From: Wenzhouxiangella sp. XN79A
GTDB taxonomy: Bacteria; Pseudomonadota; Gammaproteobacteria; Xanthomonadales; Wenzhouxiangellaceae
NCBI RefSeq assembly: GCF_012272825.1
Contig: NZ_JAAWWS010000157.1
Location: forward strand, 1-64,000
Reading direction: 5' to 3'
Length of the DNA stretch: 64,000 nt
This document shows, one piece after another, positions 1 through 64,000 of the stretch; positions within the stretch are counted from its first letter, which is position 1; each line of letters begins with the position of its first letter. The translations under genes were made by a program, and so were the position numbers. The notes under the pieces were generated by a model. The model was given only the letters and a program-made list of their open reading frames with translations. It searched no databases and had not been told where the DNA came from.

Positions 1-1426
1 GGCTATATCCGGATCTCGCAAAGCTCTGATCGCCCGCAGCGCCTGATCTGACTGTCTTTGCCGGCGTTTTCATAGTGTGCGGAACCGCACTGGAATTTGC
101 CCAGGCAGATCGAGGTCTCCAACGGTCAGGTAGATCATGTCGGAGAACGCATCGAGATGGCGGAAGCCACTGGCGCGATTCTTGACGATCTTGACGATGC
201 GATTGAGTCCTTCAGCAATAGCGTTGGTCACGCGGGTGCCGATGAAGGCCAGCACGGCATCCTGGTGGCGTCGGAGGGTATGGACGAACTTTCGCAGCGG
301 CTCCAGGCGGCTGAGCAATGCACTTTTGGTCCACTGCTTCAGGAACCGCTCTGCCGCCCAGGGTGCCTGGTAGGTCCAGAAGTGCTCGAACTCTTCTTTC
401 AGGCGCCAGGCGCGATAGATTCGCCGGTTGTGTTTGTCGAGCGCATTGAGGTTTTGGGTATCGCGCCGGCTTCGGGTCGACGAATGGCGTGAGAGCAGCC
501 AGCGCAGCCCTTTGAGCGCCTTGCGTTCATCCCGGGTAGCCTCCCGCCACTGCTCTTTGCGAACCTCGTCGACGGCCTCGTTGAGCGCCTTAACGATGTG
601 GAAGCGGTCCAGCACCAGGGTGGCGTTCGGGCAGTGTGTCTGGATGGCCCCGATGTAGGCCTGGCTCATGTCGCAGCAGGCGGTCTGGATCCTGGCCTTC
701 TGGTAGTCGCTGAGCGCTTCGTTGAAGAACCGGTCGATCGCCGCTCGGGCCTTGCCCTGGCCGATCCAGACCACGCAGGAGCGCTCCAGGTCATAGACCA
801 GCGTGGCGTACTTGTGACCCTTGTGATAGGAGATTTCGTCAACGCCGATGGTCTTGAGGCCTCGGATGCGATGGCCCTCGCGCAACCGGCCAATGGTGCG
901 ATGGAGCAGATCCGAAAGGGTCGAGGCGGGCAACCGCAGCAGCTGGGCGGCGGCCTTTTGCGGCATGATCTGGCAGTAGCGCAGCATCAGGTATTCAAAG
1001 CGGTGACTCACCCGGCTGCCCGCCTCAGACCAAGGTAGCTGCTCGGTCACCCGGCCGTGGGTGTCACAACAGATCTCACGCGGCCAGTACATCAGCCAGA
1101 TCGACCAGGGTCCGACCGGAATATCACGCCAGTAGCGCACCTCGGAGCGCTGGCGAACGATACGTCCCCGCCGGCCGCACTCCGGACAGCGGCAGCCGTT
1201 CTTGTAGGGCTTGACCAATACCTCGAGCCGGTTGCCGCGCCGAAAGGCCAGTCCATTGCACCGGAAATCCTTGAACTTGAGCAGCTTTGCGATAAGCTTG
1301 TAGACGGTCATGGGGGTTCCTTTCTGTACTGTTTGTTCTGGAAAACAAAACTTTACAGGAGGCCCCATGACCTCTCAAATCAGACCGGATCAAGTCTGAA
1401 ATCCGTTGCGAGATTCGGATAGACCC
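1..1426 (-). mobile_element. ISL3-family insertion sequence
   Basis: The two ends form an imperfect terminal inverted repeat. The left end (1-23) and the reverse complement of the right end (1404-1426) share the core TCTCGCAA and about 18 of 23 positions. One ISL3-type transposase gene fills the interior on the minus strand. The right end stops immediately before base 1427, where an Rhs reading frame resumes, so the element sits inside or against an rhs gene. The left end coincides with the window edge, so the target duplication (8 bp in this family) cannot be checked. Confidence 0.8.
70..1311 (-). CDS. ISL3-family DDE transposase
   Basis: The 413-residue product catalyses movement of the surrounding element. 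An N-terminal zinc-finger-like part has paired cysteines (CRCPECGRRG and a later ICCDTHG). The central GVDEISYHKGH and LDRFHIVK segments carry DDE residues typical of ISL3 transposases, and a C-terminal segment ends in NAIAEGLNRIVK. The ATG at 1311 is preceded by AAAGGAA, a good ribosome binding site. The ATG at 1368 would add 19 residues without such a site and is less likely. The frame is intact, so the element may still be active. Confidence 0.88.
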   Translation of the reverse strand: MTVYKLIAKLLKFKDFRCNGLAFRRGNRLEVLVKPYKNGCRCPECGRRGRIVRQRSEVRYWRDIPVGPWSIWLMYWPREICCDTHGRVTEQLPWSEAGSRVSHRFEYLMLRYCQIMPQKAAAQLLRLPASTLSDLLHRTIGRLREGHRIRGLKTIGVDEISYHKGHKYATLVYDLERSCVVWIGQGKARAAIDRFFNEALSDYQKARIQTACCDMSQAYIGAIQTHCPNATLVLDRFHIVKALNEAVDEVRKEQWREATRDERKALKGLRWLLSRHSSTRSRRDTQNLNALDKHNRRIYRAWRLKEEFEHFWTYQAPWAAERFLKQWTKSALLSRLEPLRKFVHTLRRHQDAVLAFIGTRVTNAIAEGLNRIVKIVKNRASGFRHLDAFSDMIYLTVGDLDLPGQIPVRFRTL

Positions 1427-2581
1427 CGATATACCTATGTCCACAACAACCCGTTGTCGTATTCGGATCCGAGTGGATACTTTAGTTTTAAGGACTTTGC
1501 GAGACTCGCATTCTCAGTCACCATCAGCTTCTACACAGGAAACTGGGCACTAGCTGCCGAGTCGATTGCTAGTGCAGCAGCGATTGGAGCGGTCGGGGGC
1601 GCTCTAGCCGGTGCAGTGTCAACCGGCACTTGGGAAGGGGCGCTCACCGGCGCCTTTACAGGAGCTGTAACCTTTGGAGTTGGCCGAGGGCTTAAGGCGT
1701 CTGGTCACTTCAAAGCAGCATCGGGAGGTCTCAATGCGACTGGGAGAGCCATATCCGCGGCATCAACTGGCGTTGCCTCAGGAGTTGCATCTGAGCTTCA
1801 AGGTGGAAAATTCGGACATGGCTTCGCCTCGTCAGCCGTATCATTTGCGGCAGGAGAAGGGGCTATTGCACTTGACTCTTCGGCGTTCGAGCAGTTCACT
1901 ATCGAAGTGATTGCTGGGGGCACGGCTTCCGAGATCACTGGAGGTAAGTTCGCTAATGGCGCATTAACCGCAGCATTACAGTCCTCAGTGCGATTGGGTT
2001 TGACTCAAACACGGGCCTTGTCCTCGCAGGAAGTCGTTGATGGCGCACTTGCAAACACCGCTTATGGTGGCGCTCTTCCTGAAGGATACGAGTATGCTCT
2101 TCCATGGAGCAAGGACCGAGACACAGAACTTGAATTCGCGCTTGCAGTCAACTCTGAAACAGGTGATTCTGTATACATATTTTCGGGAACAAACGAGATG
2201 AATGATTGGCCTCACAACTTTGCGCAGGGCCTAGGAAAACATTCTTCGCAATATCAACACGCACTGGATATTGGCAGTAATGCGCAGCCTGGGACCAGAT
2301 TTGTTGGGCAGTCGCTCGGCGGAGGCTTGGCGGCCGCCGCGGCGCTCGCAGCGGGCGGTCGGGCCACTATATTCAATGCAGCCGGAGTGCACCCAAAGAC
2401 TATTTCATCAGTTCCATTAGCGAAGGTATCTAGTGCTCAAATCACACATATCTATAGTACATACGATGTATTGCAGCCTGTAAACATCTTGACGGCTGGA
2501 AGAATCTATGGGGAACAGGTCAGAGTCGGTGCTGCAGGGTGGCATCCGATGGGGCAGATGTGTAAGGCAATCGGATGTTGA
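1427..2581 (+). pseudogene. 3' fragment of an rhs gene with a lipase-like toxin tip
   Basis: The frame opens at the ISL3 boundary with RYTYVHNNPLSYSDPSGY, the last Rhs core repeat before the variable tip. The 5' part is missing from the window. After the core comes a long Gly/Ala-rich hydrophobic stretch, then the pre-toxin motif GGTASEITGGKFANGA. The last 180 residues resemble a class-3 lipase fold: YIFSGTNEMNDW, then the nucleophile elbow GQSLGG (Ser codon 2312-2314), then a possible Asp in STYDVLQ and His in GWHPMGQM. This predicts a phospholipase-type effector. No start codon of its own is visible; TTG 1406 lies inside the IS. GC is lower than in the chromosome. Its end overlaps the next gene by 7 bp. 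Confidence 0.78.
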
Positions 2582-3336
2582 ATCTTATGACTAGGCATTT
2601 TAAGCTTGTGCTATTGAGTATCTTGCTAGCCGCCTGTTCGAGCGTAGAGACTAGTCCGACTGGTCCCGATCCGGCAGAAATGACAGCATCGGAACTCTTT
2701 AATGGCGAGAGTCCCCTCTACCTTGTTCACTTTGTCGAAAGAGAGGATTGTGCTGGTCTCCGAACGGCGAAGAGCGAGGGTGCAAACATCGATGCAAAGG
2801 GGCATGGGGGGGCTGGTCTCCTCTACTACGCTTTAAGAGAAGGCTACGTCAGTGCTTTTCGCTGTCTCATAGAGCTGGGAGCTGATGTCGATCAATATTT
2901 GGATCAGACCCCTTTGATTTCAATTGCTGCTTCCCAGCAAGATACAGCTTTTCTTGAGGCGCTCCTTGCTGGAGGTGCTAACCCAAATTCTCGCTCGCGT
3001 GTAACAGGCAGGCCTGCCCTTTTTTCCGCTGTTATGGGAGGCCAGCGGAACGTTGAACTACTCCTAGAGTATGGTGGTGATCCTAACGTCGAAGTAATGA
3101 GCACAGTAGAGACGGAGATGTTCCCGATGGAGGGAATGACGGCGATCATGACATCGGCTGCCATTCAGAACCCTGATATTCTTTCTTATTTGCTGGACCA
3201 CGGCGCCGATATTTGCGCAAGAGACTCGGCCGGTAGGACCTTATCGCATTACCTTGACGTCTATGATTGGAGCAAGGCGTCTAGCGAGATCCAACACTTC
3301 ATCGAAGGTTTGAAGAGAAAACTAGCAGACTGCTGA
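2575..3336 (+). CDS. ankyrin-repeat lipoprotein, probable immunity to the Rhs lipase tip
   Basis: The 253-residue protein starts with a basic segment, a hydrophobic run and the lipobox LLAAC (Cys about residue 21), so it should be lipid-anchored on the periplasmic side. The body holds about four ankyrin-like repeats (examples: LIELGADVDQYLDQTPL, LLAGGANPNSRSR, LLDHGADICARDSAGRT). The ATG overlaps the toxin stop codon (2575-2581), implying translational coupling. A second ATG at 2587 is possible. Lipase effectors of type VI systems often have periplasmic immunity proteins, and ankyrin proteins are known in such roles. The pairing here is inferred from position and export signal. Confidence 0.72.
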   Translation: MLNLMTRHFKLVLLSILLAACSSVETSPTGPDPAEMTASELFNGESPLYLVHFVEREDCAGLRTAKSEGANIDAKGHGGAGLLYYALREGYVSAFRCLIELGADVDQYLDQTPLISIAASQQDTAFLEALLAGGANPNSRSRVTGRPALFSAVMGGQRNVELLLEYGGDPNVEVMSTVETEMFPMEGMTAIMTSAAIQNPDILSYLLDHGADICARDSAGRTLSHYLDVYDWSKASSEIQHFIEGLKRKLADC

Positions 3337-3545
3337 TCCAATAAGCTCTGATTTCCAATTGTGGATCGCCTCTCCGCCGAATTGCGGCAAAACCCAGCGG
3401 AAAGTCAACAAATCACAGCTGCTAGGCTGATAAATTTCAGCTATATAGTTGGCCCTGGAGGCGAGAATTGCCATAGTATCCAAGGACAAAAGCGGTTAAG
3501 CCCCTATCGTCATGGGCAGGAAGGCTTCCTATAGCTTGGAAGTTC
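3337..3545. other. AT-richer spacer with no recognisable gene
   Basis: About 210 bases between the immunity gene and the IS256 element. No open frame, tRNA or clear terminator was recognised. The sequence continues across the IS256 insertion at the duplicated GACGATTGG, so it and the DNA after 4948 were once contiguous. Confidence 0.4.
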
Positions 3546-4948
3546 GACGATTGGGAGCTACGATCAGATCTGGTGTATGAGCTGAGTTGAAAGCGGCGGC
3601 AAGCCCTGCTGAAATTAGAGATGACCAAATCCACTGATTTCAGACAAGGAGCATGCCGCCATGAGCAACGATACGACAGTTCCGTTTCTCAATCCAGCCT
3701 TCCGCGACGAGATGACCGACCTGATCCGTGCCCACGCCCAGACTGCCATCCGGCAGGCGATCGCTGCGGAGCTGGAGGCCTTCCTGGGCAAGTATGACGA
3801 CACCGACGGCCAGGGTCGCCGAAATGTAGTTCGCAACGGCTATCAGCCCGAGCGTGAGGTACTGACCGGCGTCGGTCCGGTTTCGGTTCGACTCCCCAAG
3901 ACGCGCGATCGGGCGCGTCGGGGCCGCTGCTTCCGGTCACTGGTTCTGCCTCCGTATCTGAAGAAAACCCGGCGCCTGGAAGCCGTCCTGCCCTGGTTGT
4001 ACCTGAAGGGCGTGTCGACCAACGATTTTGACGAGGCGCTGACCGCCCTGTTCGGCGAGTCGGTCCGGGGCCTGTCGCCGGCGACCATCAGCCGCCTGAA
4101 GTCGGTCTGGACGAAAGACTACAGCGCATTCTGCCAACGAGACTGGCGTGGCCACGAGATGGTCTATCTCTGGGCCGACGGGATCTACATCAACGCCCGC
4201 GAGGCCGACCGCCGCTGCGTGCTGGTGCTGATCGGCTGTGATGCCCACGGCAACAAGCACTTTCTGGCCATTGACGAGGGCTTCCGCGAGTCGACGGAGA
4301 GCTGGAAAGCACTGTTGCTGAGCCTGCGTGATCGAGGCCTGAGCAAGCCGCCGAAGCTGGCCGTCGGCGATGGCGCGATGGGCTTTTGGGCCGCATTGAA
4401 TGAGGTCTATCCCGAGACGCGTCAGCAGCGGTGCTGGGTCCACAAAACAGCCAACGTGCTCGACAAGCTACCCAAGCGCGTTCAACCTCAGGCCAAGTCG
4501 ATGATCCACGAGATCTGGCAGGCCGATGCACGAGACTCGGCCGAACAAGCCTTCGACCGGTTCCTGGCCACGTTCGGTGACAAATACCCAAAGGCCACTG
4601 AGAACCTCGAATCCGACCGTGATCGGCTCCTGGCGTTCTACGACTTCCCGGCCGCCCATTGGCAGCACCTCAGAACGACCAATCCGATCGAGTCGACGTT
4701 CGCCACAATCCGACTGCGAACAAAGAAGACAAGAAACTGCTACAGCGTTGATACCGGCCTGGCGTTGTTGCACCAACTGGCGATGAGTGCCCAGAAACGC
4801 TGGCGCCGACTTCGAGGGTTCCGGCAACTGGCCGATGTCATTGCCGGCGTGGAGTTCATCGACGGAATCGACGAGCGAAAAATCAGCAGGGCCGCCGCTT
4901 GATCAACCAGTGGTCATACACCAGACTTGACAGTAGCTCGACGATTGG
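3546..4948 (+). mobile_element. IS256-family insertion sequence with 9-bp target duplication
   Basis: The element proper is 3555-4939 (1385 bp). Its ends are inverted repeats: GAGCTAC followed by a shared CTGGTGTATGA block at the left, and the reverse complement at the right. The flanks are a perfect direct repeat GACGATTGG at 3546-3554 and 4940-4948, matching the 8-9 bp duplications known for IS256. The intact duplication and intact transposase indicate a fairly recent insertion. Confidence 0.9.
3661..4902 (+). CDS. IS256-family (mutator-type) transposase
   Basis: The 413-residue product is full length for the family. Typical blocks are VRNGYQPEREVLTGVGPV near the N-terminus, the first catalytic Asp in YLWADGIYI, the second in KLAVGDGAMGFW, the QQRCWVHKTANVLDKLP block, and the C-terminal TTNPIESTFATIRLRT with the catalytic Glu. 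The ATG at 3661 follows a GGAG box (AAGGAGCATGCCGCC). The codon pattern is GC-rich like the chromosome, unlike the surrounding accessory DNA. Confidence 0.93.
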   Translation: MSNDTTVPFLNPAFRDEMTDLIRAHAQTAIRQAIAAELEAFLGKYDDTDGQGRRNVVRNGYQPEREVLTGVGPVSVRLPKTRDRARRGRCFRSLVLPPYLKKTRRLEAVLPWLYLKGVSTNDFDEALTALFGESVRGLSPATISRLKSVWTKDYSAFCQRDWRGHEMVYLWADGIYINAREADRRCVLVLIGCDAHGNKHFLAIDEGFRESTESWKALLLSLRDRGLSKPPKLAVGDGAMGFWAALNEVYPETRQQRCWVHKTANVLDKLPKRVQPQAKSMIHEIWQADARDSAEQAFDRFLATFGDKYPKATENLESDRDRLLAFYDFPAAHWQHLRTTNPIESTFATIRLRTKKTRNCYSVDTGLALLHQLAMSAQKRWRRLRGFRQLADVIAGVEFIDGIDERKISRAAA

Positions 4949-5007
4949 ACCTAACTGCTTCTTCAATTTGATCCTTGGTTCTGTAGTCGCCCGGAGATAA
5001 GAAACAC

Positions 5008-5331
5008 GGACACCCATAGAGGGGCCTACAGGATTTCCTAGCAGATAGGTGTCCACGTGTTTCGCGTCGTTTCTGATTTCCTACAAGATGGGTGTCTGTG
5101 TTTTTGCTACGAATTTGCAAGGAGACAAGGCAATAGACGAAAGAGCTGGGACGAGGAACCTGGACACCCATCCTCTGAAAATGCTGTCGTCGTTCGACAA
5201 ATAGGGATTTATCACTGTGTCAGGGCCAGATCAGCCGTTCCACATAGGAACCCGGACACCCATGCAGCACTCAGACCATCGGGAATTCCGTCCCGAATCG
5301 CGTAGGCTTTTCTCTTACAACGTGGGTGTCC
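5008..5331. repeat. cluster of six inverted GGACACCCAT motifs
   Basis: Copies lie at 5008-5017 (+), 5045-5054 (-), 5088-5097 (-), 5162-5171 (+), 5254-5263 (+) and 5322-5331 (-). Most are preceded on their own strand by a GAAC or AAAC block, giving a loose consensus GRAACnnGGACACCCAT. The pairs 5008/5054 and 5254/5331 are head-to-head and could fold into long hairpins. The layout resembles REP-type or MITE-derived palindromes rather than CRISPR, because spacing and orientation are irregular. No gene was found in 4949-5247. Confidence 0.6.
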
Positions 5332-5463
5332 AATAGGTTCCTGCCGCTCGAGGTATGGGCGCGCAATTACAGTCGATTAGTGCCAGCTCCTGTCAATGCA
5401 GGGGTGCAAGCGGGACTTCTTTTCTATGACACGATTCAGCATGTTGGGGGGGGTGTTATATGA
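5248..5463 (+). pseudogene. broken reading frame, possible tip of a second toxin
   Basis: A 71-codon open frame follows a TAG stop at 5245-5247 and ends TGA at 5461-5463. It has no ATG; the only near candidate is GTG 5326. Its last 40 residues look like ordinary protein (segments PLEVWARNYSRLVPAPV and GLLFYDTIQHVGGGVI), while its first part runs through the inverted-motif cluster. The stop overlaps the start of the next gene as ATGA, the coupling expected of a toxin and immunity pair. I do not recognise the family. It may be the end of a displaced rhs tip or of another disrupted gene. Confidence 0.35.
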
Positions 5464-5837
5464 AGCGCGTCAGCAGTAACTTAGATGCTAGGAGCGAAGC
5501 AGCTTTACTCGAAAGCGGCTACTTCGCGGTAATCGTGATGATTAGTGCATCAGTTGCGACAGGTCAACTGCCGCTACTTCTGATCGCGTGTGCTGTTTCA
5601 ATAGGCGCGCTATTTATCTTTAAGAGAAATTTCTCCCTGCTTTTGAGCTCAAGAAAGCTCTTTCTGATCTATTTGATCAGTCTCCTTTTCGCATTGCTTA
5701 TGGCCACTTTAGCGCTGTTTAGGCCTGACTATCGCTTAGAAGTCATGGCTTTTACATACGGCCTCGTCATGATTTTTAACTGGGCATATGGCCATCGCGC
5801 TATTGTGGATGCGCTGGGGCTGGAGAAAACAGATTAG
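5460..5837 (+). CDS. small integral membrane protein, possible immunity protein
   Basis: The 125-residue protein has a short polar N-terminus and about four hydrophobic segments (about residues 20-36, 38-54, 66-87 and 95-112), so it should be an inner-membrane protein. The start ATG at 5460 has a poly-G ribosome site (GGGGGGGTGTTAT) and overlaps the previous stop. The coding DNA is clearly AT-richer than neighbouring chromosomal genes, suggesting transfer. No family was recognised. The immunity role is inferred only from coupling to the upstream fragment and the Rhs setting; multi-pass membrane immunity proteins are known for membrane-acting toxins. Confidence 0.6.
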   Translation: MKRVSSNLDARSEAALLESGYFAVIVMISASVATGQLPLLLIACAVSIGALFIFKRNFSLLLSSRKLFLIYLISLLFALLMATLALFRPDYRLEVMAFTYGLVMIFNWAYGHRAIVDALGLEKTD

Positions 5838-5997
5838 GCTGCTTGGAGTTGGCAACGCGGGGTAGCCGCCCAGGGTTTTCTCCAGCGGCAAGATCAATGA
5901 CGACCTGTCGCAGCGTACCGGTCTCCCTTATGCCCACGACCACCCGACCCAGAAATCAATGAGTCACCGCCCCAAAACCCCATAGGATTCAGGGAAT
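5838..5997. other. intergenic junction next to tRNA scar
   Basis: This stretch holds a short frame reading GKINDDLSQRTGLPYAHDHP on the plus strand and ending TAG just before the tRNA fragment. It has no start codon and was not assigned to a family. It may be a gene remnant. Confidence 0.25.
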
Positions 5998-6047
5998 TGG
6001 TGGGCCCTGCAGGACTTGAACCTGCGACCTACCGATTATGAGTCGGC
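5998..6047 (-). other. 3' fragment of tRNA-Ile(CAU), probable attachment-site scar
   Basis: On the minus strand 6047-5998 reads as the 3' half of an isoleucine-2 tRNA. It has an anticodon stem-loop with CTCATAA in the loop, a variable region, a T arm with TTCAAGT, a 7-nt acceptor strand, the discriminator A and encoded CCA. Similarity starts exactly at the anticodon stem. The D arm and 5' acceptor strand are absent. A 3' half of this length is what tyrosine-recombinase integration at a tRNA leaves behind. No intact tRNA-Ile(CAU) is in the window. Confidence 0.72.
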
Positions 6048-6105
6048 AAGTGTGGCCGACCAACCTCGGAATCCGGGTCGCGTTCCGGCGACGCTTTGCC
6101 GGGAG

Positions 6106-6999
6106 TCAGGCAAGAAACTCCCGAATCATCGGCACCAGGCGATCCGCTGCATCTTCCAGTACGTAGTGCCCGGCGTCCTCGAAGTATTCGATCTTCGGGT
6201 CGGGGAAGATCTCGCGCCACTTATCGAGCACTTCGTCGTTGAACACGAAGTCCTTGGCGCCCCAGCCGAACAGCATCGGTTTGTCGGCGAGGTTCGGCAG
6301 CAGCGCTTCGGTTTCGGCCAGCACGGGCCAGGCCGGGTCGGACTCGGTCAGCGGGATGTCCTGGACGAAGCGCAGCGTGGCCAGCCGGCGGTGGGCGCCG
6401 CCGCGGTAGGGGGCGGTGAGGCCCCGGGCGACGTTCTTCGGCAGCTTCGAAGCGGTGGCCATGCGGGTGGCCAGGCCCGAGAAGGCGTTGAAGCCCTTGA
6501 TCAGGAACGCGCCGAGGCCGGTGCGGGCAAAGGCCAGCGATTTCGGCAGGTTGGCGTCGTCGGGGATGGTGAAGGCCCAGGTGTTCAGGATCACCAGCTT
6601 GCCGACGCGTTCGGGGTTGCGCGCCGCCCAGCCGAGGCCGATCGCGCCGCCCCAGTCGTGGACGACCAGGTCGATGGTGCGGTCGGGTTCGACGCTGTCC
6701 AGCCAGTGGCCGAGGTCCTCGATCCGCTGGCCCAGCGTGTAGTCGTACTCGGCGTCGGTCGGGCGGTCGGACAGGCCCATGCCGATGTGGTCGGGGGCCA
6801 GGCAGCGGCGCTCGCCGGAAAGGGCGCGGATGACGTTGCGGTAGTAGAACGACCAGGTCGGATTGCCGTGGACCATGACCACCGGCGCGCCGCTGGCCGG
6901 TCCCTCATCGACGAAGTGCAGGGCGTGGCCGCCGGGCAGCGCGTGGTAGTGGCTGTCGAACGGATACAGGCTACGGTCGAGGCCGGGCAGGTCGGTCAC
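6106..6999 (-). CDS. oleB: OleB-like alpha/beta hydrolase (beta-lactone decarboxylase family)
   Basis: The product (297 aa from GTG 6999) belongs to the haloalkane-dehalogenase branch that includes OleB, which removes CO2 from cis-beta-lactones to give cis-olefins. Visible residues are the oxyanion motif HGNPTW (44-49), the nucleophile Asp115 in VVHDWGG and the catalytic His278 in AGHYVLED. The GTG at 6999 has GGAG eight bases upstream. ATG 7041 lacks a ribosome site and is rejected as the start. It lies 49 bp after oleA on the same strand, and the OleA neighbour makes OleB more likely than a true dehalogenase. Confidence 0.85.
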   Translation of the reverse strand: MTDLPGLDRSLYPFDSHYHALPGGHALHFVDEGPASGAPVVMVHGNPTWSFYYRNVIRALSGERRCLAPDHIGMGLSDRPTDAEYDYTLGQRIEDLGHWLDSVEPDRTIDLVVHDWGGAIGLGWAARNPERVGKLVILNTWAFTIPDDANLPKSLAFARTGLGAFLIKGFNAFSGLATRMATASKLPKNVARGLTAPYRGGAHRRLATLRFVQDIPLTESDPAWPVLAETEALLPNLADKPMLFGWGAKDFVFNDEVLDKWREIFPDPKIEYFEDAGHYVLEDAADRLVPMIREFLA

Positions 7000-7048
7000 C
7001 GTCGATCTCCGGTCCGGGGCCGGGGGACATTGCCCCGGCAAATGGGGT

Positions 7049-8065
7049 TTACCAGACGACTTCGGCCATCGAGCAGTTCAGGCCCGAGCCGATGCCCATC
7101 AACGCGATCTTGTCGCCGCGGTTGACGCGGTCTTCGTCGACGATCCGCGACAGCACGGTCGGGATCGAGGCCGGCCCGATGTTGCCGAGGAACGGGAAGA
7201 TCCGGTAGACGCGCGCCGGGTCGACGCGGAACATGCGGATGAACATCTCGGTGTGCGCCTTCGAGACCTGGTGGATGACGATGTGGTCGAGGTCGTTGGC
7301 CACCCAGCCCAGCACCGTGCGTGCCGCGGTGTAGGTCAGGCCGGCCAGTTTCATGCCTTCGGTCAGCAGGGTGCGGGTGTCGGTCCACATCTGGTGGTTC
7401 CAGCCGCGGCACAGGTTGTTGAACTGGGTCGCCGCGCGGGTCACGCCGCCCTTGTAGGCCGGGCCGTCGGGCAGCAGGTCGCGGCGGGTCAGGACCATGG
7501 CCGCGGCGCCCGAGCCCAGCGTCAGCGAGGCGAACTCGCTCTTGAATTGATTCCGGGTGACCGACGGCTTCAGCAGCCGCGCGATCGTGGTCTCGTTGAG
7601 CTCCCTGCTCGACTCGCCGTTGACGATCAGCGCGTAGTCGATCTCGCCGCGCTCGAGCATCCGGCCGGCGATGTTCATGCCGTTGATGAAGGCCAGGCAG
7701 GCGTTGCCGACGTCGAAGCTCTCGCAGGTGTCGGCCAGCTTCAGGTTGTTGTGCACCAGGCAGGCCGTCGACGGCTCGAGGAAATCGCGCGAAACCGAGG
7801 TATTGATCAGGATGCCGACCTGTTTCGGATCGATGTCGGCGCGTTCCAGCGCCTTCCGGCCGGCCAGCGTGGCGGCATCGGACGGCTGCGTGCCGTCGTC
7901 CCAGTAGCGGCGTTCCTCGATGCCGGCCAGGTCGATCAGCGGGTTGCCGCGAACCTTGAGGCGCTTCAGCGCGGGCTCGAGACGTGCATAGACCTCCTCG
8001 CTGGAGACCTTGTTCGGCGGGTCGACGGAGACCACGGACTGGATAGCGACATTCTCGAACAGCAT
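7049..8065 (-). CDS. oleA: OleA, 3-oxoacyl-ACP synthase III family thiolase
   Basis: The 338-residue thiolase-fold enzyme performs head-to-head Claisen condensation of two acyl-CoAs, the first step of long-chain olefin/beta-lactone synthesis. Cys123 lies in GNACLAF. Glu97 in SRDFLEPST sits where OleA has its special general-base glutamate, which separates it from FabH. His is in IHQVSKAH and Asn in GNIGPAS. It leads a minus-strand unit with oleB and diverges from the DUF1704 gene. A TATAAT box on the minus strand at 8115-8120 is a likely -10. Confidence 0.9.
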   Translation of the reverse strand: MLFENVAIQSVVSVDPPNKVSSEEVYARLEPALKRLKVRGNPLIDLAGIEERRYWDDGTQPSDAATLAGRKALERADIDPKQVGILINTSVSRDFLEPSTACLVHNNLKLADTCESFDVGNACLAFINGMNIAGRMLERGEIDYALIVNGESSRELNETTIARLLKPSVTRNQFKSEFASLTLGSGAAAMVLTRRDLLPDGPAYKGGVTRAATQFNNLCRGWNHQMWTDTRTLLTEGMKLAGLTYTAARTVLGWVANDLDHIVIHQVSKAHTEMFIRMFRVDPARVYRIFPFLGNIGPASIPTVLSRIVDEDRVNRGDKIALMGIGSGLNCSMAEVVW

Positions 8066-8114
8066 GCGTTGATTCCGGCCCGCAAGGCGGGACTTTCAGG
8101 TCGACCAACCTCGT

Positions 8115-8120
8115 ATTATA
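8115..8120 (-). promoter_or_regulatory. probable -10 box of the oleA-oleB unit
   Basis: A perfect TATAAT on the minus strand lies 50 bp upstream of oleA in the 90-bp divergent spacer. No good -35 is visible at 16-18 bp, so an activator may be needed (inference). Confidence 0.45.
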
Positions 8121-8155
8121 CGGTCTTCCGCTCCCGGTCCGCTTCACCATCGACC

Positions 8156-9463
8156 ATGCCCCCGCCGCCCGAGCACTCGAGCACCGCCGAATCGATCACC
8201 CGGGCCGCTGCCGCGCTGCGCGCGGCCGAGCAGCCCCTTCGCATCCTCGGTCTGCTGGCCTGGCCGCAGGAGGTGCGCCGGGCCTTTCTCGACGGCGGCG
8301 CCCGGCGACTGCCGGAAGTGGTCTATCCGAAGGTCGATCCGGCGCCGGTCCGCGAGGCGCTGGCCGACGCGCGCCGGCGGTTCCCGGACTGCGGTCCGGC
8401 CCGGCCGTGGTTCGAGCGGATCGCCGATCGGCTGGAGACCGCCGCGGCAATGATGACGCACCTGGGCAGCGCGCCGTTTTTCGAGCATTCGCGCAGGCTC
8501 TACGGCGCGCCCGGCCAGACGCTGGCCGATGCACGCGCCACGCCGCTGAAGCTGGCCCAGCGGATGCGCCGGATTCTCGACCGGCTTTCGCACATCGATC
8601 TCGGCGCGCCGGACGACCCGCACCTGACCGCCGAGGAACTGGCCGCACGGATGCGCCCGGCGGTCGCGCAGTTCTTCGGCGACGAGGCGCCGGCGGTGGA
8701 GCTGGTCGACCAGCTGTCGGCCAACGCCACGGCCGGGCCGAGCGTGATCAAGATCCGGCGCGCGGCGCGCTTCACCGACCGCGATGTCGGCCAGTTGATC
8801 CACCACGAGGCCGGTATCCATGTGACCACGGCGCTGAACGGGCGTCACCAGGCCGCGCTGCCGATCCTGGCCGCGGCCCATCCGGGCACCACCCGCACCC
8901 AGGAGGGGCTGGCGGTGTTCGCCGAATTCATCACCGGCCACATGGACGTCGATCGGCTGAGCCGGCTGACCGATCGGGTGCTGGCGATCCAGATGGCGAT
9001 CGACGGCGCGGACTTCGTCGAGGTGTTCGGCTATTTCCGCGAGCGCGGATCGAGCGAGCGCGAGGCCTTCGAGCAGGCCCGACGGGTATTCCGGGGCGGC
9101 GTGCTGTCCGGCGGCGCGCCGTTCACCAAGGACGTGGTCTATCTCGACGGCCTGCTCCGGGTGCACGATTTCCTGCGCTCGGTGGTCGCCGGCGGTCGCG
9201 CCGACCTGTTGCTGCTGCTGTTCTGCGGCAAGCTGGATCTCGAGGATGTGCCGGTGCTGTGCGAACTGGCCGACCTGGGCCTGGTCGAGGCGCCGAAGTT
9301 CCTGCCGCCGTGGGCGGCCGACCGCCGCTTCCTGGTCAGCTACCTGGCCTATTCGGGCTTTCTCGGCCGGGTTCGGCTCGGCGATGTGCACCGCCGGCTG
9401 GCCCGGTTGCTGCACGAGGTCCCGCCGGTGCGCTTCACCGGGCCGGTCGCCGGGGGCGGGTGA
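8156..9463 (+). CDS. DUF1704 (QEGLA-motif) putative zinc metallopeptidase
   Basis: The 435-residue protein belongs to the DUF1704 family, named in bacteria after a QEGLA motif and related to the eukaryotic tyrosine carboxypeptidase MATCAP. The active site is visible: HExxxH as His217-Glu218-AGI-His222 and the second motif QEGLA at 249-253. ATG 8156 was chosen because the open frame extends upstream only as antisense to oleA. It diverges from oleA and is 82 bp upstream of oleC on the same strand, so it is embedded in the ole locus. Its bacterial substrate is unknown. Confidence 0.82.
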   Translation: MPPPPEHSSTAESITRAAAALRAAEQPLRILGLLAWPQEVRRAFLDGGARRLPEVVYPKVDPAPVREALADARRRFPDCGPARPWFERIADRLETAAAMMTHLGSAPFFEHSRRLYGAPGQTLADARATPLKLAQRMRRILDRLSHIDLGAPDDPHLTAEELAARMRPAVAQFFGDEAPAVELVDQLSANATAGPSVIKIRRAARFTDRDVGQLIHHEAGIHVTTALNGRHQAALPILAAAHPGTTRTQEGLAVFAEFITGHMDVDRLSRLTDRVLAIQMAIDGADFVEVFGYFRERGSSEREAFEQARRVFRGGVLSGGAPFTKDVVYLDGLLRVHDFLRSVVAGGRADLLLLLFCGKLDLEDVPVLCELADLGLVEAPKFLPPWAADRRFLVSYLAYSGFLGRVRLGDVHRRLARLLHEVPPVRFTGPVAGGG

Positions 9464-9545
9464 CCGAGTCGCGGCCGGCCGGGCGAGGACGTACTACACT
9501 TCGGCCCCTGTCCTTCCTTTCGGCCGGAATCCGGCCACCGATGCC

Positions 9546-11215
9546 GTGACCGAACTCGTCAACATCGCCGAGGCGCTGACCCGCCAGGCCCGCTCCCAGC
9601 CCGACGCCGTGGCGCTGATCCTGCCGACCCGACGGATCGACGGCCGCTGGGCCGATCGCCGCTACAGCTACCGCCAGCTCGACGATCTCAGCGATCGACT
9701 GGCCGCCGGGCTGCAGGCGCAGGGCTATCCGCCGGGCACGCGGGTGGCGTTCATGGTGCCGCCCTCGCTGGAATTCTTCGCGCTGTTCTTCGCACTGTTC
9801 AAGGCCGGCCTGGTCCCGGTGCTGGTCGATCCCGGCATCGGTTTGAAACCGCTGAAGGCCTGTCTCGGCGAGGCGCGGCCGGAGGTGTTCATCGGCATCA
9901 CCCGGGCGCAGCTGGCCCGGATGCTGCTCGGCTGGGGACGCGGCTCGATCAAGCAGACCGTCACCGTCGGACCGCGGCCGTTCGGGCAGGGCCTGCGCTA
10001 CCGCGACCTGCTCGGCGGCAACGCCACCGATTTCCGCCCGCCCGAGGTCCGGCCCGACGACATGGCGGCGATCCTGTTCACCTCGGGCAGCACCGGGATT
10101 CCGAAGGGCGTGGTCTATCGCCACCGCCATTTCGTCGCCCAGGTGCGCCTGATGCGCGAGACCTTCGGCATGAGCCCGGGCGAAGTCGACCTGCCGACCT
10201 TCCCGCCGTTTGCGCTGTTCGACCCGGCGCTGGGCATGACCACGGTGATTCCGAAGATGGACTTCACCCGGCCGGCCCGGGCCGATCCGGACATGCTCGA
10301 GAGCATGATCCGGCAGTACGCGGTGACCAACCTGTTCGGCTCGCCGGCGCTGATGAACACCCTGTCGCGCCACCTCGAAGCCCACGATCTGACGCTGCCG
10401 ACGATCCGGCGCGCGCTGTCGGCCGGCGCCCCGGTCTCGCCGCGCGTGGTCGAGCGCATGCTCGCCGCCCTGGCGCCGCACGCCGACCTGCACACGCCCT
10501 ACGGCGCCACCGAGTGCCTGCCGGTGGCCACGATTTCCGGACGCGAGCTGCTCGACGGCCCGTCGGACGGCAACCGCAACGGGCAGGGGGTCTGCGTCGG
10601 CCGGCCGCTGGCCGCCAACACCATCCGCATCATCCGGATCACCGACCGGCCGATCGAAAAGCTGTCGGACTCCTCGCGCGCCGGCAAGGACGAGATCGGC
10701 GAGATCTGCGTGTCCGGCCCGACCGTGACCGATGCCTACTGGCAGCGTGAGGCCCAGACCCGGCTGGCCAAGATGACCGACGAGGACGGTACGGTCTGGC
10801 ACCGCATGGGCGATCTGGGCTGGATGGATGACGACGGCCGGCTCTGGTACTGCGGTCGCAAGTCCGAGCGGGTGATCACCGAGACCGGAACGCTGTTCAC
10901 CGAGTGCGTCGAGGGCCGCGTCAATGCGATCCATGGCGTGGCCCGCTCGGCGCTGGTCGGCGCCGGCGACGGCGAGCGCAAGCGGCCGGTGGTGATCGTC
11001 GAGCCCGAACCCGGCATGCGGATCGATGCATTGGTCGCCAGCGTCCGCGACCAGCTCGAGATGCATGCCGCGACCGCCGGCATTCGCGACGTGCTGACCT
11101 ACCGCGAGCTGCCCACCGACATCCGCCACAACGCCAAGATCCGCCGGCCCTGGCTGGCGGCGTGGGCCACCGCCAGGCTGGGTCGCAAGCGCGCGGCGAA
11201 GCCTCGGAACGGCGA

Positions 11216-11219
<4 letters not shown>
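9546..11219 (+). CDS. oleC: OleC, AMP-dependent beta-lactone synthetase
   Basis: The 557-residue ANL-superfamily enzyme converts beta-hydroxy acids to beta-lactones with ATP in the ole pathway. The adenylation signature LFTSGSTGIPKGV is present, followed by the motifs TPYGATECLP and MGDLGWMDDDGRLWYCGR. Start GTG 9546 gives a conventional N-terminus (TELVNIAEALTRQA). The preceding leader holds a small GGCCGG-ATT-CCGGCC hairpin. Its stop overlaps the next gene (ATGA). The usual partner OleD (NADPH reductase) is not encoded in the window. Confidence 0.88.
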
Positions 11220-14271
<3,052 letters not shown>

Positions 14272-14272
14272 A

Positions 14273-15250
14273 GTGGCGGGTTCGAACGATCCACCGCCGC
14301 CCCGCATCGACGTGGCCGCAGCGGTGATCCGCGACGCCGAGGGCCGGGTCCTGGTCACCCAGCGGCTGCCGGGCCGGCACCTGGCCGGGCAGTGGGAGTT
14401 TCCGGGCGGCAAGATCGAACCGGGCGAGGCGCCGAACCGCGCGCTGGCCCGCGAACTGGCCGAGGAGCTGGGCATCGAGGCCGGACCGATGCGGCCGTTG
14501 GTCAGCGTCACCCACGAGTATCCCGCAACGACCGTGCGGCTGCGCCTGTTCGAGCTGCACTCCTACGCCGGAACGCCCGAGGGCCGCGAGGGCCAGGCCC
14601 TCCAGTGGGTCGACGTCGACCGGCTGCGCGAGCTCGACATGCCGGCTGCCGATCGCCCGCTGGTCCGCCTGCTTCAGCTCGACGCGCACTATTCGATCTC
14701 GCCGTCACCGGGCACTTTCGCCGACCCCGAGCGTTTCCTGGCCGGCTGGCAGGCCTGCCTGGATGCGGGCTTCCGGCTGCTGCGGCTCAGGCTCGAGGCC
14801 GACGAGCACGTGGCCGAATCGCTGGTCGAAGCGATTGCCGAGCGGACCCGCGCGGCCGGCGCCCGCTGGCTGGTCTCCGGCGCGCTCGACCGGGTATGCG
14901 ACTGGCCGGCCGACGGTGTGCACCTGAGCACCCGCCAGCTGGTCGAGAGCCACCGTCGCCCGATCGACGCCGACAGGCTGCTGGCCGCGTCCTGCCACGA
15001 CCTCGAGGAGATCCGCATGGCCGCCGACCTGGACGCCGATTTCGTGACGCTGGCGCCGGTGGCCGCCAGCGCGCGCCGACCCGGCGTGCTGCCGTTGGGC
15101 TGGCACGACTTCGAACGCGTCGTGCGGCACTCGCCGCTGCCGGTGCTGGCGCTCGGCGGCCTGGAGCCCGACGACTGGGGCCACGCCCGGGCCGCCGGCG
15201 CGTTCGGCGTGGCCGGCGTGCGCGCGTTCGGTTGGGGCAACGACGCATGA
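14273..15250 (+). CDS. Nudix hydrolase fused to a ThiE-like domain
   Basis: The 325-residue protein has an N-terminal MutT-type domain with the Nudix box GGKIEPGEAPNRALARELAE (residues about 44-63). Its likely role is hydrolysis of oxidised nucleotides such as 8-oxo-dGTP. From about residue 150 it carries a TIM-barrel domain related to thiamine-phosphate synthase (ending VLALGGLEPDDWGHARAAGA). This fusion is common in gammaproteobacteria, and the second domain's role is unclear. Start GTG 14273 has GGGAGG upstream. It sits one base after tgt and overlaps the next gene by 4 bp. Confidence 0.88.
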   Translation: MAGSNDPPPPRIDVAAAVIRDAEGRVLVTQRLPGRHLAGQWEFPGGKIEPGEAPNRALARELAEELGIEAGPMRPLVSVTHEYPATTVRLRLFELHSYAGTPEGREGQALQWVDVDRLRELDMPAADRPLVRLLQLDAHYSISPSPGTFADPERFLAGWQACLDAGFRLLRLRLEADEHVAESLVEAIAERTRAAGARWLVSGALDRVCDWPADGVHLSTRQLVESHRRPIDADRLLAASCHDLEEIRMAADLDADFVTLAPVAASARRPGVLPLGWHDFERVVRHSPLPVLALGGLEPDDWGHARAAGAFGVAGVRAFGWGNDA

Positions 15251-15990
15251 GCGCATCGCCGGGACTGAAGCGACGGACACTGCCGCTGCGCGGCCTGGCC
15301 CGGCCGGATGACGGCGTGGTCGATGTCTGGCAGGTTCGCCAGGATCGACTGCCGCTGGCCGGGCTCGGAATGCTGGCCGCGACCACCGAGGGCATCGAGG
15401 GCCGGCGGATGCTCCGGATGCAGCAGCGCTTCCTGCTCCGCCTGCTGCTCGGCGCCTACCTCGACAAGCCGGGCCGCGACGTGGTCATCGAGCGCGGCCC
15501 GGCCGGCAAACCCGAACTGGCCGGCGACGATGCCGGGCGCCTGGCCTTCAGCCTGTCGCACACCGGGCCCTGGCTGGCCGTGGCGATCAGCGCCGGCGAG
15601 CCGGTCGGCATCGACATCGAACCGGCCGACCGCCGGCCGCGCTGGCAGCGGCTGGCCCGGCGCTACTTCCCGGCCGACGAGGCCGAACGCCTGTGCGCCT
15701 GCGGCGACGAGGGCGGTCGTCGCTTCCTGGCCCACTGGACCGCCCGCGAGGCCCTGGTCAAGGCCGCCGGGCGGACGCTGGCCGGCAACGTCGGCGCCAT
15801 CGGCCTGGCCGAGGTCGAACCGGCCGGGCGGCTGACGCTGGCGGCGCTGCCGGAGGACTGGCCGGAGCCGCAGCACTGGCAGCTGGTCGGACTCGACCAG
15901 GACGTGCCCGATGAATTGATCGGACACGTTGCTGTGCGCGGCGATCGCCGGCCCGGGCTCGCGCGCTTCGAGCTCGCCGCACCGGGCTGA
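15247..15990 (+). CDS. 4'-phosphopantetheinyl transferase (Sfp type)
   Basis: The 247-residue enzyme moves phosphopantetheine from CoA to a serine of carrier proteins. Sfp-type signatures are visible: VGIDIEPADRRPRW with two acidic magnesium ligands, and FLAHWTAREALVKAAG with Trp-Thr-x-x-Glu-Ala-x-x-Lys. An N-terminal RMQQRFLLRLLL segment fits the substrate-binding half. It is the last gene of the overlapping run from oleC. No carrier-protein synthase is encoded nearby, so its target is not known from context. Confidence 0.86.
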   Translation: MSASPGLKRRTLPLRGLARPDDGVVDVWQVRQDRLPLAGLGMLAATTEGIEGRRMLRMQQRFLLRLLLGAYLDKPGRDVVIERGPAGKPELAGDDAGRLAFSLSHTGPWLAVAISAGEPVGIDIEPADRRPRWQRLARRYFPADEAERLCACGDEGGRRFLAHWTAREALVKAAGRTLAGNVGAIGLAEVEPAGRLTLAALPEDWPEPQHWQLVGLDQDVPDELIGHVAVRGDRRPGLARFELAAPG

Positions 15991-16098
15991 CCGGGCCGCG
16001 GTTTCGCGCGGTTCGGCCACCAAATCAAGTACCCTTGTCCGCGATTGTCGGTGCGTGCCCACGCACGCCGATCCGGCGCGTTCCAAGCGAGGACCTGC

Positions 16099-16833
16099 AT
16101 GACGGATTTCGGATACCGGGAGGTCGAGCCCGAGGAGAAGACACGGCTGGTCGGCCGGGTGTTCTCGTCGGTGGCCGATCGCTACGACGTAATGAACGAT
16201 CTGATGTCGGTGGGCATCCACCGGCTCTGGAAGCGCCACTTCGTGGCCGGCTGCGGGCTGCGGCCGGGTCAGCGTGCGCTGGATCTCGCCGGCGGCACCG
16301 GCGACATCGCCGACCTGATCCGCCGGCGCATCCGGCCCGGCGGCCAGGTGCTGGTCGCCGACATCAACCGCGCGATGCTGGAGGCCGGCCGCCGCCGGAT
16401 GGACGATCGCGGCGAAGTGGCCGGACTCGAATGGCTGCAGGTCAACGGTGAGGCGCTGCCCTTCGCCGATCGCAGTTTCGACCACCTGACCATCGCCTTC
16501 GGCCTGCGCAACATCACCGACAAGACCGCCGCGCTGGCCGAGATGTTCCGGGTCCTGAAACCCGGCGGGCGGGTCCACATCCTCGAGTTCTCGCACGTCG
16601 CGCCGGAACCGGTGGCCAGGGCCTACGACCTGTGGTCCTTCCAGGTCCTGCCGCGGCTCGGTGCGATGGTCGCCGGCGATCGCGAAAGCTACCAGTACCT
16701 GGCCGAATCGATCCGACGTTTTCCCGACCAGGACACCTTGGCCGGCCAACTGCGCGAGGCCGGGTTCGAACGGGTCCGCTACGAGAACCTGTCGGCCGGC
16801 ATCGCGGCCATCCACCGGGGCGTGCGGACCTGA
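16099..16833 (+). CDS. ubiE: demethylmenaquinone/ubiquinone methyltransferase UbiE
   Basis: The 244-residue SAM-dependent C-methyltransferase acts in ubiquinone (and menaquinone, if present) synthesis. The SAM motif I is LDLAGGTGDIADLI. UbiE signatures include FSSVADRYDVMNDLMS near the N-terminus and FGLRNITDKTAAL. ATG 16099 has AGCGAGGA upstream. It is followed immediately by ubiJ and ubiB, the standard operon. Confidence 0.95.
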   Translation: MTDFGYREVEPEEKTRLVGRVFSSVADRYDVMNDLMSVGIHRLWKRHFVAGCGLRPGQRALDLAGGTGDIADLIRRRIRPGGQVLVADINRAMLEAGRRRMDDRGEVAGLEWLQVNGEALPFADRSFDHLTIAFGLRNITDKTAALAEMFRVLKPGGRVHILEFSHVAPEPVARAYDLWSFQVLPRLGAMVAGDRESYQYLAESIRRFPDQDTLAGQLREAGFERVRYENLSAGIAAIHRGVRT

Positions 16834-17450
16834 TGTCGCGCTATCGCACGCCGCTCCCGGGCCTGCTGGCCGATGCCTGCGAGCAGATCGCCAACCGCGC
16901 CGCTGCGCTGGATCCGGCCGCGGCCGACCACCTTGCGCCGCTCGACGGACGCTGGCTGAAGTTCGAGCTCGAGGGCCTGGAGATCGACCTGTGGATCGGC
17001 GCCGAGGACGACCGGCTGCGGGTGCTGTCCGAGCAGGATGATCCCGACCTCGAGGCCGATACGACCGTGCGCGGCAGCCCGGGCGCGCTGCTGGCCATGG
17101 CGCTGCCGGCGCTCGGCGGCCCCGGCGGCGTGCACATCGAGGGCGACGCCCGGCTGGCCCAGCAGTTCCAGCAGGCGATGAAGCGCATCGATCCGGACCT
17201 CGAGCAGGGCCTGAGCGACCTGTTCGGCCCGCTGCTCGGCCCGCAGATGTTCCGCGTGGTCCGCGAACTGACCGAGTTCGGCCGCCACGCTGCGCGCGCC
17301 GGCGCCGACCAGTTCACCCACTGGTTCCGCGACGAGAGCGACCTGGTGCCCACGCCCGACGAGTGGCGGGCCTTTTCCGACGGCGTCGACGAATTGCGCG
17401 AGGCGGTCGATCGCTTCGAAGGCAAGGTCCGCCGGAGCCTGGACGCATGA
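16833..17450 (+). CDS. ubiJ: ubiquinone biosynthesis accessory factor UbiJ
   Basis: The 205-residue SCP2-domain protein presents lipid quinone intermediates to the Ubi complex. The SCP2-like core is about residues 15-115 (FELEGLEIDLWIGAEDD, GDARLAQQFQQAM), followed by an amphipathic helical tail. It overlaps ubiE by one base and ubiB by 4 bp, which supports the identification more than motif content does. Confidence 0.85.
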   Translation: MSRYRTPLPGLLADACEQIANRAAALDPAAADHLAPLDGRWLKFELEGLEIDLWIGAEDDRLRVLSEQDDPDLEADTTVRGSPGALLAMALPALGGPGGVHIEGDARLAQQFQQAMKRIDPDLEQGLSDLFGPLLGPQMFRVVRELTEFGRHAARAGADQFTHWFRDESDLVPTPDEWRAFSDGVDELREAVDRFEGKVRRSLDA

Positions 17451-19090
17451 TCCGCCGGGGCGTTCGGATCTTCGGCATTGCCGTGGTGCTGGCGCGCTAC
17501 CGGCTCGATGAGCTGCTGGTCGAACTGCCGCCGCTGAAGATGGCGCGAGCCGTTCGCCTGATCCCGTGGGGCCGCCGCCGGGTGCGCGAGCTGTCGCGCG
17601 GGGCGCGGCTGCGGCTGGCACTGGAAGAGCTCGGCCCGATCTACGTGAAGTTCGGACAGATCCTGTCGACCCGGCGCGACCTGCTGCCGGCCGACATCGC
17701 CGATGAACTGGCCGAGCTGCAGGACGCGGTGCCGCCGTTTCCGGGCGACCAGGCTCGTGCGATCGTCGAGCAGGAGCTCGGCAAGCCCATCGACCAGCTG
17801 TTCGCGCACTTCGACGCCGAGCCGATGGCCTCGGCCTCGATCGCCCAGGTCCACGGCGCGCGCTTTCACGATGGCCGCGAGGTGGTCGTCAAGGTCGTCC
17901 GACCGGGCATCGAGGGGCGGGTCCGCGAGGACCTGGAGCTGCTCGGCGCGCTGGCCCGCCTGGCTCGCCGCTACCACCCCGAGGGCGAGCGCATCCGGCC
18001 GAACGAAGTGGTGGCCGAATTCGAGCGGGTGATCGTCGACGAACTGGACATGCAGCGCGAAGGCGCCAACGCCAGTCTGCTGCGCCGCAACTTCGAGGAG
18101 TCCGACGAGCTGTACATCCCGGAGATCCACTGGTCGCATACCGCCGACCGCGTGCTGACGATGGAGCGGATCGGCGGCGTGCCGGTGCGCGACATCGAGG
18201 AACTCAAGCGTCAGGGCGTGAACATGGAACGGCTCGCGCGCCGCGGCATCCGGGTGTTCTATCAGCAGGTCTTCCGCGACAACCTGTTCCACGCCGACAT
18301 GCATCCGGGCAATATCCGGGTCGACACCAGCAACCCCGACGACGCCAGTTTCATCGCGCTGGACTTCGGCATCGTCGCCAGCCTGACGCCGATCGACCTG
18401 TACTACATCGGCGAGAATTTCCTCGCCATCTTCAACCGTGACTACCGGCGTGTGGCCGAGCTGCACGTCGAGGCCGGCTGGGTGCCGGCCGACACCCGGA
18501 TCGACGAGATGGAAGCCGCCGCGCGGACCGTCTGCGAGCCGAGCTTCACCCGGCCGCTGGAGGAAGTCTCCTTCGCCGAGCTGGTCATCAGCCTGTTCGA
18601 GGTCGCGCGCCGCTTCAAGCTGACCCTGCAGCCGCAGCTGATCATGCTGCAGAAGACGCTGCTCAACATCGAGGGCATGGGTCGCGACCTGTATCCGAAG
18701 ATCAACATCTGGGAGGTCGCCAAGCCCGAACTCGAATCGATCTTCCGCGAGCGCTACGGCTTCCGGCGAACCGCGCGCAAGGTCGGCCGGGAGTTGCCGG
18801 CCTGGGTGGCGCGCGGCCCGGAGATCCCGAACCTCATCCACGAAGCGCTGAAATTCGCGGCCCGCGGCCGGATTCGCGCCGAGCTGGACAGCCGCGATCT
18901 CGAGTCGATCGCCGACCGCGTCGGTACGCACAACCGGCGGACGCCCGGCGCGGTGTTGACCGCCGGCCTGCTGGTCGCCTCGGCGCTGCTGGCGGCCAAC
19001 GAAGTCGGCCCGTTTCTCGAGGGCCACTCGGTGCCGGCGATGATCGGCTTTGCGTTCAGCGCCCTGATCGCGTGGCAGGCGATGCGCTGA
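17447..19090 (+). CDS. ubiB: UbiB atypical kinase/ATPase for ubiquinone synthesis
   Basis: The 547-residue protein carries the ABC1/ADCK signature KFGQILSTRRDLLP, the Ala-rich loop MASASIAQVHGARF, the catalytic lysine in VVVKVVRPG, FHADMHPGNI and the metal-binding DFG in ALDFGIVASL. Two C-terminal hydrophobic helices (VLTAGLLVASALLAA and the final stretch) anchor it to the membrane. It is the last gene of ubiEJB. The 237 bases after it, before the convergent DUF6165 gene, show no gene. Confidence 0.95.
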   Translation: MIRRGVRIFGIAVVLARYRLDELLVELPPLKMARAVRLIPWGRRRVRELSRGARLRLALEELGPIYVKFGQILSTRRDLLPADIADELAELQDAVPPFPGDQARAIVEQELGKPIDQLFAHFDAEPMASASIAQVHGARFHDGREVVVKVVRPGIEGRVREDLELLGALARLARRYHPEGERIRPNEVVAEFERVIVDELDMQREGANASLLRRNFEESDELYIPEIHWSHTADRVLTMERIGGVPVRDIEELKRQGVNMERLARRGIRVFYQQVFRDNLFHADMHPGNIRVDTSNPDDASFIALDFGIVASLTPIDLYYIGENFLAIFNRDYRRVAELHVEAGWVPADTRIDEMEAAARTVCEPSFTRPLEEVSFAELVISLFEVARRFKLTLQPQLIMLQKTLLNIEGMGRDLYPKINIWEVAKPELESIFRERYGFRRTARKVGRELPAWVARGPEIPNLIHEALKFAARGRIRAELDSRDLESIADRVGTHNRRTPGAVLTAGLLVASALLAANEVGPFLEGHSVPAMIGFAFSALIAWQAMR

Positions 19091-19327
19091 CCGCTGGCCG
19101 GCATCGGTACCGGATCGGAGTCATCAGGCCTGACCTCGGGTGTTCCGAACGCCTTTCGGGTCGAGATCGACCGGCAGCTCCGGGGCGGGAGGAACGGCAA
19201 GCGCGCAACCCGCCGAACCGGCTGGGTGCGGACCCGCAGCACCGTCATGGACTCGAACGGCAGGCGCGGTTCGATCGCGATCGACGGCCCGATCCGGGAC
19301 GTTCGTGGCGGTGAGCGGTCCGCCGGC

Positions 19328-19723
19328 TCAGGCGTAGGGTCTGTAGCTCTTTTCTTCGAGGATGTTCGAGCCGAGCAGGTGGTTGAGATCTCGCTTGACT
19401 TCGGCACGGCGGTCGTTGGTCCGGTAGACCGAGCGGGCCAGTTCGACGAAGCGCTCACCGAAGTCGCCGCTGCGCTCGCAGTCGCGGATCGCGTCCTCGA
19501 TGTCCCACAGCGATTCGTTGATCCGCTTCAGTTCGGTGCGCTTGGCGGTGACCTCGGCGGTTTCCAGCGACGTGGCGTGCCACAGGCCGGTCAGCAGGTC
19601 GAGCTCGCGCTCGACGTTGTGCCGCTTGTCGGGATCGGCGATGCGCTCGGCCTTGATCTCGAGGATCGAGATCTTGTCGAGCAACTCACCGGGGGAGACG
19701 GGTACGGATAGGGTCTTTGTCAT
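19328..19723 (-). CDS. DUF6165 family protein
   Basis: The 131-residue soluble protein of unknown function matches the DUF6165 pattern, with the start VSPGELLDKISILEIKAERI and a helical body (LDLLTGLWHATSLETAEV, INESLWDIEDAIRDCE). It lies downstream of the pnp terminator on the same strand and is convergent with ubiB. Relatives often occur near polysaccharide or TPR genes, which are not seen here. Confidence 0.75.
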   Translation of the reverse strand: MTKTLSVPVSPGELLDKISILEIKAERIADPDKRHNVERELDLLTGLWHATSLETAEVTAKRTELKRINESLWDIEDAIRDCERSGDFGERFVELARSVYRTNDRRAEVKRDLNHLLGSNILEEKSYRPYA

Positions 19724-19738
19724 GGGTGTCCGGATAGC

Positions 19739-19769
19739 AAAAGGCCCGGGGCGCGGGGCGCCCCGGGCC
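19739..19769 (-). terminator. rho-independent terminator of pnp
   Basis: An 11-bp perfect stem (19743-19753 with 19759-19769) is followed on the minus strand by TTTT. It lies 17 bp after the pnp stop. Confidence 0.8.
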
Positions 19770-19785
19770 GGAAACGGAGAATGGA

Positions 19786-21879
19786 TCAGCCCTGCTCGAC
19801 GTCCTTCATGCTGAGCCGGATCCGGCCCTGCTTGTCGACTTCGAGCACCTTGACCTTGACCTTCTGGCCTTCGGAAAGTTCATCGGTCACATTCTCGACG
19901 CGGTCATTGGAGATCTGCGAGATGTGGACCAGGCCGTCCTTGCCGGGCAGGATCTGGACGAAGGCGCCGAAGTTCATGATCTTCTGCACCGTGCCTTCGT
20001 AGATCGTGCCGACTTCGACGTCGGCGGTGATCTGCTCGATCCGGCGACGCGCATCGTCTGCGGCGTCCTTGTTGGCCGAAGCGATGGTGATCGTGCCGTC
20101 ATCGGCGATGTCGATCTGGGTGCCCGTTTCTTCGGTGATCGCGCGGATGGTCGAACCGCCCTTGCCGATCACGTCACGGATCTTGTCCGGGTGGACCTTC
20201 ATCGTGAACAGGCGCGGCGCATACTCGCTCATTTCTTCGCGCGGCTTGTCCAGCACCTTGTTCATTTCACCGAGGATGTGCAGACGGCCGGCCTTGGCCT
20301 GCTCCAGCGCGGCGTGCATGATCTCGCGGGTGATGCCATCGATCTTGATGTCCATCTGCAGGGCGGTCACGCCCTCGGCGGAGCCTGCGACCTTGAAGTC
20401 CATGTCGCCGAGGTGGTCCTCGTCGCCGAGGATGTCGGTCAGGACCGCGAACTTGTCGCCTTCCTTGATCAGGCCCATCGCGATGCCCGCGACCGGGGCC
20501 TTGACCGGCACGCCGGCGTCCATCAGGGCCAGCGAGGTGCCGCAGACCGAAGCCATCGAGCTCGAGCCGTTCGACTCGGTGATCTCCGAGACCACGCGCA
20601 GCACGTACGGGAACTCTTCCGGGCTCGGCACCACGGCCATCACGCCGCGCTTGGCCAGCCGGCCGTGGCCGATCTCGCGGCGCTTCGGCGCCAGCATGTG
20701 GTTGGTCTCGCCGACGCAGAACGGCGGGAAGTTGTAGTGCAGCATGAAGGGGTCCTTGTACTCCCCTTCGATCGCGTCGATGATCTGCGCGTCGCGGCCG
20801 GTGCCCAGCGTGGCCACGACCATGGCCTGGGTTTCGCCGCGGGTGAAGATCGCCGAGCCGTGCGTGCGCGGCAGCGTGCCGACCTGCACGTCGATCGGAC
20901 GCACGGTGGTCAGGTCGCGGCCGTCGATGCGCGGCTTGCCGTCGATGATCTGGCTGCGAACGTAGTTCTTTTCCATCGCGCCGAACGCGCTCTTGACCTC
21001 GTCGACGGTCCAGGCGGTGTCTTCGCCTTCCGGGCACAGGGTTTCGACGACCTTGCCGCGGACCTCGGAGATCGCTTCGTGGCGCTGCATCTTGTCGGTG
21101 TTCCGGTAGGCGGCTTCCAGACCGGCCAGGCCCAGTTCGCGGACCTTGTCGTCCAGGCCTTCCGGCTTGGCCGGGGCTTCCCAGGCCCACTTCGGCTTGC
21201 CGGCCTCGGCAGCCAGTTCGTTGATCGCCTGGATCGCGGTCTGCATCTGGTCATGGCCGAAGGTGACGGCGCCGAGCATTTCTTCTTCGGTCAGCAGGTC
21301 GGCTTCGGATTCGACCATCAGCACGGCCTGATCGGTACCGGCCACGATCAGGTCGAGGCGCGATTCCTTCAGCTGGCTGGCCGACGGGTTCAGCACGTAC
21401 TCGCCGTTGACGAAGCCGACGCGGGCGCCGCCGATCGGGCCCTGGAACGGGGCGCCGGACAGGGCCAGCGCGGCCGAGGCGCCGATCAGGGCCGGGATGT
21501 CGCCGTCGACTTCCGGGTTCAGCGACATGACGGTCGCGATGACCTGGACTTCATTCAGGAAACCCTTCGGGAACAGCGGACGGATCGGGCGATCGATCAG
21601 CCGCGAGGTCAGGGTTTCCTTCTCGGTCGGGCGGCCTTCACGCTTGAAGAAGCCGCCCGGAATCTTGCCGGCGGAGTAGAACTTCTCCTGATAGTTGACC
21701 GTGAGCGGGAAGAAGTGCTGGCCGGGCTTGGCTTCGGGCCGGGCGACGGCGGTAACCAGCACCACGGTGTCGCCCATGGTGACGAGGACGGCGCCGGTGG
21801 CCTGGCGGGCCAGGTGGCCGGTTTCCAGCGTGACGGTGTGCTCGCCGTACTGGAAGGATTTGGTGACTTTGTTGAACAC
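19786..21879 (-). CDS. pnp: polynucleotide phosphorylase
   Basis: The 697-residue enzyme degrades RNA 3'-5' by phosphorolysis and is a degradosome component. It has two RNase PH domains (N-terminal [13 protein letters not shown]; second [15 protein letters not shown] with FTRGETQAM), a KH domain ([16 protein letters not shown]) and a C-terminal S1 domain ([20 protein letters not shown]). Length and order are canonical. It follows rpsO on the minus strand across a hairpin-bearing spacer. Confidence 0.97.
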
Positions 21880-21973
21880 TGAGAATTACTCCAAGGGACG
21901 GAAGGGGACACTCGAACATCGCGCTCCGGGGCTCGGTCCGAACAAGCGAACGAACGCGAGCGCCAGATACGAC

Positions 21974-22011
21974 GAAGCACCGGTCGTTGAATCAACAACA
22001 ACCGGTGCTTC
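21974..22011 (-). promoter_or_regulatory. hairpin in the rpsO-pnp spacer
   Basis: An 11-bp perfect stem (GAAGCACCGGT with its complement at 22001-22011) stands just after rpsO. It has no T-run on the minus strand. The rpsO-pnp spacer of enterobacteria carries an attenuator and RNase III processing hairpin, and this one is placed the same way. The role is inferred. Confidence 0.6.
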
Positions 22012-22037
22012 TGAATCACATGCGTCGCGAGGGGCGC

Positions 22038-22307
22038 TTAACGGCGCAGGCCGAGGCGCTGGACGATGTCGCGGTACCGCTGAACGTCCTTGTTGCGGAC
22101 GTAGTCGAGCAGCGAGCGACGCTGGTTGACCAGCTTGATCAATCCGCGACGGGAGTGGTGATCACCCTTGTGGTCCTTGAAATGGCCGGTCAGGTGCTTG
22201 ATGCGTGCGGTCAGCAGCGCGATCTGCACTTCCGGCGACCCGGTATCGCCACTCGAGAGCTGATACTCCGAAACGATCTGCTGTTTCTGTTCTGCGCTCA
22301 AAGACAT
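22038..22307 (-). CDS. rpsO: 30S ribosomal protein S15
   Basis: The 89-residue protein starts [16 protein letters not shown] and contains the S15 signatures [16 protein letters not shown] and [11 protein letters not shown], ending QRLGLRR. It binds 16S rRNA in the platform. The upstream in-frame extension to 22382 is 5' leader, so ATG 22307 is the start. A long leader with stem-loops precedes it, as expected for an S15 gene that may control its own translation (not shown here). Confidence 0.97.
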
Positions 22308-22507
22308 GTTCGTCTTAACTCCAGATGCAATGGCTTGCGTTTGTCGGTAGCGACTGGTGCTTCGCTCGTGGTTTCGAATCATGGTTTCAAACGGCGACCG
22401 GGCTTTTCCAGAAAACCCCCTCGGCGGGCGGCGCTAGGGCCGGATCCGGTGTACATCCGAAGGCGGGCTTTGTGCAAAAGCCCCGATCACCACCAATCAA
22501 GCTGGCC

Positions 22508-22537
22508 ATTATACGGCGATTCGACCGGGTGGGGCAA
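22508..22537 (-). promoter_or_regulatory. sigma-70 type promoter of rpsO-pnp
   Basis: On the minus strand TTGCCC (22532-22537) and TATAAT (22508-22513) are spaced 18 bp. This predicts a leader of about 190 nt before rpsO. Near its 5' end is a GGGCTTT-loop-AAAGCCC stem around 22470-22490. Confidence 0.7.
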
Positions 22538-22593
22538 GAGCAAGAGGCAATCGTGAAAGCGCCCGTCGGCCGGCCGACGGCAGGGCCGGACCG

Positions 22594-24891
22594 TCAGGCG
22601 CCCAGCCGCTGACGAGCCCGGGCGAACATCGAGCCGTCCGGGAACCGGCCGTCCAGCGATTTACCGGGGTGGTGACCGGCCAGCAGGTCCAGCGCCTGGG
22701 CCACCGTGCCGATGGCCTGGACCTGGAACAGGTCGTTGGCGGCCGCCTGGACCAGCCGCGGGCTCAGCATCAGTTCGTCGCGCTGCGCGGCCGGGATCAC
22801 CACGGTCGGCGGCACGCCGCGATCGTCGAGGCGGGTCAGCTCGAACAGCGTCTCGATCCGGTCGTTCAGGCCGTCGACCGGCAGGATCCGGCCGAACAGG
22901 TCGACCCGCCCGATCAGCGCGACGTCCTGGCGCAGCCCATCGCCGGTCAGTCGGCTGACCAGCGCGCACAAGCCGGTCAGCGCGAATCCGTCGCCGGGCG
23001 CGGGATCGCGGTCGTGGGGGTCGGCGGCGTGCGCGTCCAGCACCGCGTGCAGCCGCGGCGGGCGGTCGAGCTCGAGCAGCGTGCCGAGCAGCGCTTCGAT
23101 CCGGTCGGGCCCTTCGTCGACCCGGTCCGGCAGCGTGATGCGGGTGTCGTCGGCGCGCGTCACCGCCGCCTGGATGCGGACCAGTCGCCCGGAGCCGCGC
23201 GCACCGTCCTCGCGCAGCGCGACGGTCCAGGCCTGTCCGGGCAGCGGCTGGCGGGCGGGAAACCGTCCGGGTCCGGTCGCAGGGCCGGCGCCGAACAGCC
23301 GCGTGGTGCTGACCATGGCGCGCTCGATGGCGGCTTCGACATGATCGGCATCGAGCCGCGTTTCGCCGCGCTCCCGGGCGATCCGCGAGGCGGCACGGGC
23401 CCGGGCGACCAGCCGATCGATCGATGTCGACAGGCCGCCCCGGCCATCGAGCCGGGCCGCTTCCTCGACCAGCCGGGCCAGCGCCTCGGGTCGGGGCGGG
23501 GGCAGTTCGTAGCGCGCGCACTCGGCCTGCAGCAGGGCGCCCAGGGCGCGGACATGCGCCTGGTCGCGCTCGACACGATCGGGCAGGTCGATGACCTGGT
23601 CGATGCTGCGGGCCAGCTCCGGGTGGCGCTGGTTCAGCGTCCGCCAGGCTTCGGCCGAGCCGATCAGGGCCAGCTGGAACTCGACCGGAATGGGGTCGGG
23701 CTTCAGCGACGCCCCGGGGGCGCCGCGGTCCAGCGCCTCCAGCGTCAATTCGCCGCCGACCAGCGTGCGCTGCAGCCGGTGGACGCAGTCCGGGTGTTCG
23801 AGCAGCACGTCGGCATCGAGCACCAGCAGGCCGCCGCTGGCCTGCAGCAACCGGCCGGCGCGCAGGCCGCGGAACGAGGCGCGGCCGGTCGCGTCGGCGT
23901 CGATCGAGCCGAACAGGTTGCGGGCGTTCGGGTGGGGTTCGACGACCACCGGGGCGGTGCCGTTCGGGTCCACGGCCATCACCAGGTTCACCGAATACCG
24001 GCCCTCCAGGTCCAGCTCGCCGATCCGGCCGCCGCCGACGCCGTGTTCGAGCACGTCGTCCATGACGGCGTTCAGGTAGTGCGACACGGCGGGCAGTTCG
24101 AAGCTCTCGTCGACGCTGCGCATCAGGCCGGCCAGCAGCCGGCGCGCCTCGGTCTGGACCAGCCGGGTACCCAGGTCCTGGACCCGTCGCCAGATCTCGT
24201 TGACCCGGGTGGTGATGCGGGCGAGTTCGTCCTGTTCGGTGTGGATCACCTCGCGAATGCTGCGGTACTCCTCGCGATCGACCTGGCCCTTGGCGACCAG
24301 GTTGGCCAGGTCGTCCTGCGAAATCACCCGGCCGGTCTGCTTGACGTGGACGGTCAGCCGGACCAGCCGGCCGACCTCTTCGCGGACCAGCACCAGGCCG
24401 TGCGGCCTGAAGCGTTCGTCGAGCGGGTCGGTGATCTTGCGCATCTCGGCATCGGCGCGGTCGGTCAGTGCCTGCAGCCGGTTGCGGATCGGCCGGGCCT
24501 CCAGCGCCGGTTCGAGCTGGTCGCGCAGGAAGCGGATCACCTGGCGCATTTCGGCCCGCAAACGACGGCCCTGGCCGGCGGGCAGTTCGAGCAGCCGGGG
24601 CTGGTGCGGGTGGTCGAAGTTGAACACGTAGACCCGGTCGGTGCCGTCGGCCCGGGGTGTCTGGCGCTGGTCGAGGACGCGCTCGATCAGCCGGCGGCGG
24701 CCGCTGCCGGGGCGCCCGCGCAGGAACAGGTGGGGCTGGTCGCCGTCGCTGCCGCGCAGCGCGCTGGCCAGCGCGTCGATCGCGGCATCACTGCCGATCG
24801 CGATCGGCGCCTCGGCGGTGTCGAGGTTCTCGAGCAGGTCCGGTCGGACATTCCAGCGGAGCTGGCCGGCGGACAGTCTGGTGTTGGCCAT
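22594..24891 (-). CDS. Lon-like AAA protein (LonB/YcbZ type) lacking the protease dyad
   Basis: The 765-residue protein has the layout of the YcbZ/LonB-type putative proteases: a degenerate AAA domain, a helical insert, and a C-terminal Lon S16 domain. The S16 domain aligns well around LTGLCALVSRLTGDGLRQDV and GRVDLFGRILPVDGLNDRIE. The catalytic Ser of the GDSAS motif is Gly635 (PGDGFAL), and the catalytic Lys of the LNEKIE-type motif is Arg678. The P-loop reads GRPGSGRRR, with Arg65 in place of Lys; P-loop decay is known in this family. It is probably not a protease, perhaps a scaffold or regulator. The frame is intact over 2.3 kb, so it is not simply decaying. ATG 24891 follows GGGGG. Confidence 0.85.
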   Translation of the reverse strand: MANTRLSAGQLRWNVRPDLLENLDTAEAPIAIGSDAAIDALASALRGSDGDQPHLFLRGRPGSGRRRLIERVLDQRQTPRADGTDRVYVFNFDHPHQPRLLELPAGQGRRLRAEMRQVIRFLRDQLEPALEARPIRNRLQALTDRADAEMRKITDPLDERFRPHGLVLVREEVGRLVRLTVHVKQTGRVISQDDLANLVAKGQVDREEYRSIREVIHTEQDELARITTRVNEIWRRVQDLGTRLVQTEARRLLAGLMRSVDESFELPAVSHYLNAVMDDVLEHGVGGGRIGELDLEGRYSVNLVMAVDPNGTAPVVVEPHPNARNLFGSIDADATGRASFRGLRAGRLLQASGGLLVLDADVLLEHPDCVHRLQRTLVGGELTLEALDRGAPGASLKPDPIPVEFQLALIGSAEAWRTLNQRHPELARSIDQVIDLPDRVERDQAHVRALGALLQAECARYELPPPRPEALARLVEEAARLDGRGGLSTSIDRLVARARAASRIARERGETRLDADHVEAAIERAMVSTTRLFGAGPATGPGRFPARQPLPGQAWTVALREDGARGSGRLVRIQAAVTRADDTRITLPDRVDEGPDRIEALLGTLLELDRPPRLHAVLDAHAADPHDRDPAPGDGFALTGLCALVSRLTGDGLRQDVALIGRVDLFGRILPVDGLNDRIETLFELTRLDDRGVPPTVVIPAAQRDELMLSPRLVQAAANDLFQVQAIGTVAQALDLLAGHHPGKSLDGRFPDGSMFARARQRLGA

Positions 24892-24928
24892 CGTCCCCCG
24901 ATCCTCTCGCAGTGCCCGATGCCATTCT

Positions 24929-25091
24929 AGTGCACCCCGTCACTCATTGTGCAACGTACAGCGAGTCGGAGCGCGTTTGGCTGCAAGGCCTGTCTGGCAG
25001 GGAATGGCAGCGTCCTTTCCAGGCGACAGAACGCCGCAGATGAATGCGCTCCGGCTCGCTGTACGTCACACAATGAGTGGCGGGGTACCCT
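24929..25091 (+). repeat. palindromic MITE-like element, family A copy 1
   Basis: The 163-bp element has terminal inverted repeats of about 44 bp with few mismatches (shared core CACTCATTGTG then CGTACAGCGAG). The interior includes TTTGGCTGCAAGGCCTG and GTCCTTTCCAGG. Homologous copies lie at 28611-28787 (inverted) and 31668-31799 (truncated). It fills most of the spacer between the Lon-like gene and the hydrolase gene. No coding frame was found. Confidence 0.8.
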
Positions 25092-25147
25092 GGCGCGGAA
25101 CATCGCGCGTGCCGAGTCGTCGCCATCGGGCGGCGGCCGCCCGGTCC

Positions 25148-26086
25148 TCACGGCTCGAGGCGGTCCCGGGCACGCTTCTCCGTGTAGCTGATCCAGGACT
25201 CGGCCACGGTGCAGGGGTTTTCCAGCATCGGCAGGTGGCCGGTGTCGGGCAGCAGCAGGACCTCGGCGTTCGGCATCACGCGCTCGAGTACGGCGGCCCC
25301 GGCCGGGTTCAGCACCTGGTCGGAGCGTCCCCAGACCACCAGCGCCGGCGTGGCCAGGCCGTCGGCGATGCTCTCCAGCGGTTCGGAGTCGTAGCGGATC
25401 GCGTCGAAGGCGCGCTGGTGCTCGAGGGTCCTGTCGGTGGCCCGGCGGGCAAGGTGGCGCATCAGTGGGCCGGGAATCCACGGGGGGTGGACGAAGCAGT
25501 AGTCGATCAGGCGGCGGAAATCGTCGAGATCGCGGATCACCAGCGGATTGTGGCGCTCCTCGGCGATTTCCTGGAACAGCGGCGAATGCGGCACCTCGAG
25601 CACCCCGCCCGGGGCAAGCAGCCAGAGCGCCCGGACCCGCCCGGGGGCTCGTCGGGCGATCTCGGTGGCGATGTAGCCGCCCATCGAGCTGCCCCCGAGG
25701 TAGCAGTGCTGAATGCCGACGGCATCCATCCAGGCCAGCACGCGCTCGGCCTGGGCACTGATCCGATAGTCGGGTGGTCCATCGACCCGCGTTTCGCCGA
25801 AACCGGGCAGATCGGGCGCGAGAATCCGGAAGTGCCGGCTCAGGTGGCGGGCGACCCGGTTGAAGTGGTCGGCGTCGGCGTTGAAGCCGTGGAGCAGCAC
25901 CAGGGTTTCGCCGCGCCCGCCCTCGAGCACGTGCCAGTCGATCGGCCCGGTGGTCACGCGACAGGAGCGCAGCCGGCCGTGGCGTCGATCCAGCGCGCGG
26001 AAGGTGATCGCGATCGGTGCCGTCCAGATCCGCCACAGCACCACGGCGATCAGCAGCGCGATTCCCAGCGTCAGCAGCGGTGTCAT
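25148..26086 (-). CDS. alpha/beta hydrolase with N-terminal membrane anchor
   Basis: The 312-residue protein begins with one hydrophobic helix (residues 4-20), then a hydrolase domain: oxyanion region VLLHGFNADADHF, nucleophile elbow GGSSMGGY, acid in VVWGRSDQVLN and catalytic His in DTGHLPML. The family covers esterases and lipases; the substrate cannot be told. ATG 26086 is followed at once by the hydrophobic helix. It stands alone on the minus strand, with MITE A copy 1 after its stop. Confidence 0.85.
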   Translation of the reverse strand: MTPLLTLGIALLIAVVLWRIWTAPIAITFRALDRRHGRLRSCRVTTGPIDWHVLEGGRGETLVLLHGFNADADHFNRVARHLSRHFRILAPDLPGFGETRVDGPPDYRISAQAERVLAWMDAVGIQHCYLGGSSMGGYIATEIARRAPGRVRALWLLAPGGVLEVPHSPLFQEIAEERHNPLVIRDLDDFRRLIDYCFVHPPWIPGPLMRHLARRATDRTLEHQRAFDAIRYDSEPLESIADGLATPALVVWGRSDQVLNPAGAAVLERVMPNAEVLLLPDTGHLPMLENPCTVAESWISYTEKRARDRLEP

Positions 26087-26282
26087 GGGTCCCCGATGGT
26101 AGAATGCCGGCTCCTAGTGTAGTGGGATTCGACCCGGTGTCCAGACGCCGTTTCCGAGCCCGTTCGCGGCCTGGCTGGATCGCTGCTGCGGATCGGGATC
26201 GGCGCGCCGGTCCCGACGCCCGCCACACGACGTTCCTCGCATCATCCCCCGACCCCGATCGGATTTCGAGGCCGCAGCACGC

Positions 26283-27056
26283 ATGGACGATTCGATTTCG
26301 CAGCAGTTCGGCCAGGACGGCTACTGGGTGGCGCGCGGACTGTGTCCGGCCGACCGCGTGGCCGCGATGCGCGCCGCCGCCGAAGCGGCGCTGGCCCGCC
26401 GCAGGCCGCCTTTCGAACTCGAAAGCGAGGTCGGTTACCCCGGCGCGCCGAGCATCGACGCGCCGGGCAGCGACACCATCCGGCGCTTGCTCGATGCGCT
26501 GGCGCTGGATCCACTGTTCTTCGACTGGGCCTGCGATCCGCAGCTGGTCGGGCGGGTGCGCAAGCTGCTCGACGCAGGGTCGATCCGCGTGGTCCGCGCC
26601 CATCACAACTGCGTGATGACCAAACTGCCGGAATTCTCCAGCGCCACCGGCTGGCACCAGGACCTGCGCTACTGGGCCTTCGAGCGCCCCGAATTGATCA
26701 CTGCATGGACGGCTCTGGGGTTCGAGGCCGAAGGCAATGGCGGCATGCGGGTGATTCCCGGTTCGCACCGGGCCGGGTTGGAGCCCGAGCGCTTCGATGC
26801 GCAGCGCTTCTTCCGCACCGACCTGCCGGCCAATCGCGATTGGCTGGAGCGCGCCGTCCAGGTCGATCTCGAACCCGGCGACGTGCTGTTCTTCCATGCC
26901 GGCCTGCTCCATGCCGCCGGCGCCAATCGCACCGACCGGCGCAAGCTGTCGGTGGTGTTTTCCTACCGCGCCACCGACAACCCGCCGCGGCCGGGCAGCC
27001 GGTCCGCGGCGCGTCCCGATCTCGATCCGGACCGGCCGGCGGACTTCGAGGAATGA
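26283..27056 (+). CDS. phytanoyl-CoA dioxygenase (PhyH) family protein
   Basis: The 257-residue Fe(II)/2-oxoglutarate dioxygenase has its metal motif in GWHQDLRYW (His-x-Asp) with the distal His in HAGLLHAAGANRT, followed by an Arg-rich RRKLSVVFSYR that can bind 2-oxoglutarate. The substrate is unknown; the family hydroxylates diverse small molecules. Its stop overlaps the next gene by 4 bp, so it leads a three-gene plus-strand unit with two transporters. Confidence 0.85.
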   Translation: MDDSISQQFGQDGYWVARGLCPADRVAAMRAAAEAALARRRPPFELESEVGYPGAPSIDAPGSDTIRRLLDALALDPLFFDWACDPQLVGRVRKLLDAGSIRVVRAHHNCVMTKLPEFSSATGWHQDLRYWAFERPELITAWTALGFEAEGNGGMRVIPGSHRAGLEPERFDAQRFFRTDLPANRDWLERAVQVDLEPGDVLFFHAGLLHAAGANRTDRRKLSVVFSYRATDNPPRPGSRSAARPDLDPDRPADFEE

Positions 27057-27580
27057 ACCTGGTGCTGGGCATGATCGCGGCGATGATGGTCATCGTCGCC
27101 AGCGCCAACGTGCTGGTCCAGTACCCGGTCAACGACTGGCTGACCTGGGGCGCGCTGACCTACCCGGTCAGTTATTTCGTGACCGACCTGACCAATCGAC
27201 TGCGCGGCCCGGCAGTGGCCCGTCGCGTGGTCTGGGCGGGCTTCGCGCTGGCGGTGCTGCTGTCGGCGGTGCTGGCCACCCCCCGTATCGCACTGGCTTC
27301 CGGTGCCGCGTTCCTGGCCTCGCAGCTGCTCGACGTGGCGGTGTTCGACCGCCTGCGCGGACGGGCCTGGTGGCAGCCGCCGCTGTTTTCCTCGGTGATT
27401 GGATCGGCGCTGGATACCGCGCTGTTCTTCGCGCTGGCCTTCGCCGGCACGACGATGCCCTGGATGACGCTCGCGCTCGGCGACTACGCGGTCAAGGTCG
27501 CGATCGCGCTGGTCATGCTGGCACCGTGGTGGTGGCTGGCCCGACGGGCGCGGCGGACGCCGGGCGACCGCCATGGGTGA
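27053..27580 (+). CDS. queuosine precursor transporter (YhhQ/VUT family)
   Basis: The 175-residue membrane protein has about five to six hydrophobic helices. The family pattern is visible as LTYPVSYFVTDLTNR and SQLLDVAVFDRLRGRAWW. Members import preQ0/preQ1, the substrates for Tgt. It overlaps the PhyH gene (ATGA) and the EamA gene. With tgt at 13168 it suggests the organism salvages queuosine precursors; no queCDEF genes are in the window. Confidence 0.82.
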   Translation: MNLVLGMIAAMMVIVASANVLVQYPVNDWLTWGALTYPVSYFVTDLTNRLRGPAVARRVVWAGFALAVLLSAVLATPRIALASGAAFLASQLLDVAVFDRLRGRAWWQPPLFSSVIGSALDTALFFALAFAGTTMPWMTLALGDYAVKVAIALVMLAPWWWLARRARRTPGDRHG

Positions 27581-28448
27581 GTTCTTCTCGGTCGCCTGCG
27601 CGGCGGCCTGGGCGATGGCGGTGGTGCTGTTCCGGCGCTCCGGCGAAACCCTGCCGGCGTTCGAGCTCAACCTGTTCAAGAACCTGCTCGGGCTGGCCCT
27701 GCTGGTGCCGACCGTGCTGCTGACCGAGGGGCTCGGCCTGCCCGGCTACACGGCCTCGCAGTGGCTGGTCGTGGCGGTGTCCGGCGTGATCGGCATCGCC
27801 GTGGCCGACACCTGGTACCTGAAGGCGCTGAACCTGATGGGCGCGGCCCGGACCGGGGTGACGGCCAGCCTGTACAGCCCGTTCGTGATCCTGCTGTCGA
27901 TCCTGTTCCTGGGCGAGGTCATGGCGTTGTGGCAGCTGGCCGGCTTCGCGCTGGTCCTCGCCGGCATCCTGCTGGTCACCTGGCGGACGAACCGGATGGA
28001 CATCACGATGCGGGCGCTGAAGCTGGGCGTGGCCTACGGCGCCGGTTCGGTGCTGCTGATGGCGATCGGCGTGGTGATGGTCAAGCCGGTGCTGGAGGGC
28101 GACGACTTCTTCTGGACCGTGGCGCTCAGGCTCGGCGCAGGGACCGCCGCGATGCTGGCGCTGGTCGCGATCGCCGGCAGCGGTCGGCGGGTGATGGCCC
28201 GATACCGCGAGCCGCAGCCCTGGCCGACCGTGGTGCTGGCCTCGTTTCTCGGCACCTACCTTTCGATGATCCTGTGGCTGGCCGGGTACCGCCTGACCGA
28301 TGCATCGATCGCCTCGGTGCTCAACGAGACCGCGGCGGCCTTCATCGTGCTGTTTTCCTGGTGGGTGCTGAAGGAGCCGCTGAGCGGGCGCCGGATCGGC
28401 GGCGTGGTGCTGACCTTTGCCGGCGTGCTGGTGATCGTTTCGGTCTAG
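27573..28448 (+). CDS. EamA/DMT-family transporter
   Basis: The 291-residue protein has ten hydrophobic helices arranged as two EamA repeats; the second repeat starts near residue 148 and ends LFSWWVLKEPLSGRRIGG. The family exports metabolites; the substrate is not predictable. It overlaps the transporter before it by 8 bp. Its TAG stop (28446-28448) is part of the left end of MITE B copy 1, so the insertion fixes the C-terminus VIVSV. Confidence 0.87.
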   Translation: MGEFFSVACAAAWAMAVVLFRRSGETLPAFELNLFKNLLGLALLVPTVLLTEGLGLPGYTASQWLVVAVSGVIGIAVADTWYLKALNLMGAARTGVTASLYSPFVILLSILFLGEVMALWQLAGFALVLAGILLVTWRTNRMDITMRALKLGVAYGAGSVLLMAIGVVMVKPVLEGDDFFWTVALRLGAGTAAMLALVAIAGSGRRVMARYREPQPWPTVVLASFLGTYLSMILWLAGYRLTDASIASVLNETAAAFIVLFSWWVLKEPLSGRRIGGVVLTFAGVLVIVSV

Positions 28449-28613
28449 CCCGCATTATTCATGAATGAGCTCGCGCCCTTGCCTGGTCCTTGTCCGCACA
28501 GCGAATCGTCCTCGCTCGGAAATACAGCATGGTAGTCCGCTCGGTCGGAAAATCCCCTGTGCGAACGATTCCCGGCGCAATCATCGCGGCGATTCATGAA
28601 TACTGCGGGCTAG
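28445..28613 (+). repeat. 169-bp MITE-like element, family B copy 1
   Basis: The element starts and ends with CTAG and has about 22-bp terminal inverted repeats (CTAGCCCGCA, one mismatch, TATTCATGAAT). A second copy at 31908-32076 is the same length in reverse orientation and differs at only about five positions. Its left CTAG contains the eamA stop. The right CTAG abuts MITE A copy 2. No transposase is present, so it must be mobilised in trans. Confidence 0.85.
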
Positions 28614-28787
28614 TGAGCCCCGTCATCACTCCTGGACCGTTCAGCGAGTCGGAACGTGCTCATCCGCCGCGTCAGGGGTCCTGGAAAGGCGCTACGCATT
28701 CCCGGCGCGCCCTGCCTTGCAGCCAAGCGGGCTCGTCGTCACGATCCGACTCGCTGAACGGTCCAGGAGTGATGACGGGGTGCACCA
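28611..28787 (-). repeat. palindromic MITE-like element, family A copy 2
   Basis: This 177-bp copy is inverted relative to copies 1 and 3. Its ends pair over about 40 bp (shared CCCCGTCATCACTCCTGG and CAGCGAGTCGGA). Its interior read on the minus strand repeats TTGGCTGCAAGGC and CCTTTCCAGG. It follows MITE B copy 1 without a gap. Confidence 0.78.
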
Positions 28788-28822
28788 GTGGCCTCGCCCG
28801 AGGCAGCTCCGATCCGAGGCGT

Positions 28823-29395
28823 TCAGGGCTTGCGTGGTCGATCGGGTCCGGTCGTCGGGGAGCGTCTGCCCGGTCGGTCGGCCGGTTTCGCGGGGCCGTC
28901 GGCGCCCCCGGCGGCCGCTTCGCGCCGGCGCTTCCGCCACTGGACGGCGCCGATCGGTGCCCGGCACAGCAGTTCGTAGAGCAGCACCGCGAAAACGATG
29001 CCGAGCCCGGTCCAGGTCAGCGACGCGATGTCGAGCGGGATCGCCGGCACGAATATTCCGGCGGCGCGCTCGGCGATCGACCACTCGCCGTGCCGCAGCA
29101 GTGCGAGCGGGCGGAGCAGGTCCGGTGCGTCCTGGATGCGCTGCTGCAGCGCGGCAAGCTCGTCGAGCCGGAGCTGGAGTTCGGCGACCGCGGTTGCCCG
29201 GCCTTCCGGCGCCAGCCACGGCAGCAGCTCACCGGCCGTGACCTGCTCGACGGTGCGGCGGGCCTCGTCGACGTGGCCGCCGAGCCGCTGAAGGTAGGCC
29301 TGGGTGAAGGCCGGGGCCTGCGAGAACGTGATCCCGCCGGCGCCCCCGAAGGCGGCGCTGGCCAGGTGGTCCAGGCGTCGCGTCAGCCAGCTCAT
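28823..29395 (-). CDS. DUF2937 family membrane protein
   Basis: The 190-residue protein has a hydrophobic helix near its start (LASAAFGGAGGITFSQ), a helical soluble middle, and a strong membrane segment near residues 128-148 (LTWTGLGIVFAVLLYELLC), then a basic, disordered tail. This fits DUF2937; function unknown. Its ATG overlaps the yidD stop (ATGA), so the two are co-translated. Confidence 0.75.
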   Translation of the reverse strand: MSWLTRRLDHLASAAFGGAGGITFSQAPAFTQAYLQRLGGHVDEARRTVEQVTAGELLPWLAPEGRATAVAELQLRLDELAALQQRIQDAPDLLRPLALLRHGEWSIAERAAGIFVPAIPLDIASLTWTGLGIVFAVLLYELLCRAPIGAVQWRKRRREAAAGGADGPAKPADRPGRRSPTTGPDRPRKP

Positions 29396-29715
29396 GAACC
29401 CGGGCCGGGCCGGTGGTCCGGATCGGCGGGGGACCCGTGGGGTTGCGCGCGCTGGGTGCCGATCGCGGCGTCATCGGTGCCGGCCAGCTCGGCTTCGGCC
29501 TCGCTGCCCGGCACGGGGTCGTGTCCACCGGCGCAGAACGGCTGGCAGCGCAGGATGCGCTTGAAGCCCATCCAGCTGCCGCGGCCGGCGCCGTAGAGCT
29601 CGATCGCTTCCTCGGTGTAGCGCGAGCAGCTGGGCGTGAATCGGCACTGCTGTCCGATCAGCGGCGACAGGACCCGGCGATAGACGTGGATGAGGCCGAT
29701 CAGGAGCCGTTGCAT
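29392..29715 (-). CDS. yidD: membrane protein insertion efficiency factor YidD
   Basis: The 107-residue protein has the YidD core MQRLLIGLIHVYRRVLSP, CRFTPSCSRYTEEAIE and GFKRILRCQPFCAGGHDP, then an extra acidic, Pro-rich tail of about 37 residues. YidD helps YidC insert inner-membrane proteins. It is usually in the rpmH-rnpA-yidD-yidC cluster; here it is paired with DUF2937 and diverges from dksA. ATG 29721 is an alternative start two codons upstream. Confidence 0.9.
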   Translation of the reverse strand: MQRLLIGLIHVYRRVLSPLIGQQCRFTPSCSRYTEEAIELYGAGRGSWMGFKRILRCQPFCAGGHDPVPGSEAEAELAGTDDAAIGTQRAQPHGSPADPDHRPGPGS

Positions 29716-29720
29716 GACCA

Positions 29721-29751
29721 TTGTGTCCGAGTGCGAAACGAGGTATATAAT
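29721..29751 (+). promoter_or_regulatory. probable dksA promoter
   Basis: A TATAAT box at 29746-29751 has a weak TTGTGT at 29721-29726 (19-bp spacing). Transcription would start about 105 bp before dksA and pass through the 24-bp repeats. The -35 lies over the yidD start region. Confidence 0.45.
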
Positions 29752-29782
29752 CGCGGGTTTGTCGACGCGCTGACTGGCCTTG

Positions 29783-29855
29783 CGCTGACCAATCGCTGAC
29801 CCATCGCTGAACCAGCGGGCTGACCCATCGCTGAACCAGCGGGCTGACCTAGCGG
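29783..29855 (+). repeat. 24-bp tandem repeats in the dksA leader
   Basis: Two perfect 24-bp units (29795-29818 and 29819-29842) are flanked by partial copies on both sides, all built on GCTGAnCCAtCGCTGAACC. They end 10 bp before the dksA start, so copy-number change would alter the leader. Confidence 0.75.
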
Positions 29856-29864
29856 GATGAATCC

Positions 29865-30293
29865 ATGCCAACCGATCGAGTGAAACTGCCGAAGAACTAT
29901 CGGCCGACCGAGAAAGAAGAATACATGAACGCCAAGCAGCTGGAGTATTTCCGCCAGAAGCTGCTGGCCTGGCGTCAGGACCTGATCGACGAGTCGCAGG
30001 AGACGATCAACAACCTGCGCGGCGAGGTCCGGGACGTCGGTGACGAGGCCGAGCGCGCCTCGCGCGAGACCGAGAACAGCCTGGAACTGCGTACTCGCGA
30101 CCGGTACCGCAAACTGCTCGGCAAGATCGACCAGGCGCTGGCCCGGATCGACGACGGCAGCTACGGCTACTGCGAGGAGACCGGCGAGGAAATCGGCCTG
30201 GCGCGGCTCGAGGCCCGACCGATCGCGACCCTGTGCCTGGACGCCCAGGAGCGCTGGGAGCTGAAGCAGAAGCAGATGCGCGATAGCCGTTGA
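29865..30293 (+). CDS. dksA: RNA polymerase-binding factor DksA, two-cysteine type
   Basis: The 142-residue protein binds the RNA polymerase secondary channel and works with ppGpp. It has a coiled-coil (residues about 25-95) with acidic tip residues in RDVGDEAERAS, then a zinc-finger-like region. Only two of the four usual zinc cysteines remain: Cys103-EE-Thr106 and Cys124-LD-Ala127. The CxxT/CxxA pattern is known from zinc-independent DksA2 of Pseudomonas and from alphaproteobacterial DksA. The stop codon lies in the first unit of a 13-bp tandem repeat. ATG 29865 has GGGA upstream. Confidence 0.9.
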   Translation: MPTDRVKLPKNYRPTEKEEYMNAKQLEYFRQKLLAWRQDLIDESQETINNLRGEVRDVGDEAERASRETENSLELRTRDRYRKLLGKIDQALARIDDGSYGYCEETGEEIGLARLEARPIATLCLDAQERWELKQKQMRDSR

Positions 30294-30332
30294 CGATAGC
30301 CGTTGACGATGGCCGTTGACGATGGCCGTTGA
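30282..30332 (+). repeat. 13-bp tandem repeat over the dksA stop
   Basis: Four head-to-tail units of GATRGCCGTTGAC start inside the last three codons of dksA and continue past the stop. The unit contains TGA in frame, so gain or loss of units would not lengthen the protein. Confidence 0.8.
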
Positions 30333-30438
30333 GGATCCTGGTCGACCGCGCGTCGCGGCCGACGGTCGCGTACGGGCCGGCTTTTGGTTTATGATCAGGA
30401 GCGTTGGACCGCCTTTTTTCGCATTCGGGAGAACACCC

Positions 30439-31452
30439 ATGAAACGTCTGGCCCTGGCTGTTTCCGCCGCGCTGCTCGCGAGCACGAACGCGCTGGCGCA
30501 GGATGATCACTACGACGATCGCTGGTACGTCACCGTATCGGGCGGCGCCGCCTTCGTCGACGAGGACCGACTCGCCGCCGATGACTGGCCGTACTACGGC
30601 GTATCGTTCGGCCGCTTCTTCTCGCCGAACTTCAGCCTCGAGCTGCAGCTGGACCGCTACGAGTCCGACTTCGACGGCCTGACCGTGCCGGCCGGCGCCG
30701 ATGGCGCGTTCGAGAACACCGGTTACGGCCTGTTCGGGCGCTACCACTGGGGCGATTTCGAGAACTGGAGGCCGTACGTGCTGGCCGGCGTCGGCATTCA
30801 GGAACACGACAACTTCCTCGATGACGGCCGCGATGCATTCGCCTCGGTCGGAATCGGCGCCACCGCCGGTTTCGGTGACCACTGGGCCCTGCGCACGCAG
30901 TTCGAAGCGCGCTACGACAACGACCGCGCCACCTTCGACAGCGGCAGCGGTTTCGTCGACGGCATCCTGTCGGTCGGCCTGAGCTACAAGTTCGGCCAGC
31001 CGCCGGCCCCGCCCGCGCCGCCGCCTGCACCGGAGCCGCGCGTCGCGCCGGAACCCGAGCCGACCCCGGCGCCGCCGCCGCCGCCGGAGCCGGAGCCGGA
31101 GGTCATCCTGGAACTGGACGCCGAAGTCACGTTCGAATTCGATTCCGCGGTGCTGCTCGCCGCCGCCGAGCGTGAACTGGACCGGGTCGTCGACATCATG
31201 GACGAAGCCGAGGACATTCTCCTGGTCGAAATCGCCGGCCACACCGACAGCGTCGGCCCGGAAGCCTACAACCAGGGCCTGTCCGAGCGCCGCGCCCGGT
31301 CGGTGGCCGATTACCTGGCCTCGCAGGGCGTTGCACGCGACCGCATGCAGGTGATGGGCTACGGTGAATCGCGCCCGAAGGTGCCGAACACCACCCCCGA
31401 GAATCGCCGCATGAACCGGCGCGTGGTCATCTCGGTGATCGAGCGTCTCTGA
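30439..31452 (+). CDS. OmpA family outer membrane protein
   Basis: The 337-residue precursor has a signal peptide ending ALAQ (about residue 21), an eight-stranded beta-barrel-like domain (about 30-185), a Pro/Glu-rich hinge (about 190-220) and a C-terminal OmpA peptidoglycan-binding domain with GHTDSVGPEAYNQGLSERRA and NRRMNRRVVI. It links the outer membrane to the wall. ATG 30439 follows GGGAGAACACCC. A strong terminator follows. Confidence 0.92.
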   Translation: MKRLALAVSAALLASTNALAQDDHYDDRWYVTVSGGAAFVDEDRLAADDWPYYGVSFGRFFSPNFSLELQLDRYESDFDGLTVPAGADGAFENTGYGLFGRYHWGDFENWRPYVLAGVGIQEHDNFLDDGRDAFASVGIGATAGFGDHWALRTQFEARYDNDRATFDSGSGFVDGILSVGLSYKFGQPPAPPAPPPAPEPRVAPEPEPTPAPPPPPEPEPEVILELDAEVTFEFDSAVLLAAAERELDRVVDIMDEAEDILLVEIAGHTDSVGPEAYNQGLSERRARSVADYLASQGVARDRMQVMGYGESRPKVPNTTPENRRMNRRVVISVIERL

Positions 31453-31479
31453 CCTTCGATCGCTGCTGCAAGAAACCGA

Positions 31480-31510
31480 GGGCCCGCCAGCGTGCGGGCC
31501 CTTTTCTTTT
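31480..31510 (+). terminator. rho-independent terminator of the ompA-like gene
   Basis: An 8-bp perfect GC stem (GGGCCCGC with its complement at 31494-31501) is followed by TTTTCTTTT, 27 bp after the stop. Confidence 0.88.
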
Positions 31511-31534
31511 CAGGGAAGAGGGTCGAGCATCCCG

Positions 31535-31623
31535 CCAGGGACCAGGGACCAGGGACCAGGGACCAGGGACCAGGGACCAGGGACCAGGGACCAGGGACCA
31601 GGGACCAGGGACCAGGGACCAGG
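31535..31623. repeat. 7-bp tandem repeat array (CCAGGGA)
   Basis: About 12.7 uninterrupted copies of the heptamer CCAGGGA lie just after the terminator, between the ompA-like gene and MITE A copy 3. The copies are identical, so the array is young or kept homogeneous by slippage. There are no spacers, so it is not a CRISPR. Confidence 0.92.
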
Positions 31624-31667
31624 CAGGGGCGGGGACGAGAGGCGAGCGGGGAGCCGGGTGGTGCACT

Positions 31668-31799
31668 GGGGTACCCCACCACTCATTGTGTACCGTATAG
31701 CGAGTCGGAGAGCGTTTGGCTGCAAGGCCTGTCTCGCGGGGAATGGCAGCGTCCTTTCCAGGCGACGGAACGCCGCGGATGAAGGCGCTCCGGCTCGCC
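31668..31799 (+). repeat. MITE-like element, family A copy 3 (right end lost)
   Basis: This copy matches copy 1 closely from GGGTACCCC through TTTGGCTGCAAGGCCTG and GCTCCGGCTCGC, then stops. The outer 30 bp of the right inverted repeat are missing. The 108 bases up to MITE B copy 2 are unassigned. Confidence 0.78.
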
Positions 31800-31907
31800 C
31801 TTCTAAGGAGCGCGCCCGGACCGACCGTGCGGCCTTGCGTCCCTTGTCAAGGGCTGGCCATCCACTGCGGGCCGCGCCTTGCACTGTCGATTCAGGCGCA
31901 TGGCCCA

Positions 31908-32076
31908 CTAGCCCGCAGTATTCATGAATCGCCGCGATGATTGCGCCGGGAATCGTTCGCACGGGGGATTTTCCGAGCGAGCGGAATACCATGCTGTATT
32001 TCCGAGCGAGGAAGATTCGCTGTGCGGACAAGGACCAAGCAAGGGCGCGAGCTCATTCATGAATAATGCGGGCTAG
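31908..32076 (-). repeat. 169-bp MITE-like element, family B copy 2
   Basis: It is the reverse-complement copy of 28445-28613, about 97 percent identical by eye, with CTAG at both ends. Its 32073-32076 CTAG supplies the TAG stop of sufE on the minus strand. Confidence 0.85.
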
Positions 32077-32519
32077 TCCCTCGGCCCTTGCCCCTCGTCC
32101 CTGTCGAGGATCGCCTCGCGCGCCCGTTCCCGGATCGCCGCCAGCATGCTGGCCAGTCCGTTCGCGCGGGTCTGCGAAAGGTGCTGGCTCAGGCCGATGG
32201 CGTCGACGAAGTCGGGCGGGGTGGCGAGAATCTCCTTGGCGCTGCGGTCGGAATAGACCCGCAGGACGAGGAAGATCAGGCCCGAGACGATGGCCGCGTC
32301 GCTGTTGGCGCGGAAGATCATCCGGTCGGCGTCGCCCTCGCTGATGAGCCAGACCTGTGACTGGCAGCCGTCGAGCAGGGCCTCGTCGCGCTGTTCTTCC
32401 GGGGCCAGCGGCGGAAGCTTCCTGCCCAGGTCGATGATGTACTGGTAGCGGTCCAGCCAGTCGTCGAACAGGTCGAACTCGTCGATGATGGCCTGCTGTT
32501 CCTCGAACGCCGTGGTCAT
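32073..32519 (-). CDS. sufE: SufE-family sulfur acceptor
   Basis: The 148-residue protein accepts persulfide from a cysteine desulfurase for Fe-S cluster assembly. The acceptor cysteine is in [11 protein letters not shown], and the family pattern [15 protein letters not shown] opens the protein. It overlaps cysS by 4 bp. No sufBCDS is nearby, so it could equally be CsdE-like. Its stop codon lies in MITE B copy 2, so the tail EGQGPRD may have been set by the insertion. Confidence 0.88.
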
Positions 32520-33904
32520 GCGCCGCCCCCGGCACGAACCTGCCAGCGAGTGCCTTCGGGCCCGTCTTCGAGTTCGATGCCGCGTTCGGCCAGCGCGTCG
32601 CGAATCCGGTCGGCCGCGGCGAAGTCGCGCGCCTTGCGGGCCGCGTTGCGCTGTTCGATCAGCGCCTCGATTTCCTCGGCGTCGACCTGGTCGTCGGCAC
32701 GGCGAGCGGCCATCCAGGCCTCCGGGTCCTGCAGCAGGCCGAGCACGGCCGAAGAGGCGCGCAGCACGGCGCCGAGCCCGGCGCGGACCGTTTCCTCGTC
32801 GGCCTGGGCGGTTTCTCGCGCCAGCCGGTTGATCTCGGCCAGCGCGGCCGGGGTGTTCAGGTCGTCTTCGAGTGCCGCCAGCACGGCCGGATCGGGTTCG
32901 GCCCCGGTGTCGCCGGCGGCGCCGCTTTCGGCCAGGGTCCGATACAGCCGGTCCAGGGTGGTAACGGCCTGGGTCAGCGCTGACTCCGACCAGTCCAGCG
33001 GCTGGCGATAGTGGGCCGACAGCAGCAGGTAGCGCATCGCCTCGCCCGGCCAGTGCTCGAGCAGGTCGTGGACGATCTGGGTGTTGCCGAGGCTTTTCGA
33101 CATCTTGCGCTTCTCGACCGTCACGAAGCCGTTGTGCAGCCAGTAGCGGGCGAAGGTCTCGCGGCCGTGGCAGCAGCGGCTCTGGGCCACTTCGTTCTCG
33201 TGGTGCGGGAAGACCAGGTCCTGGCCGCCGGCGTGGATGTCGATGACCTCGCCCAGGTGGGCCGCGCTCATCGCCGAGCACTCGATGTGCCAGCCGGGCC
33301 GGCCGCGGCCCCAGGGGCTGTCCCAGCCGGGCTGGGTAGCGTCGGAGGGCTTCCAGAGCACGAAGTCGCCGGGATTGTTCTTGTACGGTGCGACCTCGAC
33401 CCGCGCGCCGGCAATCATTTCGCGGCGATCGCGGCGCGACAGCGCGCCGTAGTCGTCGAAGGTGCCGACGTCGAACAGCACGTGGCCTTCGGCGGCGTAG
33501 GCGTGGCCGCGTTCGATCAGCCGCTCGATCATCGCGACGATCTCGGCGATGTGGTCGGTCGCGCGCGGCTCGACGGTCGGCGGGCCGACGCCCAGCGCCG
33601 CCATGTCGGCGTGGTAGGCCTCGGTGAAGCGTTTCGTGATCACGCCGATCTCGATGCCCTGTTCGTGCGCGGCGGCGTTGATCTTGTCGTCCACGTCGGT
33701 GATGTTGCGCGCGTAGACGACGTTCGGGTACTGCCGCTGCAGCAACCGGTAGAGCAGGTCGAAGATCACCGCCGGCCGGGCGTTGCCGATGTGGGCGTAG
33801 TTGTAGACGGTCGGCCCGCAGGCATACATGGTGACCCGCTCCGGGTCCTGCGGGACGAAGGCTTCCTTGCGCCGGGTCAGCGTGTTGTACAGGGTCAGGG
33901 CCAT
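32516..33904 (-). CDS. cysS: cysteinyl-tRNA synthetase
   Basis: The 462-residue class I synthetase charges tRNA-Cys. It has the zinc ligands CGPTVYN, HIECSAM and HHENE, the HIGH-type motif AHIGNARP and KMSKS. Length is canonical. It precedes sufE on the minus strand with overlapping codons, coupling cysteine use and sulfur transfer genes. Confidence 0.97.
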
Positions 33905-34006
33905 GCGGTTTCCTTGGCGTGGTCGTTCGAGGTCCGGCCGGGTCCGAAGCGCGCCGCGCGCTTGCTACACTGGCCGGATCGAGTCTAACGAATTCGGTTC
34001 CACGCC

Positions 34007-35353
34007 ATGACGTCCCGCTCCGATTTCCTGCCGCCGACGCGGCACTACGCCGACCACGTGCACACCCTGCTGGACAAGGCCGTGCATCGCATCGGCCAGG
34101 CCGGCTACGACCGGCTGTTGATCCACAGCGGGCGTTCGCACGCCCGCTTCCAGGACGACTACCACGCACCGTTCCGCGCCCACGGGCATTTCGTTCACTG
34201 GCTGCCGTTGCCGAGCCATGCCGACTGCCTGCTGGAAATCGTGCCGGGGAGTCGCCCGAAGCTGTGGCTGTGCGAGCCCGACGACTTCTGGCACGCGCCG
34301 CCGTCGCCGCCGCAATCGTGGTGGGCCGACCACTACGAGATCGAAGTCGTGACCGTCGCGGACGATTGGGCGCACGTGCTCGAGATCGAGAAGGCCACCG
34401 CGCTGATCGGCGATCCGGTCGATTTCCCGGCGCTGGGCCGGCACGCCGACCTGAACCCGGAGCGCCTTCTGCGCGGCCTCGACGAGGATCGCACGGTCAA
34501 GACCGACTGGCAGCTCGACTGCCTGCGCGCGGCCAGTCGCAGGGCCGTGGCCGGACATCGCGCCGCTCGCGAAGCCTTCGAAGACGACGGGTCGGAGCTG
34601 GCCATCCACCTGGCCTACCTGGCCGCATCCGCGCACGACCCGAACGACCTGCCGTACAACAGCATCGTCGGCCTGAACGAGCATGCCGCCATCCTGCACT
34701 ACCAGCTGCGCGACGCTGCTCCGCCGGACCGGCATCGGACCTTCCTGATCGACGCCGGCGCCGATTGCCACGGCCTGGCCTCGGACATCACCCGGACCTG
34801 GGTCCGATCCGACCAGGGCCTGTTCGCCGACCTGCTGCGTGAAATGGACGCACTGCAGCTTCGGCTGGTCGCCCGGATGCAGCCCGGCATGGACTACGTC
34901 ATGCTGCACGAGGAAGCGCACCGCGGCGTGGCCAGGATCCTGCACGATGCCGGCCTGGTCAAGATGTCGATCGAGGCGATGATCGCCGATCGCGTGACCA
35001 GCCGCTTCTATCCGCACGGCCTGGGCCACCACCTCGGCGTCCAGGTCCACGACGTGGCCGGTCGGGTGGGGCCGGACGGATCGTCGCTGCCGCCGCCGGA
35101 GGCCCACCCGTTCCTGCGCCTCACGCGGACGCTGGAGGCGGGCAACGTGATTACCGTGGAGCCGGGGCTGTACTTCATTCCCAGCCTGCTGGCCGACCTG
35201 CGCGAGGGCGGGCTGCGCGATCGGTTCGACTGGGACGCGATCGACGCCCTGATCCCCTACGGCGGGATCCGGATCGAAGACGACGTGGTCGTGCGTCGCG
35301 GCGGGGCGCCCGAAAACATGACCCGGGATGCGTTCGACACCGCAGGCGGGTGA
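34007..35353 (+). CDS. pepQ: Xaa-Pro dipeptidase
   Basis: The 448-residue M24-family enzyme cleaves dipeptides ending in proline. Binuclear metal ligands are visible: Asp in FLIDAGADCHG and DITRTW, His in HGLGHHLGVQVHD, Glu in ITVEPGLYF and IRIEDDVVV. Length and domain order match PepQ/PepP. It is transcribed alone, divergent from cysS. Confidence 0.93.
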   Translation: MTSRSDFLPPTRHYADHVHTLLDKAVHRIGQAGYDRLLIHSGRSHARFQDDYHAPFRAHGHFVHWLPLPSHADCLLEIVPGSRPKLWLCEPDDFWHAPPSPPQSWWADHYEIEVVTVADDWAHVLEIEKATALIGDPVDFPALGRHADLNPERLLRGLDEDRTVKTDWQLDCLRAASRRAVAGHRAAREAFEDDGSELAIHLAYLAASAHDPNDLPYNSIVGLNEHAAILHYQLRDAAPPDRHRTFLIDAGADCHGLASDITRTWVRSDQGLFADLLREMDALQLRLVARMQPGMDYVMLHEEAHRGVARILHDAGLVKMSIEAMIADRVTSRFYPHGLGHHLGVQVHDVAGRVGPDGSSLPPPEAHPFLRLTRTLEAGNVITVEPGLYFIPSLLADLREGGLRDRFDWDAIDALIPYGGIRIEDDVVVRRGGAPENMTRDAFDTAGG

Positions 35354-35386
35354 CGGCATCGGGGCGACCGCTTGCCCGAACCAACG

Positions 35387-35413
35387 AAAAACGGCACCCG
35401 TGGAAGGTGCCGT
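35387..35413 (-). terminator. terminator of tRNA-Pro
   Basis: An ACGGCACC stem (35391-35398) pairs with 35406-35413 and is followed on the minus strand by TTTTTCG. It lies 44 bp after the tRNA. Confidence 0.8.
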
Positions 35414-35456
35414 CTGACGAGTGATTCGCGCCGGGAACGCGAACCGGGAATCATCG

Positions 35457-35533
35457 TGGTCGGGGTGAGAGGATTCGAACCTCCGGCCCCTGCCTCCCGA
35501 AGACAGTGCTCTACCAGGCTGAGCTACACCCCG
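35457..35533 (-). tRNA. proK: tRNA-Pro(CGG)
   Basis: The 77-nt minus-strand gene folds fully: acceptor CGGGGTG, D arm, anticodon loop TTCGGGA giving CGG, T arm GTTCGAATC and encoded CCA. It closely resembles E. coli proK. It is an intact gene with its own promoter and terminator. Confidence 0.96.
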
Positions 35534-35546
35534 AACGAAGCCCGGA

Positions 35547-35575
35547 AGTATAAACCCTGCCGTCGAGCCTGGCAA
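35547..35575 (-). promoter_or_regulatory. sigma-70 promoter of tRNA-Pro
   Basis: TTGCCA (35570-35575) and TATACT (35547-35552) lie on the minus strand with the ideal 17-bp spacing. The -10 is 13 bp before the tRNA 5' end. Confidence 0.82.
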
Positions 35576-35806
35576 TAGCCGGGGCACTATTCGACGATAT
35601 CGTGGCGTCCCGACCACGTCTCATCGGCCGATGGGGCGAAATTCGATCGATTCGGGGGTGCGCTCGGGCCCCGGGATTCGTTAAAATCCTGTAATCGGGA
35701 TGTCATCGACGACCCGTAACTTGCACCTGTTCCGAAGGGGCGGTCGGATCCGTGTTCGCCCGGGACGCCCGACGATTCTCAAAAACCACATCTGGAGTTT
35801 GTCTGC

Positions 35807-38800
35807 ATGAAACCCACGAACCTTACGTACAGCCTGCGCGCGCTGTTCGTGTTGGCCGTCGTGAGTGTCCTGGCCGTTTCCACGGCCACGGCACAGACCA
35901 CGTCGTCCAACCTGCGCGGCCAGATCGTCTCCGAGGACGGCGACCCGATCCGGGGCGCGGCCGTCGAGATCATCCACGTGCCGTCGAACTCGGTTTCGCG
36001 GGCCGAAACCGGTGAGACCGGTCAGTTCTTCCAGGGCGGCCTTCGCGTCGGCGGTCCGTACAACATCACCGTGACTGCAGACGGTTACCAGGTCCAGCGC
36101 CTCGAGGGCGTGTTCCTGGATCCGGGTGCCCAGGATCCGTTCCGCTTCACGCTGGCCGAGGCCGCCGCCGACCTGGATCGCGTCCAGGTCACCGGCGCGG
36201 TCATTTCCCAGGCCGCCGAGCTGAACAACGGCGTGGGTTCGACCTATTCCGCGGCCGACATCGCCAACCAGCCGGCGACCGACCGCGACGTGGTCCGCAC
36301 GCTGCTGCGCGACCCGCTGGCCCAGTCCGACGGCGTCGGCAACCTGTCGATCGGTGGTGTCAACCCGCGCTTCAACGCCTTCACCATCGACGGCGCGGCC
36401 CAGACCGACGACTTCGGCCTGAGCTCCGGGACCTATGCCACGGCACGTTCGCCGATCAACCTGGACGCCGTCGAGTCGGCCAGCCTGGTCGCGGCCGACT
36501 ACTCGGTGCTCGCCGCCGACTTCCGCGGCGGTCTGATCGATGTGGTCACCAAGTCCGGCACCAACGAATGGGACGGCTCGATCTACTACGCCTACAACGA
36601 CGACAGCTTCGTCGGGACCGATTTCGACGGCGGTACCTTCGATCCGGGTACCTTCGAGGAAGAGGAGTACGGCTTCACCCTCGGCGGTCCGATCCTGAAG
36701 GACACGCTGTTCTTCTTCCTGTCCTACGATGAATACGAGAACGCCGCACCGGCCGATTTCCAGCAGTTCGACCTGAACAACGACATCGACCCGGCCTTCT
36801 TCGACGCCGTTCGCGAAATCACCCAGCAGGTCTACGGTTTCGACCCGGGCGGCCGTCCGCAGGTGGCCAACGTGCCGGAAACCTCCGAGCGCACCCTGGT
36901 CAAGCTGGACTGGAACATCAACTACGATCACCGCGCGTCGTTCACCTACCAGAACACCCAGGAAAACGACACCAGCGTGGGCGCCGACGAATTCACCGGT
37001 GCCTGGTACGACATCCCGAACGAAATCGACGCCTACACGCTGCAGCTGTTCAGCGACTGGTCGTACAACTTCTCGACGCAGCTGCGCGTGAACTACGTCG
37101 AAAAGGTCCGCGGCCAGAACTGCCGCGTCGGTAGCGGGTTCGGCCAGATCACCCTGGACAACTGGGGCGCCGATGCCGTGGCCGGCAGCCCGCTGGAAGG
37201 CCTGCTGGGCGATGACGAGAACGACTTCGTGCTGGGTTGCGATCGCTTCCGCCACGCCAACGCCTTCGACGACGAGCGTCTGGATATCCTGCTGTCCGGT
37301 GAGTACTTCGCCGGCGACCACGTGATCACCTTCGGGGTCGATTACGAGCAGTACGAGCTGTTCAACCAGTTCGTGCCGCGTTCGAACGGCGAGTTCACGT
37401 TCAACAACTACGACGAATTCGTCAACCGTACGCCGAGTGTCGTTCGCTACGAGAACGTCACCAGCAACAACGCCGCCGACGGCGCTGCGGTCTGGGGCTA
37501 CGACCAGATCGCGCTGTTCATCCAGGACCGCTGGCAGATCACGCCGGACTTCGAACTGAGCGCGGGCGTTCGCTACGAGCGCTTCCTGCAGGACGACAAG
37601 CCGGAGTTCAGCAACGCCATCAACAACACCTACGGCGTGAACACCTCCAGCAACCTGGACGGCAACTCGCTGTTCCTGCCGCGCGTGGGCTTCCTGTGGA
37701 CGCCGGCGGCACGCACCACGGTGTCCGGCGGCTTCGGCCTGTTCTCCGGCGGCAACCCGGAAGTCTGGGTCTCCAACGCGTTCCAGAGCGCCACGTTCTT
37801 CGCCCAGACCTTCGATGCCACCGGCGTCGATATCCGCAACGTTCCGCAGGAACTGCTGGACTCGGTCGCGACCGGCACCGCCGTGCCGATCGACTACATC
37901 GCCGAAGACTTCGAAACCCCGTCGGACTGGAAGGCCTCGCTGCGCTTCGAGCAGGGCTTCGACCTCAACAACGTGTTCGGCATGGACTGGGGCAGCAACT
38001 ATCGCTTTACCGCCCAGTACCTGTACACCAAGGTCCGCGACGGCTTCGTCTGGCGCAACCTGGCCCAGACCGAACTGGCCGAGACCCAGCCGACCGGGGT
38101 CGCGCCGGACGGCCGGATCATCTACGCCGACCTGGACGACCTGGGGATCAACAACCTGACCCAGCTGGGCAACGCCGACGGCGCCGAAAGCAGCGTCTTC
38201 ACCGTTGCGCTGGCCAAGGCCTTCGATTCGGGCTTCAACTTCGACATCAGCTATGCCTACACCGATGCCGAAGTGATCTCCGAAGGCAACTCCTCGCGCG
38301 GGATTTCGAACTGGCGCGGTCAGTACACGCTGGATCAGAACAACCCGACTGCGCGGACCTCGCCGTACCAGCTCGAGCACTCGTTCAAGTTCAACTTCGG
38401 CTACCAGAACGACTTCTTCGGCGACCTGCTGACCCGCGTCGACGTGTTCGGCCGCGTGTTCAAGGGCGACGTGTTCGGTGCCACCTTCGACGTGTTCGGC
38501 AGCAACCCGCTGTTCGGCCGCGCCGGTCAGGGCGAGAACCCGTTCGACAACCGTCCGCTGTACATCCCGACCCCGGGCAGCGACCCGCGCGTCGTCTACG
38601 GCTCGGACTTCGACGTCGCCGGCTTCTTCAACTACGTCGAAGAGAACGACATCCCGGTCGGCGGCATCCTGGCGCCGTACTCGCTGACCTCGGACGACTG
38701 GAACAACATCTGGGACCTGCGCTTCCAGCAGGAACTGCCGGGCATCCCGGGCTTCGACAAGCTGGTCGGCGACAACCGGTTCAAGCTGATTCTCGACATC

Positions 38801-39085
38801 GAGAACTTCCTGAACCTGCTCAACGACGACTGGGGTCGCTTCACCAACGGCCCGCGCTTCGGCCAGGCCAACATCGTCCAGGCCGACCTGGTCTCGGCTG
38901 CCGACGTGGCCGCCAACGGCATCGATGGCGCGTCCGCGCTGCGCGGTGACGCGCCGCGCACGACCTGCCTGCAGGCCACGGACTGCCTGTACCGCTTCAA
39001 CGATTTCGACGACGATCCGACGGTCTTCACCAGCCGTCCGAATTCCGTCTACGAAATCCGCCTGACGCTGCGCTACGACTTCTGA
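35807..39085 (+). CDS. Oar-like TonB-dependent outer membrane receptor
   Basis: The 1092-residue protein has a signal peptide ending ATAQ (about residue 30). A carboxypeptidase-regulatory-like beta-sandwich follows (SNLRGQIVSEDGDPIRGAAV, about 35-115), then a plug domain (about 120-240, including FNAFTIDGAAQTDDFGLS) and a large beta-barrel ending in a terminal Phe (LTLRYDF). This is the Oar layout, which imports or secretes proteins and peptides; the substrate is unknown. ATG 35807 follows TGGAG. It is a single gene with its own terminator. Confidence 0.9.
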   Translation: MKPTNLTYSLRALFVLAVVSVLAVSTATAQTTSSNLRGQIVSEDGDPIRGAAVEIIHVPSNSVSRAETGETGQFFQGGLRVGGPYNITVTADGYQVQRLEGVFLDPGAQDPFRFTLAEAAADLDRVQVTGAVISQAAELNNGVGSTYSAADIANQPATDRDVVRTLLRDPLAQSDGVGNLSIGGVNPRFNAFTIDGAAQTDDFGLSSGTYATARSPINLDAVESASLVAADYSVLAADFRGGLIDVVTKSGTNEWDGSIYYAYNDDSFVGTDFDGGTFDPGTFEEEEYGFTLGGPILKDTLFFFLSYDEYENAAPADFQQFDLNNDIDPAFFDAVREITQQVYGFDPGGRPQVANVPETSERTLVKLDWNINYDHRASFTYQNTQENDTSVGADEFTGAWYDIPNEIDAYTLQLFSDWSYNFSTQLRVNYVEKVRGQNCRVGSGFGQITLDNWGADAVAGSPLEGLLGDDENDFVLGCDRFRHANAFDDERLDILLSGEYFAGDHVITFGVDYEQYELFNQFVPRSNGEFTFNNYDEFVNRTPSVVRYENVTSNNAADGAAVWGYDQIALFIQDRWQITPDFELSAGVRYERFLQDDKPEFSNAINNTYGVNTSSNLDGNSLFLPRVGFLWTPAARTTVSGGFGLFSGGNPEVWVSNAFQSATFFAQTFDATGVDIRNVPQELLDSVATGTAVPIDYIAEDFETPSDWKASLRFEQGFDLNNVFGMDWGSNYRFTAQYLYTKVRDGFVWRNLAQTELAETQPTGVAPDGRIIYADLDDLGINNLTQLGNADGAESSVFTVALAKAFDSGFNFDISYAYTDAEVISEGNSSRGISNWRGQYTLDQNNPTARTSPYQLEHSFKFNFGYQNDFFGDLLTRVDVFGRVFKGDVFGATFDVFGSNPLFGRAGQGENPFDNRPLYIPTPGSDPRVVYGSDFDVAGFFNYVEENDIPVGGILAPYSLTSDDWNNIWDLRFQQELPGIPGFDKLVGDNRFKLILDIENFLNLLNDDWGRFTNGPRFGQANIVQADLVSAADVAANGIDGASALRGDAPRTTCLQATDCLYRFNDFDDDPTVFTSRPNSVYEIRLTLRYDF

Positions 39086-39143
39086 GTCGACGCCCAGCGG
39101 CAATCGCCGGCCCCCGGCCGGCGATTGCAGAAAGTTCGACCCA

Positions 39144-39172
39144 GGCCCGCCGAGCGATCGGCGGGCCTTTTT
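39144..39172 (+). terminator. rho-independent terminator of the TonB receptor gene
   Basis: A 9-bp perfect stem (GGCCCGCCG with its complement at 39159-39167) is followed by TTTTT. Confidence 0.9.
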
Positions 39173-39301
39173 CTGTTCCATGGAACCGCAGATGAACGCA
39201 GACTGGAAAACCCGGTTCGTCGGCGCATCGAAGTTCCCGATATCTGCGATTGATGAGGCCCAACAAGGAGCATGACAACGAGCTCCCGGAATTTCCGGCC
39301 A

Positions 39302-39502
39302 CTCCAACCCCGAACCCCGAACCCCGAACCCCGAACCCCGAACCCCGAACCCCGAACCCCGAAACCCGAAACCCTGAAACCCTGAAACCTGAAACCTGAA
39401 ACCTGAAACCCGAAACCCTGAAACCTGAAACCTGAAACCTGAAACCTGAAACCTGAAAACTGAAAACTGAAAACTGAAAACTGAAAACTGAAAACTGAAA
39501 AC
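39302..39502. repeat. 200-bp drifting 7-bp tandem repeat array
   Basis: A heptamer array changes along its length: CCCCGAA units first, then mixed ACCCGAA/ACCCTGAA, then ACCTGAA, then AACTGAA. It is followed at 39504-39523 by GTCCCCT units. The order suggests local duplication and point mutation. It lies between the TonB terminator and ppnN. The bases 39173-39301 hold no gene. Confidence 0.9.
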
Positions 39503-39605
39503 AGTCCCCTGTCCCCTGTCCCCCTTCCCTTTTCCCCCCGAATCCGTACACTGTCCGGCCCGCTCGCGTCGGGGGTCGCGAACGAAACGAATCGAAGGAC
39601 CACGA

Positions 39606-41009
39606 ATGACCCAGAACGAAACACGCCGGCGCGGCGGCTGCGCCGATCAGAAGCATTCCGCTCACGTCTACCCGGCCGGTTCGCTGAACATCCTGTCGCG
39701 CGAGGAAGTTTCGCGGCTGTCCGACGCCACCCAGGAAGTCGGCGATCTGTTGCGCCGCTGCGCGCTGGCGGTGCTCAACAGCGGCAACCTCGGCGACGAC
39801 GCCGAGGCGATGCTGGCCCGGTTCAGCGATTTCTCGATCCGCGTCGCCCAGGTCAACCGCGGCATGCGACTGGACCTGGAGAATGCGCCGGGCTGTGCGT
39901 TCGTCGATGGCGAAATGATCCGCGGTATCCGCGAGCAGCTGTCGGCGGTGGTCCGGGACATCGTCTATTTCCACACCGAGATCCGGCCGAATCCGTACTT
40001 CGACCAGGAAACCTCCGAGGGACTGACCAACACGGTCTTCGAGATTGCCCGCAACGCGCACCTGCTCGATACCGGGCGCGACCCCAACCTGGTTGTCTGC
40101 TGGGGAGGGCACTCCATTCCCGGCTTCGAGTACGACTACACCAAGGAGGTCGGCTACCAGCTGGGCCTGCGCGGGGTCGATATCTGCACCGGCTGCGGTC
40201 CGGGCGCGATGAAGGGGCCGATGAAGGGAGCGACGATCGGCCACGCCAAGCAGCGCATGCTGCCGGGGCGCTATGTCGGTGTGACCGAGCCGGGCATCAT
40301 CGCCGCCGAATCACCGAACCCGATCGTCAACGAGCTGGTGATCCTGCCGGACATCGAAAAACGTCTCGAGGCCTTCGTCCGCCTCGGCCACGGTGTGGTG
40401 GTGTTTCCGGGCGGGGTCGGCACGGCCGAGGAAATCCTGTTCCTGCTCGGCGTGCTGCTGAACCCGAAGAACGACGCGCAGCCGTTCCCGCTGGTGCTGA
40501 CCGGCCCGGCCGATTCGGCCGACTATTTCGAGGAGATCGATGCCTTCGTCGGTCTGACGCTGGGCGACGCGGCGAGAGCGCGCTACGAGATCATCATCGA
40601 CGACCCCGAGCGGGTGGCCACGGTGATGAAGGCCGGGTTGGATCGGGTCCGTGAGTACCGGGTCGAGACCCAGGACGCGTTCTACTACAACTGGCTGCTG
40701 CACATCGACGAGGAGTTCCAGCGCCCGTTCGATCCGACCCACGAGGCCATGGCCGGTCTGCCGGTCTCGCGTGACCTGCCGCGCCACCAGCTGGCGGCCA
40801 ACCTGCGCCGGGTGTTTTCCGGCATCGTGTCGGGCAACGTCAAGGCCGACGGCATCCGGCGGATCCGCGAGCACGGTCCGTTCGAGATTCGCGGTGAGCC
40901 GGAGATCATGCAGGCGCTGGACCGTCTGCTGAACCGCTTCGTCCGCCAGCACCGGATGAAGCTTCCGGGCGAGACCGCCTACGAACCCTGTTATCGCATC
41001 GTCGACTGA
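39606..41009 (+). CDS. ppnN: nucleotide 5'-monophosphate nucleosidase (LOG family)
   Basis: The 467-residue protein hydrolyses purine and pyrimidine nucleoside monophosphates to base and ribose phosphate, and in E. coli it responds to ppGpp. The LOG core is visible: GCGPGAMKGPMKGA and the signature VVFPGGVGTAEEILF. N- and C-terminal flanking domains give the full PpnN length. A TACACT box at 39547-39552 is a possible -10. Confidence 0.92.
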   Translation: MTQNETRRRGGCADQKHSAHVYPAGSLNILSREEVSRLSDATQEVGDLLRRCALAVLNSGNLGDDAEAMLARFSDFSIRVAQVNRGMRLDLENAPGCAFVDGEMIRGIREQLSAVVRDIVYFHTEIRPNPYFDQETSEGLTNTVFEIARNAHLLDTGRDPNLVVCWGGHSIPGFEYDYTKEVGYQLGLRGVDICTGCGPGAMKGPMKGATIGHAKQRMLPGRYVGVTEPGIIAAESPNPIVNELVILPDIEKRLEAFVRLGHGVVVFPGGVGTAEEILFLLGVLLNPKNDAQPFPLVLTGPADSADYFEEIDAFVGLTLGDAARARYEIIIDDPERVATVMKAGLDRVREYRVETQDAFYYNWLLHIDEEFQRPFDPTHEAMAGLPVSRDLPRHQLAANLRRVFSGIVSGNVKADGIRRIREHGPFEIRGEPEIMQALDRLLNRFVRQHRMKLPGETAYEPCYRIVD

Positions 41010-41039
41010 ACGAGCGGGCGCGAGCCCGGCCGGGGCGGC

Positions 41040-41786
41040 TCAGCCGTCGCCGCTGCGGTCGGCTTCGTCCAGCGCCTGGCGCAGCGTGGCGGCACGCCGA
41101 CGCTCGCGGGCCTGCAGCGCGCCGTCCTCGTCGACCAGGCCATCCCGGATCAACGCCCGGAATGCGCCGAGCTCGATTCCGCGCGTCGGCACCAGATCGG
41201 TTCCATCCACCCGCATCGACTGTGATTCGGCGCGCGCCTCGCGCTGGTGAGCCAGCAGATCCGAGGCGTCGATCCGGGAGCGCGGCCCCTGGAAGCTCAT
41301 CGGCTCGACCAGCGCCTGCACCGCCTCGTCGCCACGGCCGTTCTCGCCGCCGAGTCCCGGCTGGGGCCAGCGCAGCGCATAGCGGTTGTCCGCGCCGACC
41401 AGCACTTCCAGCGCACAGCCGTCCGGATGCCCGCGCCAGCCGTCTTCGGGATCGCGAAGAAGGAACAGCAGGTACCGCGGGCCTTCCTGACCGGCGACCC
41501 GTTCGGGGAAGTAGCACTCGATGTCCTTCAGCCCGGACTCCTTGACGATGAAGCGCTCGATGATGCGCGGCGCCTTGTAGGCCAGCAGCGTGCTGAACCA
41601 GGCCCGCCCGTCGATCGGAAACCCTCGGGTGTATTCGTAGTCGGTCCGCTCGAGCTGGGCGAGCACCACGACATCGGATTCGGCCGCGCGCTGGGCCAGC
41701 GGGTGCTGCTGGGCCGCAGCGATCCCGGCCGTGACGGCCAGCATCGCGGCGAGAACGAACTGCAGGGATGAACGGGTACGTTTCAT
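41040..41786 (-). CDS. secreted protein of unknown function
   Basis: The 248-residue precursor has a clear signal peptide (MKRTRSSLQFVLAAMLAV, cleavage after IAAAQ). The mature part has two cysteines (DIECYFPE and PDGCALEV) that may pair in the periplasm, and a charged helical C-terminus (ALQARERRRAATLRQALDEA). ATG 41786 has GGAGTGCTT upstream, so the longer frame to 41888 is rejected. No family recognised. It follows psd on the same strand. Confidence 0.7.
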   Translation of the reverse strand: MKRTRSSLQFVLAAMLAVTAGIAAAQQHPLAQRAAESDVVVLAQLERTDYEYTRGFPIDGRAWFSTLLAYKAPRIIERFIVKESGLKDIECYFPERVAGQEGPRYLLFLLRDPEDGWRGHPDGCALEVLVGADNRYALRWPQPGLGGENGRGDEAVQALVEPMSFQGPRSRIDASDLLAHQREARAESQSMRVDGTDLVPTRGIELGAFRALIRDGLVDEDGALQARERRRAATLRQALDEADRSGDG

Positions 41787-41862
41787 AAGCACTCCGACGT
41801 TGACGGCGCGCGCGAGTTCCGTTGTCGCCCTCCGCAGGTCCGCGCCCGGCAGGGGAATCGAT

Positions 41863-42756
41863 TCAATTCTCCGCCCGACCGGGAGCACGTGGCCCGGTCA
41901 GGGCCTCGCCGAGCCGCATTCTCCGACCGGGCACGAGGCCGTCGACCCAGTCCGGCGCATCGCGGCCGGTCACTACGATCACCGTCGAGCCCCAGTGGAA
42001 GCGGCCCAGTTCGGCGCCCGCGCTCAGCCGGACCGTCGGGTCGAAGTCGATTCGCGCGACATCGCGCCCCGGGCGAAGCCGGAGGCCGGCATCCCAGACC
42101 GTCTCGATGCCGGCGACCAGCATCGCTGCAACCATGACCACCGCCATCGGGCCGTGGGCGGTGTCGAACAGCGCGACCATGCGTTCGTTGCGGGCGAACA
42201 GCCGGTCGATGTGGCGGCTGGTCGCATCCGAGACGCTGAACAGACGGCCGGGCACCCGGATTTCGGTCCGCAGCGTGGCGTCGCAAGGAACGTGCACGCG
42301 GTGGTAATCGTAGGGCGCCAGGTAGACCGTGGCGAAGCGGCCGCCGGTGAAGGCCTCGGCAGCCTTCTCATCGGCCAGCAGTTCGGCCAGGCTGTAGTCG
42401 CGCCCCTTGGCCTGGACGATCCGTCCGCCGCTCGGTTCCTCGAAGATCGGGCCGGCCTGGCTCAGCGTCCCGTCACACGGGCACAGCAGGCCGGTGCCGA
42501 CCGAGGCCGGCGGTCGCGCATCGGGTTTCAGGGCCCGGGTGAAGAATGAATCGAAGCTGTCGAACCCGGAGGCCGGCACCACCGCTTCGTCGAGGTCGAC
42601 CTCGTAGAGCCTGCGGAAGCCGGCGATCAGCGGTCGCCGGATCCAGCCGGCGCGCGCGGTGGAAATCCGGTGGGCCAGCGCGGTCAGCGCCCGCTGCGGC
42701 AGCAGGTGCTGGATCGAGACGCCAAGCCGCGCCAGCGGCGAACCGGGATCAGGCAC
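41863..42756 (-). CDS. psd: phosphatidylserine decarboxylase
   Basis: The 297-residue proenzyme makes phosphatidylethanolamine. The self-cleavage motif is in RFHWGSTVIVV (Gly-Ser-Thr; the Ser becomes the pyruvoyl group). Other family blocks are YDYHRVHVPCDATL, SFFTRALKPDARP and FSVSDATSRHI. It overlaps the SCO gene by 8 bp, so they form one minus-strand unit. Confidence 0.95.
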   Translation of the reverse strand: MPDPGSPLARLGVSIQHLLPQRALTALAHRISTARAGWIRRPLIAGFRRLYEVDLDEAVVPASGFDSFDSFFTRALKPDARPPASVGTGLLCPCDGTLSQAGPIFEEPSGGRIVQAKGRDYSLAELLADEKAAEAFTGGRFATVYLAPYDYHRVHVPCDATLRTEIRVPGRLFSVSDATSRHIDRLFARNERMVALFDTAHGPMAVVMVAAMLVAGIETVWDAGLRLRPGRDVARIDFDPTVRLSAGAELGRFHWGSTVIVVTGRDAPDWVDGLVPGRRMRLGEALTGPRAPGRAEN

Positions 42757-43408
42757 CGCGGCGTCGACTCAGCTCGAACAGGTCGGCGATCATCGCCTCG
42801 GTGTCGAGCGGCTGCGGGAAGCGGCCGACCATCCGCCCCTGCGGATCGATGATGACGATCATGCCCGAATGGTCGACGCTGTAGAACCCGGTGTCGTCGG
42901 CCGCCTGGCGCACGTACAGCGCGCCGAGCTGCCGGGTCAGCTGCATCAGCGCCTGGTCGTCGCCGGTGATCGCGCGGAAGTCCTCATCGAACCACTTCAC
43001 GTAGTCGCGCATGGCCTCGCCGTCGTCGCGCTGGGGATCGACCGAAACGAACACCACGCGCGGCGGATTCTCGACCCGCATCTGGTCGAGCCGCTCCATC
43101 GCCGTGGCCAGCCGGCCGAGCGTGTCGGGGCAGATGTCGGGGCAGTTGGTGAAGCCGAAGAACACCAGGGTCCAGCCGCCGGTGAAATCGGCCTCGGTGA
43201 ACGCGCTGCCGTCGGCGTCGTGAAGTTCGAACGGTTCGATCGGCCGGGCCTGCGGGTACATCGAGGCGGCGCGATACTCCGGGCCGGGCTGGAACAGCGG
43301 CCGGGCCACGATGATGCCGGCAAGGACCGCGACGACGGCCACCAGGACCAGCAACAGGGTGTGGCCGGAGACGCTACGGATCGGGGAGAATCGGGGATGG
43401 TTTCGCAT
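42749..43408 (-). CDS. SCO1/SenC family copper chaperone
   Basis: The 219-residue protein has an N-terminal membrane helix (TLLLVLVAVVAVLAGIIVA) and a thioredoxin-like periplasmic domain. It has the copper-binding CxxxC in FTNCPDICPDT and the distal His in YSVDHSGMIVII. It helps build the CuA site of cytochrome oxidase. No oxidase genes are near. Upstream of ATG 43408 there is no Shine-Dalgarno sequence. Confidence 0.92.
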   Translation of the reverse strand: MRNHPRFSPIRSVSGHTLLLVLVAVVAVLAGIIVARPLFQPGPEYRAASMYPQARPIEPFELHDADGSAFTEADFTGGWTLVFFGFTNCPDICPDTLGRLATAMERLDQMRVENPPRVVFVSVDPQRDDGEAMRDYVKWFDEDFRAITGDDQALMQLTRQLGALYVRQAADDTGFYSVDHSGMIVIIDPQGRMVGRFPQPLDTEAMIADLFELSRRRGA

Positions 43409-43414
43409 GGGGCA

Positions 43415-43435
43415 AGTATACCAATGCCGTATACT
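43415..43435. promoter_or_regulatory. back-to-back -10 boxes for leaderless SCO and prmB transcripts
   Basis: The 33-bp spacer between the two start codons holds TATACT on the minus strand (43415-43420) and TATACT on the plus strand (43430-43435). Each ends seven bases before the A of its ATG, placing transcription starts at or next to the start codons. Neither gene has a Shine-Dalgarno sequence. The -35 regions are weak. Confidence 0.6.
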
Positions 43436-43441
43436 GCCGCC

Positions 43442-44392
43442 ATGTCGACGCCTCTTGCAGACGGCGCGTCGGAGACCCTCGGCGACTGGGTCCGGCGGGC
43501 CGCGAACGCCATGGATTCGGCCGGCCTGCACTTCGGGCACGGCACCGCCGCGGCGATCGACGAGGCCTGCTGGATGGCCGCGCACGTGCTCGACCTGCCG
43601 CCCGATTTCGACAACGACCGGTTCGACCTGACGCCGACCGCCGAACAACGCGCCCGGCTGGCGTCGCTGCTGGAGCAGCGCATCGAAACGCGTCGCCCGT
43701 TGGCCTACCTGATCGGCGAGGCGTGGTTCGCGGGCCTGCGGTTCCGGGTCACCGACGACACCCTGGTGCCACGCTCGCCGCTCGGAGAACTGGTGGTCGG
43801 CGGGCTGCTGCCGTGGCTGGACCTGAATCGTCCGCTGCGGGTGCTCGAGGTCGGCACCGGTTCGGGCTGCATCGCCGCGGCCCTGGCCTGGTACTGGCCG
43901 GCGCTGGAGATCGAGGCGGTCGATATCAGCGAGGCCGCACTGGCGGTGGCCGCCGACAACCTGCGGCGGCTGGGCGTGGCCGACCGTGTCCGGCTGAGCT
44001 GCTCCGATGTCTACGATGCACTCGGCGATGTCCGCTACGACCTGGTCGTCAGCAATCCGCCGTACGTTCCCGAGGCGTCGATGCGCGCGCTGCCCGACGA
44101 ATACCGCCACGAGCCGGTCGGAGCGCTGGTCGCCGGGGCCGACGGTCTGGCCATCGTGCGCCGGCTGATCGCAGGCGCGGCCGATCACCTGGCGCCCGGC
44201 GGCTTCCTGCTGGTCGAGGTCGGTGAGGCGGCCGAGGCCGCCGAGCACCTGCTGGCCGACAGCGAGGCGATCTGGCTGGACTTCGAGCACGGTGGGGACG
44301 GCGTGTTCCTGCTCGACCGGGCCGGCGCGCTGGCGGTCGATACCGCGCGGGCGGTCGAGTCGATCCCGGCCGGCGATCACGACGAGGACTGA
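43442..44392 (+). CDS. prmB: ribosomal protein L3 glutamine methyltransferase
   Basis: The 316-residue SAM-dependent enzyme N5-methylates a glutamine of L3. SAM motif VLEVGTGSGCIAAAL and the catalytic NPPY in LVVSNPPYVPEAS are present, with the N-terminal helical domain of the HemK/PrmB group. PrmB rather than PrmC is supported by the downstream aroC, the conserved arrangement, and by PRSPLGEL. Confidence 0.92.
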   Translation: MSTPLADGASETLGDWVRRAANAMDSAGLHFGHGTAAAIDEACWMAAHVLDLPPDFDNDRFDLTPTAEQRARLASLLEQRIETRRPLAYLIGEAWFAGLRFRVTDDTLVPRSPLGELVVGGLLPWLDLNRPLRVLEVGTGSGCIAAALAWYWPALEIEAVDISEAALAVAADNLRRLGVADRVRLSCSDVYDALGDVRYDLVVSNPPYVPEASMRALPDEYRHEPVGALVAGADGLAIVRRLIAGAADHLAPGGFLLVEVGEAAEAAEHLLADSEAIWLDFEHGGDGVFLLDRAGALAVDTARAVESIPAGDHDED

Positions 44393-44398
44393 GGACGC

Positions 44399-45490
44399 AT
44401 GAGCTACAACCGATTCGGACGCATCCTGAACATCACCACCTTCGGCGAGAGCCACGGACCGGCGATCGGCTGCGTGATCGACGGGTTTCCGCCGGGGGTC
44501 GGGATTTCCGCCGAGGAAATCCGCGAGGCGATGCTGCGCCGGGCCACCGGACGGTCGCGCCACACTTCCCAGCGGCACGAGGCCGAGGACGTGCAGATCC
44601 TGTCGGGCACCTTCGAGGGCCGGACCACCGGCACGCCGATTGCGCTGGTCGTCTACAACACCGATGCGCGCAGCAAGGACTATGCATCGATCGCACGCCA
44701 GTTCCGGCCCGGGCACGCCGACTACACCTATCACCACAAGTACGGCCTGCGCGACTACCGCGGCGGCGGGCGGTCCTCGGCGCGCGAGACCGCGATGCGG
44801 GTGGCGGCCGGCGCGCTGGCCGCGAAGTACCTGGACCAGCAGTTCGGCATCCGCATCACCAGCTGGCTGGGCCAGCTCGGCGAGCATGTCTGCGACGAAC
44901 GCTTCGACGCCGATTCGATCGACGACAACCCGTTCTTCTGTCCCGATCCGATGAAGGTGCCGGAGCTCGAGACCTACATGGACGCGCTGCGCAAGTCCGG
45001 CGACTCGGTCGGTGCGCTGGTCCGGGCCCGGGCCGACGGCGTACCGCCGGGCTGGGGCGCGCCGGTCTATGCCAAGCTCGACGGCGACCTGGCCGCTGCC
45101 ATGATGAGCATCAATGCGGTCAAGGGCGTGGAGATCGGCGCCGGATTCCGCTCGGTGGCCCAGAAGGGCACCGAACACCGGGATGAAATGACGCCCGAGG
45201 GCTTTCTCGGCAACCAGGCCGGCGGCGTGCTCGGCGGTATTTCGTCGGGTCAGCCGGTGACCGTGGCGGTCGCGTTCAAGCCGACCTCCAGCCTGCGCAT
45301 CCCGGGCCGCACCGTGGACGTCGACGGCCAGCCGGTCGAGATCATCACCACCGGCCGGCACGACCCCTGCGTCGGCATCCGCGCCGTGCCGATCGTCGAG
45401 GCGATGCTGGCGCTGACCCTGATGGACCATTACCTGCTGCATCGGGCGCAGTGCGGCGATGTGCCGCCGCAGCGCCCGCGGGTGGAATGA
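44399..45490 (+). CDS. aroC: chorismate synthase
   Basis: The 363-residue FMN-dependent lyase makes chorismate, the last shared aromatic step. The family patterns [34 protein letters not shown] and [13 protein letters not shown] are present. It begins 7 bp after prmB. The product feeds the trp genes further along the window. Confidence 0.96.
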
Positions 45491-45506
45491 ACCGGAGTCT
45501 TCCCAC

Positions 45507-46532
45507 ATGACGGAACGGACCTACGACGTCGCCGTGGTCGGCGCCACCGGCGCGGTCGGCGAGGTGCTGCTCGAACTGCTCCTCGAGCGAGGCTTCCCGC
45601 TCGGTCGGCTGGTGCCGCTGGCCAGCGCGCGCTCGGCCGGTGAGGACGTCGCGTTCGGTCGCAGGAGCGTTCGGGTGCAGGCCCTCGACGACTTCGATTT
45701 CGCCGGCATCGATTTCGCCTTCTTCTCGGCCGGCGGTTCGGTGTCGGCGCTGCACGCGCCTCGCGCCGCGGCCGCCGGCGCGGTGGTCATCGACAACACC
45801 TCGCACTTCCGGATGGATCCCGCCGTTCCGCTGGTCGTGCCGGAGGTCAACCCCGATGCGCTGGCGGCGTTCGACGATCCGGCCCATGCCGGCATCATCG
45901 CCAACCCGAACTGCTCGACGATCCAGATGGTCGTTGCGCTGGCCCCGATCCACCGCGAGGTCGGCATCGCCCGGATCAACGTCGCGACCTACCAGGCCGT
46001 GTCCGGCGCCGGCCGCAAGGCGATGGAAGAGCTCGGTCGCCAGACCGCCGACAAACTGAACTTCCGTGAGCCGACCGTCGAAGCGTTCAGTGCGCCGATC
46101 GCATTCAACGTGATTCCGCGGATCGACGTGCTGGACGAGCAGGGGTTCACCCGGGAGGAGCGCAAGATGCACAACGAGACCCGGCGCATCCTCGATGACG
46201 ACGCGCTGGGCGTGAACGCCACCGCAGTCCGCGTGCCGGTGTTCTACGGCCATGCCGAGGCGGTCCATTTCGAAACGCGCGAACCGATCGAACTGGGGCG
46301 TGTCCGCGAGCTGCTGGCCGCAGCGCCGGGCGTGGAGTTGCTGCCACCCGACGCCGAGCCGACGCCGCTGGAGCATGCCTCCGGTCGCGACCCGGTCGTG
46401 GTCGGACGGCTGAGGCGTGATCCGACGCACCCTCGGGGCATCGATCTGTGGATCGTTGCAGACAATCTGCGCAAAGGTGCGGCACTGAACGCAATCCAGA
46501 TTGCCGAAACGGTGCTCCAGCGACGTCGCTGA
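45507..46532 (+). CDS. asd: aspartate-semialdehyde dehydrogenase
   Basis: The 341-residue NADP enzyme makes aspartate semialdehyde for lysine, threonine, methionine and peptidoglycan. The NADP motif VVGATGAVGEVLLELL, the catalytic Cys in IANPNCSTIQM and His in VRVPVFYGHAEAV are visible. It precedes fimV as in Pseudomonas. Confidence 0.95.
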   Translation: MTERTYDVAVVGATGAVGEVLLELLLERGFPLGRLVPLASARSAGEDVAFGRRSVRVQALDDFDFAGIDFAFFSAGGSVSALHAPRAAAAGAVVIDNTSHFRMDPAVPLVVPEVNPDALAAFDDPAHAGIIANPNCSTIQMVVALAPIHREVGIARINVATYQAVSGAGRKAMEELGRQTADKLNFREPTVEAFSAPIAFNVIPRIDVLDEQGFTREERKMHNETRRILDDDALGVNATAVRVPVFYGHAEAVHFETREPIELGRVRELLAAAPGVELLPPDAEPTPLEHASGRDPVVVGRLRRDPTHPRGIDLWIVADNLRKGAALNAIQIAETVLQRRR

Positions 46533-46571
46533 AGCGCGGTTTCGCGGGTATCGATGGACGGGGGCGCTTGT

Positions 46572-46577
46572 TATACT
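46572..46577 (+). promoter_or_regulatory. possible -10 box upstream of fimV
   Basis: A TATACT box lies 77 bp before fimV in the 122-bp asd-fimV spacer; no clear -35 was seen. Confidence 0.35.
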
Positions 46578-46654
46578 CGGGCGTAGCGTCTGTCCGATCA
46601 GGCGGGTTCGATGGGTTTTCGATACTTCAAGAAACGTTCCGCAGGGGAGCAACA

Positions 46655-49228
46655 ATGAGCGCGTTTCGTGTACCAGCATTGGGGTGGGTCGCGGCTCTGG
46701 CCGGGCTGCTGTTGATCGCGGCGCCCGACGCCGCCCGAGCGCTCGGGCTGGGTGAAGCGCGGGTCGATTCCTACCTGAACCAGCCGCTCGACATCCGAAT
46801 CCGTCTGCTCGAGGCCAGCGAAACGGAGCTCGACTCGCTGACCGTGGGTCCGGCCACGCCGGCCGACTATCAGCGCCTCGGCGTGGGCAGCAGCGCGCTG
46901 GCGCTGGACCTCGAGTTCGAAGTCGACCGCTCGCGCTCGCCGGCGGTCATCCGCATCACTTCGTCGCGGGCGGTCGCCGACCCGATCGTGCAGTTGCTGG
47001 TCGATGCGCGCTGGGCCAGCGGGCGCATGCTGCGCGAGTACACCCTGTTCCTGGATCCACCGACGCTGGATATCGCTCCGCCGCCGGCGCCGGCGCGCGC
47101 CGAGCCGCAACCCGAGACCGCGCCCGAACCTGCAGTCGAGCGGGAGTCCCGCCCGGTCTCGCGCGAGCCGGCACCCCGTCCGGCGGCGCGTGCGGTCCGG
47201 AGCGCCGATGGCGGTGAGCGCCTGGTGCGCGACGGCGACACACTGTGGTCGATCGCGCGGGCGAACCTGCCGGCCGACGACATCTCGATGAACCAGATGA
47301 TGGTCGCGATCGTCGAGCTGAACCCGCAGGCATTCCGCAACGGAAACATCCACCAGATGCTGCGCGGCAGTCGGCTCGAACTGCCTGACGCCGGGCAGGC
47401 TCGCGCAGTCGATCGGGCCCGGGCCCAGGCCACCGTGCAGGCCCAGAACCGCGCGTTCAACCAGCGCCTGGGCGGTGCTGTGCCGGTGGTATCCGACGCT
47501 GCCCGCGGCGCCGGCGATGACGTCGCGGACGAACCGGCGGCGCCGACCCCGACGCCGCCCCGCGAGGCGGCCAGCACGGCTCGCGAACCCGAGCCCGAGG
47601 CGCGGCTGGAGCTGGTGCCGGCCAGTGAGGAATCCACCGGCAGCGGCCTGGACGAGGACGGTGCCGAGGTCGATCGTCTGCGCCAGCAGCTGGCGCGGAC
47701 CGAGGAAGAACTGTTCGCGGCCCGGCTGGAGGCCGAGGAGTTCCAGTCCCGCCTGAGCGATCTGGAGGCCCTGGTCGAAGACAACCCGACCGGCGTCGGC
47801 CTGGCCGATGCCGAGCTGGCGGGCCTGGAGCAGACGCTGCGTGCGGCCCGCCTGGCGGCTGCCGAGGATGCCGATCCCGCGCTTCGCGCGGACGTCACCG
47901 CTCGGCTCGACGACTACCTGAACCGGTTCGAACAGGCCGCCGAAGGCCAAGTGGCCACGGCCGACAGCGAAACCGGGGAGATCGCCGGCGCAGCCGAAGT
48001 GCCCGCCGAGCCGACTGCCGAGCCGACTGCCGAGCCGACTGCCGAGCCGACTGCGATCGAACCGGGTGACGCCGAAGCCGATCCGCCGGTCGTCACGCAG
48101 GTCGGAAGCGAACGCAGCGTGTGGTCCAGCCCGCTGCTGCTGCCGCTGGCCGGCCTGGTGGTGCTGCTGATCCTGATCGGCGCGGTCTGGTTCGCGCTGC
48201 AGCGTCGCCGCAGTGAAGCCGAAGCCGAAGCGCCGGCCGTGCGCGGCGTGCCGCCCGTGCCGCCGCGCAAGGAACCGGCCGTGGTCGCCAGCGAGCCGAT
48301 CGCCGGTGACCCGGTCGAGCGAGCCCGCGACCGGGTGACCGCTGCGCCGACCGACCTGACCGCGCACCTGGCCCTGCTCGAGGCCCTGGCCGGCGACGAC
48401 GACAGCGAGCGCTTCTCGACGGCGCTGGAAGACATGTTCGAGCACGTCGAAACCGGTGCCGAGCCGCCGTGGCGCGAAGCGCTGGAACTGGCCGGTCGTG
48501 TGGTACCCGGGCACGTGCTGGTCAAGGGCAGCGCCGACTGGATGACGGTCGGCGGCGACGACGACCGGGCGCCGCTGGACGATCTCGACGAGGAAAGCGA
48601 GGTCGGCGACCTGATGTCGCGGCTGGAATCCGAGCCCGACGAGGAAACCGACGATCACGACTGGATCGATTCACCGGACGAGGCGCCGCGCGACCCGGAC
48701 GACGAGGCGCTTCCGACCCTGCACGACGACGATGACGAACGCGCCCCGCTGGTGCTCGGTGGACTGGACGACGAGGAGTCGGTCGCGCCCGAGACCAGTG
48801 CCGAAGAGCTGAGCGCGAGGCGCAGCGTGCCGTCGGTCGAGGACGAGGAGGCCGAGCAGGACTGGTTGGCCGACGACCTGGTCGGCGACGCCGAGCGGGA
48901 CGATGCGGTCCGGCGGGCCGGCGATGCGACCGAGGCTGCGCCCGAACCAGCCGGCGCTGAGCGCGAGGACGACGACCGGCTGGTGATGGACTGGACCGAG
49001 TCCGACGACGACCAGGACCGCACGGCGGACTCGGCGGCCGACGAAGCGGACGCCGAGGGCGACATCTTCGCGCCGAGCGACGACGACGTCGATGTCAAGC
49101 TGGACCTTGCCCGGGCCTACCTGTCGTGGAACAGCACCGACTCGGCGAAGACCCTGCTCGAGGAGGTCGTTCGCGAAGGCAACGACGAGCAGAAGGAACA
49201 GGCCCAGAAGCTGCTGGATGATCTCTGA
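46655..49228 (+). CDS. fimV: FimV/HubP-type polar inner membrane protein
   Basis: The 857-residue protein has a signal peptide (ends ARA, about 30) and a FimV N-domain (LGLGEARVDSYLNQPLDIRI). A LysM-type peptidoglycan-binding module follows at about 190-250 (LVRDGDTLWSIARANLP), then a coiled-coil (about 340-375), a short AEPT repeat, one membrane helix (about residues 493-515), a very acidic cytoplasmic region and the C-terminal FimV domain (VDVKLDLARAYLSWNSTDSA). It organises polar type IV pili or chemoreceptors in relatives. ATG 46655 follows GGGGAGCAAC. Confidence 0.9.
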   Translation: MSAFRVPALGWVAALAGLLLIAAPDAARALGLGEARVDSYLNQPLDIRIRLLEASETELDSLTVGPATPADYQRLGVGSSALALDLEFEVDRSRSPAVIRITSSRAVADPIVQLLVDARWASGRMLREYTLFLDPPTLDIAPPPAPARAEPQPETAPEPAVERESRPVSREPAPRPAARAVRSADGGERLVRDGDTLWSIARANLPADDISMNQMMVAIVELNPQAFRNGNIHQMLRGSRLELPDAGQARAVDRARAQATVQAQNRAFNQRLGGAVPVVSDAARGAGDDVADEPAAPTPTPPREAASTAREPEPEARLELVPASEESTGSGLDEDGAEVDRLRQQLARTEEELFAARLEAEEFQSRLSDLEALVEDNPTGVGLADAELAGLEQTLRAARLAAAEDADPALRADVTARLDDYLNRFEQAAEGQVATADSETGEIAGAAEVPAEPTAEPTAEPTAEPTAIEPGDAEADPPVVTQVGSERSVWSSPLLLPLAGLVVLLILIGAVWFALQRRRSEAEAEAPAVRGVPPVPPRKEPAVVASEPIAGDPVERARDRVTAAPTDLTAHLALLEALAGDDDSERFSTALEDMFEHVETGAEPPWREALELAGRVVPGHVLVKGSADWMTVGGDDDRAPLDDLDEESEVGDLMSRLESEPDEETDDHDWIDSPDEAPRDPDDEALPTLHDDDDERAPLVLGGLDDEESVAPETSAEELSARRSVPSVEDEEAEQDWLADDLVGDAERDDAVRRAGDATEAAPEPAGAEREDDDRLVMDWTESDDDQDRTADSAADEADAEGDIFAPSDDDVDVKLDLARAYLSWNSTDSAKTLLEEVVREGNDEQKEQAQKLLDDL
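48007..48054 (+). repeat. 12-bp in-frame repeat in fimV
   Basis: Four in-frame units of GCCGAGCCGACT encode AEPT repeats just before the membrane helix. Length changes would keep frame. Confidence 0.8.
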
Positions 49229-50048
49229 GCCGGAGCCGGGCGACCGCCAGCGAATCGCGTTCGGACTGGAGTACGACGGCAGCCGCTTTCGCGGCTTCCA
49301 GCGTCAGCGGCAGCGCCCGACCGTCCAGGAGGTGCTCGAGGACGCGCTGAGCATCGTGGCCGACGAGACGGTCACGGTGCACTGCGCAGGGCGCACCGAC
49401 ACCGGCGTCCACGCGGCCTGCCAGGTGATCCACATCGAGACCTCGGCGCGGCGCAGTGAGCGCGCCTGGGTACTCGGCGTCAATTCCAACCTGCCCGGTG
49501 CGGTCGCGGTGCGCTGGGCGCGCTTCGTCGACGAGCGCTTCCACGCCCGATTCTCGGCGCGCGGCCGGTACTACCGCTATCGCATTCTCAATCGCTGGAT
49601 CCGGCCCGGTCTCGAGGCGGGACGGGTCGCCTGGGAACGCCGGCCGCTGGACGCCGAGCGGATGCACGAGGCCGCTCAGCGGCTGGTCGGCGAGCATGAC
49701 TTTTCGTCGTTTCGCGCGCTGGGCTGCCAGGCCCGGCACGCCCGGCGCCACCTGCATTCGATCGAAGTTCGCCGCCACGGCGATGAAGTGGTGCTTGACG
49801 TGGCCGCCAACGCCTTCCTCTACCATATGGTCCGCAACATCGCCGGCACGCTGATCGCGGTCGGTTGCGGCGAACGCGAGCCGGCCTGGGTCGGCGACGT
49901 GCTGGCCGCGCGCGACCGGACACGGGCCGGGGTGACCGCGCCGCCGGAAGGGCTGTGCTTCATGGGCGTGGACTATCCCGAGCATCCCGAACTGCCGTCG
50001 CGCAGCGCCGACCTGGCCGCGTTTCCCCGCGGGCGGGACCTGAGCTGA
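49218..50048 (+). CDS. truA: tRNA pseudouridine(38-40) synthase
   Basis: The 276-residue enzyme modifies the anticodon arm. The catalytic Asp lies in CAGRTDTGVHA; family blocks are GLEYDGSRFRGFQRQ, RARYYRYRI-like SARGRYYRYRI and FLYHMVRNIAGTL. ATG 49218 overlaps the fimV end by 11 bp. The order fimV-truA-trpF is conserved in related bacteria. Confidence 0.95.
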   Translation: MISEPEPGDRQRIAFGLEYDGSRFRGFQRQRQRPTVQEVLEDALSIVADETVTVHCAGRTDTGVHAACQVIHIETSARRSERAWVLGVNSNLPGAVAVRWARFVDERFHARFSARGRYYRYRILNRWIRPGLEAGRVAWERRPLDAERMHEAAQRLVGEHDFSSFRALGCQARHARRHLHSIEVRRHGDEVVLDVAANAFLYHMVRNIAGTLIAVGCGEREPAWVGDVLAARDRTRAGVTAPPEGLCFMGVDYPEHPELPSRSADLAAFPRGRDLS

Positions 50049-50088
50049 TCGCGCCGCGCCGGCGCCCCATTCAACGCGAGGACCGTGC

Positions 50089-50689
50089 ATGCGAACCCGG
50101 GTCAAGATCTGCGGCATCACCCGCCCCGACGACGGCCGGCAGGCCGCCGAGCTCGGTGCCGACGCGATCGGGCTGGTGTTCGTGCCGCGCAGCCCGCGCA
50201 ATGTCGACGCCGCGCTGGCGCGCGCGATCTGCGCGGCGCTGCCGCCGCTGACCGGCGCGGTCGGCCTGTTCATGAACGCCGAGCCGGCCCTGGTGCGCGC
50301 CGTGCTCGACGAGGTGCCGCTGAACTGGCTGCAGTTCCACGGCGATGAACCGGCGGCGTACTGCCGCAGTTTCGATCGTCCGTACATCAAGGCCTTGCCA
50401 ATGGGTTCACCCGACGCGGTGGACTATGCCGACTGGCCCGATGCATCGGCGCTGTTGCTGGATGCGCATGCCGCCGGGGGGATGGGCGGATCGGGTCAGC
50501 GACTGGACTGGTCGGTCCTGACGCCACCCGATCGGCCGTGGATCCTGGCCGGCGGGCTGGCGCCGGACAACGTGGCCGAAGCGGTGCGCGCGCTGGGCCC
50601 GCCGGCCGTCGACGTTTCTTCCGGGGTTGAATCCGCGCCCGGGATCAAGAGTGGTAATCTGATGAATCAATTCCTGAGAGGTGTGAGCA

Positions 50690-50697
<8 letters not shown>
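50089..50697 (+). CDS. trpF: phosphoribosylanthranilate isomerase
   Basis: The 202-residue TIM-barrel enzyme does the third step of tryptophan synthesis. The catalytic Cys is in [12 protein letters not shown], with LQFHGDE and the C-terminal [14 protein letters not shown] phosphate loop. It overlaps trpB by 8 bp. Confidence 0.96.
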
Positions 50698-51925
<1,228 letters not shown>

Positions 51926-51929
51926 CGCC

Positions 51930-52768
51930 ATGACTGCGAATCGAATCGATCGCCGCTTCGGCGAGCTCGCCGCGGCCGGTCGGCCGGGCCTGATCCCTTA
52001 CGTGACGGCCGGCCACCCGGCGCCCGACGCGACCGTGCAGATCATGCACCGGCTGGTCGCCGGCGGCGCCGACCTGCTCGAACTCGGCGTGCCGTTCTCC
52101 GACGTCATGGCCGACGGTCCGGTCATCCAGAATGCCTGTCAACGGGCGCTGGACGCCGGCATGACGCTGGACCGCGTGTTCGACATGGTCCGCGCGTTCC
52201 GCGAGGACGACGGCGACACCCCGGTCATCCTGATGGGGTACATGAATCCGATCGAGCGGCGCGGCCTGGACACCTTCGTCGAGCAGGCCAGGGCTGCCGG
52301 CGTCGACGGACTGCTGATCGTCGATTGCCCGTCCGACGAGGCCGGGGACACCCGCGCTGCGCTGGCCGGACAGCAGATGCACCAGATCTTCCTGGTCGCG
52401 CCGACCACCACCGATTCGCGGATCGAGCGGATGGTGCCGCTGGCCGGCGGCTTCGTGTACTACGTCTCGCTGAAGGGTGTGACCGGTTCGGCCGCGCTCG
52501 ATGCCGACGCGCTGGCGCCGGCCATCGAGCGGCTGCGCGCGCACACGCCGCTGCCGGTGGCGGTGGGCTTCGGCATCTCGACCCCGGCCCAGGCCGCTGA
52601 CGTGGCCCGGGTGGCCGATGCGGTGGTGATCGGCTCGGCGCTGGTCAAGGCGCTGGACGGCTGCGACAGCGCCGAGGCCGCGGTGGCCGTGGCCGGCGAG
52701 TTCGCCGAGGGAATGCGCGCGGCGCTGGACGCCGTCGGCGCGGCGTCGACCGGACAGGTGGCGCGGGC

Positions 52769-52772
<4 letters not shown>
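51930..52772 (+). CDS. trpA: tryptophan synthase alpha subunit
   Basis: The 280-residue TIM-barrel subunit cleaves indole-glycerol phosphate. The catalytic Glu is in [16 protein letters not shown], the Asp in [11 protein letters not shown], and the phosphate site in [13 protein letters not shown]. It overlaps accD by 4 bp. Confidence 0.96.
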
Positions 52773-53701
<929 letters not shown>

Positions 53702-53714
53702 GCCGACCTCGACC

Positions 53715-54989
53715 GTGACCCGACGCTCGAATCCGCCGGCCGACGAGATCGCGCTGGCGGCCACCCTCCGCGAACTGGAGCGACGCACTCCGGAGGCACG
53801 CATCGAGCTCGGTCTTCAACGCGTCCGCACGGTGCTGGACGCGCTCTCGCCGGACCTGGCGGGCCGGCGCGTGGTGACCGTGGCCGGAACCAACGGCAAG
53901 GGCTCGACGGTCAGTTTCATCGAGGCCGGCCTGCGCGCTGCCGGCCGGCGCACGCTGGCCTACACCTCGCCACACCTGCTCGATTTCCGCGAACGGTTCC
54001 GGATCGACGGACAGTCGGCCGGCGCGGCCGAGACCCGGCGGGCGCTGCAGGCGGTCGAGCGCGCCCGCGCCGCCACGCCGCTGACCTACTTCGAGCACGT
54101 CACGCTGGCTGCACTGGAACTGGCCGCAGGCGCCGGCGTCGACGACCTGGTGCTGGAAGTCGGCCTCGGCGGCCGGCTCGATGCGGTCAACGTGGTCGAT
54201 GCCGACCTCGCGGTGATCACCTCGATCGGTCTCGACCACCAGGAGTGGCTGGGTCGGACCCGGGCGAAGATCGCGCGCGAGAAGTCCGGCGTCGCGCGGC
54301 CCGGTCGCCCGGTGATCGTTGCCGAACCCGACCCGCCCGAGGGCATGGTCGAGCACCTGCGTTCGGTCGGGGCCGAGCTGCTGGCCTGGGGCGAGGCCTT
54401 CGACGCGCGCTGGACGCCGAGCGGACTTTCGGTGCGATCGGGCGATCGTCGCCTGCGCGCACTGACGCCCGGTCTCGCAGGCCGCCACCAGCGCTACAAC
54501 GCCGCGGCGGCGGTGGTGGCGCTGGAACGACTCGGCGTCGACGAAGCATCGATCCGAGCCGGCCTGTCGGCCGCCCGCCTGACCGGGCGGTTCGAGCGCA
54601 TCGGCGACGATCCGGCCACCTGGGCCGACGTGGCGCACAACCCCGCGGCCGCACGCGCGCTGCGCGACACGCTGGAGGCGCGCCCGGGGCGCTGGATCGC
54701 GGTGTTCGCGGCCCTGGCCGACAAGGACGTGGCCGGGATCGCCCGCGCCATCGCGCCGGTCATCGATCGCTGGTTCGTCGCCGAACTCGACGGGCCGCGG
54801 GCGGTGACGGCCGAGCGGCTGGTGCAACGACTTCGTCACGCGGGTGTGTCGGCTCCGCTGGACGCGGTAGAATCGGTGCCGGTCGCGCTCGAACGGGCGC
54901 GCGCCGAGTGCCGCGGCGACGATGAGGTCATCGTGTTCGGATCGTTCCTGACCGCCGCCGCTGCCTGCCGAGCCCTGCGAACCGGATGA
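53715..54989 (+). CDS. folC: dihydrofolate/folylpolyglutamate synthase
   Basis: The 424-residue ligase has the P-loop VAGTNGKGSTVSFIE, the Mur-ligase-type lysine in ARTRAKIAREKSG-like TRAKIAREKSG, and DVAHNPAAARAL in the C-terminal domain. It makes dihydrofolate and adds glutamates. It is followed by the SPOR gene 10 bp later. Confidence 0.95.
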   Translation: MTRRSNPPADEIALAATLRELERRTPEARIELGLQRVRTVLDALSPDLAGRRVVTVAGTNGKGSTVSFIEAGLRAAGRRTLAYTSPHLLDFRERFRIDGQSAGAAETRRALQAVERARAATPLTYFEHVTLAALELAAGAGVDDLVLEVGLGGRLDAVNVVDADLAVITSIGLDHQEWLGRTRAKIAREKSGVARPGRPVIVAEPDPPEGMVEHLRSVGAELLAWGEAFDARWTPSGLSVRSGDRRLRALTPGLAGRHQRYNAAAAVVALERLGVDEASIRAGLSAARLTGRFERIGDDPATWADVAHNPAAARALRDTLEARPGRWIAVFAALADKDVAGIARAIAPVIDRWFVAELDGPRAVTAERLVQRLRHAGVSAPLDAVESVPVALERARAECRGDDEVIVFGSFLTAAAACRALRTG

Positions 54990-54999
54990 TGCCCGCGCT

Positions 55000-55965
55000 A
55001 TGGACAAGGTCCTCAAACGACGACTGATCGGTGCTTCGATCCTGATCGCGCTGGCCGTGATCTTCCTGCCGATGCTGCTGGTCGGCCCCGAGCCGGACCT
55101 CGACGATCGCAGCCTGCGCCAGCCCTTGCCCGAGCGACCGGTCGAGAACCGCGAGATCCGTCGGATTCCGCTGAATCCCGACCTGGCCCGGGTTCCCGAA
55201 GCGCAGATCGAGGCCGAGACCGAAACCGCGCCGCCGGAGCCGGTCGTCGAGCCGCCGCGCCGCGAGCTGCCCGAGGAAATCGTCCTCAACCCGAACAACG
55301 TCAACCCGGCGCCGGATGCCCGGAGCCAGCCCCGGAACGAGCCTGCCCGCGAACCGGACGTCGCCGAAGCCGATGCGGCCGAGATCGATCCTGTGCCCGA
55401 GCCCGCGCCTCCGGCCGAGGACGAATCGGCCGCATCGTCTGCCCCGTCTGCACCCGCGCCGGCCGCGGCGGCCGATGGGCGCTGGGTCGTCCAGGTGGCC
55501 AGCTTCGGCTCGCTGGAGTCGTCGCAGGCGACCCGCGAACGGCTCGAAGCACTCGGCCACCCGGTCATCACCGACGAAGTGGTGCGCGGCGACACGCTGC
55601 TGTACCGGCTGCGCACCGGACCCTATCCGGACCGCAGTGCCGCGCAGACCGCGCGCGGCCAGATCGAGGCCACGGTCGCCGGCGTCGAGCCGATCGTGCG
55701 CGAGATCGAGCCCGGCGCGCTGGAGGCCGAGCCCGGCTTCGCAGTCCAGGTCGGCAGTTTCGCCAGCCCCGAGAACGCCGAGCGCGAGACGACCCGGCTG
55801 CGTGGGCTCGGTTTCGAGGCGTTCCGGATGAGCGAGGACACCTCCGGGCGAGCGATCTGGAAGGTGCTGGTCGGCACGGTGCCGAACCGCGAGGCGGCCG
55901 ATGCGCTGCGGGCGCGGCTGGCCGAACAGGCCGGCGTCGAAGGACTGGTCGTCAGTCACCCGTGA
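55000..55965 (+). CDS. SPOR-domain (DedD-like) cell division protein
   Basis: The 321-residue protein has one N-terminal membrane helix (LIGASILIALAVIFLPMLL), a long Pro/Glu-rich periplasmic linker and two SPOR repeats (start WVVQVASFGSLESS near 165 and FAVQVGSFASPENA near 247). SPOR domains bind denuded septal glycan. Canonical DedD has a single SPOR; the second copy here is unusual. Position between folC and cvpA matches dedD. Confidence 0.9.
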   Translation: MDKVLKRRLIGASILIALAVIFLPMLLVGPEPDLDDRSLRQPLPERPVENREIRRIPLNPDLARVPEAQIEAETETAPPEPVVEPPRRELPEEIVLNPNNVNPAPDARSQPRNEPAREPDVAEADAAEIDPVPEPAPPAEDESAASSAPSAPAPAAAADGRWVVQVASFGSLESSQATRERLEALGHPVITDEVVRGDTLLYRLRTGPYPDRSAAQTARGQIEATVAGVEPIVREIEPGALEAEPGFAVQVGSFASPENAERETTRLRGLGFEAFRMSEDTSGRAIWKVLVGTVPNREAADALRARLAEQAGVEGLVVSHP

Positions 55966-56002
55966 CCGGGAAGCGGACTGCCGTTTTCAGGGTGCGCCGG
56001 GG

Positions 56003-56569
56003 ATGAGCGTCGGGATGAACGGCGCCGACCTCGCGATTCTCGGCATCCTGGCCCTGTCGGTGCTGGTCAGCCTGTTCCGCGGGTTCATCAAGGAAGTGTT
56101 CTCGATCCTGGTCTGGGTGGCTGCGGCGTTTGCGGCATTCCAGGCCGCGCCGGCACTGGCCGAGGGGCTTGCGCCGCACATCGATCTGCCGTCGGCGCGC
56201 ACCATCATCGCCTTCGTCGCGGTGTTCGTACTGGTTCTGGTCATCGGCGGCCTGATCAGTTACCTGATCGGCCAGGTGGTCGAAAAGACCGGGCTGTCGC
56301 CGACCGACCGGATGTTCGGCGGTCTGTTCGGCCTGGCCCGCGGTGTGGTGATCGTGCTGCTGGCGGTGATGCTGGCGCGGATCACGCCGTTTCCGAACGA
56401 CCCGTGGTGGCAGGACTCGCGGTTGATCCCGCGCTTCGAACGGATGGCCGACTGGACGTCCGGATTTCTTCCCGAGTCGGTGCAGAACCTGCTCGACGCG
56501 GGGCAACAGCAGATGCAGTCCACCGACGAGTTCACGGTGGACACCGAATCACGAGCGGAGCCGATCTGA
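56003..56569 (+). CDS. cvpA: CvpA family membrane protein
   Basis: The 188-residue inner-membrane protein has four hydrophobic helices and the family block ISYLIGQVVEKTGLSPTDRMFGG-like region (GLSPTDRMFGGLFGLARG). CvpA is linked to envelope homeostasis and, in E. coli, colicin V. It is one base before purF, the classic pair. ATG 56015 is an alternative start. Confidence 0.92.
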   Translation: MSVGMNGADLAILGILALSVLVSLFRGFIKEVFSILVWVAAAFAAFQAAPALAEGLAPHIDLPSARTIIAFVAVFVLVLVIGGLISYLIGQVVEKTGLSPTDRMFGGLFGLARGVVIVLLAVMLARITPFPNDPWWQDSRLIPRFERMADWTSGFLPESVQNLLDAGQQQMQSTDEFTVDTESRAEPI

Positions 56570-58048
56570 ATGTGTGGAGTCGTTGGAATCTTCGGCCGTA
56601 GCCCGGTCGCCGCGCGCCTGTACGACGCGCTGACCATCCTGCAGCACCGTGGTCAGGACGCCGCGGGCATGACCACCCTGGACGGTCGCCGGATGCGCTC
56701 GGCGCGCGGCATCGGCCTGGTCCGCGATGTGTTCGATGCCCGGCTGATGGAAGGGCTGACCGGAGACGTCGGCATCGGCCACGTCCGCTACCCGACGGCC
56801 GGTCTGGATCGGCCCGACGAGGCCCAGCCGATGTACGTCAACGCGCCGTGGGGGATCGCCCTGGGCCACAACGGCAACCTGGTCAACGATGGATCGCTGT
56901 CGGAGGACCTGTTCAACGAGGACCGTCGGCACGTCAACACCGAGTCCGATTCCGAGGTGCTGTTGAACGTGCTGGCCCACGAGCTCAGCGTGCATGCCGG
57001 CGAAGGCATCAAGCCGTCCACGGTGTTTGCCGCGGTCGATGGCGTCCACCGGCGCTGCCAGGGCGCCTACGCGGCGGTGGCGCTGATCGCCGGGGTCGGC
57101 CTGCTCGGCTTCCGCGATCCGCACGGCATCCGCCCGGCGGTGCTCGGCAAACGCGAATCCGAAGCCGGCGACGAGTACATCATCGCTTCGGAATCGGTGG
57201 TGCTGGACATCCTCGGCTTCGATCTGATCGACGATCTCGCGCCCGGCGAGTCGGCCCTGATCACGCTCGACGGCAAGCTGCACCGCCACCAGAGCGACCA
57301 GGCCCGGTCGCACACGCCCTGCATCTTCGAATACGTGTATTTCGCCCGGCCCGATTCGATGATCGACGACCTGTCGGTCTACAAGACCCGGCTCCGGATG
57401 GGCGAGAAGCTGGCCGAGAAGATCCTGCGCGAGTGGCCGGATCACGACATCGACGTGGTCATCCCGATTCCCGACACCAGCCGCACGGCCTGCCTGCCGC
57501 TGGCCCAGATGCTGGACGTGAAGTACCGCGAGGGCCTGATCAAGAACCGCTATATCGGCCGGACCTTCATCATGCCGGGCCAGGCCGAGCGAGCCCGGTC
57601 GGTGCGCCGCAAGCTCAATACGATCGAACTGGAATTCCGCCGGAAGAACGTGCTGCTGGTCGACGACTCGATCGTCCGCGGCACCACCTCGCGCCAGATC
57701 ATCCAGATGGCGCGCGATGCCGGGGCGAAGAACGTCTACATGGCCTCGGCGTCGCCGCCGGTCCGCCATCCCAATGTCTACGGCATCGACATGCCGGCGG
57801 CCAGCGAACTGGTGGCCGCGGGTCGCAGCGTCGAAGAGGTGCGCCAGCTGATCGGCGCCGATCGCCTGATCTACCAGGACCTGGACGACCTCGAGGCGGC
57901 CGTGCGCGGCAAGAACACCGCGATCGACGGCTTCGATTCCTCGTGCTTCAACGGCCGCTACGTGACCGGACTGGCCGACGGCTACCTCGAGGCGCTGGAG
58001 AAGAAGCGCAGCGACGCGATCAAGGAACAGCGACGCGCGGCGGGGTAG
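56570..58048 (+). CDS. purF: amidophosphoribosyltransferase
   Basis: The 492-residue enzyme begins de novo purine synthesis. Cys2 (MCGVVGIFG) is the glutaminase nucleophile. The PRPP loop is [17 protein letters not shown]. No propeptide is present. Confidence 0.97.
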
Positions 58049-58060
58049 GGGCGGCGCACG

Positions 58061-58465
58061 ATGGCACCGGTGAGCGGCGCGGCCGAATGGAATGCACTGT
58101 TCGGGCACCTGATCCGGTGGCTCGGCAATCTCCGTCGCGCGGGAAGGGCGCGAAAGCTGGAGTCGAAGCGCGCGCTGCGCGACGTCATCGGTGCGGTGCG
58201 GCGCACCACGGTGATTCTTCGCGCCGCCGAGCAGGGTGTGGTGCCGCCGTCCGACCGGGCCGAACTGGCCGAGCGCTGGACAGAACTCGGCTTCCGGCTC
58301 GAGGACCTGGGCCTTTCGAAGCTGGCGAAGCGCTGCGAGATCCGCGGCCGGCTCGGGGCCGATCCGGACCGCTTCGACGCCGAATTCCTCGAACGCGCCG
58401 ACATCCAGCTCGAACGCATCGAGCGGCTGGCGCGGCTGACGCTGCGCGAACTCGACCGGACGTAG
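58061..58465 (+). CDS. small helical protein of unknown function
   Basis: The 134-residue protein is predicted helical and rich in Arg and Leu with no signal peptide. It starts 12 bp after purF and is likely co-transcribed. No family recognised. Codon bias in this frame is like its neighbours, which supports coding. Confidence 0.6.
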   Translation: MAPVSGAAEWNALFGHLIRWLGNLRRAGRARKLESKRALRDVIGAVRRTTVILRAAEQGVVPPSDRAELAERWTELGFRLEDLGLSKLAKRCEIRGRLGADPDRFDAEFLERADIQLERIERLARLTLRELDRT

Positions 58466-58509
58466 ACTTCGACCCAACCGACAGGCCGCGAACGCGGCGA
58501 GGAAGACGC

Positions 58510-58689
58510 ATGAACGGCGGACACGTACTGCAGATCCTGGGCCTCATCCTGCTGCTGATCGGCGGCGCGGGCGTGGCGTTCCAGCTGACCGGGAACGGAC
58601 AGCCCGTGATGTGGCTCGGCGCGATCGGACCGATCGTCATGGGCTCGGCGATCCTGTTCATTGGCCGCATGGTCAGTCGTGAGCGCTGA
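58510..58689 (+). CDS. 59-residue two-helix membrane protein
   Basis: The small protein has two hydrophobic segments (LQILGLILLLIGGAGVAF and MWLGAIGPIVMGSAILFIG) and a basic tail. ATG 58510 follows AGGAAG. It overlaps the start of the next gene by 11 bp. Function unknown. Confidence 0.65.
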   Translation: MNGGHVLQILGLILLLIGGAGVAFQLTGNGQPVMWLGAIGPIVMGSAILFIGRMVSRER

Positions 58690-59350
58690 GCCGCTTCGCG
58701 TGCGCCTCGGCGCGGTACTCCTGCCGTGTCTGTTCGCGCTGGGCTGCGCCGGCCCGGCGGATCCGAGCGCCGCGCCGCGCTCCGTGGCCGTCGAACCGCG
58801 CGGCGAGTTCGCGACGATCGAGATCGACGACCAGCACCGGATCATCGAGCGGCTCGCCGCGCGGGAGGCAGCCGCCGTCGAGCAGGTCCTCGCCGCACCG
58901 GAGCGCTACAACCCGGCCGTGCTCTATGCGCTGTCGGCGGCGCTGTTCGAGCAGGACCGCAAGCGCGAAGCGGCGTTCTGGTTCTATTCCGGTCAGCTCA
59001 AGGCGCGCAGCGATGCCAACAAGGCGCTGGACACCGGCGCCCACCAGGCGGTCTCGGTCCTCAACGAGCGCTACGGCGGGCCGATCAATACCTGGACCTT
59101 CCAGGACCGCGCGCTGTTGAGAACCGTCGTCGAACGCGTCGTCGAGGCCGACCGCGAGGCCGCCCGCAACTACGACCCGCGCTGGATCGCCCTGCACGGC
59201 CTCGACGCGTTCACCGAAGACACCCTCCGCTTCGTCGACGAATCGGCCTGGCCCGACATCGACGAGACGACCCGCAGTGACTACCTGGCCAACTTCCATC
59301 GCGCGATGGACGCCATGGACGCGCGCGATGCGGCGGCCGATGCGAAGTAG
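58679..59350 (+). CDS. probable lipoprotein of unknown function
   Basis: The 223-residue product (from GTG 58679) starts with a short signal ending FALGC, a plausible but imperfect lipobox. The mature part is helical (YNPAVLYALSAALFEQDRKREAAFWFYSGQLKARSD resembles a TPR-like hairpin split over 36 residues; key words ALFEQDRKREAAFW). TTG 58661 is a less likely start. No family recognised. Confidence 0.6.
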   Translation: MSAEPLRVRLGAVLLPCLFALGCAGPADPSAAPRSVAVEPRGEFATIEIDDQHRIIERLAAREAAAVEQVLAAPERYNPAVLYALSAALFEQDRKREAAFWFYSGQLKARSDANKALDTGAHQAVSVLNERYGGPINTWTFQDRALLRTVVERVVEADREAARNYDPRWIALHGLDAFTEDTLRFVDESAWPDIDETTRSDYLANFHRAMDAMDARDAAADAK

Positions 59351-59413
59351 CGCTCCGGTCGCAGGTGGGCCGAAGATCACTCGCTGTTGATTCGTCGGAC
59401 CGACAATTCCAGC

Positions 59414-60826
59414 ATGACCGATCTTGCCATCGTCTGGTTCCGCCGCGATTTCCGCCTGGCCGACAACCCCGCCCTGGACCACGCGCGGAAGCACCATCAA
59501 CGGGTGCTGCCCGTCTACATCCATGATCCCGAGGTCCTGGGCAACTGGGCGCCGGGGGCGGCCAGCCGCTGGTGGCTGCACCACGCGCTGGCCGACCTGG
59601 CCGAACGGCTGGACGACCGCGGCGCGCCGCTGGTCCTGCGCGAGGGGGCGGCCGGCGACGAGCTGGCGCGGCTGGTCGAGGAGACCGGCGCCGGCGCGGT
59701 CTACTGGAACCGGTTGTACGAGCCGGCGATCGTCGAGCGCGATACGACGATCAAGTCGGACCTGAAGGGCCGGGGCCTCGACGTCGAGAGCTTCCGCGCC
59801 GCGCTGCTGTTCGAACCCTGGGAGCTGCTGCGCGACGGCGAGCGGTTCTACAAGGTCTTCACCCCGTACTGGAAGCGGATGCAGGCCGACTGGCGCGCCG
59901 TGTCCAGCCGGCCCGAGCCACGCGAGCTGACCGGTCCCTCCGAGGTGCCGGATTCCGTTTCGCTGGACGACCTGGCGCTGCTGCCGGACATCGACTGGGC
60001 CGATGGCCTGCGCGACCGCTGGGAGGTCGGCGAACTGGCCGGCCGCCGTCGGCTGGACCATTTCGTCGACGACGGTGTCGCCGACTACGAGAACGAGCGC
60101 GACCGGCCCGACCATCGCGGCACCTCGTCGCTGTCGCCGTACCTGCATTTCGGCCACGTCTCGCCGGTCCAGGTGGTCGAGGCCCTGGAACCGTCCGGCG
60201 AGCTGCCGGGCGGCAAGGGACCGCTGGGCTTCGTCCGCGAGCTGGCCTGGCGCGAATTCTCGACGCTGTTGCTGTTCCACAACCCGGACCTGCCCGATAC
60301 ACCGATGCAGGAAAAGTTCGCCGACTTCCCGTGGCGCACGCGCGAGGACTACGCCGACGATCTCGAGACCTGGACGCGCGGCAGGACCGGCGTGCCGATC
60401 GTCGACGCCGGCATGCGCGAGCTGTGGCACGAGGGCTGGATGCACAACCGGGTCCGGATGATCGTTGCCTCCTACCTGACCAAGAACCTGTTGATCCCGT
60501 GGCAGGAAGGGGCGAAGTGGTTCTGGGACACGCTCGTGGATGCCGATCTCGGCAACAACACCCAGGGTTGGCAGTGGACCGCCGGCTGCGGCGCCGATGC
60601 CGCGCCGTATTTCCGTGTCTTCAACCCCGAACTGCAGGCCGACAAGTTCGACCCCGACGCCGCCTACATCCATCGCTGGTGCCCCGAGCTGGAGGGGCTG
60701 GACCTCAAGCAGCTGAAGAAGCTCGACGACGCCGAGCGCAGGCGGCGCGGCTATCCGCCGATGCAGGTCGACCTGAAGGCCAGCCGCCAGCGGGCGCTGG
60801 ACGCCTACCAGGCCATCAAGGGCTGA
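59414..60826 (+). CDS. phr: deoxyribodipyrimidine photolyase
   Basis: The 470-residue flavoprotein repairs pyrimidine dimers with light. It has an N-terminal antenna domain (IVWFRRDFRLADNPAL) and a FAD domain with SSLSPYLHFGHVSP, WHEGWMHNRVRMIVASYL and the C-terminal NNTQGWQWTAGCGADAAPY. Length is that of class I CPD photolyases. It is transcribed alone. Confidence 0.94.
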   Translation: MTDLAIVWFRRDFRLADNPALDHARKHHQRVLPVYIHDPEVLGNWAPGAASRWWLHHALADLAERLDDRGAPLVLREGAAGDELARLVEETGAGAVYWNRLYEPAIVERDTTIKSDLKGRGLDVESFRAALLFEPWELLRDGERFYKVFTPYWKRMQADWRAVSSRPEPRELTGPSEVPDSVSLDDLALLPDIDWADGLRDRWEVGELAGRRRLDHFVDDGVADYENERDRPDHRGTSSLSPYLHFGHVSPVQVVEALEPSGELPGGKGPLGFVRELAWREFSTLLLFHNPDLPDTPMQEKFADFPWRTREDYADDLETWTRGRTGVPIVDAGMRELWHEGWMHNRVRMIVASYLTKNLLIPWQEGAKWFWDTLVDADLGNNTQGWQWTAGCGADAAPYFRVFNPELQADKFDPDAAYIHRWCPELEGLDLKQLKKLDDAERRRRGYPPMQVDLKASRQRALDAYQAIKG

Positions 60827-60866
60827 TCCGAGGGACTGCGCCGGCGGCCTGCCGGCGCACTTGCCA

Positions 60867-61859
60867 TCAGGTCGTCCGCGGGTCCACGTGGCGGTGGTAG
60901 CACCAGTGCCACGGCTCCCAGTCGATGTTGTGCCGGTTGTTGTTCGGGTACGACTCGTGAAAGCCATACATGCCGGCCCGGGCCTTCAGCCATTCGTAGG
61001 CACGCGACATCGAGAACTCGGCGCTCAGCGGGGAAACGCCCGGCGTGGTCAGGTCCAGCGCGCAGCCGCTGTGATGCTCGCTGTAGCCCGGCGCAGCGCT
61101 ACTGCGAAGGATCCGACCCATCGGGGTGTTGGCGTTCAGTTTCTTGCGGATCAAGCCGGCCTGGTAGGCCACGGTGCGAAAGCCGGACACCGGCTGCAGC
61201 TCGATGTTGCTGCGCTGGGCATCGGTCTTCATGGCTTTCCAGGCGTCCGCGGCGGCCCGGTCGAGCTGGATGTCGCGGTCGAAGATGTCGGCGCCGATCG
61301 ACAGGCAGTCGGTGTTCTCCGGAATCATCCGCAGCCGATAGCGTACGCCGTAGTTGGACGGAATGCCCAGTTCGCGATGCAGCTCGGCAACCCGCCGTTG
61401 CCAGTCCTCGGCGTCCTCGACGAGATCGCGCGCCAGCGTCACCGGCTCGCCTTCACCGGCGGTGACGGTGGCCTGGTAGCCGAGCTTCTCCATGAACGAC
61501 CAGGCCTGCGGTTTGACCGTGCACTCCAGCCGACCGATGCCGAAGGAGCGGGCATGTTTCTCGACCGCCCGGACCAGCCTGCGCGTTGCGTCGGCGTGCG
61601 CGGCCTTGGGGTCGAGGTACATCGCCATCAGGCGCGCTCGATCGAGGTCCAGCGCCGCCATGCCGACCAGCTGGCGATTCTCGATCGCGATCAGCAGCGA
61701 CTCGTCCGGCAGCAGCTTCAGCAGGTTCTTTTCGATGTTCTCCCGCTGGGTCGCGGGTTGGGTCTTCATCAGGTCCGGGAGTCGGTTCCGGATCAGTCCG
61801 GCCAGGCGGGAAAGTTCGGCTCGGCGGGCAGGGCGAATGCGCAGGGTGGGATTCATCAA
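60867..61859 (-). CDS. GNAT acetyltransferase fused to a VanY-type M15 carboxypeptidase
   Basis: The 330-residue protein joins two domains. Residues about 5-145 form a GNAT fold (LLIAIENRQLVGMAALDL, MAMYLDP, FMEKLGYQ). Residues about 180-325 form an M15B D-Ala-D-Ala carboxypeptidase with the zinc motif SEHHSGCALDL (Ser260, His262, Asp269) and EPWHW (Glu315, His318). All peptidase residues are intact. There is no signal peptide, so as it stands the peptidase would be cytoplasmic, unlike secreted VanY. The GNAT half resembles a substrate-modifying or binding module; the joint role is unknown. Confidence 0.83.
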   Translation of the reverse strand: MMNPTLRIRPARRAELSRLAGLIRNRLPDLMKTQPATQRENIEKNLLKLLPDESLLIAIENRQLVGMAALDLDRARLMAMYLDPKAAHADATRRLVRAVEKHARSFGIGRLECTVKPQAWSFMEKLGYQATVTAGEGEPVTLARDLVEDAEDWQRRVAELHRELGIPSNYGVRYRLRMIPENTDCLSIGADIFDRDIQLDRAAADAWKAMKTDAQRSNIELQPVSGFRTVAYQAGLIRKKLNANTPMGRILRSSAAPGYSEHHSGCALDLTTPGVSPLSAEFSMSRAYEWLKARAGMYGFHESYPNNNRHNIDWEPWHWCYHRHVDPRTT

Positions 61860-61926
61860 GGGGCCTTGAGTCTCGATCGGGGTGGATTGCTATAGTTCGT
61901 ATCCCCCCTGGAAACGGTACGCAGCC

Positions 61927-62436
61927 TTGAAAACGCTCGTAGTATCGCTGATTTTCCTGCCGTTTGCAGCCGTCGTGCTGGCCGTTCCACTGCATCGCCT
62001 GGTGCTTCCACTGTGGCCCGAACCGGTGGTCGAACGGCTGGACGCCGATAACCGACCGGTGCTCGAACCGGCCAGCCGGGTCGACGCACCGGCAACGGTC
62101 CGCTCCCGGCCGCACAGCGCCGCGGTCATCGACCGGGTCGACGGGGCGCCGATTCTCGGCTACGTGGTCGGCCTGCGCGACGCCGACGGGGTCACTCGGC
62201 CGCCACCGGCCGACGGATTCTGGTGGCCGGCCGTCGTGCTGCCCGAGTGCACGCTCGGCGTCAGTCGGCAGCGCGTCGTCGACTGGCTGCCGTGCGCCGG
62301 CATCGAGCGGGTTCACCATCCCAACCGCCTGAGCTCTGTGGCCCGGTTCCGGGTCGCACTCGATCGGCTGCTCGGCGCCCCGCCGGTCATTCCGGTCGAC
62401 GCGCTGCGTCATGAAACCGAAACGAACGCCGGGTAG
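61927..62436 (+). CDS. membrane-anchored protein of unknown function
   Basis: The 169-residue protein from TTG 61927 starts with one hydrophobic helix (LVVSLIFLPFAAVVLAVPL) and a periplasmic domain with two cysteines (LPECTLG, LPCAGIE). No ATG is in a good place; an ATG at 61882 is in frame but would break the N-terminal helix position. No family recognised. It ends before a strong terminator. Confidence 0.55.
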   Translation: MKTLVVSLIFLPFAAVVLAVPLHRLVLPLWPEPVVERLDADNRPVLEPASRVDAPATVRSRPHSAAVIDRVDGAPILGYVVGLRDADGVTRPPPADGFWWPAVVLPECTLGVSRQRVVDWLPCAGIERVHHPNRLSSVARFRVALDRLLGAPPVIPVDALRHETETNAG

Positions 62437-62518
62437 TCTTGCCTCGGTTCGGGGTCGGGCAAGTGGACTCCGGACCGGCCCGCTCCCGGCGCGGTGCCGA
62501 GGCTCCAATCGCTTTCGA

Positions 62519-62550
62519 GCGCCTGCGGACCCCGCGGGCGCTTTTTTTTT
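62519..62550 (+). terminator. rho-independent terminator
   Basis: A GCGCCTGCGG / CCGCGGGCGC stem with a 3-nt loop is followed by nine T residues, about 80 bp after the hypothetical gene. Confidence 0.85.
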
Positions 62551-62612
62551 GGGCGAGGGGCTCGTGTTGCTTTCGTTCTCCGTGGTGCTCGCCCGCGCTC
62601 GCTGGCCTCCAG

Positions 62613-63530
62613 TCACCGGTCAACAGCCCCGGTCAAGCCCTCCGCATCGGCGATGTCGTCGAGGCCGTGGACAGCCATCAGCAGCCGTTCGAAGCCCAGG
62701 GCGACGCCGGCGCAGTCGGGCAGGCCGGCGTCGAGGGCGGCCAGCAGGGCATCGTCGACCGGCATTTCCGGGCGGCCGAGGCTGCGCCGGGTCGCGTTGT
62801 CGGCCTCGAAGCGACGGCGCTGCTCGGCCGGGTCGGTCAGTTCGTGGTAGCCGTTGGCCAGCTCCAGCGGTCCGGCGAAGACTTCGAAGCGCTCCGCGGT
62901 GCGTGGGTCATCCGGGCTGAGTCGGGCCAGTGCGGCCTGGCAGGCCGGAAAACGCTGGATGACGGTCAACCGGCCGGGCGCCAGGCGAGGCTGGATGCGC
63001 ATCGCCAGCAGCCAGTCGTACAGGCCGCTGCGATCGAGCCCGTCCGGGGCCTCGGGCAGCGCCTCGGCAATCCGTTCGACATCGGCCCGGTGCGGGTCGA
63101 AGCCGAGCACGGCGCGGGCCTCGTCGGTCCAGTGGGTCTGGACCACGGTCCAGTCGCGGTCCGGTCCGGCATGGCGGATCAACGCGATCACCTCGTCGGC
63201 CAGGCGCCGGGCGTCGAACCCCGTGCGGTACCACTCCAGCATCCAGAATTCGCGGCGGTGATGTCGGCCGTGTTCGCCGGCGCGGACCACCGGCCCCAGT
63301 TCGTACAGGTCGCCGGCGCCGGCGGCCAGCAAGCGCTTGTGGGCATATTCCGGCGAGGTCCTCAGATAGCCGCCGTCGGCCAGCGCGACGCTGTCGAGGT
63401 GGACGTCGGTGACGCCGGCGACGGTGAGCTCGGTGCCGACCTCGAGCACGTCGCGCTCGGCGAAGAAAGCGCGGATGCGGGCGGCCAGGCCGGCGCGCCG
63501 GGCCAGCCGTCGGCGCAGCGGCGTGCTCAT
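62613..63530 (-). CDS. epmA: EF-P lysine ligase EpmA
   Basis: The 305-residue protein is a LysRS-like class II catalytic core without the anticodon-binding domain. It has motif 2-type REFWMLEWYRTGFD, FAGPLELANGYHEL and motif 3 GVALGFERLLMAV. It attaches (R)-beta-lysine to elongation factor P. Partner genes efp and epmB are not in the window. It overlaps the Ppx/GppA gene by 4 bp. Confidence 0.93.
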   Translation of the reverse strand: MSTPLRRRLARRAGLAARIRAFFAERDVLEVGTELTVAGVTDVHLDSVALADGGYLRTSPEYAHKRLLAAGAGDLYELGPVVRAGEHGRHHRREFWMLEWYRTGFDARRLADEVIALIRHAGPDRDWTVVQTHWTDEARAVLGFDPHRADVERIAEALPEAPDGLDRSGLYDWLLAMRIQPRLAPGRLTVIQRFPACQAALARLSPDDPRTAERFEVFAGPLELANGYHELTDPAEQRRRFEADNATRRSLGRPEMPVDDALLAALDAGLPDCAGVALGFERLLMAVHGLDDIADAEGLTGAVDR

Positions 63531-64000
63531 GCCGCCGGTCCGGTGCCCGGCAGCGGGTCGGCCAGCCGACCGATCTTCAGCCTGAGGCCGATCCGGTCGA
63601 GCTGGGTACGCTGCAGCGCAAGGCTGCGCGAAGACAGCGGATGGCGTCCCGCCCAGCCCTCGGGCAGCAGCAGGGTCAGCCGCTTGCCGTCGGACTGCAG
63701 CGCGAAGTCGGGCAGGTCGCTGTCGGAGCGCGAACGGCACAGTGCAACCGACAGCCGGATCAGCGCCAGCATCACCCGGGCCGCGTCGCGCAGTCGTTCG
63801 GGCAGGGCCTCCAGTGCATCGCCCGGAATCCGGCGGCGCTGGTAGCGCAGCAGGAAGGCCATCAGCTCCTGTTCCTGGCGCGAGAAGCCGGCCATGTCGG
63901 CGTGTTCGACCACGTAGGCGCTGTGCAGCTGGTAGTGGCTGTGGGCGATGCCGAGGCCGATCTCGTGCAGACGGCAGGCCCAGTCGAGCAGGTCGTGGTG
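63527..64000 (-). CDS. Ppx/GppA phosphatase, C-terminal part (runs off the window)
   Basis: Only the last 157 residues are inside the window. They are the C-terminal HD-like domain of exopolyphosphatase/guanosine pentaphosphate phosphatase (HHDLLDWACRLHEIGL, AHSHYQLHSAYVVEHADMAG, GFSRQEQELMAFLLRYQRR). The enzyme splits polyphosphate or pppGpp. The ASKHA domains lie beyond base 64000. Confidence 0.88.
   Translation of the reverse strand, partial: HHDLLDWACRLHEIGLGIAHSHYQLHSAYVVEHADMAGFSRQEQELMAFLLRYQRRRIPGDALEALPERLRDAARVMLALIRLSVALCRSRSDSDLPDFALQSDGKRLTLLLPEGWAGRHPLSSRSLALQRTQLDRIGLRLKIGRLADPLPGTGPAA

Follow-up and report, generated by a model that had tools for sequence, protein, structure and literature searches.

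The window, i.e. the whole stretch of 64,000 nucleotides of Wenzhouxiangella sp. XN79A that was analysed, hosts a gene encoding a Lon-like protein of 765 amino acids, starting at an ATG as given in the preliminary description. The gene, its parts and the features found around it are listed in Table 1. In a Pfam search of the protein the AAA_32, LonC_helical, LonB_AAA-LID and Lon_C families all scored above their own cut-offs. LonC_helical (PF20437) reached 51.3 bits against a cut-off of 24; the signal of Lon_C (PF05362), found over residues 616-730, is weak (E 1.2e-6, 28.7 bits, cut-off 21.1). The N-terminal module comprises the beginning of the AAA module, in degenerate form, together with LonC_helical (residues 85-117) and long helices. 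The AAA_32 core features a Walker B-like LVLDA motif without the Glu. The open frame of 765 codons had been taken as an argument for selection; alone it proves nothing, because the DNA is about 70% GC and an antisense ORF of 753 amino acids spans the same region.

Table 1. Position of the pseudoprotease gene, its parts and the flanking features in the window.
Feature	Coordinates	Strand	Basis or remark
pnp	19786..21879	-	directly downstream of pseudoprotease, with rpsO
rpsO	22038..22382	-	directly downstream of pseudoprotease, with pnp
Gene of the putative LonC-lineage pseudoprotease, 765 aa	22594..24891	-	Pfam, phmmer, AlphaFold2 model; closest structure MtaLonC
S16 (Lon protease) domain without dyad, residues 546-745	22657..23256	-	Pfam PF05362, S16 structures
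Antisense ORF, 753 aa	22669..24930	+	
Arg678 codon, Lys625 position of MtaLonC	22858..22860	-	alignment; passages of PMC3391209
Gly635 codon, Ser582 position of MtaLonC	22987..22989	-	alignment
AAA_32 core (312-428) and LID (468-524), residues 297-545	23257..24003	-	Pfam
N-terminal module, residues 1-296	24004..24891	-	Pfam PF20437; per-domain rates
Arg65 codon, P-loop Lys position	24697..24699	-	alignment
Palindromic multicopy repeat, 56-nt arms	24929..25091		between hydrolase and pseudoprotease start; outside protein
Alpha/beta-hydrolase, Ser134/Asp256/His284	25148..26086	-	directly upstream of pseudoprotease, conserved neighbour
ORF of 238 aa between PhyH and EamA	26963..27679	-	overlaps both at its ends

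The palindromic repeat, about 160 bp long and with arms 82% complementary, lies 37 bp upstream of the pseudoprotease start codon. Further copies were found in the window at 31673-31798 and, weaker (71%), at 28638-28788. A search of the same genome gave 51 matches (E up to 1e-3), some of which are the same place read on the opposite strand; among the 40 of 56 candidates that were scored, 30 places, the 24929-25091 unit included, match at 84% at least over at least 90 nt. The unit looks like a MITE or a REPIN-type element. No RNA element reached the Rfam gathering score in the 18000-30000 interval. The 238-aa ORF located between PhyH and EamA is probably not a gene, its dN/dS being 0.945 (LRT 0) in the comparison with genome G004.

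In phmmer alignments to chains of the LonC of Meiothermus taiwanensis (MtaLonC), Gly635 is aligned with Ser582, and Arg678 with the Lys found 43 residues further, and both catalytic replacements had thus been correctly recognised from the start. According to passages of PMC3391209, K625 is the catalytic lysine of MtaLonC; S582A mutants of the enzyme are named in titles of PDB entries. The AlphaFold2 model of the protein has pLDDT 88.5 and pTM 0.72, figures to be read with a bias towards the intact fold, as the alignment supplied to the program included intact homologues. By VIA-align the model superposes on MtaLonC 7euy (Z 33.3, 4.0 A, 554 residues) and on the cryo-EM MtaLonC chain 8k8v (Z 32.0, 677 residues aligned), and Foldseek pairs it with MtaLonC at E 1.4e-41. 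The S16 part of the model matches A. fulgidus Lon (Z 20.1, 2.7 A, 188 residues), and S16 structures superpose on residues 546-745 at Z about 17-20; RadA (5lkq) and BrxL (8emh) are also among the structural matches of the model. The notion that the S16 domain aligns well is upheld by the predicted fold; the sequence signal is weak. Curated models of the other Lon types fit poorly. Archaeal LonB (TIGR00764) scored 51 bits, far below the curated cut-off of 516.6, and the LonA models PRK10787 and TIGR00763 scored 28.7 against 891 and 18 against 608 bits, respectively. Full-length architecture, predicted fold, LonC_helical and degenerate Walker A and B motifs are those of the LonC lineage, and the Ser-Lys dyad of the LonC enzymes is lacking. 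Judging from sequence and modelled structure, the protein is a LonC by descent, and neither a LonB nor a YcbZ, the families with which an alignment had been proposed; in E. coli YcbZ, which falls far outside as an outgroup, GDSAS and Lys are both retained.

Relatives were searched in 121 related genomes. Matches were found in 103, many of them only to canonical Lon. Sixty-three AAA_32/S16 proteins were fetched and aligned, and fall into 23 dyad-less proteins, 21 intact orthologues and 19 intact paralogues; this set does not include a dyad-less copy split over two contigs (G023), nor the partial paralogue of G037. The 23 dyad-less copies, the one in the window included, come from 23 genomes of the family Wenzhouxiangellaceae, which rules out a sequencing error at both sites, as the Lys is lost in all and the Ser in 17. 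The paralogues (L049, L051-L068) represent a second LonC-type protein with GDSA and Lys intact. A tree of 50 rows (23 dyad-less proteins, 21 intact orthologues, 6 paralogues) was built from residues 1-545 alone, with the protease domain excluded in order to keep the trait itself out of the data. All dyad-less rows lie on one side of a single branch (support 99/97, 98% of 200 bootstrap trees), and dyad loss requires one change. The sister row of the clade is an intact protein of the same family (G007); L038 sits on a long branch, and its placement is less certain. Since the 23 dyad-less rows form one clade beside 21 intact orthologues, the dyad would, most simply, have been lost once, in the ancestor of one Wenzhouxiangellaceae clade. 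A scan of 84,980 species genomes, seeded with patterns of the dyad-less clade and hence an uneven sample of LonC, retrieved 68 loci. Seventeen are of the dyad-less type and are labelled Wenzhouxiangella, Wenzhouxiangellaceae, Lysobacterales, Lysobacteraceae or Gammaproteobacteria; in two (L143 and L144) the catalytic sites lie outside coverage. GDSA and Lys are kept in 48 of the remaining 49 loci, spanning Planctomycetota to Clostridia, and in the last one (L133) the frame is disrupted.

At the catalytic columns, Lys is missing in all the 23 dyad-less rows, replaced by Arg in 20 and by Ser, Cys and Gln in one each. The Ser column holds Ala (9 rows), Ser (6), Gly (4), Thr (2), Asp (1) and Glu (1), so that Ser is absent in 17 rows, and none of the 23 combines Ser and Lys. 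Both residues are kept in 21/21 intact orthologues and in 19/19 fetched paralogues. A check for a clade sharing Gly and Arg had been proposed: the loss is shared, and so largely is the Arg, but Gly is a minority residue. The Arg65 replacing the P-loop Lys, also pointed out in the preliminary description, is correctly placed but not odd. It is no mark of inactivation, because all the 21 intact orthologues have Arg there, as do all the 23 dyad-less rows; the paralogues feature Arg (14), Ala (4) or Ser (1), and the Lys is kept by many relatives in other phyla. Similarly, the Walker B Asp is followed by Ala in 23/23 dyad-less rows and 19/21 intact orthologues. The P-loop change is therefore older than the loss of proteolysis, and carries no information on it. 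LonC insert 1, CX3GLX(G/E), is unrecognisable in the window copy, where Thr replaces the Cys and the GL is missing; the Cys is kept in 18 of the 23 dyad-less rows. The eroded insert of the window copy fits slow decay, and counts against the explanation favoured below.

By computation the pseudoprotease frame is under purifying selection. The maximum likelihood (ML) dN/dS (GY94) of the window gene and its G004 counterpart is 0.077, with a likelihood ratio (LRT) of 332 against a value of 1; for the S16 domain alone it is 0.110 (LRT 55). In the seven other dyad-less pairs whole-gene values range from 0.027 to 0.059, and over all eight pairs, one row being used twice, from 0.027 to 0.077, with LRT of 332-644; several dS are saturated, and two of the S16 fits have unbounded dS. 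NG86 estimates for the window pair are higher, 0.46 for the whole gene and 0.78 for S16. YN00 failed for many pairs, NG86 and YN00 were replaced by the ML fit, and the latter is trusted over NG86 since it takes account of the extreme codon composition. Neighbouring genes compared by ML in the same genome pair gave 0.047 (pnp), 0.062 (hydrolase), 0.051 (EamA), 0.014 (DksA) and 0.037 (cysS); the dS of PhyH was unbounded, and rpsO gave 0.271 at low dS. That a false gene does not pass the test is shown by an unannotated frame, which returned 0.945 with an LRT of 0 when compared with G004. No internal stop was found in the 25 dyad-less type matches listed. Decay of the window copy to a pseudogene through frame disruption was rejected, as the frame is open and the ML test shows it to be under selection. 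Of what had been proposed initially, the dN/dS check came out in favour of selection, and a non-proteolytic role is likely in view of the clade-wide loss and of the purifying ML values.

Selection is not evenly distributed along the protein. Branch lengths were summed on a fixed topology, taken from a tree in which S16 was included. For the N-terminal, AAA and S16 parts they amount to 7.57, 13.01 and 13.91 in the dyad-less clade, to 10.33, 6.32 and 3.29 in the intact orthologues, and to 6.73, 6.13 and 4.01 in the paralogues. The S16/N rate ratio is accordingly 1.84, 0.32 and 0.60 in the three groups. In subsets it varies from 1.69 to 2.71 for dyad-less proteins and from 0.26 to 0.38 for intact orthologues, and is 0.74 for the paralogues of the window's family. 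The N-terminal module (residues 1-296) is the slowest-evolving part within the dyad-less clade. Entropy tells the same: over residues 105-290 the clade lies below the intact orthologues (ratios 0.64-0.71), over residues 551-625 it is 4-5 times higher, in the Lys helix 7.6 times, and over residues 707-745 nearly equal (ratio 1.12). The dyad-less clade keeps 12 and has lost 42 of the 102 S16 positions conserved in intact orthologues; of the 38 such positions in the N-terminal module it keeps 18 and has lost 5. The focus of constraint has shifted away from the protease domain and onto the N-terminal module. In parts of the dyad-less clade, clade-specific fixed sites fall preferentially within this module. 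An excess of these sites was rejected as proof of a new function, as intact clades have them too (9 in the dyad-less clade, 20 and 15 in the intact clades f9 and f8, 21 in the paralogues).

The net charge of residues 1-296 averages +8.7 in the dyad-less rows (range -2 to +15), -6.7 in the intact orthologues and -16.3 in the paralogues. This shift does not track the loss of the dyad, because the window copy has a charge of -1, whereas a value of +6 is already reached in the sister row G007, which is intact; G011 has -2.

The hydrolase gene was found directly upstream, on the same strand, at all the 17 dyad-less loci examined (16 called by cluster, plus G002) and at two of four intact loci; the triad is intact in 40/40 rows. 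Of the 43 family genomes, 40 encode the hydrolase, whether or not the dyad-less gene is present; it was rejected as a dedicated partner, as it persists where that gene is missing. A functional link to the rpsO-pnp operon was similarly rejected. Among the loci examined only the four belonging to the same genus as the window show the adjacency; wherever pnp and rpsO were seen in other genera, they are further off and on the opposite strand. The dyad-less gene is present in 24 of the 43 family genomes (G023, split over contigs, included), an intact orthologue in one, and neither in 18, some of which are incomplete. The gene is absent from G001, a 99% complete genome of the same genus, in which the rpsO and hydrolase matches are about 530 bp apart. 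Set on the hydrolase tree, a quick one with long branches, the presence pattern requires seven changes, at least three of which are forced by supported branches. Repeated loss seems likelier than repeated gain, because the linkage to the hydrolase occurs also outside the family (G059). The pseudoprotease is therefore useful but dispensable, not essential, as 18 of the 43 genomes are without the gene, probably by repeated loss. The window's genome encodes a canonical Lon (contig C17) and, on contig C14, a protein that we take to be RadA-like from its KNRFG motif. No second AAA_32 or LonC-type protein was found in it. Elsewhere, 13 of the 24 genomes with the dyad-less gene host also a LonC-type paralogue, with the dyad seen intact in 12, the exception being the unfetched G037 copy.

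The explanation that we favour is the following. The gene descends from that of a LonC protease, a type already lacking a working ATPase; most simply in the ancestor of the clade, the Ser-Lys dyad disappeared as well, so that this Lon was deprived of both motor and blade. The S16 domain would serve as assembly platform of a putative ring, and the N-terminal module would bind a protein client or partner, as holdase or adaptor. That the pseudoprotease is kept for some non-proteolytic role is highly probable. A ring specifically binding proteins, as holdase or adaptor, is a role that we infer, and its chances fall slightly below even. The statement as a whole, i.e. a LonC-derived pseudoprotease with an S16 platform and an N-terminal module binding a client or partner, may equally well hold or fail. 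Still more tentatively, the clade may keep a full-length LonC ring without ATP hydrolysis or cutting, which would hold clients independently of ATP or act as a scaffold dedicated to binding a partner. That a client is held and not cut is plausible, because S582A LonC has been solved with lysozyme, according to the title of PDB entry 8k91. Passages of PMC11612176 describe the Lon-like domain of RadA and ComM as a hexamerisation module.

Alternatively, the gene might be a relic on its way out, drifting towards loss after proteolysis ceased, under residual selection. The 18 family genomes with neither form of the gene (some incomplete), the changes on the hydrolase tree, the absence in G001 and the NG86 value of the window S16 domain are all in line with decay. 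Whole-gene ML dN/dS far below 1 in 8/8 dyad-less pairs, frames free of stops in the matches listed, and an entropy of residues 105-290 lower than in the intact orthologues speak against it, and make this course unlikely. Quite improbable is a ring binding nucleic acids, to be compared with the S16-like domains of the DNA motors RadA and ComM. The mean positive charge of the N-terminal module and the clade-invariant R136, R138, R170 and R251 would suit it, and E. coli YcbZ is two-hybrid positive with RNase E according to passages of PMC13232886. Yet the window and G011 copies are slightly negative, the window S16 domain has a charge of -7, no working motor is recognisable by sequence, and the proximity to rpsO-pnp is confined to one genus; that the intact sister G007 is already at +6 makes binding of nucleic acids less likely.

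The protein could also regulate an intact LonC paralogue, by forming mixed rings or competing for clients. Paralogues with a seemingly intact dyad do accompany it in about half of the genomes, but they are only 27-30% identical to it, and no second AAA_32 match was found in the window's genome, G004, G011 and G022 (91-99% complete). In the window's genome, where no second AAA_32 protein was found, it is unlikely to form mixed rings with an active LonC or to compete with an active LonC sister; the competition with active Lon initially envisaged would there concern the canonical Lon. As a general account, regulation of a paralogue has slender chances. Slimmer by far are those of a protease still working through other residues. 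Ser occupies the nucleophile column in six of the 23 rows, and Asp710 (16/23), Lys715 (17/23) and Asp720 (19/23) are conserved in the dyad-less clade and not in the intact orthologues. However, no Ser, Thr, Cys or His of S16 became newly conserved in 16 or more of the 23 rows, C686 (18/23) and T738 (19/23) were already common in intact orthologues, and the Asp of GDSAS is lost in 17/23.

Compared to known systems, the candidate client- or partner-binding protein is closest to MtaLonC (PDB 4fw9, 7eux, 8k8v; MEROPS S16.007), with which it shares full-length architecture, predicted fold and an AAA module without normal ATPase residues. According to passages of PMC3391209, LonC proteins lack canonical AAA+ motifs, and MtaLonC has no ATPase activity and binds ATPgammaS. 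MtaLonC differs in being an active protease (Ser582/Lys625) that keeps the P-loop Lys. Intact orthologues of the same order, such as that of Marinicella marina (L100), belong to the same subfamily and feature the same P-loop Arg and, in half of the loci examined, the same upstream hydrolase; in these, in contrast, the GDSAS...NEK dyad is intact, and the protease domain is the slowest-evolving part. E. coli YcbZ also combines an S16 domain and an AAA_32-type module, as matched in a Pfam control search of E. coli, but is 586 amino acids long, has an intact dyad and is very distant. RadA, ComM and BrxL share the S16-like fold, and these Lon-like domain proteins are not known to be proteases. RadA and ComM carry working ATPase motors (PMC11612176), and the window protein has by sequence no such motor.

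Inactive S16 proteins as such are no novelty, as family S16 includes non-peptidase homologues (PMC9569914); a LonC clade that lost both activities, with intact sisters and measured selection, was not found in the open-access literature searched. What the Wenzhouxiangellaceae provide is a traceable loss, most simply a single event: intact orthologues are at hand, 23 complete or almost complete copies are under selection, and the displacement of constraint away from the protease domain has been measured. Wenzhouxiangella sediminis XDB06 is an environmental bacterium. In organisms such as this, the question of what a Lon ring does besides cutting becomes testable. If the explanation holds true, the clade would be a natural experiment in which binding by Lon can be told apart from proteolysis, and in which the loss can be assigned to a given branch of the tree.
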